Source: Dimargaris cristalligena
Taxonomy: Eukaryota; Kickxellomycota; Dimargaritomycetes; Dimargaritales; Dimargaritaceae
DNA: 64,000 bases
Assembly: GCA_027576995.1 (NCBI GenBank)
Contig: JANBQC010000011.1
Location: 62,001 to 126,000 of the forward strand
Direction: 5' to 3'
Position numbers and translations under genes: made by a program. Positions 1-64,000 of this stretch are shown piece by piece (the first letter of the stretch is position 1; every line of letters starts with the position of its first letter). The notes below the pieces were generated by a model. The model was not told where the DNA came from and ran no database searches. It saw only the letters and a list, made by a program, of their open reading frames with translations.

Positions 1-2123
1 CTCTCCACCGTAATCCCCTTGGTAGTGTTTTCTAGGTCGAAGCCAATCGTCGGTTGGCTAGCACCCGGAAAAGGAATTGGAAGCAAAACATTGTCGTCGT
101 CGAACGCTGTCACTGAAAGAGCGGAAATGTACTCTATTTGGTAAGTTGTGGAAGGCGCGGACTGGTCGGTATGGCACACGCTCACGGAGTATGACCACTC
201 TGAATCGGATGAAGAGGAGAGAGACTGGTTCCGGAAGCCGGCGTTCAAGCTCAGCTGGTCAAATAGTTCAGCAGTCTGAAGAGCCCTCAAAGCATTGATG
301 ACCCCGTTGCCCTGTTGGGCAACGGACAGAGCCGTCCCGTTTTGGGCCATTCGAATCACATCAGCAGTGTGGACAATACGGGCGAACACGTCGGTGTAGT
401 TCGAATCATCCCCACTACTGACAGAGATGGCACTCATTTGCTGCAATAGGAGGGCGGCGACTCCTGCAACGTAGGGGGAAGACATGGAGGTGCCCGAAGC
501 CAAATCGTACGTGCCTAAATTGAGCGGGCGGGGCGAATAGATTTTACTACCCGGGGCCACCAGATTGGGTTTGAGGTGGTTTCCGGCAGCCGGTCCCCAG
601 GATGAAAACCAGGATACCGAATTCGGTAAATAATTGTCAAATACGGCCACATCGATGGGATTGGTCGACACTGACAAGGTCGGCGGGTCACTAGAGTATT
701 CGGAGGTGGTCAGGTTTTGGACAAGAACCAAACCGTCGACTTGGTAGATGGAGACGGCCGGTATAGTGATAGTATTATTCAAATCCATGTCGGCCATTGT
801 TCCCGGCTCGTTGTTGTAGATGATAAGGAGGACCCCTCCGGCGGCTTGGGCGTTTTTGGCTTTGACGTTGTAACTACAAGTGCCCCTCTGGACCAAGATA
901 GCTTTATCGGTAAGTGAAGGTAGGCTGGTGCAGGCGAAGTCGTCACCCTCGTCATTCAGACCCCGTACCAGGGCCACATTCTGGAGATTGAGTGGTGGTA
1001 ACTGGGCTTGCCAATCACTCCGTTGGACCTGGACCGTATTGTTTTGGCCATCGGAATGGGAGGCGTTTGACGAAGACTCGGGTTGAATATCCAAATAATA
1101 GGAATAATGGCGCGGCATTTCAGCCGACCCTACCGATATACACCCTAGCGCAATCGACGGCGACGACACGCTCCACATGTTATCCAGACCGCTGTTACCG
1201 GCGGCTGAAACGACAATACGGCCCCGGTTGCTGAATTCCTGGACCACTTTGGCCTCTGACCATGCATCCCACCCACTGGCCGTGGCCACCGAAATATTGA
1301 TGATTTGCATACCGTCGACGTACGCTTGCTCAATCGCCCGAATCAATGCCACGCTGTTGGTCAATCCGGAACAGCCCAGCGCCCGATAAATACCCAGTAT
1401 CGCATCCGGGGCCACCCCTTTATACGTCTCTTCACCGTCCGTACCGCTGTCATAACCAGCTAATATACCGGTCACGGTAGTGCCGTGCCCGTTGCATGTA
1501 TCCAGCGGATCGTCGTCGGGTTGAAGGACATTGGTGCCGTTAAATTGGTCGCCCACAAAATCGTAGCCATATTGGATGCGGCAACCGGGCGTTTTATAGC
1601 ATGAACCAAAAGCCGGGTGGTGGTAGTCTATTCCCGAATCGATAACACCGACTTTGATGTCACGGCCGGTGAGATTATAGGGGGCTTGGTGGGCGAAGTT
1701 TACACCCGTGTAGTAGTGCTCCAATAGTGCACGCGGGGGCCGGGTTAGGGAGGAGGCGGTTTGATTAGTGGCACTATTGGCCGAGAGGGGGGTTCTATCT
1801 AAACTGGTGAGACGCATTGGCCAAATGGCACTGACCATGGGCAAAGAAGTAATCGCGTCGACATATTGGTCTTCCAAGTAGAAACTGGCGGCGTTGATGA
1901 GCTCGGTGAAATTGTGGGTGCTGGTGTACGATATTCCGAGCGACTGGAGTTTGTTGACCATGCCAAGGTAACTTGTTTGCGCCTCGGTCGAACCCGGGGT
2001 ACCCTCGAGGTTGACTATGTAATAGTTGGGTACCGTTGTGGACGTACTGGGGGATGTTAGGACATGCGAGCAGAAGTATATAATGCAACCCAAGGAGGGC
2101 CAAATTAGACCCTTCCTAGCCAT
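1..2123 (-). CDS. Secreted subtilisin-like serine protease with PA domain (3' part off the window)
   Basis: One open frame runs from ATG at 2123 to the left edge (about 707 codons) with no stop that I see, so the C-terminus is missing. The N-terminus is hydrophobic (signal peptide about residues 1-23). It is followed by an inhibitor-I9-like propeptide (NYYIVNLEGTPGSTEAQ) and an S8 catalytic domain. The triad is visible: Asp162 in VGVIDSGIDYHHP, His213 in CNGHGTTVTG, Ser546 in SGTSMSSPYVAG. A PA domain is inserted between His and Ser at about residues 375-450 (ILVQRGTCSYNVKAKNA). Family knowledge: such enzymes are processed in the secretory pathway and released as broad endoproteases. It is a paralogue of the subtilase at 18922-21525 (GSCYKTPGCRIQYGYD here, GRCYKTAGCRVQYGAD there). 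The region after the Ser is probably an Fn3-like domain. Substrate unknown. Confidence 0.93.
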   Translation of the reverse strand, partial: MARKGLIWPSLGCIIYFCSHVLTSPSTSTTVPNYYIVNLEGTPGSTEAQTSYLGMVNKLQSLGISYTSTHNFTELINAASFYLEDQYVDAITSLPMVSAIWPMRLTSLDRTPLSANSATNQTASSLTRPPRALLEHYYTGVNFAHQAPYNLTGRDIKVGVIDSGIDYHHPAFGSCYKTPGCRIQYGYDFVGDQFNGTNVLQPDDDPLDTCNGHGTTVTGILAGYDSGTDGEETYKGVAPDAILGIYRALGCSGLTNSVALIRAIEQAYVDGMQIINISVATASGWDAWSEAKVVQEFSNRGRIVVSAAGNSGLDNMWSVSSPSIALGCISVGSAEMPRHYSYYLDIQPESSSNASHSDGQNNTVQVQRSDWQAQLPPLNLQNVALVRGLNDEGDDFACTSLPSLTDKAILVQRGTCSYNVKAKNAQAAGGVLLIIYNNEPGTMADMDLNNTITIPAVSIYQVDGLVLVQNLTTSEYSSDPPTLSVSTNPIDVAVFDNYLPNSVSWFSSWGPAAGNHLKPNLVAPGSKIYSPRPLNLGTYDLASGTSMSSPYVAGVAALLLQQMSAISVSSGDDSNYTDVFARIVHTADVIRMAQNGTALSVAQQGNGVINALRALQTAELFDQLSLNAGFRNQSLSSSSDSEWSYSVSVCHTDQSAPSTTYQIEYISALSVTAFDDDNVLLPIPFPGASQPTIGFDLENTTKGITVE

Positions 2124-4249
2124 TAGGGGCAATTTAAGGGAGTGTGCAACGTGGATTGATTAGTGATAGGGGCAGTTGGGACACAAAAATATATGCATCT
2201 CTCCAATGGCCTAATAAAGAGCTAAAAGCGGAATCTTGCGATTTGTAAGAGCGGAATATCGGCCTCGCCGGACTGGCGAGACTATGGCCACTATAAAGAG
2301 TAATCACGATGTATAGTTACTTAAAAAAGAAATCGATAGACTAAAGTAATAACTAGGCAACAAATTAAATATTAGAGATACGTAATTATAAATGGGGATT
2401 CACATAAAATTAATTGGATTAAGAGAGGTAGGGGTAGCTTTAGGGGGGGTTGCCGGGCTCGACGGCCTATATATTACTTCAGAGGGAACTCTTGGCAACT
2501 TGGTGTCTAGGATTGTTTGGAGAAGGGGAGGTGCAAGGATAATATTACTGCATTATTTCGTCCGTAAATCAGTCCTAGAAATGGACGTTAACAGAAAATG
2601 GGAAGGCTAATGGCCCATCCCCTATTCCATTCTACCCCATCCCTCTGTCGGGTAATCAGCCTGCTGAGATTTTCGGCCGAATTTAAGTGCGGATCGTTGG
2701 CTGAGAGGTGTGTGTTTCTGGGGCCGGTCATTATTGATTACCATTGGTATCATCTTTCGCCAGTCACTGTGGATTTATGGTAGATTTTGATTTACTGTAA
2801 TAGGGATGATTCATTTAATGCATAGAGCACCCGTTGGAATATAAAGACTAAAACCATTCACCGTACGATAGTAAATGGTCTAAGTCGTTAATTAGTTCTA
2901 TTATTTTGCTTACATCTCTTTTCAGCGCCCCACGGCTTGCAGAAATAGGCCCTGGTTTTTTGAAAGAATAGGCACGACTATCGCATTGTATATTTTTGAA
3001 TACTATAGGCAAGTCAAGTCGGGTGACTATTCGTTGCCGACACTGAAGATAACGAACCTTTGGCGGGTTAGTACGATCTTGTAGATGGGTAGATTAAGTC
3101 ACTCTCACAACTAAATGAAGAACGTAAATCACATTAGGATCTTAAGCCGATCAAATGCAGCAATACGGCAAAAATAATATATAGGAAAAAGATTGACTTA
3201 CGAAAATGTCAATAAGAGGGCCAAAAAGATACAGTTACTCCTAATTTGTAGGGATACTGACTGTTGCATGCGGCAATCATCGGTACGACTAGGACTCCAG
3301 GATCGGTGGTAGAGCTTCAGGCCACAATGACTAATTGCTTAGCGACGACTCCAAAGACATGGGTAAAATTCGGCCCAGCTATATAAGGGTTTACATTATA
3401 CGTGTATGGGAAAATATATGGGAAATGTATTTTTAACTAGTAATATTGGCCGAATCTAATGAATTTTTCGTTATACAGCTTGGATGAACTTCTCCCACAT
3501 TATATAGCTAAGGGTGGCTTTGACAGCCTTGTTCTCCAATATTCTGTTGAATCTTCGGTATATGGATTTAGACCCTGCATGAGTGGCAGCGGTGGTAACT
3601 CTAAAGGTTGGTCAAAACCTACATTGGCACCATGTTAAGACCACTCATTTCTGTTATCCAAGGTCAATATAAGTATCCCACCAGAGCCCCTTGAGGAGCC
3701 AATGGATAATGTCCCAGCATATTTTTGCACATACTCATGTATACCCTCTCTTTTTTTAGGCCCCAGCACTGCGGTGTTTTTATATATACTGTTAGAGATT
3801 GTGTCCTTCAAAGTACCCAACTGTGTCACTTTGACGTTAATATCATTGCATTCAGACTCTGCCACGTGTAATTATAATCATTAGTGGCCCAGTAATGGTT
3901 GGTCCACTAGCTTGAACCAGCCATTAATGACCTAATACAAGGCACTGGCGTGACACTGGGCTTCTGAAACCAAGGGGTTGACTTGTGTACTGTTTCTGCG
4001 GTCATCGTGAAGTATTACTACAAAATATAATATTGAGTAAGTATCTAATTTACAAATAGGAGTGGAGTCCCGTGGGTCACGCTGATTTTCTCTGACAATA
4101 GGAACGATCGCGACTAGCATGTGAAGTATAACTCTTTCCAACACAACGCCAATGTCATTAAACAATTAGTGACGATATCTATATCTATATCTATATGTAT
4201 ATTAAATTCAGTAAATTCGGAGTAGACTAGAGAGGAAGTGGGTAGGGGA
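2124..4249. other. Intergenic, promoter side of the subtilase
   Basis: I see no convincing gene; the short open frames have no recognisable composition or domain. A short hexamer repeat (ATCTAT, about three units, 4175-4199) lies just beyond the 3' end of the transporter gene. The stretch is AT-rich with ordinary CpG content. Confidence 0.5.
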
Positions 4250-5827
4250 TTACTGGACAGTCACCGAACTACGCTTCTTGGACTTCGAATCGATGCTGGT
4301 CATGGAAGCTGTGTCAGTGGATTGCAGGTCGTCCAGCGGAGGCTCGCGGTGTACCGGCATGGCAGGAACAGCATAGTACGGGTCTCTCTTAAGAACGAAG
4401 CGGGTAAAACCCATCCGAATAGCACAGGCGATTACCGTGGTAAGAATGGATCCACTGGGGGCGACCAAAAAAGCGCCCAAAACCGACTCGTCGTCCACGT
4501 AGAGACCGTCGGACAAGTACAGGAGTTTGATTCCCGCCTCGATGTTTCCGTAGTATAAGGCCCCGAAGGCGATCACGCTCAACAAGCCACCAATAGAGCC
4601 GCAGAGGGCCTCCCAGCCGCGGAAGTACCGGCGGGATTGCGGGACGAGACCCAGCACTACCGGCAAAATAGTCGCGCAGGCCAGGAGATCGGCCACCAGG
4701 AATAGCTGCAGGATATCGATTTGGGCCAGGGAAAGATAGAGCGTGGGGGCGTTGATAGTGACGGTAATGACACGGCACCACCAAATGGATAGCCGGTTTT
4801 GGAAGAGTTCCGAAACGGAGGAAACCAGGGCGCACTGGAGGGTGTCGATACTGCAGCAGACCAGGGACACGGAGAGAATGATGGTGAGGCCCACGACCCA
4901 GGTGGGAAGCACCTTGAAGAGAGTGAAGAAGGCGTTATAGCCGGGCTGCGGCTCCTTCCACGTCCCGGCCCAGACGGCAATGAGACCCGTGACGCCGATT
5001 AGAATGAGGACGGGCAGCGTGGTGACCGACCCAATGATGGAACTGTTGAGCAAAGTTCGGTCGTCGCGAGCGGCGAACGTACGCTGCCAAAAGCCCTGGT
5101 GGTACATGTTGGCGAAGGTAACGGCGGCGGGCATAATGTACATGAGTTCCCAGCCCAGTTTGGTGGAGTTCAGGAGGCCCGAATCCTGTACGGCTTGGGA
5201 ATCGAACCGTACGGAAGTAGCGATGGTGATACCGGCGAGCACGATCATGACGGCGGATAGAGCGGCCTGGATGGCGTCGGTAAAAATGGAGGATTGGAGC
5301 CCACCGTAGGCGGTGTAAATAGTAGTGACCACGGCAATAACCACGACCGGAACGGGGCTTTCGATATCGGCCAGTAGGGCCAAGATACTGCCAATACCGG
5401 TGAACTCGCTCGTGAGGAATAGGGCCATATACACAATAATGACCAAACAGTACATCACATGCAGACCCCGGCCGAAACGGGTCAATATAAAGGCCACCAG
5501 GCTGAAGCCGTCGGGGTTTTGGCGCCGGATAATCGGGCCTAGATAAGCAAACACCAGGAGAGGGAGCACGCAGGCGATGGAGTAGGCGAAAACGCCCATG
5601 AGACCGGCGATGGTGGCGATCTCGGGCAGGGAGAATAGGATCCACGTGCCCACACTGGTGGCCAGGAAATTGAGACCCAGGGGTAAGGCGCCCTGGGTCT
5701 GGCCGGTCCCTAGAAAATCGCTTTTACTGTTGCCGGTGCGGCGCCCACCATACAGTCCAATCCCCAGAAACACCGCCAGGGTACTGTAGACAATGGCCTG
5801 GGCCGCTGGTAGAGAGATTTCGCCCAT
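4250..5827 (-). CDS. Sodium:solute symporter (SSS family) membrane transporter
   Basis: The protein has 525 aa in a single exon and consists almost entirely of about 13 hydrophobic segments. It has the N-terminal SSS pattern of a first helix, a short polar loop and then a glycine-rich second helix (LGTGQTQGALPLGLNFLATS, about residues 39-58), plus TAYGGLQSSIFTDAIQA near residue 190, typical of the PutP/DUR3-type fold. The last 45 residues are polar, cytosolic and Ser/Thr-rich. Family members couple uptake of urea, polyamines, amino acids or other small solutes to Na+ or H+ gradients at the plasma membrane. At 525 aa it is shorter than typical fungal DUR3 urea/polyamine carriers, so I do not assign a substrate. 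The start codon is followed directly by the first membrane helix. Confidence 0.88.
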   Translation of the reverse strand: MGEISLPAAQAIVYSTLAVFLGIGLYGGRRTGNSKSDFLGTGQTQGALPLGLNFLATSVGTWILFSLPEIATIAGLMGVFAYSIACVLPLLVFAYLGPIIRRQNPDGFSLVAFILTRFGRGLHVMYCLVIIVYMALFLTSEFTGIGSILALLADIESPVPVVVIAVVTTIYTAYGGLQSSIFTDAIQAALSAVMIVLAGITIATSVRFDSQAVQDSGLLNSTKLGWELMYIMPAAVTFANMYHQGFWQRTFAARDDRTLLNSSIIGSVTTLPVLILIGVTGLIAVWAGTWKEPQPGYNAFFTLFKVLPTWVVGLTIILSVSLVCCSIDTLQCALVSSVSELFQNRLSIWWCRVITVTINAPTLYLSLAQIDILQLFLVADLLACATILPVVLGLVPQSRRYFRGWEALCGSIGGLLSVIAFGALYYGNIEAGIKLLYLSDGLYVDDESVLGAFLVAPSGSILTTVIACAIRMGFTRFVLKRDPYYAVPAMPVHREPPLDDLQSTDTASMTSIDSKSKKRSSVTVQ

Positions 5828-7759
5828 TTGGTATCTGAGGAGTAGCTAATTAGTATAGAAAAAGATATATCCCTGGTGCTTTAGAAAGACCACGGTGGGA
5901 GAAGAACTTGGTGGGCCGAATAGTTTGGGGCGGTGTGGCCCAGCGATATAGGGGGCGGGCTGGACTGTTTGAAAAGTAGAGATTCCGACCAAAGGGACTG
6001 CGAAAGTTGGCAAATGACGGGGTGGTCTAAGAAGGCATGCGGCGGCAAAGTTATATACAAGTCAAGGTCAAAAAAAAATATTAACATTATTGGGCCTAGC
6101 CAATGAGCAACCGGACCAAAAACATACAATAGGGGATCTCTTATCCGGTGGCCGCGAAGCTCCTAAGAGAGCCGCTCTGCCATTCGGGGAGGAACTGAAA
6201 CACACCGGCCACACAGCGGAGAGTCGTACAGCAGCCGGTGGGCAATACGTTGAGCAACGTTCGGGCCAGTAGAAACAGCGATACCATAGCCCAGCGAGCA
6301 GCACAGCACCATAGAAAAAAAAAAGGCTCAAAGGGTTCAACAGCACCAAGGCACACTAAAGATAGAGAAGGATAGTAAAGCAAGAGATTATAGATATATG
6401 TCCAAGTGGTTTCGGCAGGGCACTTTAAGCAGGGGCTTTCCTGGCCTTCTGGTGGTAGGCACGGATGCCAGAGAACAGAGAAGAGAGGGACCTTTGAAGC
6501 GTATAGTGTTATAGCAATTCCTGCCTTACCCCGTATATTCAGTGCTCTCGCCCTGGCAGCGCCACCCAAATGGGAAGAGGATATGTGAGGACAAGGCAGG
6601 ATAGCGAAGCATGCGAGAATCAACGGACAGCTGTTTAGCGTAGTAGAGTCGAATCGTAGACTGACTTACGTCCCCGCAGCGATGTATTAACATGTTAAAC
6701 TTACCGTTGTTTAAACCGGGATCAAAATGTGAGACGGACTTAGATAATCGGCCACTTTTTTATAGTCCGTGGATATTCTAGTAGCAGTAGTCTATCTAGC
6801 TTAGTCAAAACACCACTTAATGCGAAATTAATCGGCAGAGGCAGCCAATGTATTATTCGCACCGTCTAGAATCGATTGAGTCAACAAGGGTTAATGCAAA
6901 CCAGTGGAACTGAAGGTTGGCTTCCGCTTCCCAATGCTATTTGCGGAGCAGGTTGTATAATTCGCACCCTTAACCCCCCAACGGCAGAGGGGCGACCGTG
7001 GGTCATTAAAGCCAGTCGTCAGCCGAAGCGGCCAATGGACGCCCTCTCGAATTACCCGTGGCACTGGCTGTTCCGGGGTTTGTGTGACTTTACCAACTGT
7101 GCCGATGGGGAGCGACTTCTTCTCGCTCAAGAATGACCCGGCTAGCCACCACTCTCCCCTACGCTTCAGTCTATCCGATGTAATAAAAGCGAAGTATTGG
7201 ACTTCTCTAGCCGCCCTATACCGCTGCAATAGTCACTGGTCGTTTATCAAGTATTATTCGAAGGCGACCGCTCCAGGCTCCATTAAAATCAGGCTGAACC
7301 CGTTGGCATCGAACGCAAGGGCGCGGCCATTCAACGGGGTAAAAGAGTCGCCACTACCATTGGCGGATAGGCCAAAATAGGGCAGCTTGTGCAACGTCCG
7401 CTCTTGATAATGGTGCCAATGTGCTCCTCGATTTATTGTAGGTGATTGATAAAATCCTCTCTGGGTGGTTGGCTCCGAGTCAGGGCCCATGCCATTCAAG
7501 CAAGTGAAATAAAAAAGGAAGTAAAGTAGGAGGAAGGGGAGGGCACATCAAGTTACTGAAAGAAAATCGGTAATAAAAAACGATAAAAAACAACAATGGT
7601 TATAAAAATAAATAAATAAATAGACCGGTGGGGGCATGGCAAGCGCACCGTTCCCTAGACTCGGTGACGGGGGGCTCTATTCGGGGAGTATCCTGCACGG
7701 GATACTCGGTCGCCTAATTGAAGGCCGATTCATCCGTATTGGCAATGTAATTTCCCCTG
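5828..7759. other. Intergenic, no gene recognised
   Basis: This stretch lies between the 3' end of the acidic surface protein gene and the start of the SSS transporter gene. A 160-codon minus-strand frame at 6141-6623 overlaps several others, has no domain and resembles chance. Short A-tracts occur at 6068-6077 and 6314-6325. I see no RNA gene. Confidence 0.5.
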
Positions 7760-8839
7760 TTACCAAGCAACAGTAGCCAACCAGTACCCGAGCACGGCGA
7801 GGAGGCCCAGGTGACCACCCATCGCACCCGACCCGTGCACAATCGATCCACCCGCCCCGATGTCCGAGCTAGTCACGTGGGAGGGGAGACTGGCCGTCGT
7901 TGTAGACGACCGGAGGAAGGACGTCGAGGTCAACGAAGTGGTGGTCTGGCTGGTCGAGGTGAGCGTACTCGTACTGGTAGTAGACGTTTCCGATGCCGAG
8001 GAAGTGGTCGTCTTGGTTCGGGTGACCGTCCGGGTACGGGTCGAGGTTGAGGTTTTGGTTGCGGTTGCGGTAAACGTGGAAGTGGTGGTCTTCTCCTTCT
8101 CAATCGTATGGCTGAGTTCCGAGGTCACGGTGAGGGTCACCGAGGAGGCCGGCGCAGTAACCGAGACCACCGAGGTGAGCGTCACCCGCTCGGCCGGGGG
8201 TCTGGTACTGATGGAATCGAGAACATCCGGCAAACCGGCCAACGGGAAGGACGGAACGGGTCGAACCGCCGATGTGGTCTCGTCGACAGCCCGGGCCTTG
8301 ACCCCGCCCGTGGGCTCAGCTTCGGCTTCCGGGGCTTCGTCGGTCATGGGGGCGGTTTCCATGTCGTTTCCGACCCCTTCCAATGCGGCCAGGATCTTCA
8401 CCACGAAGGGAGGCATACTGCTGGGGGAGGACTCGGACCCGTTCGAATCGTCCGCTGCGTTTGGATCACTGCCGTCCGTACCCTCCTCGGCATTAGGGTC
8501 ACTGCCCTCCATATCCTCCTCGGCGTTGGGGTCACCGGCCAAGTCTTCCGTCGCACTCGGGTCGCCACCATCAGCACCATCTTCGGCGTCGGGGCCGTTA
8601 CTGCCGGAATCACCCTCAGCATTGTCGTCTTGGGGCGAATCTTCGGTCGCGTTCGGGTCGTTTTCGGTATCATCCTCGGCCCCGGCATCGTTAGATGGGT
8701 CATTGGAGCCACTGGGCGCATTCGGTTTGGCAATCGGGTCCGCGCGCCGCACCATGCAGGTGGGATACCAGCACACATTATCAGCCGAGGACGAAGTCAG
8801 GCTACAGGCGAGCACAGCGGAGGCAAGGAGAAGACGCAT
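7760..8839 (-). CDS. Acidic, Ser/Thr-rich secreted protein, probably GPI-anchored
   Basis: The protein has 359 aa in one exon. A signal peptide (MRLLLASAVLACSLTSSSA) is followed by two cysteines, then an acidic low-complexity region at about residues 45-140 with repeated DPNA-type units (GDPNAEED, SDPNAEEG, SDPNAADD). Residues about 215-330 are a Thr/Ser-rich mucin-like stalk (TSTSTRTRTVTRTKTTT), expected to be heavily O-glycosylated. The C-terminus is small residues (GSGAMGG) followed by a hydrophobic tail (LGLLAVLGYWLATVAW), the layout of a GPI-attachment signal. It is most likely a cell-wall or plasma-membrane surface protein. There is no enzymatic domain. GC and codon use are higher than in flanking DNA, which supports real coding. 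Function unknown. Confidence 0.85.
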   Translation of the reverse strand: MRLLLASAVLACSLTSSSADNVCWYPTCMVRRADPIAKPNAPSGSNDPSNDAGAEDDTENDPNATEDSPQDDNAEGDSGSNGPDAEDGADGGDPSATEDLAGDPNAEEDMEGSDPNAEEGTDGSDPNAADDSNGSESSPSSMPPFVVKILAALEGVGNDMETAPMTDEAPEAEAEPTGGVKARAVDETTSAVRPVPSFPLAGLPDVLDSISTRPPAERVTLTSVVSVTAPASSVTLTVTSELSHTIEKEKTTTSTFTATATKTSTSTRTRTVTRTKTTTSSASETSTTSTSTLTSTSQTTTSLTSTSFLRSSTTTASLPSHVTSSDIGAGGSIVHGSGAMGGHLGLLAVLGYWLATVAW

Positions 8840-9454
8840 GGTTACTAACTTAGGAGTGGGATAAAAAAGGGATGACGAAGTGCGTGTAGTATTGAAGACC
8901 CTATATAGAGATGAAGCAGGATGAGAAGACCAATGACTTAATTATCGAAGTAGAGGAGCCGTCCTACCGAGTATTTATAGTCTGCGGGTCAGCATCTCCC
9001 TTATAACCGCGGAGCCTACGGATCACTAACACAAACCCCTCGAATGCGACAAGAACAATGGCGGTTAAGTGATCTCCGCCGTCGCCACCCCCTTCAACAA
9101 GCAGGCTTCGTTAAAGCTAAGCTAGACATGGTAGCCCTACCCACCTGAAGCCTAATTGTTCTGGCCAAGACGTCGTCATATCTGGCGATATATCAAAGAA
9201 ACATGGATAGAGCCGAGCTAATCCGGATGCAAACAACCGTAACGCATCGAACCTTAGTCTGATGAAAGGATGGCTCTATCGACGGCGACCCGGTTTATCA
9301 AGGTCCGGAGATAACCCTCCCTAAATATGGCCTGCAGTCGAAGGAAAATTGGAGAAAGAAGTCCCAAGAGGATAAGCGAGGTCCCACTAACGTCATTTAA
9401 CCCATCGCCAGGTCCATGATCCGTGGTCAACTAGAGATTATTGCCCTCGATTAA
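8840..9454. promoter_or_regulatory. Spacer between two tandem minus-strand genes
   Basis: 615 nt hold the 3' end of the PPR-like gene and the promoter of the acidic surface-protein gene. TATATA at 8902-8907 lies about 65 nt upstream of that gene's ATG and is a possible core promoter element. I see no other feature. Confidence 0.35.
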
Positions 9455-11209
9455 TTACCACTGGATTTCGCTTTCGGCACCCGATAAATTAGGGTTCGTT
9501 GGGGGTTGACTCTTCAATTGTTCCAACGCCTTACGGATAAAGGGGACTAGATCCACCTTGACCTCTTTAGCCGCCTCGGCCACCAGATTATACGTGTTAA
9601 GAAACGGCACCACCGATGGTTTAACCCGGTCCCGCAGTACCCGGAACGCGTCCGCCGGCTGGTTCAGCCGGAGCAGTCCTTCCACAATCCGGTGAATGCG
9701 GTGGGGGTCCGTCAAGACCGCCCACTCCCTCTGATCAAACTTCAAATAAACCGCGATGAGCTTACGGTCCCCGGTGCCAATGGCCGCATCCAGTAGGGCG
9801 AACCAACTATCGGGGGTGTAAACAAACCCGTGCTCCACGAATTCCTCATGCAGTGTCAACAGGGAACTGTAGGTCCCGGGGCGCGTCATCAGTTGAGCGA
9901 TAAGGCAGTCCACAATCGGCTGGTTGAGGGGTAATTTCTGGTGGTACATACGGTCCATGAGAGCTACGGCCAGATCGGGACGACCCACGACGCCCACGGC
10001 CCAAAACCAGACCTCCAACTCAGCGACAGTCACTACGTCAAAATAGTACACGATGTTGCGGTATAGGTAAACCACTGCCGCTTCGTTTCGGTGGCGGGCG
10101 AATACTTGCACAGCGGCCGATAAAATAGACGACGGTACATCCACCCCATCCTTGTACGCCGCATCCACCACGCCCCGGAATTCGACTAGGTGGTTTGACT
10201 CAGCGAGCAACAGCAATAGAGGTCGAAGGGTATCCGCCGTGTGGGCCAAGTGCCAATCCCGCATTTGGGCCACAAACTGCATCACGGCTTCAGAAGAGGC
10301 CCGGGTGTGTTGAAAGGCCGCCAAAATGGCGGTCACTCCGTGGGGACTGGGGGTCCCCGGGTACCATGTCTGACGGCGGGATAAAACAACAATGGCCTCG
10401 GCAGGTTCGTTGACGGTAGCCAGGCCGAGAATGAGCTGCTCGCAGTCGGCCGGCGAGGGTAACATAACGGTGGCAAATGCCCGGTCATCTCGATCACAGG
10501 GGGGGAGGGCGGCTAGGTAACGTACCTGGGCCTGTTGGGCCAAATCTAGCCAGAGTTGGGCAGCTTTGATGATCCGGGTTTGGAGGTGGGCGATGGTCTC
10601 CTGGTGGTGTCGGCGGTGGCGGGGCAATATACGATGATCGGGGCTTCTCCTAAATTGGGACTGCGTGGCGCTGTATTCGGACACCAAGTCCTGGAAGAGT
10701 TGGTGGCAGAAAGTTGGATCGGGAGGGGTAGATCCATCATTATGGGATTGGGTGGGGATGGTCGTGGAAGCAGCCGCTAATAAGTTAAATCGAGTTCTAG
10801 TAGAGTTTGACCCAACTAAAGTGGAATTCGGTGATACGCTCCGGCTGGAAATCGATGCCGAAGTTGCTGCTATTCGGAAACCGAAATCAGGTCGCTTGCG
10901 GTGGACGCTATGGCTCCCCCAGGTGCGGGGTTTAGCTGGGTATTGGGGTATAGTATGGTTCGATTGGCTTGTCGTAGGGGGCAATAACGACGACTGGGGT
11001 TCCAAAAGGCCGATAAACGGGTCGCTTGCGGTGTAGTTGGGGGCTGGTGGGCGACGGCGCTTAGCCATAATTTGCCGCTGGCCAGGGGTCGGACAGCTAG
11101 TTTGGAATGCTCGTCGCTGAACGAATGTACGACAAATAGTCGGGGTGTGTTCGATCGGGGAACTCCCCGAGTGTAAAACGTTCTTTAGTACGCAGTCGAG
11201 TATACGCAT
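9455..11209 (-). CDS. Predicted mitochondrial helical-repeat (PPR-like) protein
   Basis: I choose the start at 11209 (MRILDCVLKNVLHSG), giving 584 aa. The frame stays open a further 31 codons upstream, but this Met begins a basic, amphipathic presequence containing RRAFQTSC, as expected for mitochondrial import. Residues about 190-570 form serial helix-turn-helix units resembling pentatricopeptide repeats (AVALMDRMYHQKLPLNQPIV; SWFALLDAAIGTGDRKLIAV; ADAFRVLRDRV). PPR proteins bind organellar RNA for processing, stability or translation; the specific target cannot be read here. The repeats are degenerate, so a related alpha-solenoid is possible. It is transcribed divergently from the NUDCD1-like gene, with 325 nt between start codons. 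Confidence 0.72.
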   Translation of the reverse strand: MRILDCVLKNVLHSGSSPIEHTPTICRTFVQRRAFQTSCPTPGQRQIMAKRRRPPAPNYTASDPFIGLLEPQSSLLPPTTSQSNHTIPQYPAKPRTWGSHSVHRKRPDFGFRIAATSASISSRSVSPNSTLVGSNSTRTRFNLLAAASTTIPTQSHNDGSTPPDPTFCHQLFQDLVSEYSATQSQFRRSPDHRILPRHRRHHQETIAHLQTRIIKAAQLWLDLAQQAQVRYLAALPPCDRDDRAFATVMLPSPADCEQLILGLATVNEPAEAIVVLSRRQTWYPGTPSPHGVTAILAAFQHTRASSEAVMQFVAQMRDWHLAHTADTLRPLLLLLAESNHLVEFRGVVDAAYKDGVDVPSSILSAAVQVFARHRNEAAVVYLYRNIVYYFDVVTVAELEVWFWAVGVVGRPDLAVALMDRMYHQKLPLNQPIVDCLIAQLMTRPGTYSSLLTLHEEFVEHGFVYTPDSWFALLDAAIGTGDRKLIAVYLKFDQREWAVLTDPHRIHRIVEGLLRLNQPADAFRVLRDRVKPSVVPFLNTYNLVAEAAKEVKVDLVPFIRKALEQLKSQPPTNPNLSGAESEIQW

Positions 11210-11534
11210 AGTGGCGATTTCAGTTTCACTTGAGTAACAAACGCTCAAGTACTGGTAAGACCAATCACGATCGAGGCATTGGATAGACGTTATTGAGCCC
11301 AATTCGACGGTGGACTAAATAAGAAGAGAACTGCATGACGGGGCCTTTAGCTGAACATCCCACTCTGGGTGAAACCGCAGCGAGCTGAAAAAGTACAGTG
11401 AGCAAATACAGTTCATGGCTGCTCATCGACAAAACGGAAGTCCAATACCAGCTGTTTCTCAATGCATGTACATTGTGTACTACCTGTTGTGCTATTTCTC
11501 CAAGTTTTTCGTGTATTAGACTTGTATACCACTC
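11210..11534. promoter_or_regulatory. Shared bidirectional promoter region
   Basis: Only 325 nt separate the start codons of the divergent PPR-like (-) and NUDCD1-like (+) genes, so both promoters must lie here. I see no clear TATA box. Co-regulation is inferred from layout only. Confidence 0.5.
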
Positions 11535-13907
11535 ATGACGTCCCTCTTCCAGCCTCGCAGCGAGCTACTAAGTTCAAAGTTCGACGGCTATAAGCTTCAG
11601 GCCTGGCCGACCACCGCCGACTCCAGAGCCATTCCACTCAGCGTGGGCTTAGCCGATGGTCCAATAGTGCCCCTCAGTTATTTGGAAGCAACCGCCCGAA
11701 CCGGCCAGAACCGACTGGTTCTCATGGCGTCGGCACAGCCCAGCTCGAACTCAATTTCAACCGATACCACATCCGACCGCCCTGCTGAACTGGCCTACTT
11801 GACGGATAATGGTTCTTTAGTGAACTTGCTGTTGGATTTAGACCACCACTCAGCCGTCACTAGTTCCACAACGGATAGCGCATTACATGAGGCCGATTCG
11901 GCGGGTTATGCTGGCGCTTTACCTCGGTTTCTCCCCCTTGACCATCCTTGTACAGGACTTGATTATAAACTATCCATTCGGTTCTTACCAAATGGCACCA
12001 TTGAACTACTTCGACGTCGCCACGGGACCAACCATGTCGGCTCTAACGATGCCCCCGAAACTGCTTGTAGCCAGTCGACTGGGCTGGATTTTGAGATTAT
12101 TCAACGAGCTCAGTGTCCACTCGGTGATAAAACGGCGGACAACGTTCCATTTCAACTTCTGGAAGCCACGATTCAAACCGACAACGATGCTGAAGGCACC
12201 AGCTCCCCGACTATGGTTCGCTGCCTAATACTACACCGGTTTTTACGCGACGACCCAGCTTTACCCGTTTCCCCGATTCAGTTTACCCCCGGCCAAATTG
12301 GTCCTACCCGACCACCCTCCATGCTAACCGAGCACCCACCCACCATGTATCCGCACCACCACCACCATCAGCAACAGCAGCCCCATTTCTACCCGTATGC
12401 CCTGGCTGTGCACGATATTCCACTGGTCACTTCCTCGACCGAATCAACCATCGTAGCCCCCCGGAGTTCCGTACTGACCCACCAAATTCCCCTCCAGGTC
12501 GGGTTTTCACCCTGCGGAACCTTCTTCGCGTTGGCAGTAAAAGGCCCCGTCAACCAGCCCTCCCCGTTTCCCCCACCTGAACCTTCATCTGAAGGCACTG
12601 ATACCGCCACCGATCGACGAAGCACCGCCAATGAATCAGCTGCCGAAACACCATCATCACTATCGCTACTAACACCCCCAAGGCCCACGTATGCGTGGAT
12701 GCAGTCCGCCGACGAGGTCACCGTTAGCTACCAACTCCCAGTGAGCGTTCCCGCTGACCAAGTGGATTGCCAATTACACCGGGATTCAATCTCACTCACC
12801 ATAGGGACAGCAACCGATTCTACTAGCCCCTCCCCCATTGCCCATGAGCTACCTTCATTCAAACACCGGGCTTTTTTCGGGGAAATTGTACCCGACGAGA
12901 GTTTCTGGACTATCGAACAGGGCCATCTCCTGACCCTTTATTTACAGAAACGGCATACTAAAACTCGGTGGACCCACTTACACCAGGACCAAATAGCCGC
13001 TCAATCAACGGCAAGTCCAGCCATGGACGACGTGCCGGAAACCTTGGACCCCAGCGAATTCCATACGATCCTCGAAAATTTGGCCAAATATACCGGCCCT
13101 GAAGCCCCTACCCAACTTTCGGCCCAACAAATCGTTCGCCAAAAAGTCCGCCATGGTTGGTCACGGGCCAGTTTGGCCACCGGGGAAGAAGACCAGTCCA
13201 GCCTCATCGACCGGCTGCTGAACGAACCGCCCGAAGTGGAGGATTACAGTGAGGGTGATTTAGTTATCACGGCATTTACCGTTACCAATGGCCAACAAAT
13301 CGCACAGACCATCAATACCAATCATGAATGGTTATGCACCCCTTTTGCGGAGCCAGCGTCAGCGTCAGCACCGATCTTAGAGTCCAAAACCGCCTGGCCA
13401 TGGGTCCGGACATGTTTAAAGTTTGGGGTGGACGCCCTGATCTACCAATTAACTTGGTGCCAATCCGCTATCACGCTTATCAACCCGACCGGTCCGGTAG
13501 ACCCCCCTTGGATTGATTCGCCCCCGGCCATGAATGCCGAGCACGTTGCTACTTTTCCGGCTTTCGGTTACGTCCAAGCCGCCCTGCAAAATAAGAAATT
13601 CCTATACGTGGACCGGATGAACAACCAATCTAGTAATAATAATAGCGGACCCCGATTTAGTTTGGTGGCGAGCCGTTCCCGTTATATCTACATTTATTAT
13701 CACCCGAAAACCCTGGATTCCCCCAACGCCCCTCAAAAGATCGTGGATCTGCAAGCACTACTTCCGAACTCGCCTCATTCCGCTCGGGATGCTAAATTGG
13801 GGCAGCACCACTCCTTACCATCCTTGGACATCCTTGGAATCCAGCAACTTGACGCCACTCGACTAGCGGTTCTACTCTGGGATTACATCTGTCTGGTCAC
13901 TGTTTGA
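11535..13907 (+). CDS. NUDCD1-like CS-domain protein
   Basis: The protein has 790 aa in one exon. The order matches animal NUDCD1: an N-terminal segment with a (R/K)FxGYKL-type start (KFDGYKLQAW), a beta-rich propeller-like region, a p23/CS domain at about residues 383-480 (YAWMQSADEVTVSYQLPVSV, then a KHRAFFGEIVPDESFWTIE-like strand), and a C-terminal beta region with HVATFPAFGYVQAALQNKKF. CS domains are HSP90/NudC-type client-binding modules; NUDCD1 relatives act as cochaperones and associate with beta-propeller proteins. It is longer than the roughly 580-aa animal protein because of Ser/Thr/Pro-rich and His/Gln-rich insertions (around residues 275-285 and 345-375). The start is an ATG 325 nt from the divergent gene. 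It converges on GWT1 with only 85 nt between stop codons. Confidence 0.82.
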   Translation: MTSLFQPRSELLSSKFDGYKLQAWPTTADSRAIPLSVGLADGPIVPLSYLEATARTGQNRLVLMASAQPSSNSISTDTTSDRPAELAYLTDNGSLVNLLLDLDHHSAVTSSTTDSALHEADSAGYAGALPRFLPLDHPCTGLDYKLSIRFLPNGTIELLRRRHGTNHVGSNDAPETACSQSTGLDFEIIQRAQCPLGDKTADNVPFQLLEATIQTDNDAEGTSSPTMVRCLILHRFLRDDPALPVSPIQFTPGQIGPTRPPSMLTEHPPTMYPHHHHHQQQQPHFYPYALAVHDIPLVTSSTESTIVAPRSSVLTHQIPLQVGFSPCGTFFALAVKGPVNQPSPFPPPEPSSEGTDTATDRRSTANESAAETPSSLSLLTPPRPTYAWMQSADEVTVSYQLPVSVPADQVDCQLHRDSISLTIGTATDSTSPSPIAHELPSFKHRAFFGEIVPDESFWTIEQGHLLTLYLQKRHTKTRWTHLHQDQIAAQSTASPAMDDVPETLDPSEFHTILENLAKYTGPEAPTQLSAQQIVRQKVRHGWSRASLATGEEDQSSLIDRLLNEPPEVEDYSEGDLVITAFTVTNGQQIAQTINTNHEWLCTPFAEPASASAPILESKTAWPWVRTCLKFGVDALIYQLTWCQSAITLINPTGPVDPPWIDSPPAMNAEHVATFPAFGYVQAALQNKKFLYVDRMNNQSSNNNSGPRFSLVASRSRYIYIYYHPKTLDSPNAPQKIVDLQALLPNSPHSARDAKLGQHHSLPSLDILGIQQLDATRLAVLLWDYICLVTV

Positions 13908-13992
13908 AATGCAGCGACCCGCCCACGCTGTTCTCCTACTTCATATAGCCAATGGTAAACACGTTTAATTCAATTAATCTTTGGAGTACAGG

Positions 13993-15853
13993 TTAAGCCC
14001 ACACCGCCCGCAAAGTGACGTAAATAAACACCACTAACATATACGCCAGTAAAATCGCCAAACTCTGTACATCGCTGGCGTACAGCGTCTTGATTGAGAA
14101 GTTAACCAGCCCGGTAAGAATATTAGCAACTAAAAAGGTGGATAAGCCAAACCGGTTGAAATTCGAGAGGCCCCACGGAATATTCGTATCGTGGTCCGGA
14201 ATGCGGGTGATGCCGGCTTTCCAATTGACTAGGTATTCGATCAAGGCGAAGCCCACCACGAACGGGAAATTGAAGGAAACAGTCCAGAGTATATAGGGGA
14301 GATTGACCTAGGTGGACCCGATTAGAAAAGTTGCGTAAAAAAATAAAAGAAGCAGGGTTAATCATATGATACAGGAGCGATGTGATTTAGAAGGGGATAT
14401 TAGCACGGATGTACCATTTCGATAGAAGAGACCGGAGTTTCATATCCGATATATATATATATAGCTCGAGGTACTTACCAAGCGTCTAGACACCGGAATC
14501 CCAATCCACGACTCGACCACTAGAAATACGCACCAAATCCCGCCTCCCAAAGCCATTAGCATTAGAGGCCGGCGGAGATTATTACCGGCCTTGGGATCGC
14601 TGACCAGTAGGAGTCTACCTAGGGCAATGGCCAGAAGCGAAATGGACAAGTATCCGATAAAGCCCAGGATGCCTTCCTTGTTCATACTGAGCAAATCCAC
14701 GCGAGGGGCATGTAAAACAAACTCCTCCCAACCCCCATAAGTAAGGGCCAGCTGATAGCCTAGCGCCAAAACTGACCCTGTCACCGCGGGTGAAGGCCAC
14801 AAAACCTGGCATAGACAAATCGACACGGGCAACAAGCCCAGAGTGAAGAAGAAGTTCCAGTGCACGCCGTATTCGGAGACATGTTCCTGATACTCCGCGC
14901 CCTTCACCGACAGCATACGCCCGATGCCGAGCACAAACAAGGCCAGGGACATTTTTAAACTTTCGGCTAGTTTAGTGGCAAACGACTTATTCGCTTCCCG
15001 ATGGTTTCCGGGCAAATACGCCCGAGCTCCGACGATACCGGCGGAAAACACGAAACTACCCACACCAATGTCCATCAAGGAGGTACCGTAAGTTTCGACT
15101 TTGGCATAGGAGCGGGGGAAGATGGGGAAATCGACGGCCAGGATACACACGCAGGTCATGATCATAAGGACCGAGCGGTAGACGGAAATATAGGCCCGGC
15201 GGGGCGGGAGGGCCGCGGTATCGATTTTGAGGTCGTCACTGTCCCGGTGGAGGTCCTCCGCACTCCGGGGCTGGATCCCGGCGAAGAATACGGCCCCGAG
15301 GGCGACCATGGCGCCCATGAGCGGGAGTCGGTAGGGGATATTGGTGCATGAGAGGATAAGGGGAACGATGAAAAAGCCGTAGGTGGCCATGAAGGAACTA
15401 AGGGATCGCTGTTCCGGTTGGGGAAGTCGGCCATTGTCGCGATAGGTCTTCCAGGCCAGCCAGGCCCAGTAGCTCACCTGCGCGGTAAATATAAATAGGT
15501 AAAGGAATTTATAGAGATTAGTTTAGGAAACAGGGGGATACAACGAATATGTGATAATCACCCATAATTATTCTCCGCATCAGGTTGATAATGATAATGT
15601 ATAAATGGTCAGATTAAGGGTATATTTAGCCACGGTTCTAGCTCGCCAAAGTATATTCCTACATATCTATCTACAAAATGAATGGCACAACCGCTAAGGT
15701 CTCTAGGTAGGACAGGCCTAGGTTATGGTCTCAACTTACCAAGCAGACGACATTGACTTCAACGACCTCTAAGGTTGATGAGCCGGTATGACCGGTAACC
15801 CACTGCTCCTTTTCGAGCTTGTACTGATGAAAGTCATCCAGGGGTGTTTCCAT
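13993..15853 (-). CDS. GWT1: GPI-anchored wall transfer protein 1 (inositol acyltransferase), three exons
   Basis: Exons on the minus strand are 15853-15740, 15477-14479 and 14307-13993, giving 475 aa with both junctions in phase 0. Donors are GTAAGT; acceptors end CAG and TAG. GWT1/PIG-W acylates inositol of GlcN-PI in the ER during GPI-anchor synthesis. Conserved stretches cross the junctions: KEQWVTGHTGSSTLEV near the N-terminus, AVDFPIFPRSYAKVETYGTS then LMDIGVGSFVFSAGIV, EYQEHVSEYGVHWNFFFTLG, and SRRL joined to VNLPYILWTVSFNF. About 11-13 membrane helices fit the ER enzyme. The start at 15853 lies just upstream of the conserved N-terminus; the frame extends upstream without similarity. 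Intron 14308-14478 carries a (TA)n tract about 15 nt after its donor. Apparently full length. Confidence 0.93.
14449..14463. repeat. TA tract in GWT1 intron 2
   Basis: Lies about 15 nt after the donor GTAAGT of intron 14308-14478 in the gene sense. Confidence 0.8.
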
Positions 15854-18800
15854 GGTGTCGGTAACAACGGCGACAACGACTGTAACGATAGCGACGAGGT
15901 CTCTAGTAGACCAGAAAGCAATTACAAAACAACTATAATACCAATATCGGATTCCGGAAAGGGAATTGGTATGGTTTGAGAAGTACAAAAAGGAGCTACA
16001 TGCGGGTTAGGCTCCACCTGTGGGCTCGAATGGGAATTGGCTTATGAAATGTCTCACCACATTCCTCTGCTCAAGTGTACTGTGTGAAACTGCTTGGTGG
16101 AATAGCTTGCTGTTGCTGACATAGTAAGCAAGGGGGAATGGATGTAATGCAACCCTCAGAGGGGGCGGACAACCCCGAGTCAGAACGACCCCTCATCCCA
16201 ACCAATGAGAATGCTCCATCCAATTCCCTCACTATAGCGGCCCCCTCAGAACAAGCAACGAACGGCAGTCACTCTACCCAGATACCCGAGATATAGATAT
16301 AAAAGAAGGGACAACTCACGTACCCAAAAGATTTTCATGTTTCAATAAAATACTTATTTTAAACTTATATATCTTCTCCATAAATAACCCTCCTCGGTGT
16401 TTACTAGTTTACTTAGTCCCCACTCGGCTTCCCGCCATAGTAAGAAACTACTCCTCAGCGTCCAATAAAATGCAGGCAGGGGGGATGGGGAGGCAAATTC
16501 GTCACCACAGAGACATGTGTAATATTTAATTTGGGAAGAGGATTCCCCCACGATGTTATAGAATGTTGAAATGGTCAAATTGTACCCGGAATTATCAAGC
16601 CAAAGCAGTCCCATATCGCTTCTATTCTTTCAACACATCTACGAATGGCATCATTAGGTAATTTAGGGGGACCCCCACACATCCTGTTCAGCCAAATGAA
16701 TAGCCTGCTTTTCTAATTCCTCGCCCCTCCTCCCTTCCCGCTATCACACCTATATTTATTCTAAAGTGCAGTTTTATGGAAACTACTTCAATAGGAAATT
16801 TCGATCTAAAACGTATAACACTCAAGCCTAGCCAAATACTATTCTAGGATGGGTCAATGGCTGGGGTCGTTCTTAGAAAAAGACTTAACTGAAATAAAAA
16901 CGAACAATAAAATTACCACGGGGCTACTTTAGATATACGCCAGGATCCATGTACCCTTTTTGGTAACTTCAATTGATCGGCACAAAGGCAATCAATCACC
17001 AATACGCATTAATATCTATCCGGCGCTACCTCTTTAGAAGGCACGACGGACATTGGTGAGAATCGGGGAGAATGTTGCCAGTTTTAGGGACCAGATGAAG
17101 TATAGTATTAGCAAGAGTTTTAATATTCCTTATTTCAAATCATAAATCAACTTGGGGTTTTTGGAGCCATTCTTTTTCTGTAATCAAGGTGTAAGTCTGG
17201 GGAGAGGGGTTGCCCCCTGCATCTATTAGTGCCAGCGGCACTTCGGAGGGAGTGGAAAGGGCAGCCCCTAACTTGTCTCCGCCATGCAATTGAACTCCGA
17301 ACAACTGGTCATACTAAACAGGGACAGTTACAGCTACAGCCTTTTGATATATACGACATTTGTTTACTGTCAGGCGCTGGGTTAAGTTGGTGGTTAAGCA
17401 GGGATGGCTGAGCAGGAAGATAAAAACCAAATATAGTCCACGGGGTTCATACATTCTACCTAATGTCTCCAAGCCTGACTCCTCCTGTAATAAACCCAAT
17501 CCTCAATTGAAGGTAAGTGTGGTTAAATGAAATATATAATATAATAGACAAGTTCGCATATTTATTTATACGACTCTATAGCCCCGTCTGATCTCGCAAT
17601 ATAGAACATTATTTTGAAGTGCAAGTGGCGAATATAGTGCTCTCAAATGTCATATTGGTCATGGTGAATTAAGAATATCTACTGACTCTTGGCCCAATTC
17701 ACCCATTTATTTATTTTTAGTAATGACCGGGTGAAAATCTCTACAACACCCAGGTCGTACCTGCAAGGCTGGTGGGACTATTCTTATTATAAGGCGCTCC
17801 CCGTAGTAAAGGCTGTTGCATATGTATGTTAAGTCCAACCTAACAGTACACCGGATACAGTATTTTCAGGAGCATGTCGTTCTGGCTTGAAACCATGGAA
17901 CGTCCATTGGCCATCCCCTTCGCCACTTTATGCAAAAATACTATAAACGGTTGTATTGAAACTCCTCCAGGCACCGTTACTTTGGGGAGGGGGAGAGGGG
18001 ATGACCAGTATTGTGTACAAAAGAGCCAGTGGACGCCTACCGTCCAATCGCCCTGGTAGTGGAATTTGAATTACCTTCACCCACTAATCTTTCTAAAATT
18101 GGATCACACCTCCATTTACGGTGAATATTGATTGGTTAAAAGAGCGATTAACCCTATCTGAGTGAAGACCAGGTTAGTCAAAAGGATTTACGGCTGAGGA
18201 AGCCTCACCGATACAGAGCCGTCAGCGAAGACCCTTTTGCCCATACTAGCCCACTCTCTCTCCCTTTTTCTATAGTACAGTCCCTTTTGTACCGGCTAAG
18301 GCCCTGGCTAATGAGTGCCAACCCTTGCTTGGGCACATTGAAGGTACCAGTCTGACCATCGCCCCACCGGCCTACCGGTGAAAAGCCGCGTTCATTTTCC
18401 CACCTAGAGAGACTGATTGACACGACCAATGATGGACGCGCGAACTATGAATTTCTACGTAAATTGGCACAAGACTGGCCGTTACTCTTTGTCTTGGATC
18501 GTGTTGAGATAGCATGGGGGTGTGGGGGTGCTGCTTGATTCACCATGTTTCCATATAAACGACTGGCCCTGCTCATCGATACTTAAGTGCCACATCATTT
18601 CTAATTTACCTTTATGTGTTTTATTTTATCTATATAACCAATATTGTGGTGCTATATTGCCCTACTAGCTCCCCGAAGGCCCGGCGCCCATCAACCCGCT
18701 TCTGTTTATTATTATTAATGCCGACTATACAAATTATTTTTATCCCTGTAATTAAACGCCATTCAACTACCACAATTTAATGCCCATCTTACTCGTAATT

Positions 18801-18921
18801 TGTTTTTATGCTATTTACCTATTCCATTAATTTTACTCTTTATATTCATCTATCGTACTGATAGTAAACCCCCTGGACTGGACCTGCCCAGCTTCCCTAT
18901 TATATCCGAACGTGAGGCAAC
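15854..18921. other. Intergenic, 3.1 kb, divergent promoters of GWT1 and a subtilase
   Basis: No gene is recognised on either strand; open frames are short and unlike neighbouring coding sequence. AT-rich segments (around 16350-16400 and 18600-18880) have ordinary CpG content, so this differs from the CpG-void island further right. No tRNA-like A/B boxes found by eye. Confidence 0.5.
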
Positions 18922-21525
18922 ATGATGTACCGAGGCTTGGCCCTTTTTACCACAGCGGCGCTGCTCGCCGCCGGAACCCTGTCCAACGGCCAATCCCCCG
19001 TTTCCGGTACCACACAGTTCCCCATGGACAAGTGGCAGCTCAATGCTATCCCCAACATTTTCGTCGTTCAATTTACCGGCGACCCGGAGTCATCCGAGGG
19101 TCGCCAAGCGGCCCGTGACTTTGATAAACAAATGAAAACCGCGGGCATTCCCTTTACCGTCCGCTACAACTACACCACGCTGGTCAACGGCAAGAGTATT
19201 AAAATCGACCGGGACCACGCCGAAACCATGGCCGGCCTGGGGAGCGTTTCGGATATTTGGCGTCTGGAACTGACCTCATTGGACACGTCCGGGGGTTTAC
19301 CTGACCATACCATGAGTCCCCTACCGATGCTCGAACATGCCGCCACGGGGGTCACCCGGGTCCACCAGGAGCTGAAACGCCTGGGTAAAGGCATCAAGAT
19401 TGGTATTATTGATTCGGGACTGGATCTTAACCACCCCGCCTTTGGTCGGTGCTATAAAACGGCCGGCTGCCGCGTGCAGTATGGTGCCGATTTAGTAGGA
19501 CCAGCTTTTGTACCCGGTAGCGACCCGGCCCCCCAGTCCAAGCCCACCGATGACTGTTTGGGACACGGCACTCATGTGGCGGGGATTATCGCCGGTGACG
19601 ACGGTCCGTTCCGCGGGGTGGCCCCCGAGGCCACTTTGGGCATCTACAAGGCGATGGGCTGCGCCGGACTAACCACTTCCGATGTGATGGTCAGGGCCAT
19701 GGAACTGGCCTACGCCGACAATATGGATGTCATCAACTTGTCCATCGGGACTACTAGCGGCTGGAAGTCCTGGATCGAGTCCCAGGCCGCCGAAGCCCTG
19801 ATGGCTAAGGGACGGATGGTCATTGTGGCGGCCGGTAATGACGGGCAGGGCGGTTTGTTCACGATGAACTCGCCCGCGGTGGCTCCAAGCTGCATTTCAG
19901 TGGGGGCAACCGAGTCGCCGCAGTTTTACTCGTACTATGTCAATGTAACGACACCTAATGCGAAGTGGCAGATGGCCCGGACGCCATTCCAGAGCCAATT
20001 CAACGCGACGGCCAATTTAACCAACGTGTCCCTCGCATCGGTTCGGGACACCCAGGGCACCGATCTGGGTTGCACGGAGGTGAGCAATATGGCCGGTAAG
20101 GTGGGTCTGGTCCAGCGGGGCGTTTGCCCGTTTGATACGAAGGCCCTCAATTTGCTCAAAGCCGGTGCGGTGGGAATGCTGATTTACAATAACATTGACC
20201 AGGAGATGCTCGAGGTTGCCCTGACCACCGATATCACCATACCGGTCTTCGCCGTGGAAAAGCGGGATGGTGTGAAGCTACTCTCCGCCCTCACTACTGC
20301 CTCTTCAGCCACCTCCACCAAAATCACGGTGGGCAGCGAGTACAGCATGTTTGATAACCCGGCGGCGAACACCGTGTCCTGGTTCTCGAGCTGGGGCCCG
20401 ACACCATTCGGGGGCGCCAAACCCAATCTGGCCGCCCCGGGCTCGCGGGTCTTCTCCACCTTGCCCGCTAGTCTGGGGGGATACGGAATAAAGTCCGGCA
20501 CGTCCATGGCGGCACCCTATGTGGCTGGTGTAACCGCGCTGTTACTGGAAGCCGGCAAGGGATCCACCAACAAGACCCTCGTTTCGGCCCTCTTTAATAC
20601 CGGTACCCCCGTCCGTCTTGCCAACGGTCTCTACCATAGCGTGGCCCAACAGGGCGGCGGTATCGTCCATGCCTACCAGGCCCTCACCGCCCAAGTGACC
20701 CTGTTGAATTCCTCGCTGTGGGGTCGGTACAAAGGGGCCTACCAATTCTACGGCGCCTCCACCCTCCGCGTTTCGTTGGACATGGTCAATTACAGTAAGC
20801 GGGATATCCAATACCGGTTCGAATATAAACCCGCCCAATCGGTGGCCGGCTTTTACGCGAACCGCACCCTAGCCAACACCCCCATCCAAGGGACCGCGAC
20901 CGCTAAAGTGACCCTGCAGCAGACTTCGCTGAAGGTCAAGGCCGGCAAGCAGGGTAAAATTGAGGTGACCATCGATCCCAGTAAGCTATCCAGCAGCCAA
21001 TACTGGGTCTACAGTGGTTTCGTCACCGCCTACCCCGCGTCCGGCTACACCGGGCTTAACTACAGTATCCCCCTGCTAGGTATGGGTTACGGCACCAACG
21101 ACATCCCGATTCTTCCCCCGGCCAGCGTGGGTCTGCCCTGTCTCGCCAGTGCGGTGACCGGGCTTTGTCAACCTGCCGGAACTTCGTTCACGCTCCAGGG
21201 CGACGACCTGCCCGTCCTGGTCCTGCGTATTCAGAGTCCGTTCCTCGTCATCAAGCTGCGGGTCAACAAGGCCTCGAGCCCCAATACCGAGTGGGCCGTG
21301 GTCATTGAGAAGCAGTTTGGCCATTTACCCCGCAACGTCGATTCAACCGGCTGTACCCAATATATTTACAAGTGGAACGGAAAGACGTTTGACCCCAAGC
21401 AGTCGAACAAGACCATCTTCGACGTCCCCAATGGGAAATACGTATTCCAACTTACGCTGTATGCGACCACCAAGAGCGATACTCCCGTTATTTGGACCTC
21501 CAAATCATTTACTATTGCACGCTAA
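18922..21525 (+). CDS. Secreted subtilisin-like serine protease with PA domain
   Basis: The protein has 867 aa in one exon. A signal peptide (MMYRGLALFTTAALLAAGT) is followed by an inhibitor-I9-like propeptide (NIFVVQFTGDPESSEGRQAA) and an S8 catalytic domain with Asp164 (IGIIDSGLDLNHP), His215 (CLGHGTHVAGI) and Ser528 (SGTSMAAPYVAG). A PA domain sits between His and Ser at about residues 370-450 (GLVQRGVCPFDTKALNLLKA). A long C-terminal beta-sandwich of about 330 residues (Fn3-like) follows. This is the layout of large extracellular subtilases with PA inserts. All catalytic residues are present, so it should be active after propeptide removal. It is a paralogue of the protease at the left edge, from which it is separated by unrelated genes. 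Codon use is strongly GC-biased. Confidence 0.95.
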   Translation: MMYRGLALFTTAALLAAGTLSNGQSPVSGTTQFPMDKWQLNAIPNIFVVQFTGDPESSEGRQAARDFDKQMKTAGIPFTVRYNYTTLVNGKSIKIDRDHAETMAGLGSVSDIWRLELTSLDTSGGLPDHTMSPLPMLEHAATGVTRVHQELKRLGKGIKIGIIDSGLDLNHPAFGRCYKTAGCRVQYGADLVGPAFVPGSDPAPQSKPTDDCLGHGTHVAGIIAGDDGPFRGVAPEATLGIYKAMGCAGLTTSDVMVRAMELAYADNMDVINLSIGTTSGWKSWIESQAAEALMAKGRMVIVAAGNDGQGGLFTMNSPAVAPSCISVGATESPQFYSYYVNVTTPNAKWQMARTPFQSQFNATANLTNVSLASVRDTQGTDLGCTEVSNMAGKVGLVQRGVCPFDTKALNLLKAGAVGMLIYNNIDQEMLEVALTTDITIPVFAVEKRDGVKLLSALTTASSATSTKITVGSEYSMFDNPAANTVSWFSSWGPTPFGGAKPNLAAPGSRVFSTLPASLGGYGIKSGTSMAAPYVAGVTALLLEAGKGSTNKTLVSALFNTGTPVRLANGLYHSVAQQGGGIVHAYQALTAQVTLLNSSLWGRYKGAYQFYGASTLRVSLDMVNYSKRDIQYRFEYKPAQSVAGFYANRTLANTPIQGTATAKVTLQQTSLKVKAGKQGKIEVTIDPSKLSSSQYWVYSGFVTAYPASGYTGLNYSIPLLGMGYGTNDIPILPPASVGLPCLASAVTGLCQPAGTSFTLQGDDLPVLVLRIQSPFLVIKLRVNKASSPNTEWAVVIEKQFGHLPRNVDSTGCTQYIYKWNGKTFDPKQSNKTIFDVPNGKYVFQLTLYATTKSDTPVIWTSKSFTIAR

Positions 21526-21963
21526 TCTGATCTGATGATACTTTAGTTTAAGTTATTTTTGAGTTTAATGAAATCCAATTCACGAAAATCAATATTTCGT
21601 AGTAACCCTAGATGGGCAATGAGGTGGCCGTGGGTTTTGTGCGCCGGGCAGCCCCTTGGACTATAGGCTACCAAGGGGTGCATAGAGGGGGTTAATAATA
21701 TAGATGCCGGATAAACCGGGTGAATATAATAGGGATAAGAGTCGGATAGGGGGGGGGACACTCGAGGGGGAAATAGCAACGTAGGGAAGGGTGGTAAGTA
21801 GAATACAGGCAATGCATCAGAAAAAAACGTTAAACCAAAGAAACGACCTGCTTATATAGGTCACTGAAAAGGGTACGGACTAAATCGCGCTGGCTAACTC
21901 GATAAAATTATTGAAAAAGATACTACGGATACAATTATACCCGGCATCAAAAAGGTGTAGACC
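21526..21963. other. Convergent 3' spacer
   Basis: 438 nt between the stop codons of the subtilase (+) and the coiled-coil gene (-). It holds a G-run at 21751-21758. Nothing else seen. Confidence 0.45.
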
Positions 21964-23646
21964 TTAGTCCGAAGCCAACTCCAGTTTCTTGATTTGCTCC
22001 AGTAATCCCGGGTAGGCCTTGATCCACTCCAATACATCGGGGGCATTGGCGGTTCCGGAATGGGGGATGTTGGAGGAAGTGGACGGTTCCCCCGGTAGCT
22101 TATTCCGTTCCGCCGGCTCATAGGTATGCGACGGGGTGTCACTTACGCGGCGACGGTAATGCGTCCTTGCTGACCCTTCTGGCTGGTACTCGTCCCAGCG
22201 AGGCATACTGGAGGATTCCCGCCCCGAAGAGTGGGTGCGGCGAATCCTGGGGGTGGGTGGCGACACCGTATGGTGGTGGTGGTAGTGCTGGCGATGGTGG
22301 TAGCCGGTGTAATCCCCCCGCGGTGGCGGTTCATCGTACGAGAATCCCGGATGTCGGTAGTCGGCGGAGTAGGGGGCATCATTAAAGGCGGAGTATTCCG
22401 GCCCCTGCGTATGAACCGTCGGCCGAGCGGAGCGGCGGGGCTCACCATAAGGGTGGCGGGTCGTGGGCCAAGCGGTGTTTGGTGACGCCGGCTGGGATAA
22501 TGGGTGGCTGGCCGGGTTGGTCGTCGGATAGGAGTCGGCCACTTCATAGTGCCGCGGATACGAAGGCGGGGCGTAGCCCCGGATCAATCTATCGTGGGCC
22601 TCTTGGGCGTGGCGGACTGTACGCTTAAGTTTAGCTACCTCGTCATTTAGCTGGGCGTTATCCTCGCGGCATCGGGCGAGGTCATGGTCCAATCGATCGG
22701 CCCTCCGCTCGCTAATGTGGTGTTGGGTACTGAAGTACTCCCTCTCCCGGTCTATATTTTCCCGCCGTTTAAGTTCTTCGAGTAGAGTGGTAATGTGGGC
22801 CTCCTGGCGTTTGTACTTGACGTTCCGTACATGCAATTCTTCCTGTAATTTATCGTAGTCCAACTGCAGTTTGTCCATGTTGATATTCATGACCTCGGTC
22901 CGCTTATTTAGCTCACTGTACGACATTACTAATCTATACCGATCGTCGGCCACGTTCTTCCAGTATTGGGCGTAGGCGACTATATCTTTGATGACTGTCG
23001 GAGATATGCCCGTTGGGGACACCGTCGCAGACGCCGGAGGGGGCTCCTGGGGTTCTTCGACCCCCGGTAGGTTAGTGTCGCTTATTGGCGATAGTAATAT
23101 AGGCAGAATTTCGTCGGGCATGGTGCCGTCGAGGTTGAGAAGCGAATCGACGGTCGCTGTTTTGGGCGAGGGGGCATCCCTCGGGGGCGATAGGGGGGGT
23201 GGGGATAGTGGTGGCGGCGAATGCAACTTTTGGGAAGCCCCGGGGTCGGTTAAGGCTCGGTTCGGACTCCTAGGGGATATCGGCCATTCCCGAGGCTCCT
23301 CCTGGGTCGCCGACAAAGGTCGCGGCGGCCGACGGTGCCGGGCAGAAAGGGGCGCCCGGTTGCTGGCCAAAGGAGGGACGAGGCCAACCCCGAGGGGTTC
23401 GCTAGGTAGTATACGCAAGGGACGACTTCGGGGGTGACCCTCGGGTCTCGTGAATGAAATTGGAACGGGCACCTGGGTGGGGGATTCTATCAGCAACAGT
23501 TCGGCGGTGGCCACGGAGATGTTCGAGCTCAAATTGACACTAGGTGAGCTGGCGTCAGCATGAGCTATAGGTGGTTGGCTATGACGTGACCTTCGGGAAC
23601 GGGCCCTTTCGGAATCCAGTGGGTACTCGATCGGAGAGTCGTCCAT
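21964..23646 (-). CDS. Coiled-coil protein with disordered, Pro/Ser-rich flanks (function unknown)
   Basis: The protein has 560 aa in a single exon. Residues 1-215 are disordered and rich in Pro, Ser and Arg (LHSPPPLSPPPLSPP). Residues about 218-355 form a heptad-rich coiled coil (YDKLQEELHVRNVKYKRQEA, RADRLDHDLARCREDNAQL). Residues 360-520 are Tyr/His/Pro-rich and disordered, with a His cluster. The last about 25 residues (DVLEWIKAYPGLLEQIKKLE) could be a short helical binding motif. I do not recognise a family. The layout suggests a cytosolic scaffold or cytoskeletal adaptor, which is inference. The ATG at 23646 is the only good start. Confidence 0.78.
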   Translation of the reverse strand: MDDSPIEYPLDSERARSRRSRHSQPPIAHADASSPSVNLSSNISVATAELLLIESPTQVPVPISFTRPEGHPRSRPLRILPSEPLGVGLVPPLASNRAPLSARHRRPPRPLSATQEEPREWPISPRSPNRALTDPGASQKLHSPPPLSPPPLSPPRDAPSPKTATVDSLLNLDGTMPDEILPILLSPISDTNLPGVEEPQEPPPASATVSPTGISPTVIKDIVAYAQYWKNVADDRYRLVMSYSELNKRTEVMNINMDKLQLDYDKLQEELHVRNVKYKRQEAHITTLLEELKRRENIDREREYFSTQHHISERRADRLDHDLARCREDNAQLNDEVAKLKRTVRHAQEAHDRLIRGYAPPSYPRHYEVADSYPTTNPASHPLSQPASPNTAWPTTRHPYGEPRRSARPTVHTQGPEYSAFNDAPYSADYRHPGFSYDEPPPRGDYTGYHHRQHYHHHHTVSPPTPRIRRTHSSGRESSSMPRWDEYQPEGSARTHYRRRVSDTPSHTYEPAERNKLPGEPSTSSNIPHSGTANAPDVLEWIKAYPGLLEQIKKLELASD

Positions 23647-26289
23647 GGTATTATAGGCAATTGGAATTTAAAAAGAGAAAGAGAGAGGGTGGAGGCAAAG
23701 TAGGCGGCAACGGGATTATGCAGTGAATAAGAGGGAAGGAAACACGAAAGGCCGAATAGCCCGGAACTTAAGCAAGGGTCTGAATATGCTTATAAGCAAT
23801 ACGCCCGCTTATAAAAAAAAGTAAAGTGGCCACCCCGAATAACCCTGTGAACAGTACTAACAATAGTGTAGGGAACCGGAAGGCGCGTGGTGCGAAGGCG
23901 GGAACCGCACACGAGAGAGCCCGTCCCAAGGCTTTGAAACTCCGCTTCGGGTCCTGCTTGATTGAATAGGGAACACTGCCGAGAGGGTATATTATAATAG
24001 CCGGAGGCAAGCTGTTACACATGGGCGTCTAGCTGCATACCCAGGAGCACTAGGAGTATGCCGAGTGCGTTCGAAAGCAGCCTGGTGTAATATACAATCA
24101 CAATATAGAGTGGAAAGAACAAATGGCGAATGACGGTTATACTAAGCGTGACGCTACTAGTCTTTATATAGTGTATCTTTACATAGGAACGGCACTAAAC
24201 CATTAAGATTCCTTGGATTACTCAGATTGACGCCCGCTCATGTTTGAAGTTCAGGGGGAAGAGTGTAAGTGCAGCGTATTGCGCCTTTTCCAGCCCCATT
24301 AGCCCGACCAAGACACGATGCTTCTAGGAATATTCGATATACCGCACTAAGGGGATCTTACGCTTTTCATTGAATACCGGGATTAATTTCTTGGGGATAC
24401 TCTTAACATAGTGGCTCATGTAATCAGCCTTTGATCATTACCGAACATCCCACGTACAACAATTGTTTACCTTCAAAGATAAGTTTAGTATAGGCCCATC
24501 TACGTGTACCAGGTGCCTACAGAGCTATGGCCCGTAGCCAGGCAACATGGCTTACCAATGTTTACCAATCACGCTACCTAATCGACCGACGGTAATCGGG
24601 CCATGGGCCACTATTCCCCGCACCTATGAAAGTAAACTAGATACCCTTGATTATTCAGAGTGGAAATGCGGCACGAGATGGGTATATGGACACACGACTA
24701 GCCCCAACTAATCTTTTCCCGCCGAATAACCATTGTTGTTCTTTCCACTACGGCCATCGGGGTTGGCAAGAGGGAGGGGTCGCGTAGCTAGCGGCATTTT
24801 AAATAAAGGAGGAGATTCCACTCGATTTGCATTGATTTTCAAAATGAATCTTGCCAGCGGGGATAGTCTTTGGGAACTTCCTGTTATACCTCCCTTTTTC
24901 TCGAACGACACTCTTTATAGCTGCAATCCAAGGTGGAATGTCGCATTGGCCATTATCGATGCATTCTGAGACCATTTTGCGGGTGCGGGGCTATACCCGT
25001 TGTCCACGCCCACAGTCTCCCAAATTAAGTGCATCTTATTTTAAAAATAGCCCCACTCAAAGCGGCAAACTAATCCTTCCACAGCATTGGCGAGGGAAGG
25101 GGTAAGGCCTAATATACCTGCTGGACTTAAAGCCGCACAACGAGAACCAATTCTCCTCACCAATCGTCGGTTAGTATTTGCGGAGGGCTAAATGTTAGGT
25201 TAATCAGATACAAAAACCCTGTCACTTGCCCCCTTTACGATTGTATATACATTGTCGCTGTGAGCCAATCTGGTGCTATTTCAGCTAGCCACGTATGTAA
25301 ATAGGCAAACCGACCTTGAGTGGCTATTTTATTCACCGATCTAATTAAGCCGCCGATTCCATCTATCCCTACTGATTATTCGTAAAGTGAGGACGAGTAG
25401 CAACCATCGGCCACTCTACTCCCAATTAGGCCAAGATGTGACAGCATTGGGGAAGACTATAGATGTTTAAAACTGGTCTTCGCTTGGGTATCCCATTTGA
25501 TGAGTACCAAACCCTTCACCACAATTGAGTTTTATTTGACTCGCCGACAATTGGGCTAACATGTATCGTCACCTTCCTCTACCACAACTATAACATGGAA
25601 AGTCCCATTTTTGAAGAGGCTTATGGTGAGGAATCAGCAGGTTACAACAATATACGCATATTATAGGGAAAAGAAGAGAATTCCAAAATCCCTGATAGGC
25701 TACAATCGCCACACAGATTGCCCGCCGATCCACGTCAATCTAGGGTGTGATTCGTGGGGATATGGATGGGCCAAAATGAGTAGGCGGACCCTGCTAAGTT
25801 ACCGAGCGGTCCTCCTTTAATATTGGCCACACACAAAACCCTTAAAGAAGTTGATGGGCTGTGTATCCAGCGATTGTTAAGGGAAATGGAGGCTTGAAGG
25901 CGGCGACCTTTCTCATTCATCTACCCATATATAATACCCCGGCTCCGTCTGGCCCTCCAGATTGTTAACTCGATAATACCCTCTTCCACTCCCCCCATTA
26001 TTGTACGATATCCATCGGCGTACAGGCTATGCCACCTTCTTTTTATGACCTGCTAATATTATCCGTATCACTTCTAATCATTTGTATTTATTGTGACATT
26101 TAGTAATATTCACAACCCTACCCCTCCCCTCCGAAGACCTTTACCATTTACTTTAGCCCATGTGCCCAACTATTGACCACCTCACTATTTAAACTCTGCT
26201 ATTCTAAATAATCGTTTAGTGGCCATTATACATATATTTCTGTTAATATTTCTGTTCCTTTCATCAACACACCATATCTTCCTGTTATC
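23647..26289. other. Intergenic, 2.6 kb, divergent promoters
   Basis: Promoter DNA of the coiled-coil gene (-) and the kelch gene (+). Apart from a doubtful small frame at 23768-24022, no gene or RNA is recognised. Confidence 0.45.
23768..24022 (-). CDS. Doubtful 84-aa single-pass membrane protein
   Basis: This short frame has one clear membrane helix at about residues 50-73 (FPTLLLVLFTGLFGVATLLF) preceded by basic residues. It lies 121 nt upstream of the coiled-coil gene on the same strand, so it could equally be an uORF in that transcript or chance. No homology recognised. Confidence 0.25.
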   Translation of the reverse strand: MCNSLPPAIIIYPLGSVPYSIKQDPKRSFKALGRALSCAVPAFAPRAFRFPTLLLVLFTGLFGVATLLFFISGRIAYKHIQTLA

Positions 26290-27822
26290 ATGCGGGTAAC
26301 CATTAGCTTAGCATTATGTCTACCCCTGCTTGGGGCTGTATTCCCCCTCTCCACTCGTGGTGCTGATGTAGACGTTGGTCGGTTCGACCATTCGAGTATC
26401 TATTTTAACAAGGCGTTATTTATCCTGGGCGGCCAGGTAGACCATAATGGCACGCTAGCCAGTAGCCATCTGTCGTTGGACCTGGCGACCCCCTTTAACA
26501 CCGACCAACCCCCATGGCTGGCCACGGAGTCCAGCACCGAAGCGCCCCCGCCGGCCGTGGGTATGGCCGTGGGGTGGGTGGACGGGATTTCCCAGCGCCA
26601 GGTACTGGCCCGCGGCGGGCGTACTGTTAATGAAGATAATTCCAACACGACCGACCGCGTCACAGTATCGGGCCACGATTCGTTTATTTACGGTTCGCAA
26701 AATCAGCAATGGGCCCAAATCACCATGGCTTCCCCAGCCAAGAGCAGTAGTGAGTCGGAAGCGGCCCTTTACGGGGCGAGTCTGGTTACCCCACCCCACG
26801 GCCGATGGTTGATCCAGTTCGGCGGTTTGGGGACCAGCGGTAGTAGCGTTGCCACTACCATGAAACTAAGCATCACCAAAATGGAACAAAACGTCTACCC
26901 GCCCCAGGAAGATACACCCTCGCCGCGGCACCACCACACGGCGGTCATCCACCAGTCGATTTACATGGCGGTGGTAGGGGGCCAGGCCGAGCAAGCCGCG
27001 GGAAAGGAAACGGATTCGCCCCTGGCTGATACGGTATATTTGTTCAACACGCTCAAGGAGACCTGGTCCCAATCCCCCGCCACCGGATCCCAGTGGTTCC
27101 GCACATTGACTCAGTCGCCGGGCGTCATGTACCACAGCCGCATCATTTTCTACGGGGGCCTAATCCAAAACGAGCGTACCATCAACCACCAGTTTCTCAT
27201 CCTGGATTACGCCAGCGGTCACTACACGTGGCATAACCGGACCGTGGCCAATATGCCGTCCACCGGGCGTTACGGTCACTCGGCTACTCTGGTCGGTCGC
27301 TACCTCATTATTGCCTTTGGTACCGACGGCACCGGCCCCCTAGATGATACCATCGTGGTGGACTTGGAAACCTGGGAACGGATGCAGGTCTTTGACCAGG
27401 AGCGAGCGCTGGATGTACCCGCCGAAGACCGCACCCTACTGGATGAGGCGAACAACAAGGGCGCCATCCACATGTCGGCCGGGAAAATCGCCGGTATCGT
27501 TATTGGCGGCCTGGCCGGACTCGGTTGCGTGGGGTTCCTCGTTTGGTGGGGGGTGTTCTACCGAAGTTCCCAGGCCCAAAAGCAGGCCGAGTCAGAAATG
27601 GGCAAGTCCCGGCACAACTCCCTGTTTTTATTCCTCGACAAATTACCCATCGGAGGGGGTGATGGGCCACCCTCGGGTGGTAGTCGTATCCACTCCATGA
27701 TGAGCCCCGGCTTCCGAAGCCGCTTCCCCAAGTCTCCCCGCACGCCCCGGGAGTCCCATATGAAACATGTTTCATTGGCGTTCCCGATGCCGCCCATGCC
27801 CGAGAAGAAACCCATTGCCTAA
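26290..27822 (+). CDS. Kelch-repeat, single-pass membrane surface protein
   Basis: The protein has 510 aa in one exon. A signal peptide (MRVTISLALCLPLLGAVFPL) leads to an extracellular beta-propeller of kelch-type repeats at about residues 30-370, recognisable by FDHSSIYFNKALFILGG, PSPRHHHTAVIHQSIYMAVVG and GRYGHSATLVGRYLIIAFG. One transmembrane helix lies at about residues 399-421 (IAGIVIGGLAGLGCVGFLVW), followed by an 85-residue basic, Pro/Ser-rich cytoplasmic tail. Potential N-glycosylation sites are present (NGT, NTT, NRT). Kelch proteins of this build are common in early-diverging fungi; ligand and role are unknown. AATAAA at 27836-27841 just after the stop is a likely polyadenylation signal. 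Confidence 0.88.
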   Translation: MRVTISLALCLPLLGAVFPLSTRGADVDVGRFDHSSIYFNKALFILGGQVDHNGTLASSHLSLDLATPFNTDQPPWLATESSTEAPPPAVGMAVGWVDGISQRQVLARGGRTVNEDNSNTTDRVTVSGHDSFIYGSQNQQWAQITMASPAKSSSESEAALYGASLVTPPHGRWLIQFGGLGTSGSSVATTMKLSITKMEQNVYPPQEDTPSPRHHHTAVIHQSIYMAVVGGQAEQAAGKETDSPLADTVYLFNTLKETWSQSPATGSQWFRTLTQSPGVMYHSRIIFYGGLIQNERTINHQFLILDYASGHYTWHNRTVANMPSTGRYGHSATLVGRYLIIAFGTDGTGPLDDTIVVDLETWERMQVFDQERALDVPAEDRTLLDEANNKGAIHMSAGKIAGIVIGGLAGLGCVGFLVWWGVFYRSSQAQKQAESEMGKSRHNSLFLFLDKLPIGGGDGPPSGGSRIHSMMSPGFRSRFPKSPRTPRESHMKHVSLAFPMPPMPEKKPIA

Positions 27823-28267
27823 TTTCACCCTGACGAATAAACACTTTGTTATTCCCTCCCCCCGCCACTGTCGTCCATTCATAGCAACGATGCCGATTTA
27901 TTTCAGCCCATTATCTACTATGAAACCCGAATAAATATGCGGTTCTCGATCGACATGACTTTAGAGGTTAATAGGTTCATTAAGCTATATGAAATAATGT
28001 ATCCAATATTGAAAGGGTCTAAACTAGAAGCTAGGGGTACTATAATATATAAGTGAGAGGAGTGAGAGGGGATACACAAACACCGATATATGGGACATAG
28101 CAATACAGAGTGTGATACGGTGACAAATGAATGAATGGTAAAGGGAGGGGGGATTTAGGGCAATAAGAAATATAAGCGTGGGTATTAACTGCCACGGCTT
28201 TGGTGTACATCAAAAACAAAATACACCCTCTTATAAAACACTCTCCAGTTGTTGCAGCGTGGTTGGA
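27823..28267. terminator. Convergent 3' spacer with AATAAA
   Basis: 445 nt between the kelch (+) and sugar transporter (-) stop codons. AATAAA at 27836-27841 fits the kelch transcript. Nothing else recognised. Confidence 0.5.
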
Positions 28268-30286
28268 TTAGACACGTGGGCTTTTGGGGATACTGCCCTG
28301 ATCCGACACCAATACTGGAGTGGGAGACCCCTGGACGGATGGCACTACGCCCGAAGCTCGCCGAGACTGAACCGGTGTTGGAATCGGGTCCGCCGTCTGG
28401 TCAGCGGGCATGGACCGTTTGATACCCACACAGGAGAGACATTTGTACCACATCCGTCGGAAGAAGGCGGCAGCACGTCCAAAGTCGGATTGGTTCAGCA
28501 TACTGATGACTTCGTCCACGGGTTTGCCCTTAGTTTCGGGTACGAAGAAAAGGACAAACAAGGTGAACGCACCGGTAATAGCGGCGAAAGGCACGAAGGT
28601 GGCATCGCCGAGTCCGGACTGCAGACTGGGGAAAATCAGACCCACGATAAAATTGCAGAACCAGTTGAGAATCATGCACCACGACGACGCGGCTGATTGG
28701 GCGTAGGTGGGGAAGGTTTCCGTCATGAACAACCACGGGGTTACGCCGAGACCCACGGCGAAAAAGGCAATGAAGAGGAACACGAACACGATCACCAGCA
28801 CGTCACTGTTGGCGGCCGACGCAATGACAATAACGATGGACGACACGGTCATCCCACCGGCACTGATGAGGGTGAGGATCTTACGACCTAAACGATCAAC
28901 CAAACCCATGGTAATCACGGTCATGACCACGTTCAAACCACCCGTACCGACCGTAATGTGTTGCGGCGTTTGGCTGTTGCTAAACAGTTTGTCGAAGATG
29001 GAGGTCGAGTAAAACATGACCCCGTTGATACCTGAGAGCTGTTGGACCGCACTGAACACTGAGGCGAAAAGCAAAGGTTTGAACAAATGGTACGGCCCAC
29101 CCCCGCGACCGCGCAGCAACTGCCACACGTTAATGGAGTTGGTGCCCTGGGGCCGGAAGCGGGACTCGCCGCGACCTCCCCCACCTCCTTCGCCGGTGTC
29201 GGAGGCCAGGGCAATCTCGCCATCGCCGTCTGATTCGGACGTCGGCGGCGAAGCTCCTTCCACGGAATGACGGCGGCCGTCTTCGCCCTTCGTTTCACCG
29301 ATGGGGTTAGCAATTCGCGTGGTGTCGGGCGTTTTGACGTCAGCTTGCTTTTCGTCGCCGTCCTTGGTCTGGCCCGCGGCATCCCCCTTATCACTGTCCG
29401 AATCGGACGCATTAAGGCGTGGTGAACCGTCTCCGGCGCCCTGGGGATTCATGATTTCGTATAATTCCTCACTCACGTCTCGCCCACCGCGCAGCCGTTT
29501 GAGCGCATGTTCGGCGTCGCTAATGCGACCCTGTAGAACGAGGTAACGTGGGGTTTCGTTAATGAACAAACAGCCGATCATTTGGCCGATACCCACCAGG
29601 GCCGGAATGATGGTAAGCACGCGCCACACGGGCGGGGACGACAGGCCCAGACCGAGACATTCGACCACCAGAATACCCAACACAATGAATAATTGGTTCA
29701 TGGCGCCTAAGGCACCGCGGGCTTCCACGGTCGCAATCTCGCTCAGGTAGGTGGGGGAAATAACGCACGCCCCACCACAGCCGATACCCACGATGGTGCG
29801 GCCCACGACCAACTGGGTAACGGAACTGGTGGTGGAAACGAGTAGACTGCCTACAATAAGGAACAGGTTATTCCAGATCATCGCCCCACGCCGGCCCAGG
29901 CGGGTAATACCCGGACCGCCGAGGACACCGCCAATAAGGCCACCGATGGCGAACATAGCCACGGCCATACCCCATTGGAAATTGTCCATGGGGATACAGT
30001 CCGGCAAGCCACCTTGCTTGTGATCGGGGGGCACCACGCCATTACAGAACCGAATGACGTTTTCGGGGATATTAAACACCGAGGTGTTGTAACCGTTGTT
30101 GAAGGAACCTAGACTAGCAATAACGGCTGAGAAGATCATGTATTTGGGCGTAGACGCTATTATTTCCCGCCGGGAATGTGGCTCATCGGTGGTAGTGACG
30201 GCGGCGGTGGGATTTAGATCACTGGCCGTATCCACCTCCCCCATGGAGGAAGGAGCAGGCGAGCTTTTTTTTAACAAGGACTTCAT
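28268..30286 (-). CDS. MFS sugar porter with an extended central loop
   Basis: The protein has 672 aa in one exon and 12 predicted membrane helices. Sugar-porter motifs are present: RLGRRGAM after helix 2, GRTIVGIGCGGACVISPTYL in helices 4-5, QQLSGINGVMFYST in helix 7, DRLGRK in the second half, and PETKGKPVDEV after helix 12. These define the hexose/polyol transporter family (facilitators or H+ symporters at the plasma membrane). The cytosolic loop between helices 6 and 7 is enlarged to about 115 residues (about 280-395) and is strongly acidic, Ser/Asp/Gly-rich (LNASDSDSDKGDAAG), where typical members have about 60. The 80-residue tail is also long. These regions may be regulatory, which is inference. 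Exact sugar unknown. Confidence 0.92.
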   Translation of the reverse strand: MKSLLKKSSPAPSSMGEVDTASDLNPTAAVTTTDEPHSRREIIASTPKYMIFSAVIASLGSFNNGYNTSVFNIPENVIRFCNGVVPPDHKQGGLPDCIPMDNFQWGMAVAMFAIGGLIGGVLGGPGITRLGRRGAMIWNNLFLIVGSLLVSTTSSVTQLVVGRTIVGIGCGGACVISPTYLSEIATVEARGALGAMNQLFIVLGILVVECLGLGLSSPPVWRVLTIIPALVGIGQMIGCLFINETPRYLVLQGRISDAEHALKRLRGGRDVSEELYEIMNPQGAGDGSPRLNASDSDSDKGDAAGQTKDGDEKQADVKTPDTTRIANPIGETKGEDGRRHSVEGASPPTSESDGDGEIALASDTGEGGGGGRGESRFRPQGTNSINVWQLLRGRGGGPYHLFKPLLFASVFSAVQQLSGINGVMFYSTSIFDKLFSNSQTPQHITVGTGGLNVVMTVITMGLVDRLGRKILTLISAGGMTVSSIVIVIASAANSDVLVIVFVFLFIAFFAVGLGVTPWLFMTETFPTYAQSAASSWCMILNWFCNFIVGLIFPSLQSGLGDATFVPFAAITGAFTLFVLFFVPETKGKPVDEVISMLNQSDFGRAAAFFRRMWYKCLSCVGIKRSMPADQTADPIPTPVQSRRASGVVPSVQGSPTPVLVSDQGSIPKSPRV

Positions 30287-33200
30287 TACAGCGATAGCAT
30301 GGGTATGGTAGCGAAATAGCGGTTAACTGGCAACTGAAAAAGGCGAGTTGGAAATAGCTATAGGCGGGGGAGTGTGGCCGGTTGAAGTAGTAATAATGCA
30401 AGGGAAGGGAGTGTGGCTGGTCAGTTAGTATGTGTGTGGGTGGATGTACAGGGCAGGATCAGGTGCTTTGCTGCATGTCATAGGGAGGCTGCAGAGTGAC
30501 GAAATAAGGTAAGCAGCTTAGTTTAACGATTAATATTAAGAAATCGGAAAGATTAAAAATAGGCAAAAACAAATAAATCAACCGGCTTAAATAAAGCAAG
30601 GTGAAACGAATGTAGCCAAACAGGAAGTTTGTGCCAGCCAAAGGAAAACAGATAAGGTGGTCTAGATGTACTATCCTATTTAAACCGGATGTGGCGAAGC
30701 CCAACCAGCCCTAACTTGAGGTCTACTGAGGTGGTTTTAACAGGGTCCAAGCAAAGGCCAACCCCTGAATAGACTCAGTCTGCAGATAACCAAACGAGAG
30801 TGAAGATTAGCGGAGCAACAGGTATCACGTATGGGCGGAAATTCCAACGAAGAAAAGAACAACCAGAGAATTGGAAAGGGGAGGGAGGGAGAAGGTGCTC
30901 AGTTGAACGTTGCTGGTAGAGGGTATGGAAACTAACTGGATGCCACTTACTGTTTGATAAGTCCACGAAAGGATAGACAGAGAGAGATAGAGGGAGGGAT
31001 TCAGCAAAAATTACTGGTTTAGCTACCCGTTTAGATCAAGGCAACGCGAAACACGTCCAGGGGCCCGTAGGAGCACCAGGGGAAGTATCGAATAGTGTAC
31101 GAACGTAGGTCAAGGGTCTTGAATTCGGTACAAGGTGAATCCCGAAATTAGGGTAGTTTGAAATGAAAATTGGCGGAAAAGGGAAATGAATCAAAAAGTA
31201 TACACAGCTCACCACAAGGGATTGAATGAAGTGGTTAGTGGTGGTGGTAGCGTGAGCAAAACAATTAGAATACGGAATAGTCTACCTAATACCCTTTAAG
31301 ATGAGAAAAGTTGGAATTTGATTAATAGAAATTGGTACATTTGGCTTGTTCGAAACCAAGGTGAATCGAAGGCGAAACATAAACCATTTATATTAAAATT
31401 CGGTTCGGCGGCAGCGGGGTTTCACTTAGGCGGTCTGTGAGTCCGAGACCGGCGCAGGAAAACTGCAACCCTCCTCCCCTCCCTTCCCCTTCTATACTAC
31501 ACTACACTATACTATACTTTTGTTTAACCGATACTCTCACTCATTGCTAATGAATCCACCCACCCCACCCCCTCCTATTAAACCTCTCCCTCACATGGTG
31601 AAGGGGGAGGGAGACTTTGCGGATGCAAAATGGCCGAAGGGAAAATTTGTCGAAGGAGGCGGACATGATGCATTTGGCAATGGCTGGGCGTGGTTTTAGA
31701 TTACATATTGCCTTCTACTCTCCCCCTGATGGACTCTACGGGTAATAAAGAGGTGGAGGGAAATAAGTGGCTGTGAATGAAATCCCTGCGACCAGTGTAG
31801 GAAGGGTGAGAGTAGTCATTTGGGTAGCAAAGCAGCTTGGTTGTGTATATGGTAGTAGTGGAGATGGTGGTCAGGGTATAAGTAAGGGTATAGCACTCTA
31901 GGCCCATTTGCTTGATTTGGTGCATAGTAGGTAGCCCTAACACCCCCAAACCCTCGCTACCGGTATCCCTTAGTTTCAGTCAAAGAATCCCAACTTAGCT
32001 GTTTAATCGCAAATGGCCCAATGAATACAGTGCACCCGTTATTGACCGGTATAGTTCCGATGAGAACGGAAAAGTCAGTTGACTACCAATCCCAGGCACC
32101 GCTACTGCAAACATCGGTCCCCCCAGACATTGTATCGTTATCGCAAAGGTAATGGCAATAACTGTGGGGACGAGGGCGATGGTTGCGATAGGGGCCGGCA
32201 CATGGCTGCAAGGGGACTGCCACGGAGGAGTAGCGAGACCACGGTGGCTTATACGTGATATATTAGTTCACGGATAAACTAGCCAAATCCCTATCTCTCT
32301 CTCCTCATCCTCCTTGATTATTATACCCGGTGGGGCTTATCATTATACTAAACGTTAGTCCAGAAGACATGTCCAAAGCCTTTCCGGTCCACCACAATAG
32401 CCACTATTCCATTCAGCCCCCAAGTAATCTCGGCACATTGATGTCACCGTGGGGTGATTGCATTTGAAAACGGTGCTCAGTATACCCTGCTCAATTCATA
32501 AGGCCACATATAGTACAGCGATACCCTTGTCCGATTCGGAACCACCCCTATATCATCATAGCAATACATGGATATCTGATGGAGGGAAACTAATGGCTAC
32601 TAGACAACCGGCTAAGTAAAATCTTGCCCTTTTGCTTCTCGAAGGATTCTGTAAAGCCACGCATTTTTGCTATATGTTTACACTGATATATTATCGAATG
32701 CATTATAAAAAGTGGGGGATAGTTCATTATCATGTTCGCCCGGACATTCAATAAATAGTGATATTTAGGTGGATATACCCAAAATAATGAGGCTAGTAGA
32801 TAGAATAAGCCACTGGCTTGTGCGGCACAAGTATATTGAACGGCAATGTAAAAATAAGAGGGAACGGAATTTTAGACCAGTAAAATCATGTTTACCAAGG
32901 GGAGAATTCGTTTTACAGCCAGACCGAACTTCCCCCATATGCAACTACCTAAACCGCCTCCGCCCTTCATAATCAGGCTTGGGGATTGGGCAATCGATGG
33001 GATGGTAACACATTGAAAACCAGTGTCATTTTAGCCAGGTTTTTATTTTACTTTAGTCCTCGTGTCAACAAGCCGACAATAATGAATAAATCAAGGCAAA
33101 AGGACAAATGCCGAATAGGAATTGAGTGGGTCTATATCAGCGCCGGATTTAACCCAGTGACTAACTTCTGCCACACCTTTGGCAGTGTTAGTCATACCCA

Positions 33201-33908
33201 GGTATTCTCCCACTGTGTGGTCCTTTAGGATTTTCAACCGATGGGCAATGTTGGGAGATTCAGTATTACCAGAGCTCACAACTCTTAGCTGCACTGCTCA
33301 CACTGAACCTCCTCGGCATTACTTGAAGCACTTCCTTACAACACTATTTATAGTGGTTAAAGTGATTGGCGAAAAATGCAATTATTAGATGGATTTTTAA
33401 TATCTTGCCTTCAAAAAGCCCGCCCTTCTAATCACCATACCCATATAGATATTTGGCACATACGAGCCGCTTAAAACCACCCGTGTTTTCCGTCCCTTGG
33501 CCTATTATACTACTTAGTTTACGGATCTTATTGTGCACCCAGCTGTGTGACCTTAGCGCGTGCACTGATCATATTCCAAAAGCCGAATCGTCTATTAATT
33601 GACTGTCTCCCTTAAATTAACACTCAGTTCGCAATTCCCCCAGTTGGATAGCGTTAAAGGCTGTAGTAGAAGCGCTGCATAATACATACCTTCAGACAAC
33701 ATTGATACTATTATTTATTATATATATATATATATATACATTTATGATGACCCCGATGCAAATATATATTTAAATATAATTGTACAGATGTTGAAACGAT
33801 AGCTGGTAGCAGTCATTATCATTTATTCCTGTAAGCCAGCGTCAATCTGGGGTTCGATAAAATGATCTATATATTGCGGAATATACGATTTTGATCTCGA
33901 GACAACCT
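30287..33908. other. Intergenic, 3.6 kb
   Basis: The first about 1.1 kb is purine-rich on the plus strand (pyrimidine-rich in the sense of the transporter gene) and may include its 5' leader. A (TA)9 tract is at 33721-33738. I recognise no gene; open frames are short and compositionally random. Confidence 0.45.
33721..33738. repeat. (TA)9 microsatellite
   Basis: Simple TA tract downstream of the small secreted protein gene; not in a known intron. Confidence 0.85.
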
Positions 33909-34337
33909 TCACTTATGGCTAGGCGGATTTTGGGAGTTGGCGGCGTAGTTGTTAGGGAGGTGACGGGCCCATTCCTCGGGTACTGGTCGAGGAGTATGCC
34001 TTACTTGTTCACTGGGGGATAAGGTAGCAATTTGGTTTCCAGCCTCATCCATAAAGCCGAGTTTATAGGACCAAGTGGGCACCATTAACGGGTCAGAGGA
34101 TGCACTGCCGTTGTCCGTACTCGCGTAAACGGGCGGAATTGCGCTATGGTCACCGATAGACTCGCCGGCGGGGTGGTAGTTTGTAAACCCATACGCACTG
34201 GACCAAGAGGCATACGGCATTTGGGAGGTAGTTGGTTTGGCGGGAGAGTTGCCTATTTCGATGGGTTGAGTGAGAGCTCCATTATAGAACAAAGCGACCG
34301 CCACGATACTGTACGCAAGACGACCAGGAAATGACAT
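33909..34337 (-). CDS. Small secreted protein (142 aa), unknown function
   Basis: A signal peptide (RLAYSIVAVALFYNGALTQP) is followed by about 118 residues rich in Ser, Pro, Asn and Tyr (PYASWSSAYGFTNYHPAGES) with no cysteine. The absence of cysteines argues against a disulphide-stabilised effector-type fold. There is no family I recognise. Support comes from the clean signal peptide and a codon bias above that of the surrounding AT-rich DNA; a missed intron at either end is possible. Confidence 0.6.
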   Translation of the reverse strand: MSFPGRLAYSIVAVALFYNGALTQPIEIGNSPAKPTTSQMPYASWSSAYGFTNYHPAGESIGDHSAIPPVYASTDNGSASSDPLMVPTWSYKLGFMDEAGNQIATLSPSEQVRHTPRPVPEEWARHLPNNYAANSQNPPSHK

Positions 34338-37300
34338 AATTCAATAAAACAGCTGGGGTATACTTTAAAGAAAGATGATTATAGGATATCCACAGAATAA
34401 TATAATATAGAGGTGTAAATATAATGGCTCATGCAAAAATAGATGGAAAGCGGTGTAAACTGTGAAGGGAGGTGTTTGGCAACGGACAGAGACACAGGTA
34501 TGGTCAGCTTTATATATACCTAGCGCTGGGGCCATATCTAGACGGTCTTCACCACCAGTGCGTTCCTCTTGGATTATAGAACGTATTTCGCAGTCTCGCC
34601 TCAGCCCCCCTTTTTTTCGGATTCGGTAGAGGCTGGTTGTATTGGGTTCAAGTCGCACTAGACCACTTGGTCGTTACGCTACCTCGTCTGACAAGGCAGT
34701 GTCCACCAACGGAAGTAGCATAACCTCGGATTTGGTTAAAATATAATAGACGCGGCTAAGAGGAACTTCAGTGTAAATGGGGCAATTTGATAGTGGTAAT
34801 AAAAATGACTATTGCATATCAGCTATTCATTATTGTAATATAGTATATTCACTATAGGCTAAGTTTAGATTGGTTTCAACATTTTCTGGTCCGGGAGCGG
34901 GGAGTCCTTTAGAGGTGGATTGTATATCTCTGCCTCAACGGTGGACACGAACGCGGTTTTTGATTATTGTGAAGGCTGGGGGAGGGTGTTGTTATCAATA
35001 CAGCACCTAGTAACGATTGCCCCCGCGCCGGGTCTCACAGGCGCTAGTTACAAGAAGGGGATTTAACAATCCGCTTTACAAAAGAGGCTAATTTGCTAAA
35101 TAGTCCCTCCTAACTCTACGTATCTGGGCTTGAGCACTACTTACTACCATCGCTGCAATTTAAATACTGTCTCCGGATTATTCAACTAACACCGCTCTAC
35201 AAAAACCAGGATATCAAGAATTTACTAAACCAGTTTTTCATCAACCTAGCTTTTCCGACGGATTCGATGACGTGTTGTTTACCTACTTCGCCCTAGCTGA
35301 TTCGTAAAATCTGAAACTAAGGGAGGAAGGGGGGTAGAAATAGCGGATTCATATGAAAATATATCGGATGATTGAACTCCGGTTATACAAGAGCGTTACA
35401 ACGAGTAGTACAGGGCCACCGCCAAATTGAAAATAGTATAGGCAATAATACGCGACTGGACACTCCCGAGTATTTGGAAGTATGGCCAAAAGTAGGGCGG
35501 GCCATCTCCTGCTACCTACTCCTCCCCATCCGATTTAAGGCAAAGTGTCGCTACACTTCTTTTACGCTTTCTGGCCAGACAGCCGGATGTATGAATATGG
35601 CTCGTTTTAGAAGTTAATGCAACTAAGGCTTTTTAGGAAACTACCATTTTCGGCGTTTCTTACCTTGGTCTAGCCTGGATAAAAGTAAGCAAGGCCTGCG
35701 CTGTATGATTTTAACATCTAGAGAACAGTGACATATTTAGATACTATACATATATTATCATTTCTCCACTACATTTCCAAACTCCGGAATCTCCGGCTCT
35801 TTTTTCTTGGTATGGAAACGCCCAAACCCAGCCCATGTATGTGCCGTTTAAAATTAGGGACGAGAATAAGCGGGGGGATGGTCGTTAGTGGTGATTTAAG
35901 ACCGGTTTGTCGACTCACAGGGTCGAGTAACACCATGGCTATGTACATCCTCCATCACCACTATGTTTCCTCCAAGCTACGTAGGTGTAGCTCCGCTTGG
36001 TCGAATCGCTATTTTCAGACTGGCGGATAGGAGCTAACCAAACAGCCACCCTTATTGGTAATTCGAAAGGGGCAGTGATATAATAGATTCAATAGGCCTT
36101 TGAATATCCCCCCACGGCTAATGTAGGGCAAGTGGTTTAAATGAGCAGCAATTTGGTAAACGGGTAAGCTGCTTTTGTATTTTAATAGCACTGTTTATAA
36201 TACGTGTCCTATTAACTCCAAACTGAAACACCGTTCAGACGATGTGATTATAACGGAAGCATTACAGTACAGTTAGATATCATGTGAGTGGGTAATGAAC
36301 ACCATTAACATAAACCACATGTTAGTATAGAGGATATCCACTAGCGCGAGACGGCGGTGGTTCTACTTACCTGGTGAATACCAAGCCAAACCTTCCCCCA
36401 TTAGGTCCTCGGGGTAAGAAGGGTTTCGATACGAGACGCCCCGCATAATGAGGGTACGCCGCTAGTAGAACCTTGGGATGTTTCGTACAAGCCCTACGCT
36501 GTGACTCGATAAGCAACACCTGGCATAGCGGAGTGGGAAAGTCCTCCTGTGGACTGTTTCACTCAGCAGGCCGGGGCCGTATCGGAGCCAAGTGGTGGAG
36601 TACGAGGTCAAGGGAGGAAGCAGTAGGGCTTACATGGCATACTCCCACCATGCTATACTAACCCTACACACTCACCCCACACCCCTGCTTATGCGTCGGG
36701 GTGGTAGAGAGAGGCGGATGCCGTTTTGGAGGATAATGGGTGAATTAGGGTCACAAGGACACCGAAGCAACGATGGCCGCCCCATTTGAGAAGGGATGTG
36801 ATACACCACCACCAATGGCGAAGCCTGGTCGCGAGTGTTCATCGATGAAAGAGGCATGGGCCCCCCAGATTGACCAGCTACGAATCAGCCCTTCCAAGTA
36901 TGGTGGATGGAAAATCAATGGCGCTGCTGCTGTGCTTACGCCTGTTCGCTTTCCTTTATATATTTAAATACATATATATTTAGTTGCGTAGTAGGTGCTG
37001 CCACTTTATAGTATACATGGTAAACCCACCAACCGCCTAAATGAGCGAAAGTATAGAGGGGTAAAACCAACGATTACTACATGGATTACGCGACAACCTT
37101 CACCCATTGGTGTGAGAGCCTGAAACCATCATGACTAGAAAAAAAAGGGCCGTGGTATAGGTGGGTTGGAGAGGAAAATTGATGGTGAAGCCTGAGAGAG
37201 AGAGACTGTGAGTAGTGGAGTCGGTGGTGGTTTGGCGAATATTTTCCCCCTTGGGAGGGCTGTGTGTCTTTCCACTGCCCGGTTTTATAGCTTTGCTTCC

Positions 37301-37743
37301 TTCCCAGCTCGAAGCATTCCCTGCCCGCTTTGAGGTAAGTCGCTCTCGCCTATTATTATTAAACTTCGCCCAGCCTGTAATTGCCGCGTCTCAACCCATC
37401 CCCCCTTCTTCTCAGGCGTCGCGGGCTCTCAAGTAGCCGATGCGGCCCGCCTGGAACGAAGGGATTCCCCCGGCCCCTGTGTCACTCGCCGAAGGGGGGT
37501 GTTGGGCCAGTTCCAACAAAGTCACTTTGATAGTCAGTCAGCTCTCTAGGTGAACCTACACCGCCCTATCTATCTACTGCCATTTTTTTAACCTGGAATG
37601 TAGTAGCACTGGGGAAACCACCCTCTGTTCCACCTATACTTATTTGTGCATTCTTCCCTTTCCTGTCCTTTTCCAGATTGCCCTCGCTATACCCCCTCCT
37701 CCCCTCTGTTCCTACCCACTACATTCCTTATCCCGCCTTCAAC
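34338..37743. other. Intergenic, 3.4 kb, upstream of the small secreted protein and 4E-BP
   Basis: No protein gene recognised. The part next to 4E-BP (about 37180-37743) becomes pyrimidine-rich and looks like its leader, with a probable 5'UTR intron. A tRNA-like GGTTCAAGTC at 34646-34655 has no matching arms. Confidence 0.45.
37335..37676 (+). other. Probable 5'UTR intron of 4E-BP
   Basis: TGAG followed by GTAAGT at 37335 and a pyrimidine-rich CCTTTTCCAG ending at 37676 would remove 342 nt, leaving a 67-nt C/T-rich leader before the ATG at 37744. Both sites are good, but nothing coding confirms them. Confidence 0.45.
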
Positions 37744-39023
37744 ATGACCGCCTCCACTACAACTCCGACTTCCGCTCGGCATATCCCCACCCGGCGTGCC
37801 CGGCCCGATGAGCAGATCCCCGAGGATTACGGTACCACTCCCGGTGGAACGATCTTCTCCACCACCCCACGCGGTAAGCACACCCTAACCGTTGATAGTC
37901 CTGGCGGCCCCTGTCCCTCTAAAAACCTATTCTTAGCCACCCTCCTGTTTAGGCGGGCGCTCCAACGGGTGTTGTATACCGCCAGCCACTGCACTTGATG
38001 ATGTCCGGCTGTATCAGGCACGCCCTAAGCGTAGAGGGGGACGCTGTATAGAGGGAATCCCGGATTACATGCTACGTAAATGGTGTGTATGCCACTCCGA
38101 ATCACTAGTCGACGAAAGCCCCTGGCCTAGCCTGGCGACATTGGATACCCAGCCAACTAAATGACCATCTGTTCACCTCCACGCTTTGCCCATTAAATCC
38201 TGTACCGAATACCCATTTGCGACGCATATCGTCTGATTTATGATAGGAACCCGCATTGTCTACGGTCGCCAACAGCTCCTAGCCCTAAGTAACTCCCCCC
38301 TTTCGCAAACTCCTCCGTCGCGCATGAATGTGATTCCCGGGGTGACTGGCAGCTCGGCTGGGACCTACCGCGCACCCCATCTGGGGACCCAGCAGTCCAC
38401 CCGTCCCGTCCACAGCAGTAATCTCCGCAGTGGCGGTGGCAGCAGCAACAGCAACAACAACAACCAACACCAGCCGCAGTCGTACTCCACCTCCACCGGA
38501 AACGGGGGCAAGCTGAGCTCATCGATTGGCGGTAACCAACAACCCGGCTTCCGCGCGCCCCCCAATACCCCCGCCAACAAACTGGCTCTGCCCCAGCTCA
38601 ACGGAGATAACCACCTGCTCAACAGCGCCGAACCACTGCCCAAACTTATGACCATGAGCTTAGAGGAACAGGCCGAGGAAGACGAGGAGCTTGACCCGCC
38701 CGTGACGGCGAACGCGGATGCCGATAAAGGTATGCAACAGACTCTAGGCTATACCCCAGCTTTCTCTCTATATTGATAGATTCAGTGGATTACGAAGGAA
38801 TCATTGGCACCTTAGTTACTTTGATGCGATCGTCCGATGAGATGAAATATTTAACGTATTAGGGGAGGTACCAACCTCCTTCTATATCCCCCCATCAACA
38901 CCATATACACCCTCTTGTTTTGGCTTCTCACCCCATCCTCTTGCTTCTGCTGTACTTTGCTGCCCCGTTTTACAATGCCAACTAACAGATAAGCACCCCG
39001 GTGTCTTTGAATTGGAAATGTAG
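37744..39023 (+). CDS. eIF4E-binding protein of the metazoan 4E-BP type, three exons
   Basis: Exons are 37744-37873, 38247-38729 and 38989-39023 (130 + 483 + 35 nt, 215 aa). Donors GTAAGC and GTATGC; acceptors ATAG and ACAG; the frame is kept at both joins. 4E-BPs repress cap-dependent translation by binding eIF4E, and are released when TORC1 phosphorylates them. Visible features in order: a RAIP-like RHIP (residues 12-15); EDYGTTPGGTIFSTTPRG with the two priming threonines T32 and T41; the eIF4E-binding motif YGRQQLL (49-55, YxxxxL-phi); SP/TP sites S60 and T65; IPGVT (73-77), like the second eIF4E contact; a disordered Ser/Asn/Gln middle; and a terminal FELEM matching the TOS motif. It is longer than the about 118-aa animal proteins. 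Reading through the second intron would stop 15 codons later and lose the TOS motif. Confidence 0.92.
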
Positions 39024-39947
39024 ACTCCGTAACCGTACGCTGACGCCAAACAGCTTCTCTGGCTCATGTTCGTGATATACATTTCCCTGCGTTACAAATA
39101 TCCGTCCTACCCTATACTCCCTTTTTTTTATATATGTCCTTAGTACAACTGTGACCCTGCAGGCTAAACCCCCGCATTTCCCCTCGTAGTAGCCTCGCCT
39201 CTCTTCCAACCTCCGGAATTAATCCATGGTCTACGTCCCCCTCCCTGTCGCGGACTAATTTTTTGCATTAATTCCACTATTCGTTGTGTATTTGTGACCA
39301 ATTGTCCAATTTATAGCCCCCCTTCCCTTGTTTTGTAGTGCACTTGTTATATTGACTTTGTGCGTTCTTATTTTATATATTTTTTTTGTGGGAGACCCGT
39401 GTCGCTCCCCTGTAGCTTCAATACTATGCCTTCAATAAAATGTGACTTAACCCACAACTATAAAACGACCGCTGCAATGAAAATCGCCCCTTAAATATAT
39501 ATTTCAAAGGATTATAATATCGATTTCAGCGATATCACGACAAATGAATTGACGCGGACTCCGATGCTTCGAGCAGCTTGATCTTAGAGTTACCGGGCTA
39601 GACTCTCAAGGCCGTTGTTTGAGAAATGGGCTCCCCATCATCAACAAACAAACACATTTCCCCCCAGGCTGAACATCATTCCTTACAGATATTTCTATAT
39701 GAATACTAATTCGTCACAAAGAGTCACCTGGAAGATAGCGGTTATATTTATTAAATTCAGCAAGTGAGTTTTATTTTGAAGAAAACGGTGTGGCGTGTAA
39801 TTGTCCCGCTCACGACCTACTTGACGAGAAGACAGATGTGAGAGAAGAGCAGCGGTGTGGAGAGACTGTTGTGATAGAGGGGGGAGGGTGTTGGGGAGAG
39901 GAAGGGGGGGAGATGTACATAATCAGCTATGTGTTACCGCTCTTTCT
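39024..39947. terminator. 4E-BP 3' region and convergent spacer
   Basis: AATAAA at 39434-39439 is a candidate polyadenylation signal for 4E-BP, implying a 3'UTR of about 420 nt rich in pyrimidines. The rest of the spacer to the eS10 stop shows nothing recognisable. Confidence 0.45.
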
Positions 39948-40667
39948 TTATTGGGGGGCAGCACGGCCACGACCGAATCCACCACGGAACTCGGGCTTGA
40001 AGTCACCGGTGGCACCTTCCTTCTTGGCACCGTCATCACGACGGTAGCTGTCGCGGTCACCGCGGGGGCGGAAACCATCACGATCGGGGCGACCGCTGAA
40101 GCTGGGGGCAGGGGCACGGATGGCCTTCTTGAAGGTAGCGGGGTACACATCTTCGGGAAGGTGGAGGAATGTGCGCAGGTACTCGATACCCTCGTCAGTC
40201 AGGGTATAGTAGTACCACTGCCACGAGAACAGAGTCTTGACGTAGCCGCGGGAGTCCAGGGACTGCAGGGCCTTGATGACCTGCAGGTTGGGCACCTTGA
40301 TGTCCTGGTGACGAGGAGCATTGTAGTCCTTCTTGGCGACCATGACTCCCTCTATATATATATATATATATATATACACGTAAAGAGATGATAATAGGGG
40401 GATAGAGAATTTCGGGAATTAGACAGCGTTACGCACAATCAACGGGGTATTCATTATTCAGTAAGCTTAGTGAGAAGAAATAGTTTGCGCATCCCATAAT
40501 CTACAAACCCGGGAAATCCACCCGAAGGCGGATTCCCCAATAGTGACAATAAATGTACCGAGTTCGTGTTGCGACGGAGATGAGGGGAAGGACAGCGATG
40601 AAACTGGTTACATACCGCGGAAGAGGGTCTCGTAGATGAGCTGGCGGTTCTTCTTGGGAATCAGCAT
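39948..40667 (-). CDS. RPS10: 40S ribosomal protein eS10, two exons
   Basis: Exon 1 is 40667-40616 (MLIPKKNRQLIYETLFR plus one base) and exon 2 is 40351-39948, giving 151 aa. The join restores LFREGVMVAKKDYNAPRH, the family sequence. eS10 sits on the head of the 40S subunit near the mRNA entry. The core (VIKALQSLDSRGYVKTLFSW, EGIEYLRTFLHLP) and the Gly/Arg-rich tail ending GGFGRGRAAPQ are complete. The donor is GTATGT; the acceptor is the final TAG of a (TA)n run, leaving no conventional polypyrimidine tract. The stop codon TAA lies inside AATAAA (39947-39952 read on the minus strand), so the 3'UTR should be very short. A 5'UTR intron is possible (CCACAG just before the leader; GTATGT near 41081). 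Confidence 0.95.
40352..40615 (-). other. eS10 intron ending in a (TA)n acceptor
   Basis: 264-nt intron. In the gene sense it ends in an uninterrupted TA tract of about 24 nt (40353-40376) whose last TAG is the splice acceptor. The position is fixed by the protein reading frame on both sides. Confidence 0.85.
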
Positions 40668-41900
40668 CTTGCAGGCTGTGGCGATCGGGGAGGCATAAAG
40701 GGAATCGGTACCAGAGTGGTCAGTCGAGATAAAATATGCATAATCACAAATTAGTAACGTTGTACGGGCCACGGATACTCCGTTTAGGGGTTTGTATATA
40801 CACTTATCGGCCTATCCATCCATCCATCCGTTCGTCGGTCCGTTATTACTCGCATACAGTTCAGTGAACTGCTGTTGTTTGATCCGTCCTCCAAAAAATA
40901 TCGAACATCTCGGTAGGTAGTGACCATTAGTAAAGGCCGGTCATTACAACGAGGCTTCCGCGACATTCGGACATGCGAGGCACTGACGGGGGGCAACGGG
41001 CGTAGGAGCAGTGGATGGATGGATTGGAAGGGCCGTAAAGTCATCGAATATCGGCTAGTCTCTGGGGAGTTGGATACATACCACGTCGTTCGGACTGTAT
41101 ATGACACAGATGGTTGATACAGGAAGAGTGAAGAGGAAAGGAGGAATTGTCAATGGCGGGGCTGAATCGATTATAATTACCGTGTTTCCTACATTGTGCA
41201 GTTCACCACCCACCAACCTACTCCAAACCCCCCCCCCTCCTCCCACCATTACCACACCCCGCCGCCTCCTTCCCATCTCCCCAGCCAAGGAGGTTGAGGG
41301 ATTTGACTATAGTGTATAAGAGTAGTTAGTGGTTGGTATGATTTGATATCACGTGGTTAGATAATAGTGAAAGGCGCAAGTTCCACCTATAGTCTCGATG
41401 GCCAATAATGGGGTGTATGGTTGGGGGTAGTAGCATTGCTAGGAATATCTTAAGCGCTATTACCTGCCGTCTTCCTGTGGGAAAGATCTCCCCTGCCTTC
41501 CATACCTATGGCTCTGAAGGGTGGTGGGCCTTAGCGAAATACAGCGTGACGACAGCTATTAGATGATGTGAATTAGATGGCGGACAACCTTAACTTGGTC
41601 ATCAACCTGTCAATACCACACATCATTTCCTCTTGCACAGCTACAATAGATTAGCTATATTTAGGCTGGCCAACCTAGTTACAATTGATTTACTGCATTG
41701 GAAGTTGAAACGATGAAGTGGGGTTAGCTTTATTAAAAATACGGGAGATTCGCTTGTGTATTGTTGATACTTAACGGCACCTAAAAACGCAAGGGCAAAC
41801 TCCAACCCCAATGGTCGTATGAGCATTATTATGTACAAGTGTAATAAATTATTCTGAAAATACTCGCCAGTCTTACTAACGCGCCCTACAAGTCACATCA
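40668..41900. promoter_or_regulatory. eS10 upstream region and 3' end of the TPR-like gene
   Basis: Contains ATCC-type repeats (40813-40832, four tandem units followed by GTTCGTCGGTCCG) and the opposite-strand GGATGGATGGAT at 41012-41023. A C-run lies at about 41227-41237. No separate gene recognised. Similar repeats precede eS17. Confidence 0.45.
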
Positions 41901-42626
41901 TTAGGAACTTTCGGCTGCTTCAATTTTAGCCATACGACGCCTAAGGTTAGCCGCCAATTGATGTTTGCCCAATGCCTCTTCAACCTGGACCAGATGCTCA
42001 AGTGCCAGTAAATTACATTTGGTTTCCCGCGCGCGATAAAACCACAGCGAGCTTTGTTCAAAGGCCGTCTCGGCCAGAATGACCTGTCCCGCCCGTTGAT
42101 AGCAATCCCCCAAATTCCAATAGGCCACTCCCTTAAGGTGAGCCAAGGAGCGCTTAAGTCGAGCCGCGCCATTCGCTGGCGAGTGCGAATGTGAGTGTGA
42201 ATGAGAATGCGGGTTCCATGGAGTGGAACCGGGAAGAGCGGCCTGTTGACCATCCGTTGGATTTCCGTTGTTCGCGACTAGCCGCTCGAGGGATAAATCA
42301 TTCACCAGGGCTAAATCCAGTTCACTAAAGGGTGGATTAGTGGCCGCTGGTATGGCTGGCGGAGCGCAGTCGCCGTCCGTGGAGACCGGTGCGGTCCGAT
42401 GGAGGGTTAAAATAGGGGGCTGGTCCGGGGTGGTGAATAGGGAAGACTGGAGGGCCGGGTCGGTGGTATTATCGAGGATGCTGCATATTTTGGCCAGGTA
42501 GGCGATGGCCTGAGTGTAGTCGAGTTTCGCAAGACAATGTTGGGCTACTTGCTGGTAACGCTGGAGGGAATTGCGGAGCTTGAAGCCGAGGTTGCCATTT
42601 GCGTCGGAGGAGCTGGTGTCCGCCAT
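41901..42626 (-). CDS. TPR-like helical protein (241 aa), unknown function
   Basis: I start at the ATG at 42626 (MADTSSSDANG). The N-terminal 60 residues form a helical pair (LRNSLQRYQQVAQHCLAKLD, YTQAIAYLAKICSILDN) resembling an MIT or TPR hairpin. Residues 60-150 are a variable linker with a striking His-Ser alternation (HSHSHSHSHS). The C-terminal third holds a clear TPR-like unit, AYWNLGDCYQRAGQVILAET, then AFEQSSLWFYRARETKC and two more helices. TPRs mediate protein binding. I recognise no specific orthologue. It lies between ribosomal protein genes eS10 (same strand) and eS17 (divergent), which need not mean a shared role. Confidence 0.7.
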   Translation of the reverse strand: MADTSSSDANGNLGFKLRNSLQRYQQVAQHCLAKLDYTQAIAYLAKICSILDNTTDPALQSSLFTTPDQPPILTLHRTAPVSTDGDCAPPAIPAATNPPFSELDLALVNDLSLERLVANNGNPTDGQQAALPGSTPWNPHSHSHSHSHSPANGAARLKRSLAHLKGVAYWNLGDCYQRAGQVILAETAFEQSSLWFYRARETKCNLLALEHLVQVEEALGKHQLAANLRRRMAKIEAAESS

Positions 42627-43811
42627 AGTTTGCAAGGCCCCTTCAATGGTGTAATATACTATATATTAATGGGTAGGGAACGGGCGGGGAATCAGGAAGG
42701 GCGGGCTTTATGGGACTATAGTATTAGGGGTATTAGCCAGTACAGGGTAAATATGAGATGGGAGGTCGCCCGTTGGGAGGAATCCTGTGAAGGATAGGTA
42801 TAGTTGCTTAGATTCAAGGGCCACTCCAAGGTATTTTGACATTAGAGTTATGAATAGACCACAGCACATGGAAACCCGAATAGTGCGTGGTCGATAACGA
42901 AATTGCCCTGAAAGAGTCCCTGGGCTATACTTATCACGTGATTTAACGCAAACTATGGCCTGTATGCCATTTGGCCCAGATGGAGGGGTAGGAGCCGCCC
43001 CCCCCCTCACCCTTCATGGAAAGAGAGTTTGCGGCAATAGTGTGGTAGTCGCTGGCTAGGCGGCGTAAAGTAAGCGGCACCCATGGAGGGGCCCATTCTA
43101 CAGGTGGGGCACAGATCATACAAGTTGGGTAGACAAGAAATTCATCCACAAAGTAGTCCATATTATAAGCTAAATCCACCCGGACCCCATCAAGGCTCCC
43201 TCTCTTTTTCGCTTTGACATACCCACACAGCCGTCGTATTTCGAGAAGTGGTACGTGCGATTGACGTCCACCCTCTATAGCTTAGCCGACCCAGCCCGTA
43301 CGCTCGTCACGGATGCCACTCCGAACCCCCGCACCATCATCGGTCAACCTCTCCATCCCGTCGAGTAACACCCACCCATCCATCGATCGACCGACTAGCC
43401 ATCCATCCGTCAGTCTGTGAGCTAATCGATGTAACACCTACCTATTCGACACTACGAATATATCAGTGGTAACAACACTAGTTCGAAACCACTGTTGACC
43501 CCCCTCGATTCGCCGGACTTACGGAACGGCTAGGCGATGGATGGATGTTTTCAGATGCGGTGTCGAAGTGCGGGGCATACGAGCCACCCCTCATGTTATG
43601 TGGTCGATTGGCCAGCGGGGGATTTGGTTCGCCCCATTCCCCATGGGCTAATCATGAATCACTTCGAAGCGACTGTCAGCTCCTCTCCCCCCATCTAACC
43701 ATTGGGAATCCACCACCTTACTTACCCCCCCCCCTCCCATACTTTTTTTGCCTGCACATTTGCCCTATCCCCACCGCGCTTATTTTGGACACCTATAGAC
43801 AATAATCCACC
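42627..43811. promoter_or_regulatory. Divergent promoter region; eS17 leader with probable intron
   Basis: ATCC/GATC-type repeats occur at 43374-43411 and GGATGGATGTT at 43537-43547. An inverted repeat CAGTGGT/ACCACTG (43464-43470 and 43488-43494, 17-nt loop) could form a hairpin. A 5'UTR intron of eS17 is plausible from GTACGT at 43251 to CTATAG ending at 43798, leaving a 13-nt leader before the ATG; only the splice-site sequences support it. Confidence 0.45.
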
Positions 43812-44240
43812 ATGGGCCGCGTTAGAACCAAGACCGTCAAGAAGGCCTCCCGGGTCGTTATTGAGAAATACTACCCCCGCCTGACTCTGGATTTCCAGAC
43901 CAACAAGCGCATCTGCGACGAGGTGGCCATCATCCCTTCCAAGCGTCTGCGCAACAAGATCGCCGGCTTCACCACCCATCTGATGAAGCGTATTCAGCGC
44001 GGTCCCGTGCGCGGTATCTCCTTCAAGCTGCAGGAAGAGGAGCGCGAACGCAAGGACAACTACGTCCCCGAGGTCTCGGCCCTTAACACCGGTCGCGTGG
44101 AAATCGACTCCGACACCAAGGCTCTGCTGAAGTCCCTGCACTTCGACAACGTCCCCGGCGTCCATGTCGTCAACCCCCAGGTCGCCACTTTCGATAACCG
44201 TCGCTTCCACGGCCGTCGCCCCAACAACAACCGGGCTTAA
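43812..44240 (+). CDS. RPS17: 40S ribosomal protein eS17
   Basis: The protein has 142 aa with no intron in the coding region. The sequence is strongly conserved: [20 protein letters not shown], a [19 protein letters not shown] block, [20 protein letters not shown], and the fungal/animal-type tail beginning VPEVSAL. eS17 belongs to the beak/head side of the 40S subunit. Codon use is highly biased to C-ending codons, as expected for a very highly expressed gene. The ATG is in a good context (CCACCATGG). AATAAA follows at 44330-44335. Confidence 0.97.
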
Positions 44241-45198
44241 GTCTAGGGATTCGAATTTTGTTTTAGCCAAAATACGGTGTCCGACATATTCCCTCCCCCT
44301 CTCTTAACCTTCTCTTTGTAATCACATTGAATAAAATCCACCCTCTTATTCTACACCCCCCACAGGCTCTTTAGGGCTCCCCCACTCGTTTCTTTATCAA
44401 CCCTCCCTCCCCTCTCTCTTATCGCCGCCCGTATCCATGGTTCGATTTTGACAATAAATACGTAACGGTTCCTGAGCGGCATTCACTTTGATCATGATTG
44501 TGGGCCTTTTGGTGTTCCTCTGACATGCCATATTATATATGTTATTCAGGGGGGCGTTAAGGGTTGGACTGGGACAGTAGGGAATTGCAATGCAAAAGAC
44601 TGTGTATAGTAGCTACAGATGAGATATCAGTCCTGTTTGGTGCTTTAAACTGCCTCCCTAATCAGACTGCTAAATTGATAGACATGGGTTAGCTTATTCA
44701 CTCTTCAAAAGCAACCAGGTGCGGGTCGAACTATTTTCTAGGGCGAGTCTGGCTTTGTTGATATAATTTGGTTTTATGAGAAAATTACCATCATGTAGAC
44801 TGCTAGGCATACTATTCTACCCCTAATCAAAGTTGTATAGCCTGTGCTCTATCGGGATCATGTAGTTGGATCCAACTTATCATTAAATGGTCTTGGGTTC
44901 CCTCTAACAATACCCACTATCTCATTGTCATTTGCCCGGCTAGTCTGTCACTCAGGTATATTGTATTTTAATGTATAAAAAAGGGGGATGTGTATTTAAT
45001 TTTAAAGTATGAAGGAAAATAAACCTCCGAATTTGAACTCAAGCTAACAACAAGATTGGTAAATTTATAAAAGCTAGAAAGGCGGGGAGAGTATACATCC
45101 AAGTCGTAAAGTACTTGCTAATTTTTTATCTAAATGTACAATAGCGCAACCCTCACAGGATGGGGGGTGGATTGGTGGAAAAAGGAGCTCGACCAAGC
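44241..45198. other. Convergent spacer between eS17 and a small peptide gene
   Basis: Apart from the eS17 polyadenylation signal I see nothing. Part of it (44557-44721) has no CpG but is too short to interpret. Confidence 0.45.
44330..44335 (+). terminator. Polyadenylation signal of eS17
   Basis: AATAAA lies 90 nt after the eS17 stop in a C/T-rich 3'UTR. Confidence 0.6.
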
Positions 45199-45453
45199 CT
45201 AGGCAGTGGCAGAGGTAGGCGCCAAATCCGCAGCTTCAGCCTTATTTTCCTTGTACTTGCCAATGGCCGCATCGGCAGCATAGTAGGCAACAGCAGCACC
45301 ACCTACAGCAAGGGCAGCCTTGATGGCCATTTCTTTTTTGGAAAGGCTAGTGGGAGCCGAGTCGTCAGAAGAAGTAGTAGTAGTAGGGAGGGTTGCGGAA
45401 CGAACCACGACCACGGTGGCCAGAACAAGAGCGAGAGCGGACAGGACCTTCAT
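45199..45453 (-). CDS. 84-aa secreted or membrane-associated Ala-rich peptide
   Basis: A strong signal peptide (KVLSALALVLATVVVVRSA) is followed by a Thr/Ser spacer (TLPTTTTSSDD), a Lys-containing segment, and a second hydrophobic Ala/Gly-rich helix (IKAALAVGGAAVAYYAADAA), then a charged tail (KYKENKAEAADL). The mature peptide would be about 65 aa without cysteines. The second helix could be a membrane anchor or an amphipathic surface helix. I recognise no family. Coding is supported by clean signal-peptide architecture and GC-rich codons in AT-rich surroundings. A (GA)n tract about 145 nt upstream may be part of the promoter. Confidence 0.72.
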   Translation of the reverse strand: MKVLSALALVLATVVVVRSATLPTTTTSSDDSAPTSLSKKEMAIKAALAVGGAAVAYYAADAAIGKYKENKAEAADLAPTSATA

Positions 45454-46927
45454 GGCTGAATAACGAGAGAAAAGTGGTAAGGGTGAGGGGAGGGAAAAGT
45501 AGTGGTACTTAAAGGGTACACGTTGGAAAGCTGTAGTAGGAAATGAAAGGCAATTGCTGGCTTAGCGGTGGATGGTAGTAGAAGAGTGGATTAATGATAG
45601 AGAGAGAGAGAGAGAGAGAGAGCGGATGTAACGTTATTTATAGACCGCGAGATGTCCATAGCTGGGCGGTTAATGGGTCCCATGTTATGGATATACTGGA
45701 CTTTACTATAATAGAGAGGTATGTATTGCACTATACCCCATGTTTTTAGTCAAATATAGGAGAAGGGGAGGGGGGGTTGCTCACATTAGCCGTCCCTTTG
45801 CCCTTCCCTTACCGGCGAGTACACATTTATTCCGTTCAACTATCCTTTGTCAAAACAAAATTCATCCCCATAATCCATTTGCCCATGCACCTACTAGGCT
45901 TGGCAATGATGAAATCGGAATGCAATTTTATTAAAGAATATCCGTTTGGCCTATGGTATGTTCCCCGTCTCCCCTTTTGGCCACCGGCCTCATGTCTCTA
46001 TCCTAACATCCGGCTAGGTATGATAGTAACGACTGGACGGATATGGACCGGGAATAGAACGGGTATTTTTCCCTTCGGATACTATTTAAAAGGCACCAAA
46101 TTATCGCACCAATGATAAAGCGTACGTGCCGACAAAAATTGGTGGTGTAGGCGTTGGCCAAAGTTAAATGGCCGAGAGGCCTTTCCCTTTCCCTCGATTG
46201 CTACATTTAGTGGTGGATTCTATGAGACCCGGGTTTAATTAGGAATCCTTATAAGCTCGGGTCAGTTGGCAAATGGAAAAAATAGAACGAGGAAAGTCTG
46301 GGCAGGGGAGTGCAGACAGCGCGGTACAGTAGGCATGTTGGGGTGTTCATCTAGGCGGGCCACAGTCAAACAAGGGCCCGGGCAGGTGGCTTTACTAGGG
46401 TGCGGCGTCAAAAGCACGTCCTGCTTTACTAATGGGTTGGCAGTATACCAAGGCCCTATAATAGGGCACTTTAGTTTTCTACATTTGGAGGGGCGCCAAA
46501 AGTAAAAGCCACAAGCCAAGGGTATAGTGGTACCAAAATGGCTTCCAGGTGTTACATTAGTAGCCATTTCATATTCTGCACAGTACATGTATTATTTAAA
46601 AATAGGTATATCGCCAATATCGCTATTTTACAACTTAATATATAATTTCGCTTTTTTTTTTGAAGGAGGGGGGTTATAATAAGCTGTTCCAATTTAGCGG
46701 AAAATTCATGAGTAATGGGCCGCCGGCAGTGGCAAATAAAAGGCAGCACTAATTGCAACATAACTATTCCTCTCATAAATACATCTTATGAGTAAACAGT
46801 TTAAACCATCTGAGCTGAGCACCATTTGTCATCGAAATGTTCTTCCATGGACCATGGGTTAGGCATGCAAATTTCGGCCTACACCTCTTTTGAAGGCTTT
46901 GCCATAAATTCGGGGGCTGTATATCCG
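45454..46927. other. Intergenic, left shoulder of the CpG-void island
   Basis: Apart from the (GA)n tract in the proximal promoter, no gene recognised. CpG occurs at a normal rate up to 46926, in contrast to the next 2.2 kb. Confidence 0.45.
45599..45622. repeat. (GA)n microsatellite in a promoter
   Basis: Twelve AG/GA units about 145 nt upstream of the ATG of the 84-aa peptide gene. Confidence 0.8.
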
Positions 46928-49117
46928 GATGTGCTGTCCATTCTATTCATAGCATACAAGGTTCAGGATAGATTGGGGAGTGCTTTAGTAGGCCCTAGTT
47001 TCTTGAATTATAGAGCCCAGTGGCCCTCCTGGTCATTTGATAGCCCAGTGTTATTTAGCAATAAATAAGGCTATAGTATAGCTCTACCTGTTCTTCACAC
47101 ATCTATTACTACCATGTTTCTGGGGTGTAATGTAAAGTATCCAATCTACTAAAGTATTTACAATATCATAGTATGAGAGGGCATCATGCCTAGCCATTCC
47201 AGGCTTATGGCAGTGTTTCAATGGCAGGTTTCCTAGCTTATTTAGCAGCAGGGGGTGGTGTAGTCAAACCTTATCAAAAGGGACCAGGGGAGGGAGGGAT
47301 ATCTACATAATGGCACTTCAGCATAGTGTATGAACTGGGTGTATGCACAGTGGCTCCAAAAAGGGTATCCATGTTTTACACTTTTGGTTTTACAAATATA
47401 TTACTTAGGATTTAATAGAGGAAAAATAAATAGTTATAACTAAAAGAAAGCCCTTCTCTTCTAGTTTGTATGTATAAAATAATAAGTCTGCATTTTCTTT
47501 CAATGGTAAGATATAGCTATTCTAAAATGACTAGTACATTGATACACTTTTTGGGTTGTTTAAATAATTACCACTTTTTGTAAAATTGTAATTTAAAGTC
47601 ATCCTAGTAGCCGTTTTTAGTAATCACTTATTTGTAATGCTCAGGAATGGTATAAATGACTCTCTACCACTCCCTCCTGGTGACCCTGGGCTGGGTTGTA
47701 CCATCCTTTTCCCAGTATTTGAGTATCCTTTTTGGTAGTCATTAATAATTATGGGATGTATAGCTCTAAATCTAGGCCTATATCTATTCAATAAGATTCA
47801 GGCCTGGGAACTATGTAGGCTACTCCATAGCCTCAAATAGTTACTTTATAAGTCACTTTTGAAAAGATAATTAAATTAACTTTGATCTAGTAATACAAGG
47901 TTGAGGAGGGCTAATTTTTCTTAGGTATGTCCTTGAAGAGGTGTTAGTAAAGTTTTTTAATATTTTGGTAATCTAGTTTACACCTGTATATATATGCAAC
48001 AGTTCCAAATTATGATACTCCTACCCTCCAGACATGCCTGTTTATTATGACAGGCTGGTAATGAGGCCAGGTACTGCAAGACAGACAGGAATCAAAGGGA
48101 TAATAATGAGTTTATTAAAATAAATAATCAGAATAGATAAAACAAGAGGAAAGTTGCAAGCTGAAGAGTAAGCTATTGGGGAAGGGTGGGGTTATATTTG
48201 AACATAAGGGGTAGGGGAAAGAATGGTAATGACTAACTAATATGAATTGGTAACTAGAAGAGAGGGAGAGTATAGTAATAACAATCAAAACATAGTAGAA
48301 TAATGGGGACATATTTTCTTATAGTGAATAGCTACTTTACCCATCTGTTGGTATGAATTTTGCCTATACAATTGGTTAATCTTATAGTGCAAATTAATTG
48401 GTCATGATAGTGGGCCAGAAAAGACAGCACTAATGTTGCTTACCAGATATTATTCCATGAGATGATAATGAAGAGATGCTAGCACCAATGTATCTTAATT
48501 GTTTGGATTGGGAGGTGGTCCCTAGATATTAGGCATATACAAAAGTAAAATTGAATGGGAACTTGTTGTAATGCAGCATATGTATATGGCAATACCAATA
48601 TTGGCTTAGTTGATAATACTGTGGGACAACCAGCTACAATAATATATTGTTACAGCATGCATTGGGGGAGTTCTTGGTTATAAATTTAAAAATAAATATC
48701 TTTAGCTGCAGGTACAATATAACTAGCTGGCTAAAGAATATGGGAAAGGTTTTACTGGGCTGTGTAACAAAAAATCCATAGGATGAGGCTAATACTACTT
48801 GTTAAAACCAAATCTCCAACATATTTTCCCATCCATTCTTTAATTATAGCTTTTTACAGCTGCACTGAATTCCACCCATATGTTATATTGATAATATAGT
48901 ACAACATCTTAATGCCTTCTTAGTCCTACTCCCACTTTCAGTGATATTGTGTCTTACATTATAATAATGGGATGTTATTGTGATACTGGATTAGGCTGGA
49001 ATTTGGCCCTAATCTGGCCTGATGCTTAGTGAATTTGAGAGTTAATGGTTGTTTAGTTGGCTTTATAAGGTGAAATATACATAGATTTACAAATTATAAC
49101 CCATTTTTTCAAAAGTT
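46928..49117. repeat. CpG-void AT-rich island, probably a decayed methylated repeat
   Basis: Reading every line, the only CG dinucleotide between those at 46926-46927 and 49118-49119 is at 47612-47613. Flanking DNA has CG every few tens of bases. TG and CA are abundant. There is no coding frame of note. It includes one copy of the 137-nt repeat and a pair of Tc1/mariner-like inverted ends. Loss of CpG with gain of TpG/CpA is the mark of cytosine methylation and deamination, so I infer an old silenced element rather than unique intergenic DNA. Confidence 0.75.
48742..48878 (+). repeat. 137-nt dispersed repeat, copy A
   Basis: Aligns without gaps to 53364-53500, with 102 of 137 positions identical by hand count. 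The most conserved blocks are GGGAAAGGTT, GATGAGGC, TATTTTCCCA and GCACTGAATTCCACCCA. Two of the three CpGs of copy B are CpA here. Confidence 0.85.
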
Positions 49118-49675
49118 CGGCAACCTCTCAAAGTATTATGTAGTCGAATTATCTTGTTGAGTGGTTTTTGCACTAATTGACCGAGCGAGTTAGCACCAAT
49201 CCGTATGGCTTGATTCGAAGGTATAGGGAGTGTCACGTGCTCCGGATTTCCTCGGTCAGCTTTTGTATCTCTAGGCCCACTCTGTAGACCTAGATTGACA
49301 CTTGGGCTGGAGAGTATAGTATGCATGGGGCGGGAAATTTAATGTTTTTTTGGTAGACTTAATGGTGAGGGTTTTTCATTATTCGACGATTCTATTTTAA
49401 TTTTTTGTGCCCAGAGCACAATGAAAGGTGGGATATTCATTTGACAAAGAATCTGCAATTGGGCTGGCCGTCCATTAATGGCCAGCTAAAAAAACACCAG
49501 TGTGGGAAGGGGAAATGGCAGCGAGCTTCGTACAAGACCCGCGGGCCACTTTGAAACCCCGAGATTCCATCTCTCTCTCTTCTTTCGCTTCGATCTCACT
49601 CGGACTACTCCACGGTACTTTTACCTTACCTTCTTTAACTTCTCTCCCCCCTGCGAGTTTACCAATCTAATCACC
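49118..49675. promoter_or_regulatory. uS15 upstream region
   Basis: Contains the inverted repeat CTGGCC/GGCCAG (49463-49468 and 49479-49484) and, nearer the gene, a C/T-rich leader (49560-49675) typical of highly expressed fungal genes. Confidence 0.45.
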
Positions 49676-50594
49676 ATGGGTCGCATGTACGGATCTGGCA
49701 AGGGTATCTCCCGCTCCTCCATCCCCTACCGTCGCACCGCCCCCAACTGGGCCAAGACCGGTGCCGATGAGGTCGTTGAGACCATCTGCAAGTTCGCCAA
49801 GAAGGGTATGCCCCCTTCCCAGATTGGTGCCCAGCTCCGTGACTCCCACGGAGTCCCCCTCGTGCGCGTCCTGACCGGTACCAAGATCGTCCGCATTCTC
49901 AAGGCCAATGGTCTCGCCCCTTCCCTGCCCGAGGATCTGTACCACCTCATCAAGAAGGCCGTCACCATCCGCAAGCACATTGAGCGCACCCGCAAGGATA
50001 AGGACGCCAAGTACCGCCTGATTCTGACCGAGTCCAAGATTCACCGTCTGGCCCGTTACTACAAGACCTCCGGCAAGCTCCCCCCCAACTGGAAATAGTA
50101 AGTTGTGTTTTTAATTATGCCTGTATATACTAATGATAATCTAAGCCTATACATATGTATATATATATATATATAAGTGTTCCTGTACTCCGGGAACAAC
50201 CCCCTGGCCTCCGAAATAAGTGTCCGCTTCCACTCGGTTATGGTGGCAATGGTCTGGGCGTTTGCGACTTCCCTCGTCGGGTGGGGTATAGCGAAGTGAC
50301 CAAGAGAGGGACATGTCCATATACCAATGGGTTCTACCCATTGAAAACCCCCCGGCAATCCGAACCACCCAACCTAGGACATTGTTTCGGTTTGTGCAAG
50401 GCATTTTCAAGGCTCTCCTGTGGAGAAGTTTGGGGGTGTCTCCCCACATTCTGGGCAATAGTCGACTTTGCTAACCACCACCTTGTTTTTCCGGAATCCT
50501 TCATCGGGACCGCCGTTCTTGTTGCGCCTCTGTACCCCTAACCTCCCCTTATGTTCACAGCGAATCCGCCACCGCCTCTGCCCTGGTCGCCTAA
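49676..50594 (+). CDS. RPS13: 40S ribosomal protein uS15, two exons with a 34-nt last exon
   Basis: Exon 1 is 49676-50097 and exon 2 is 50561-50594, giving 151 aa, the standard length. Exon 1 alone appears to end at a TAG (50096-50098), but those bases are TA plus the G of the donor GTAAGT. Splicing to the acceptor TTCACAG at 50560 completes the Tyr codon and adds [11 protein letters not shown], the family C-terminus, followed by TAA. Key blocks: [52 protein letters not shown] and [10 protein letters not shown]. The protein binds 18S rRNA in the 40S platform. A frame extends 58 codons upstream of the ATG but lacks similarity. Codon bias is strong. Confidence 0.96.
50098..50560 (+). other. uS15 intron with (TA)n tract
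   Basis: 463 nt with GTAAGT donor, a CTAAC likely branch site at 50538-50542 and TTCACAG acceptor. A TA tract lies at 50157-50175. No snoRNA C/D boxes found by eye. Confidence 0.88.
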
Positions 50595-51672
50595 GTATAT
50601 TCCTCATTTTTCCAAACGTGGCACTGCAGTATGTCTGGCTTGCTTTGCTTCGCTTTGGTTAAGTTCAAAATATGACACTGTCTCTTGTCACTGTATTGGA
50701 TTAATGGTCGAGTGTTTTACCCACTGGCTCTTTAATAATTAATTCATTTGTGACATTAAAACTCGGCTTTTCATTAATATATATATATATATAATATAGC
50801 CTGGGAGATGGCTAAAGAATGAGGCTATGGATCATCCAAGACATGGGTGGTGGGTATCCCCTGGAACCTGGCACAGCTAGAATGCATGTCAGACTAAATA
50901 GCAACCCTGTACTGCTGGGAAAATACAGTCATGCCATTCAACGCTTGCCTCTATGGTTCTCGGTGGTTATGTCGAGATACCCACATCTGTGCGTCTGACG
51001 GGGATTGTGTTGTATATACCCCCTTGGCAGCGTTGACAGCCAAGACAACCGAGACTATTTTATATAGTCGTCTTGCAGCGTAATACTAGAGAGATGGGGA
51101 GTCCTTGTTTAGGGCAAGTTCGTTTATTTCTCTGAGGCATGCGATTCCTGGGGATACAATCCGACTTGAAGGGGCGTGTATTCTGCCCCTTATTGTTGAT
51201 GCACGGTATGATGTTCGCTGCATCATAGAATCGCCCAGATGGTCTCTATGTGCTATTGACAATAAAAAACTCCGGAGGCCATTCTGCCCCGCCAAGACTG
51301 CAGGAACATGGCTTAACCGAATACCATGAGACCATATGACCCTAGGGTTCTCGGACGAGGGCACCCTTGAACCTGTAAGTTGACTCCAACTGGCGTATCT
51401 ATCTTATGTTCCGGGTATCTGATATCATTTACTGTTCTAACCTGCTTAATCCCAATGGTTATTTTTGTTGGATTTGTTTGGGGTGTATTTTTACCTAACT
51501 TGATCTCTATTTTATATACGTTTCTTAATTTTAGTTAGTATACTGGCCCCCCATATTTTTTATTATTTGTCGCAACTCCGCCCAGACGATTTGCGGAGTT
51601 ATTTATATATATATATATATATATATAGCCCACTCTTGTACCACCGACGAGGGGCCCTTTACCAAAGTCCAC
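50595..51672. other. uS15 3' region and wax synthase leader
   Basis: Holds a TA tract (50777-50792) and the probable 5'UTR intron of the next gene. No protein gene recognised. Confidence 0.45.
51375..51628 (+). other. Probable 5'UTR intron of the wax-synthase-like gene
   Basis: GTAAGT at 51375 and a (TA)n tract (51603-51627) ending in TAG at 51628 frame 254 nt, the same size and acceptor type as the proven eS10 intron. The leader after it would be 44 nt. No coding frame confirms it. Confidence 0.5.
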
Positions 51673-53193
51673 ATGTCGTCGCTAGTCGACCTCACAGCGT
51701 GGCGGGTGTCCGTACCCGACTGGACCAGTCTCCTTGGGGTGAAAGTGGGACTATGCCTCCATTACTACCTGTTACGCGCATTGCCCGTTGCCAATCCCTG
51801 GCGAAAGCGCTTGGGAGTGACCCTCCAGTTGGGGATTCTAGCCCTACCCGTACTATGCAATTCCGAGGACTCCATTCTGGTTCAGGGGGTTACTACCGTC
51901 CTGGCCTTCTATTTGAGCATGAAGTTGGCCGAGGCATGTCTGGTATACGATTACTACCAGGTTGGGTTTCCCTCCACACGCAAGGACCCGGTGTCTCTAG
52001 AACCGGTTAAACCATGCGGCGTCGATAAAGCGAAAGTAAAAGTACCAGTGAAGGCCGAAGGCAAAGGCAAGGACAAAGACCATGGACAGGATGGCCCGGG
52101 ACCGCGGAGTTTGCGGGAATATTGGATTCGACTAGGACGGGTCCACCCGTCCCCCACTACCAGCCGGCGGTTCCCTTTCCTCACCGATGACTTCGACCCC
52201 ACTCGACCACCCTCTACCGCCGTCACCGGCACCAACACCAGCACCGACGAGTACTACGACATCGCCACGGGAACGGTGGTCACCCCGGCGCAGCTAACAC
52301 AACTCGAAACCCCCGCCGATACGGACCCAATCCCGTGGAACGTCCGGCTACGACCGCGGGCGGACTGGCGCAATGATCCCGCCGCTTGGGTGGGGCAACG
52401 CCTGGGCCTCACGGGCTGTTTATACTCCATTGGCCAAGGCATGGTCTATGGTTCCGCCGCGACCCTCCTTGTCCTTCTCCCCATTGCCCATCCGGATTTG
52501 GCCACCATGGAGCGTTCCCGCTTACGGTACCAAGGGAATCGATTCCCGGCCTGGCCCACGGCGGCGTGGTGCTGGGAGGGTTACGCGGCGGCTTATTTAT
52601 TCTACTGGGGCATGAACGCCTGGTTTTACCTGGCCTACAGTTCCGCCGCCTGGCTACTCCAATTCCCCACCCCGGTGATCTTTGACCAGCCGTTCCTGGC
52701 CACGTCCCCGCGCGACTTTTGGAGTCGCCGCTGGAATCTCTTGTTCAAGGATACGTTCCATATTGTGGTGTTCAAGCCGGTCCAGCGGCGGGTAGGCGGC
52801 ACCCGAGGGATCGCCGGGCCCCAAGCACCGGTGGTGCAATTTTCGGCGGCTTTGGCGGTTTTCCTATTCAGCGGACTACTGCACGAATACATTTTGATTG
52901 CCGTGTGCGGACGGTCCGCTGGCGAGGAAATGCTGTTCTTTGTTCTGCACGGGCTACTAACTTGTGGCCAAGTTGGGTTACAGCAAGTCATACCCCCCTT
53001 ATTAGCCGGGGTGTTGCCCGCCCCAGCCTACCGGCGGCTAGCTTACTGGACGCATACTCTGGGCCAAACGGCGGTGGCTCGGCTAATGCTCATTTTGGTC
53101 AATAATGCTCTGCTTTTGTGGACCGCTCCCTTGTTTTTGTACCCTTACCTTCGGGATGGCTTTCACCTGTTCTTGAGCCCCATTAGGTTTTAA
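51673..53193 (+). CDS. Wax-synthase-like membrane-bound O-acyltransferase (MBOAT)
   Basis: The protein has 506 aa in one coding exon. Hydrophobic helices occur at about residues 20-100 and in the C-terminal half (about 255-500). The conserved MBOAT/wax synthase part includes FWSRRWNLLFKDTFHIVVFK (the RRWN-like motif) and SGLLHEYILI with the presumed catalytic His404. Such enzymes transfer acyl groups to long-chain alcohols or other lipid or terpenoid acceptors in the ER. A hydrophilic insert at about residues 105-240 separates the N-terminal helices from the core, rich in Lys (VKVPVKAEGKGKDKDHG) and then Thr/Asp. The acceptor substrate cannot be inferred. The start ATG follows a leader that begins right after a (TA)nTAG acceptor. 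Confidence 0.83.
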   Translation: MSSLVDLTAWRVSVPDWTSLLGVKVGLCLHYYLLRALPVANPWRKRLGVTLQLGILALPVLCNSEDSILVQGVTTVLAFYLSMKLAEACLVYDYYQVGFPSTRKDPVSLEPVKPCGVDKAKVKVPVKAEGKGKDKDHGQDGPGPRSLREYWIRLGRVHPSPTTSRRFPFLTDDFDPTRPPSTAVTGTNTSTDEYYDIATGTVVTPAQLTQLETPADTDPIPWNVRLRPRADWRNDPAAWVGQRLGLTGCLYSIGQGMVYGSAATLLVLLPIAHPDLATMERSRLRYQGNRFPAWPTAAWCWEGYAAAYLFYWGMNAWFYLAYSSAAWLLQFPTPVIFDQPFLATSPRDFWSRRWNLLFKDTFHIVVFKPVQRRVGGTRGIAGPQAPVVQFSAALAVFLFSGLLHEYILIAVCGRSAGEEMLFFVLHGLLTCGQVGLQQVIPPLLAGVLPAPAYRRLAYWTHTLGQTAVARLMLILVNNALLLWTAPLFLYPYLRDGFHLFLSPIRF

Positions 53194-54296
53194 AAGTTCT
53201 TGACCGAAAGGGGAATCCGTACTGCTCGATATTCGCGTACTTTTGGTTTAATAACGATGATCACCAAATGGATTTTGCGGTTCCATTATGCCCCGTAAAT
53301 ACTCATGTAGATATAATATGTACACACGGGGATGTATAAGCTGATGAGTTCCAATTTTCAAATGGGAAAGGTTCAACCAGACTGTATAACGATAAATCCG
53401 TTGGATGAGGCAAAAACCACTGGTTAATAATGGATCCCTCATATATTTTCCCATACACGTATTATCCAAAACTTTATACATCTGCACTGAATTCCACCCA
53501 AATTAATCCGGGACATGATGGTAATAGTTTTTGGGGCGGCATTTTCGAATTGAGCGGTTAGCAAAGTAGTCTTCCCGATCGCCCAGGCACTGCTAGTATA
53601 TTTTTATCGACATCTCTTGCAAGTCCATCTGTCATCTATATAGGGCTGTAATCGATTGAAACAGAGCCCTTCTTTGGCCGGCTTGGTGTGGCAAGGCTAT
53701 GCTGAACCACCCGGCTGCACTTCCGGCCTCCACCCTTTTATATACACACATGTCTTGTATCCTCCGAGATGATTCTACCCTATACCTGTACGTAATTGCT
53801 GGATATTCTGTCGCTCATCGAATGAGAAGTGTAGAGTCAGCCATGATCCTTACCCGATAACTGTACTACAACCAGCCGCATTACGCTATCAGTCAAGGGA
53901 AACAGAGAAGGGTAATTGGGGGAGTTTCCCTATAACAACGGGTCTTGGGATCCAAATAATCATAACAACAATAGACATAAGTGATGAGTGGGGTATATTC
54001 TGAAAACCCCCCAGCCAAGCCTACTATGCTCTGCCGAATCAATGGTATTCTACATTAATAATCCGGCCATAATTCACTATAACCTGTCCCCCCTTCTTGT
54101 GCACTTTCATTATCCCGCTCCATCTTTCCCCCCGCTAAGGCAGTCTTTTATTTTCTTACTATAGACTGACCTTAACTTTTTGACCTCTTCTTCCTCATGG
54201 GCAACTCCATTGCTATTTAGGCAAAACCCCCGCAATCTACTTTATACAGCCCCTCTCCTCCACCCCCATTCACTTCGTTAAGGTTTAGTTCTCGCC
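53194..54296. other. Intergenic, contains repeat copy B
   Basis: Apart from the 137-nt repeat, the aprataxin promoter is here, C/T-rich from about 54080 on. No other gene recognised. Confidence 0.45.
53364..53500 (+). repeat. 137-nt dispersed repeat, copy B
   Basis: Gap-free match to 48742-48878 (102/137). Keeps three CpGs, all absent from copy A. TGGGAAA at its left edge is complementary to TTTCCCA inside both copies. Confidence 0.85.
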
Positions 54297-55700
54297 ATGG
54301 ATGTCGATACGCCACCGAGTCCAAGCCGGGGGCCCCACCAGCGCACCTGGACCTCAGGCCGTCAGCATTGGCCCTGCCATAGTCCCTTGGAATACTACTG
54401 CCGTCACCCCGAGCGGTTTCCGGCCGAAACCTTCTACTGCGACGATACCCTAATGGTCATTGCCGACAAGTACCCCAAGGTAAATTTTTACACTACTCGG
54501 CCCTTCCTAGAGTATGCACTTATCTTCACGATAATGGAGGTTGTCCACCGTTTCTTTTGCTTTTTTATGGGGGGAATTCTATGTTATTTTCCCCGAAAAA
54601 GGCATTCTCGTAGACATACGGGCTGAAAAGACATCTAGCGATAGTTTTGAGAAAATAATTAATCCATTTGGCTGTCCCTCAAAAATACCCTAAGATTTTA
54701 CTCCTACTCCACCCGTAATGGCTAATTTAATCACAATGCACACCTCCCTCTCTCTCTTTATATATATATATATATATATAACCCGTTATAGGCCCGTTAT
54801 CACTTCCTGATTTTGCCCCGAATCCCCATCCACAATATTTACGATTTAGAATCTACCGACGCTCCGCTAATTGCCGCCATGGCCCAACGGGCCGAATGGC
54901 TAATCGAAACCATCCGCACCAACCAACTCCGATCACCAACGAGGCCCAAGACCGGTGTAGTTGGTGGTACTACCTATTACTCCTCCTCTAATCATTCATT
55001 ATCAGGACCATCATCATCATCGCCACCTCCCTCCCCTCCCCTTTACCTCAACACCCCCTACTGCAGTTTAGTTTCGACGGCCTCCGGTAATAACAAAAAC
55101 CCCCATCCCCATGCTTTACCAGCCATCATTCAAGCCCTGCCGAATCACGTATTCCAATTCCTGGTCGGGTTTCATACGGTACCTAGTTTACCCCAATTGC
55201 ACCTCCATGTTATTAGTGATGACCTGTTGGGACCGGTCATGAAAAGCGCCGGGAAATGGAATACGTTTACCACCCCGTTTTTACGACCGCCAGCGATGGT
55301 TTACGAGCAACTGGTTCAGTCATTACCACCATCGGCATCGGCGGGGTTACCGTCGTCGTTATTATCGGGTTTGTCATCTCTATCCATGGATCGTAGTAAT
55401 CGACATGGCGGGGGTCCCCACGAAACAGAACCCCCCCACTACCATCACCCATCAGGTACCGGAGCTACTAACCTGACCAACAACGGTCAGTTCGGGACTT
55501 CTTCGCCCCATAAACCGATCCCCTATGAACAGAACTATGAAATGAAGCTACTCCAACTACCATTACGCTGTATCCACTGCAACCGCACTTTCGTCAAGTT
55601 CCCGGAGCTACGCTCGCATCGTATGATGTGCTATATTCAAGCCAAACAACACCTCCTGACCAACGGTGACAATATTGCGCTAGATGCAATGTCTTCTTAG
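54297..55700 (+). CDS. Aprataxin-type DNA-adenylate hydrolase (HIT + zinc finger), two exons
   Basis: Exon 1 is 54297-54479 and exon 2 is 54792-55700, giving 363 aa. The phase-0 join yields VIADKYPKARYHFLILPRIP, the aprataxin HIT start. Aprataxin removes AMP from abortive DNA ligation ends in the nucleus. The HIT motif is PSLPQLHLHVIS (His198 and His200), followed by KWNTFTTPFLR and a C-terminal zinc finger LRCIHCNRTFVKFPELRSHR. The first His of the classic triad is Gln, as I recall is also the case in plant aprataxin relatives. There is no FHA domain, as in fungal Hnt3. Ser/Pro-rich inserts lie inside the HIT fold (about residues 108-168) and before the finger. The intron carries a (TA)n tract 12 nt from its acceptor. 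Confidence 0.9.
54480..54791 (+). other. Aprataxin intron with (TA)n next to the acceptor
   Basis: 312 nt, GTAAAT donor. It ends with a CT-run, then a TA tract (54759-54780), then ACCCGTTATAG. The position is fixed by the HIT-domain reading frame. Confidence 0.85.
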
Positions 55701-56578
55701 GCTTACACCACCCTCCCCTTTCGTGCCGCACCATTCTTCTACCATCGCTATTCTATACGCATGAGGGTTATCCTCTTTAAGAAACCCAATAGACGTTCCT
55801 GGCGTATAAAACTAAATATATATATTTATCAAAATAAATTAAATGTAGTGAGAAATTTAACAAAATTTGGTAAACCCTGCAGGTTGGCCAAATCAAAGCA
55901 ATCGTGGAGAAAAGCTGGTAGGGAAGGAAAAGTGCAAATCGCATTGAAAGGGGCGAGGCTGGAGAAAACACATAGAGCGCAAGCCTCATCCCGTCATTTG
56001 TCACTATCGTAATAATATTTTTTTAAAAAAATATAGCCCGCAAATAATAATAGTTATAATAATATTGAAATTAGCAGGCAACAGGAAAAGTAATGAGTAT
56101 GGCTTGTAATAGTTGTGAGAGGTGGTGAGAAAATGTCTCAGTTACCAATGCTAAGGCAATATCAATATATAATTAATAATAATAACTTAATCACATGCAA
56201 TGAGCAATCAAAATTAAACCCCAGAAGGAGGGAGAGCGAAAACCGCCAATACGTGTTTAGAAATCAGGGGAGGAGAAAGTAAGGAAACCACACGCCACAT
56301 TAGGTAAACCCCATAAGTAATACAAGGCACTGAAAAAGTAGGATATTATTAAAAAAATGAATTTATGTCATCAATTAACCTGAAATGACACTAAGCAGAA
56401 AATATATACTTAAAATATGACGAAAAACCCCTCCACTAAAGCAGAGGATTCGTAGGTACGCTCTCACTAACGGCATACACAAGTCACGAGCGAAAGACAT
56501 TGGATCTTTGTACAAGTCGGGCAAAGCAATAACACACACATACACACACGCGTACTCTCTCCCACAAACACACATTGT
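55701..56578. other. Convergent spacer with AT palindrome
   Basis: 878 AT-rich nt between aprataxin (+) and RasGEF (-) stop codons. A perfect 20-nt palindrome, ATA(T)7(A)7TAT, spans 56015-56034. A CA-rich run is at 56531-56575. No gene. Confidence 0.5.
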
Positions 56579-59500
56579 TTACAAGAAACCGCTTTCCCGA
56601 AGTAAACGAGCAATTTTCTCATCCTCACGTTCCCGTGGCTCCAAGGTTAGGGAAATATCGTATAAACCAGGAGAATCGATCACTTCCTCCAAGGATTTTT
56701 CCATAAATTCCTGGATTTCCGGTACCACCGTCAGAGCATACGGGGTGCTCTGGTACGACTGGAGATCACGAATGACGGAGGCCACTTTAGTGCGCTTGTC
56801 GAAATTGATCAGGTGGGGATGATTGGGCAGGAAATCGCTGTTACCGTCTTCGACAAACACCAAGTCCTTGAGATGCGTCCCCAGGAAGGGGATACAGGGC
56901 GGGTTGCAGGAATGCAATTCCTCGCGGTATTCAACCGAATTACGGTTGGTACCCATTAGGACCTTGAGGGATTCATAGGTGGTCATGGTTCGGCCACCCA
57001 GGGTATCCCAGGTCCGCTTGAGTCGCTGCACGGACGCCAATTCGATACCGCCGAGGAAGGACATGAGGGCATTGAAATTATTGAGCGACCGGCACTTCTC
57101 GGCTACGGTAATGAAATACTTGATGATGTTACCACGCTTGCGCAGCTCCGGTTCAGACAGGATAGTGCCACCGACGAACAGACTGACCTTCGTGGAGAGC
57201 TGTACCATGGCCTTGATATTGACCGCCCGGGTCGGATCTTGCCCCATCCAGGCCTTGCTCAGGCACTCTGTGGGCTTGATTTTGTTGTACATCTTTGAAT
57301 CCAGAATAGTGAACTGCCGGGCCAACTCCAGAGCGTCAATGTCAAACACCTTGAGCTTACGGAAATTCCGGGGCAGGATCGGTGGTGGGGCCTGCTTGGG
57401 CAGATTCCGCACCAGTTTCTTAAATGCCCCGTCCGACGATTGCCGACGTTTGTCAATCAACTTGACGACCTGTTCGGCCGCCGCCGGGTTCGATTCGACC
57501 ATCGAAGTACAGGCGAAATCCCGAAGCGTGCGAAGACCGTCCATGTCCGAATCCTCGACGTAGTGAATCTCCAGCCATGTTTTGATAATGTTGTAAACAC
57601 GGACTCGGACCATTTTGAGTTTACGCTCGTTCCATATTTTCAGCTCTTCCGGCTTCAGTCCCGGTGGGGGCTGGATGTGGTAACGGCGGATGAGCAGGCT
57701 CAAGAATTCGCTGGTGGTCGTAAACGACCGGTAGGTCAGCAGGAAATTAGTGTGGAAGTTGGTGTCCACCACGTCGTGGATAGTCAGGCGCTCCACCAGG
57801 GCCCGCAGAGTGCCTCCTTTGACCTGGACTTCCATATTGAAGAGCAATTCACTGGCGTCGTACTCGTACTGCAAATACCAGGGCTTCTCATCCACCGAGC
57901 GGGCGGCGGGGGAAACCAGCGGTGCCCGCTCCCCGAAGAACTTGTTAACTTTGCTTTCAGTGGGGTTGGAAAACGGCAGACCCATAGGTTGGCCTGGGAT
58001 GCCCTCGACAGAAGACGAGCTCCCGGAACGGTGCAGGGTATGGGAGGCCGATGTGGATGAGCCGGCACCGGTAAGCAGGGTATCGTCGCCAAAGAACTTC
58101 TTGAGCTTCTTGCGCTGATTGATTGTGGATACGGACCGGTTTTGATGGGTGAAACTATCCTCGCTGTCCGAATCCGCTGGGGGTTGGTTAGCGGAGGAAT
58201 CCTGGCGCAGGTGGCGGCTCGAGGTGGTAAACGACGAGTTCTGGCTCTCGGAGGGGCGGATATCGGAGTCGGCCGTTTCAAAATGGACGGTGGTGGCGTT
58301 ACTATTGGCCCGGAGGCGGGCGTTCTGGTTGAAGGCCGAGTACTCCAAAGCCGACATATGCCGCTCTTGCATCTTGTCCGCCGGCTCCCTCAGGTAGGGC
58401 ATCGACTGGGCCCGACGGGGCTGAGCCGATAAGTCGGCGTAACTATTCGAGGGGGAATTGGTGCGCAATTTATCAATCGCATTAAGCAATAGGCTCTCCT
58501 CCTGCTGGTCCATGGCCTCAACTACGTGTTTGGCCGTAATGAGCACCTCATAGACCGAGTTATTAAGGGCGTTGCCGTGGGCCAGGATGCGATCCACAAA
58601 ATGGCCAACGCTATCCTCCTGAGAGGCGGCTTGGATGGCCATGACAATGTTGGCCAGGTCGCTGTAGAGGACCTGCTTGTTGCGTTTGAATTGGCGGGCA
58701 AGGGACTCGCCAGCCAGCTCCAGGTCCAGCTCCTCCAGGATAAGTAGGAACTGGCCAATTTCGTAAACCGATTTTTTGGCTAGCGTCACCACTCGGACCA
58801 AGCTCACCTCGCCCCGCCGCAGGAGGCGTAAAAGGAGGGTGAGGGCCTTGGCCAGGGCGTGCAGGACCGTTTCCAGCTGGGATAGGATGTCCACGTGCTT
58901 GAGATTCCGATTGGAGATCACGTCATCGTAGAGCTGGCCGTGGCTAATGTCAGTCATTACCGACATGTTGGACGGACCCACCTCGGAGGTCATGGTCCGA
59001 GCCATAGCCGGGTGGCGACCACCCAGCATGGAACCCGGCGCGGGGTCGTCCGCCAGCTCGTCTACGGGGTGCAGGGCCACATGGCTGTCCTCGGCCGCAA
59101 TCACAAAATGGCGGATAACCAACAATAGTTCACTGGCATCCCGCTGCATGATCTGTACGGCGTCAGGCGCGGGCCAGACAATCGAAGCGCTTTTGGCGGA
59201 TACTACCAATTTGCACAACGAGCTGGTAACCTGCCGGTGGTGGGCCTTGAGTAGTTTCTGGGACCGGAATATGGGCGCATCGCGCTCCACCGTGTCGGAG
59301 GCCCGGAACATAGTATGGATTGCCGCCACGATGTTGAGGGTTAGACTCAGGTATTCGTACTTGGCGTCGGACTTGCCGGCGTTGGTGAGTTGCTGAATAG
59401 CATAAACCACATTGGCCATCAGCATTTCCCAGGTGTTACCTTGGCCATGCTGGCCGTCGCCGAAATTGGCGGGGCCCATCGTCACTGAGGGTCGCCGCTG

Positions 59501-60421
59501 ACGGGGCTGTTGGCCCCGCTTTTGCAAGTTAAAAGCCCACATGGAAATATCGGTCACGGATGGAATGGATGACTGGGAGTCGGAGGATGCCCCTGAGCCC
59601 CGGCGCCGGTCTTTAGGCAAAGAATCGGTAGTAGAATGGCCAAAGGAGGCATTAGGAGAGCCAGAGCCATTGGTGAGTGACCGTATTCCGGTTTCGGGAT
59701 CCACACCATCCAGGGTCCAGGCGGTGAGGTCCGTGACCAAGTGATAGTAATAAATGCGGCCATCTGGGAGAGTTTTGAGGCCCCAGCCGGGCGGTAAGGG
59801 GTCCCGGGGAACTTTGGGCTCCACGGCCAACGGCCGAGTAATCGGTGACCCTTTAATGGGGGCCTGGAGCGGAGAGGAATTCGATGGGGGATTGGCCGAT
59901 ACCGTAGCAGAAATGGGAGTGGTAGTAGCTGGGGAGGTGATAGCAGGTGCGGTTGTACTGGCAGTGGCGTTCGATTCCGGTGGGGGACCAACTGCCATAG
60001 TAGTACTACTGCTTGGGCCTGCCCGCTGGGTGCGACTACCATTGAGGACGACCGACTCTTCCGCTGGGGCCTGGGAAGACAATGCTGAGGCCTCGGGACC
60101 TGGACTGGGCTTTTGGGGTAGAGTGGAGGTTGTTATCGAGTCAGTACCCTCCCCGTCGGCTTGAATGGCCCGAATGGCGGCTGTGGGACCCGAGATTGCG
60201 CCTGTGGGGGGCTGGGTCGGATTTACGTAAGGGTAAGTGGAGTCGGTTTGGTGGGGCTCGACATAGTTTGAGGGGAACCAGCCACGCACACCCCGGCACC
60301 GACCACTCCACCAGCCAGAGTCGAGTTGTGTGTGTACTTCGATAATATCGCCGCGTTTGAAGGATAGGCCCGAAGGGCCATTCCCTTCAAAGTCGTATAT
60401 GGCCCGTACTAAGGAGTGCAT
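56579..60421 (-). CDS. Ras guanine-nucleotide exchange factor: SH3, WW, RasGEF-N, RasGEF
   Basis: The protein has 1280 aa in one uninterrupted exon. Order: SH3 at residues 4-56 (RAIYDFEGNGPSGLSFKRGD, ending GWFPSNYVEP); a Pro/Ser/Thr-rich linker; a WW domain at about 208-238 (LPPGWGLKTLPDGRIYYYHL), with a variant end; a helical region at about 325-680 found in fungal Cdc25-type proteins; a disordered segment; the REM domain at about 850-980 (NFHTNFLLTYRSFTTTSEFL); and the CDC25 catalytic domain at about 1020-1265 (FDIDALELARQFTILDSKMY, ELASVQRLKRTW, PFLGTHLKDLVFVEDGN). It should load Ras with GTP at membranes, feeding cAMP or MAPK signalling. The SH3 begins two residues after the start Met, so the N-terminus is well defined. 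Confidence 0.94.
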   Translation of the reverse strand: MHSLVRAIYDFEGNGPSGLSFKRGDIIEVHTQLDSGWWSGRCRGVRGWFPSNYVEPHQTDSTYPYVNPTQPPTGAISGPTAAIRAIQADGEGTDSITTSTLPQKPSPGPEASALSSQAPAEESVVLNGSRTQRAGPSSSTTMAVGPPPESNATASTTAPAITSPATTTPISATVSANPPSNSSPLQAPIKGSPITRPLAVEPKVPRDPLPPGWGLKTLPDGRIYYYHLVTDLTAWTLDGVDPETGIRSLTNGSGSPNASFGHSTTDSLPKDRRRGSGASSDSQSSIPSVTDISMWAFNLQKRGQQPRQRRPSVTMGPANFGDGQHGQGNTWEMLMANVVYAIQQLTNAGKSDAKYEYLSLTLNIVAAIHTMFRASDTVERDAPIFRSQKLLKAHHRQVTSSLCKLVVSAKSASIVWPAPDAVQIMQRDASELLLVIRHFVIAAEDSHVALHPVDELADDPAPGSMLGGRHPAMARTMTSEVGPSNMSVMTDISHGQLYDDVISNRNLKHVDILSQLETVLHALAKALTLLLRLLRRGEVSLVRVVTLAKKSVYEIGQFLLILEELDLELAGESLARQFKRNKQVLYSDLANIVMAIQAASQEDSVGHFVDRILAHGNALNNSVYEVLITAKHVVEAMDQQEESLLLNAIDKLRTNSPSNSYADLSAQPRRAQSMPYLREPADKMQERHMSALEYSAFNQNARLRANSNATTVHFETADSDIRPSESQNSSFTTSSRHLRQDSSANQPPADSDSEDSFTHQNRSVSTINQRKKLKKFFGDDTLLTGAGSSTSASHTLHRSGSSSSVEGIPGQPMGLPFSNPTESKVNKFFGERAPLVSPAARSVDEKPWYLQYEYDASELLFNMEVQVKGGTLRALVERLTIHDVVDTNFHTNFLLTYRSFTTTSEFLSLLIRRYHIQPPPGLKPEELKIWNERKLKMVRVRVYNIIKTWLEIHYVEDSDMDGLRTLRDFACTSMVESNPAAAEQVVKLIDKRRQSSDGAFKKLVRNLPKQAPPPILPRNFRKLKVFDIDALELARQFTILDSKMYNKIKPTECLSKAWMGQDPTRAVNIKAMVQLSTKVSLFVGGTILSEPELRKRGNIIKYFITVAEKCRSLNNFNALMSFLGGIELASVQRLKRTWDTLGGRTMTTYESLKVLMGTNRNSVEYREELHSCNPPCIPFLGTHLKDLVFVEDGNSDFLPNHPHLINFDKRTKVASVIRDLQSYQSTPYALTVVPEIQEFMEKSLEEVIDSPGLYDISLTLEPREREDEKIARLLRESGFL

Positions 60422-63400
60422 CCCCGGAAGGGAAAAACAAAAGTATAGGTATGTGTGGTAGAGTATGCGTCAAAAGACGTGATTTTTTTAAGACAAAAAA
60501 AAAGGAAAACGATTGGTAGTCAAAAGTGCGGTTATCAGTCAACCAGGCGATTACTGCCGATTCAATACGAGGTGGGAAGTGCGATTGTAAAACCGACGAT
60601 ATAAGGTAAGAAGTGGACAACTCAGAATGTTTAACGCGAAGGACCTAATAAACACGTTGACAGTCGGTGACGGGGAATAGAGGAAAATGAGGCGTCTCTA
60701 AATAGTGGAAGGGGTGAGAATTAGGTAACCATATGTATTCGACGGCTTGGGCAGTCCGAAAAATACAAGAAAGGAGGTAGTACGGAGGAGAGGTGAAGGA
60801 AAGGGAGGGGTTAAAAGGAAGCAAATCAACCGATTCAATACGTCAGGGGGAAGGCACACAGGGCTACTGATACTGGTAAAACAAAACGAAACGAAACGTC
60901 CAAGTACACTAAGGAGAGAGGTACAGGCGCTGTGGAAAAGGGCGACGAGAGGAGGCGGTACGTCGTAAAACTAGGTAACAAGTAATAGTATAGTGCTGAA
61001 AAGTAACAAGAGTGGGTTAAAAACTTTTGGTTTCGATTCAATGGCAAGGGGGAGAGTAATAACAATATAAATGGGGATGAATAAAATAGAAGGGGGGCTC
61101 AAGGGGCAGGGAGTAGGACGGCTGGACCCGGGGGCTAGTTATAGCTACTAGTGAGAGCGAATAGAGTAGAACAGCTTGGAGGAGAAGTATCAGAGGAGAG
61201 AGTGGTCAACAAATGATAGAGCAGTTCGCTGAGTTATACAGAGCGAAGAGAATGAGTAGGAGTAGAGGGCGGACCGGGTTATGGTATTAAAAAGGAAAGG
61301 CTGGGTAACCAGATTGCCTAAACGAGTGGCTGGCTTCTGAATGGACCTTTCTGTAATATAAATTGGCGACGACGGGGATAATAAGTAGAAGGAGGTGGAC
61401 AACAACAATACAAAATATAAAAACGCTATTAGCAAAGAAGGGGCATGGGCACCGGGTAATATCGCTAATATTATGGACGCTGGGGGCGTCAAGAAATATC
61501 AAATCGGTTTAAAGTGAAATGAACCAATTATTTTTCTCTCGGAGGATGACGGGCGGCAGGTCCACCACCCATTCTCTTCTCGATTGATGTTGTCCGAAAG
61601 TTTGGTGTGGCGGCGGATGATGATTATGCTGAGAGAGAGGTGGTGTGTGGGACCTTGGCCTAGAGCGCGTTAGGGTGAGGAGAGAAGTACCGCCACCCCA
61701 TCTCAGCAATGCATATATCTACAATAGAAGGGGGGAGGGGTATGTATACAGAGGCCATCCACCATAGTCTAAACTACATTGGTATAGCTAACTATAACAA
61801 GCAACCCCCTCCTCAATTTTGCACCTAATGATGTGGAGGCCGATAATCAAGGCAGGCCAGATAGGCCACCCTCCCCCTCTTCTATCATAGCCACTACGAA
61901 CTACTGCTCAAAAATCGGGGATATAAGCGTGATAGGTAAATTCGCGACCCCAGTGCTACCCCCAACTAGAGACCGCGACCACGCTCTATGCTCATCGGTG
62001 GTCCGGGTGAGATGCTAGTAGAGGGGCCTGGCCAGCTCCACTGCTTGTGCTCAGTGTTTCGGTGGCGTTCCTGGTCAAACGACCAACCCGGATGAACCTT
62101 ATGAGGCGAAATATTACATGACTTACCTTGGAGGGGACCTGCAAACCTAAACAGGCGATGTGGAATAGAAATGGGCGGGGAATGGGGTTCTGAGAAAGCA
62201 GCACACGAAAAGGGTGAATAAGTGGAAATAAGTTAATCCGGGACTTGGTGTCTCTGGTTCCAGAGGAGTAAGAAGGAACAGGCAAAAGAAGTAAGGGGCG
62301 GTTTTGCCTGGGCGGACAACTAAGGCCGAGTATATAATATATGTATATATATATATATAGTATTGGTAGTACGCCAAGCGAAGACGACAGACCAAAGTAT
62401 TAAAGAGAGAGAGAAGCGAATAAACTTTACACCAAGCGGGACTCTCCGCAGGGGGAGGAGATATGCGGGGAAGAAAAAGGGAGCCCCAAGGATATTTAGA
62501 GCAAAAGAGAAAGAGAAGAGGTGGGTGAGGAGGCTGTGTGTATAAGCGGAGATATATGGGGAAAGGAAGGGAAAAGGAAGCAGGCGCGCTTGGACCAGTA
62601 AAGAAAGGTGCTGGTTGATTGGGAGGAGGGTTAGAGGGTTAGGTTTGGGGCGGGAAGATATGGGTTGACAATTAAGGAAATAGCAATCAGCTCTTAACAG
62701 AGTGGAGGAAGGGAAGTATATATATATATATAATTAATGTAAAAAGAGAAGGAAAGAGGGATAATATACGAAACTATGTATATACATATGTGTGTTGTAT
62801 GTATGATTAGTATTTAGCAGTGGCGAAGGAAAGGTTTGTCAAGCACCTAGCTAAAATAAACATGTATGCATGTATGCGGCAATTTGATAAGGACACTAGT
62901 ACTACTAGGACTCGGTGGTGGTGGGATGCTATGTATATATATAATCTATTAGAGAAAACAAGTAAGTTGAGGTGTGTGATACGGCAGTCCAGCAAAAGAG
63001 CTACTGGAGGTAAGGCCGGCTCAGATCCAGGTTTAATACTTTTCCACATGACGGGTGCATATACAGAGAGGGAGCTCCCCCAACCGCCCGGATGATTCCG
63101 CTGGAAGGATGAGTAAATGAAACCCGCCCTCCCCGATTATTATATCCCAAAAGGTGAGTGAGAGGAGTGAAAAAGAGAGAGATAGTGAAGGGAAAAGGCG
63201 AGACTGACTCTCGTGCCATTGGCGCAACAAGCCTCTCACCCTGGGAGTTTGGCCAGGGTTGGCTGGACTGTATGCACCCGCGCATACAAAGCGGGTTAAT
63301 GCGGAAGGCAGAGCAGAGCGGGTTCGGCTCTAGGCCTGGTCAAATTAAGATCGGGCCGACGGGGCTGTATAGGATGCGCCTTGACCCCGAAAAATCAAGT

Positions 63401-64000
63401 CTCGTAGACCACCAACCTTCGTAAAACCCGGCGCATATGCCAATCTTACGCATATAATCGCGTATCTTTTAGAATCGCTTCTTACCCAAACTCTTCTCTT
63501 CTCGTCGTCGGCCGAACACTAAACCATCTAAATTTACCACATCGACAGATTGGCACTGCCCATCCCTAAAATCGACCGTCCACGCAGTCGATGCATAAGA
63601 CAACCATGCCTTTTCCGGTTTGGTCTAGTCTAGTCTGGGTGGGGCAGGTACATCCCAATATCCTGGTCGCCGCCGTAGTCGCTTGTTCTTTTCCCCCCAA
63701 TCCGCCGCCATGATTTGCACCAGAGAAATACGCTGCCGCTTGTGGATCGTTCAGCTGCCAACTATAGCAGGCATCCTTTACCCCCCTTCCTCCCGCTTAA
63801 ACTGGAACTCACCCCGCATGCCTCTCGCCCACTCTACATTTACCCTGGTCCAACCTACCACCCACATTCAACAGTACAGTTCAGGAGGAGCCCCATAGGT
63901 GCCTTTATTTGGAGGAGCGTTGCCCGTGGCCCCCCATGCCATGGGTAGATAGATAAGTAGGTAGGTGCTTTTCATGTGGTTTACCTACAGTCCCTGCCTG
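60422..64000. other. Right-end intergenic region, 3.6 kb
   Basis: Promoter side of the RasGEF gene. Long purine-rich stretches on the plus strand (60740-61480 and 62400-62780) look like the pyrimidine-rich leader side of minus-strand transcription. TA tracts lie at 62344-62359 (ending in TAG) and 62717-62732. Near the right edge a C/T-rich run leads to CCGCCATGAT (ATG at 63711), which could start a plus-strand gene continuing beyond the window, but the frame closes at 63898 without a recognisable domain. Confidence 0.4.

What the first reader, a model, noticed from the sequence alone, without database searches (positions are those of the whole stretch)
37744..39023. Complete metazoan-style 4E-BP with TOS motif in a fungus
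Seen: RHIP, two TTP-G threonine sites, YxxxxL-phi, SP and TP sites, IPGVT, and a terminal FELEM, all in the order of animal 4E-BPs. Known: yeast 4E-BPs (Caf20, Eap1) share only the eIF4E-binding motif and have no TOS motif. Inference: the TORC1 to 4E-BP branch of translation control existed before the fungus-animal split and is retained here with its docking site, RAIP-like motif and phosphosites intact.
Basis: partly seen in the sequence, partly recalled or inferred. Interest (0 to 1): 0.78.

Follow-up and report, generated by a model that had tools for sequence, protein, structure and literature searches.

The report
Animal-type 4E-BP in an early-diverging fungus
This fungal gene encodes the same brake on protein synthesis (4E-BP) that animals control through the TOR growth pathway; databases already hold relatives from many early-diverging fungi, so it is a conserved family member and not an oddity.

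Summary
Three exons at 37744-39023 encode a 215-aa 4E-BP with the animal motif order, ending in FELEM, a TOS motif. Pfam eIF_4EBP scores 91 bits. The protein is identical to a public entry already named as a 4E-binding protein of Dimargaris cristalligena, so the gene is not new. Contamination is very unlikely: related genera carry it, and the animal rows sit together across a 99/94 branch. Of 53 proteins I labelled fungal, 36 end in a canonical TOS, 9 (all Mucorales) in a variant with D, E or A last, and 8 in neither; 4 of those 8 are labelled partial. The same genome holds Raptor, TOR, TSC2 and a class I-like eIF4E. Its Sch9/S6K-like kinase has no TOS. That the branch predates the fungus-animal split is well supported but not new in outline: Dictyostelium 4E-BP is a rapamycin-sensitive TORC1 substrate. 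A 2017 review called the TOS unreported in fungal TORC1 substrates, and my searches listed no later report. Binding and phosphorylation are inferred.

The parts
37744..37873 (+). Exon 1 (aa 1-43 and first base of codon 44) of the 4E-BP gene
   Evidence: protein identical to P0001
37777..37788 (+). RHIP, RAIP-like motif (aa 12-15)
   Evidence: RDIP, RAIP, KAIP, RSIP and similar in other fungal homologues
37834..37851 (+). TTPGGT block, counterpart of human Thr37 (aa 31-36)
   Evidence: human numbering recalled
37861..37873 (+). TTPR(G), counterpart of human Thr46 (aa 40-44, codon 44 split by intron 1)
   Evidence: human numbering recalled
37874..38246 (+). Intron 1, 373 nt, GTAAGC..TAG, phase 1
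38247..38729 (+). Exon 2 (rest of codon 44 to first base of codon 205)
38261..38281 (+). YGRQQLL, canonical eIF4E-binding motif YxxxxL-hydrophobic (aa 49-55)
   Evidence: present in 51 of 51 labelled fungal proteins that have an N-terminus
38294..38299 (+). SP, counterpart of human Ser65 (aa 60-61)
   Evidence: human numbering recalled
38309..38314 (+). TP, counterpart of human Thr70 (aa 65-66)
   Evidence: human numbering recalled
38333..38347 (+). IPGVT, second (non-canonical) eIF4E contact region of animal 4E-BPs (aa 73-77)
   Evidence: the contact role is recalled
38552..38581 (+). RAPPNTPANK, block inside the long linker (aa 146-155) found only in the Dimargaritales entries held
   Evidence: RxPPNTPxNK in 6 of 175 proteins, the 6 Dimargaritales entries
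38730..38988 (+). Intron 2, 259 nt, GTATGC..CAG, phase 1
38989..39023 (+). Exon 3 with stop codon; encodes the C-terminal KHPGVFELEM
   Evidence: Tieghemiomyces, D. xerosporica and D. verticillata entries carry a similar sequence across the junction
39006..39020 (+). FELEM, terminal TOS motif (aa 211-215)

Best explanation
The gene is the orthologue of animal 4E-BP in Dimargaris cristalligena, apparently single copy. The unphosphorylated protein would bind the back of eIF4E through YGRQQLL and a side contact through IPGVT, blocking eIF4G and lowering cap-dependent translation. When nutrients are plentiful, Raptor would hold the C-terminal FELEM (helped by RHIP) so that TOR phosphorylates Thr32 and Thr41, then Thr65 and Ser60, which releases eIF4E. 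Shown here: gene structure, family membership, motif order, conservation of the TOS across the non-Dikarya fungi listed, and presence of TOR, Raptor, TSC2 and eIF4E genes in the same genome. Inferred from animal and Dictyostelium work: binding, phosphorylation and the effect on translation.
For: Pfam eIF_4EBP 91 bits over the core; matches to 4E-BP1 and 4E-BP2 chains. 51 of 51 labelled fungal proteins with an N-terminus keep the eIF4E-binding motif, the Thr46-type site and the Thr70-type site. 36 of 53 end in a canonical TOS and 9 in a variant. Own genome: Raptor (196 bits for the N-terminal domain; strong matches to mTORC1 Raptor chains and to the Raptor of entries 5wbi-5wbl; 5WBK is Arabidopsis Raptor), the FRB domain of TOR, TSC2, and class I-like eIF4E exons with HPLQNAW and the W73-type VEDFW. 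Tree: 16 animal rows and two unnamed EukProt rows lie on one side of a 99/94 branch, all 31 fungal rows on the other.
Against: No RNA, binding or phosphorylation data were available. The Sch9/S6K-like kinase scanned here has no TOS-like stretch, so TOS docking is not shown to be general in this fungus. The eIF4E residue expected to match human E132 reads Y (DNA, aligned by eye; the numbering is recalled). The Raptor residues that line the TOS groove could not be checked one by one. Barua et al. report Rheb missing from Kickxellomycota, so the upstream pathway may differ from animals; I did not search for Rheb.
Confidence: 0.9

Rival explanations
1. The segment is animal DNA that contaminated the assembly, or a recent transfer from an animal.
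For: The protein resembles animal 4E-BPs closely, and yeasts lack this type (the latter recalled). In the midpoint-rooted drawing Dimargaritales, Basidiobolus and animals share a weak 55/87 branch, so the tree does not prove that the fungal rows are one clade.
Against: Relatives occur in Dimargaris xerosporica, two Dispira species and Tieghemiomyces. The four Dimargaritales rows in the tree form one 100/99 group outside the 99/94 animal branch, and the nearest rows outside that group are Basidiobolus. Neighbouring ORFs match families that are usual in fungi (GWT1, sugar transporter, SH3-RasGEF), although Pfam matches alone do not identify the organism.
Confidence: 0.01
2. It binds eIF4E and represses translation, but TORC1 does not use the TOS; the C-terminus is kept for another reason, such as stability or another partner.
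For: Nine Mucorales homologues have D, E or A in place of the last TOS residue, and all nine lack the Ser65-type SP. The S6K-like kinase scanned here has no TOS.
Against: 36 of 53 labelled fungal proteins keep F-x-hydrophobic-acidic-hydrophobic at the end. The Mucorales form resembles the PRAS40 TOS (FVMDE), which binds mammalian Raptor.
Confidence: 0.1
3. The gene model is wrong at the last intron and the terminal FELEM is not joined to the rest.
For: No transcript data were available. Both Dispira models end differently.
Against: Tieghemiomyces, D. xerosporica and D. verticillata entries carry a similar sequence across the junction, the two Dimargaris ones ending one residue short in FELE. 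The Dispira models read DKGK where a splice site may have been missed (my reading, no Dispira DNA seen).
Confidence: 0.03

Closest known systems
Metazoan 4E-BP1/2/3 (Pfam PF05456)
   Same: RAIP-like motif, two TTP sites, YxxxxL-hydrophobic, SP and TP sites, PGVT, terminal TOS, in the same order
   Different: About 100 aa longer (215 against 118 in the 4E-BP1 chain), mostly in the linker between PGVT and TOS, which carries RxPPNTPxNK; second TTP block reads TTPRG, not TTPGG
4E-BPs of other non-Dikarya fungi (Conidiobolus, Basidiobolus, Syncephalis, Mortierellomycota, Mucorales, Gigaspora, Spizellomyces and related chytrids)
   Same: Same core; 36 of 53 labelled fungal proteins, this one included, have a canonical terminal TOS
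   Different: Shorter linker; Mucorales TOS ends D, E or A; the chytrid N-termini seen read AP[VI]AVRR or similar, without a clear RAIP
Dictyostelium 4E-BP (TORC1 readout in PMC6977259 and PMC11379915, passages)
   Same: TORC1-dependent phosphorylation, detected with antibodies against Thr37/46
   Different: Sequence not compared here; whether it has a TOS was not tested
Yeast Caf20 and Eap1 (recalled)
   Same: eIF4E-binding repressors with a YxxxxL-hydrophobic motif (recalled)
   Different: The only Pfam hit of this protein is PF05456; no TOS or TTPGG block in the yeast proteins (recalled, not compared)

Membership tests
Metazoan-type 4E-BP (PF05456) | Match to the family profile above its cut-off | tested here: met
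   91 bits against a cut-off of 24
Metazoan-type 4E-BP (PF05456) | Canonical eIF4E-binding motif YxxxxL-hydrophobic | tested here: met
   YGRQQLL, aa 49-55
Metazoan-type 4E-BP (PF05456) | Thr37/Thr46 TTPGG-type sites plus Ser65-P and Thr70-P | tested here: met
   TTPGGT, TTPRGT, SP, TPP
Metazoan-type 4E-BP (PF05456) | PGVT second contact region | tested here: met
   IPGVT, aa 73-77
Metazoan-type 4E-BP (PF05456) | C-terminal TOS motif F-x-hydrophobic-acidic-hydrophobic | tested here: met
   FELEM at the very end; consensus as given in PMC11348030 (passages)
Metazoan-type 4E-BP (PF05456) | N-terminal RAIP motif | tested here: inconclusive
   RHIP, three of four residues; exact RAIP in 6 and [RK]xIP in 26 of 51 fungal proteins
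Metazoan-type 4E-BP (PF05456) | Binds eIF4E and competes with eIF4G | not testable with these tools
   Only the presence of class I-like eIF4E exons with the W73 motif was checked
Metazoan-type 4E-BP (PF05456) | Phosphorylated by TORC1 through Raptor | not testable with these tools
   TOR and Raptor genes present
Yeast Caf20/Eap1 type | Sequence membership in the Caf20 or Eap1 family | tested here: inconclusive
   Only PF05456 matched in Pfam-A at E <= 0.001; I did not check that Pfam holds models for both yeast proteins, and did not align them

The most novel reading that the evidence does not exclude
Early-diverging fungi run a complete, undescribed TORC1-Raptor-TOS-4E-BP switch on translation, inherited from before the animal-fungus split. 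Mucorales have changed its TOS to a PRAS40-like form, and Dimargaritales have added a long linker with a conserved NTP block that acts as a further phosphorylation or docking site.
Probability: 0.35. Interest if true: 0.6.

Novelty: new member of a known kind. Interest (0 to 1): 0.45.

Why it matters
Yeast work shaped the view that fungi lack animal-type 4E-BPs (recalled). The distribution of this family, with its TOS, suggests that yeasts are the exception and that TORC1 control of cap-dependent translation can be studied in simple fungi. It also supplies natural TOS variants (Mucorales) for testing how Raptor reads its substrates. It agrees with the 2025 finding that the TORC1 pathway of non-Dikarya fungi resembles that of animals (PMC11836306, outline and passages) and adds a downstream arm that the main text of that paper does not mention by the terms I searched.

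Tried and rejected
Animal contamination was tested with the tree, the neighbouring genes and relatives in other genera, and was rejected. A TOS in the fungal S6K counterpart was sought: the 638-aa Sch9-like ORF on C59 has no match to F-x-hydrophobic-acidic-hydrophobic. Of the two Pkinase_C hits only this one was scanned; the other kinase (C330) was not.

Viral contigs and the prokaryotic genome collection were scanned for stray eukaryotic 4E-BP genes whose introns could be compared; neither gave a relative (3 and 180 pattern matches, none confirmed). A shared intron position with the human gene is something I recall as possible and could not test.

Absence from Dikarya was not properly tested. 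No Dikarya name appears among the listed rows, but these list 120 of 1217 and 120 of 479 hits, and candidates must share short words with the query. Other Kickxellomycotina (Kickxellales, Harpellales) were likewise not seen in the lists and not tested further. Rheb was not searched.

The Raptor groove residues that contact the TOS were not named in the passages I read, so the groove was not checked residue by residue. Structure prediction was not run because 4E-BPs are largely disordered (recalled).

Dropped rows: the 53 labelled proteins leave out unnamed metagenome proteins. They include P0135, whose organism name was cut off in the listing, and P0041, whose name was cut off too. Of the 8 without a terminal TOS, 4 are labelled partial (P0002, P0035, P0042, P0135; P0002 and P0042 end in FELE), 2 are the Dispira models, and P0048 and P0141 are unexplained. 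One search used 51 of the 53 (P0007 and P0042 lack the N-terminus). Its RAIP-like pattern is loose, so its 36 of 51 is generous; a stricter [RK]xIP gives 26 of 51. Against my reading, 10 of those 51 lack the Ser65-type SP, 2 the PG[IV] pattern and 1 the Thr37-type pattern. The tree used 49 chosen rows out of 175 proteins held; its midpoint drawing joins Dimargaritales, Basidiobolus and animals on a weak 55/87 branch, and the other fungi form one group in only 7% of 200 bootstrap trees.

Full report
What is there. At 37744-39023 on the + strand lies a three-exon gene: 37744-37873, 38247-38729 and 38989-39023, with GT..AG introns of 373 and 259 nt, both in phase 1. It encodes 215 aa. The only Pfam match at E <= 0.001 is eIF_4EBP, 91 bits against a cut-off of 24. 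Solved 4E-BP1 and 4E-BP2 chains match with E-values down to 4e-17. The own-genome search finds only two exons of this gene, so it appears to be single copy (a strongly diverged copy could be missed).

Whose gene it is. The protein is identical over 215 aa to a public entry named 'eukaryotic initiation factor 4E binding [Dimargaris cristalligena]'. Dimargaris belongs to the Dimargaritales in the Kickxellomycotina. The window is therefore taken to be from this species (inference from the identity). The gene model and its name existed before this scan.

Motifs. In order: RHIP, TTPGGT, TTPRGT, YGRQQLL, SP, TPP, IPGVT and a terminal FELEM. FELEM fits the published TOS consensus F-x-hydrophobic-(E/D)-hydrophobic (PMC11348030, passages). 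Among 10 neighbouring ORFs (6532 aa) such a pentapeptide occurs once. Shuffling the last 25 residues of the 53 labelled fungal proteins gives one within the last 8 residues in 0.2% of cases.

Not contamination. Relatives occur in Dimargaris xerosporica, two Dispira species and Tieghemiomyces. In a tree of 49 rows and 111 columns, the four Dimargaritales rows included form one group (100/99), and the 16 animal rows plus two unnamed EukProt rows lie on one side of a 99/94 branch, with all 31 fungal rows on the other. The root is not inferred, and deep branches between fungal groups are weak: the midpoint drawing joins Dimargaritales, Basidiobolus and animals on a 55/87 branch. The tree therefore speaks against an origin inside the sampled animals, but does not settle the order of the fungal groups. 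Of 10 neighbouring ORFs, 8 match Pfam families, among them GWT1, subtilase, sugar transporter, MBOAT and RasGEF; these are usual in fungi (recalled), though not proof of origin.

Distribution. A profile of six fungal proteins found 1217 proteins, of which the best 120 were listed. A profile of 22 proteins (19 of them named fungi) found 479, of which 120 were listed. Named fungal rows come from Entomophthoromycotina and Basidiobolus, Zoopagomycotina, Dimargaritales, Mortierellomycota, Mucorales, Gigaspora and several chytrids (group names recalled from the genera). No Dikarya name is among the listed rows, but the unlisted hits were not seen.

TOS across fungi. Of 53 proteins I labelled as fungal from their source names (two names cut off), 36 end in a canonical TOS, 9 in F-x-M-[DE] followed by D, E or A, and 8 in neither. 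All nine variants are from Mucorales genera. Their ends resemble the PRAS40 motif FVMDE, which binds Raptor in mammals (PMC6325617, passages). Four of the eight without a TOS are labelled partial. Of 51 with an N-terminus, 51 keep the eIF4E-binding motif, 51 the Thr46-type site, 51 the Thr70-type site, 50 the Thr37-type site, 49 the [PA]G[IV] block and 41 the Ser65-type SP; 26 have [RK]xIP near the start and 6 exact RAIP.

Machinery in the same genome. Raptor is an open frame of 1721 aa on contig C130 and aligns to mTORC1 Raptor (5h64_B) over aa 77-955, 588 bits for that stretch. [quoted passage not shown] The FRB domain of TOR is present in a 2412-aa frame, and TSC2 is present. There are three eIF4E-family loci. 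The one on C365 carries HPLQNAW and VEDFW (sequence); the tryptophan of that second motif is needed for eIF4G and 4E-BP binding (PMC3388326, passages). The Sch9/S6K-like kinase with a FVGFTY motif has no TOS-like stretch.

A lineage-specific feature. The Dimargaritales proteins have a long linker between IPGVT and the TOS. Inside it, RxPPNTPxNK is present in 6 of the 175 proteins held, and these are the six Dimargaritales entries. A conserved TP inside a presumably disordered linker could be an extra phosphorylation or docking site. This is an inference without a test.

How it most likely works. By homology, the unphosphorylated protein clamps eIF4E and blocks eIF4G. Raptor holds FELEM and RHIP, TOR phosphorylates the TP and SP sites, and eIF4E is released. 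None of these biochemical steps was tested here.

What is already known. Dictyostelium 4E-BP is an established TORC1 substrate whose phosphorylation falls within 10 min of starvation (PMC6977259, passages) and within 5 min of rapamycin (PMC11379915, passages). This already places a TORC1 to 4E-BP link outside the animals and fungi. A 2025 study reports that non-Dikarya fungi share TORC1 pathway parts with animals (PMC11836306, outline and passages); the words 4E-BP, 4EBP, eIF4E and TOS do not occur in its main text. In the 2010 fungal Tor survey 4E-BP occurs only in the reference list (PMC2997006). [quoted passage not shown] The paper searches listed no paper whose title or shown abstract describes a TOS-bearing 4E-BP in fungi. 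The library holds only openly licensed papers, long result lists were cut, and I read passages, not whole papers.

Verdict. It is an ordinary and widespread member of a known family whose presence and TOS in early-diverging fungi seem little discussed in print.

Noticed in passing
G000:C130:577-5739 (-) and C130:7844 to about 15500 (-); loci L010, L020: Raptor and TSC2 (tuberin) frames lie next to each other on the same strand about 2.1 kb apart; a physical link between two TORC1 pathway genes.
   Followed up: partly
P0072, P0091, P0106, P0132, P0133, P0136, P0137, P0139, P0144: Mucorales 4E-BPs end in F-x-M-[DE] followed by D, E or A, not a canonical TOS, and all nine lack the Ser65-type SP.
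   Followed up: partly
P0052, P0060, P0084, P0097, P0122, P0128, P0140: Chytrid 4E-BPs keep a canonical TOS, but their N-termini read AP[VI]AVRR or close variants in place of a RAIP motif.
   Followed up: no
window 38552-38581: RAPPNTPANK block in the linker, found only in the six Dimargaritales entries among 175 proteins.
   Followed up: partly
P0003, P0004, P0007: Public Dispira and Tieghemiomyces gene models look wrong: Dispira C-termini seem to read into intron 2, and the Tieghemiomyces model lacks the exon 1 part.
   Followed up: no
P0009: A metagenome protein of 157 aa with what look like two eIF4E-binding motifs (YDRDFLI and YDRDFLL) and a terminal FELEM.
   Followed up: no
window 56582-60469 (-): 1296-aa frame with SH3, RasGEF_N and RasGEF domains, Cdc25-like.
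   Followed up: no
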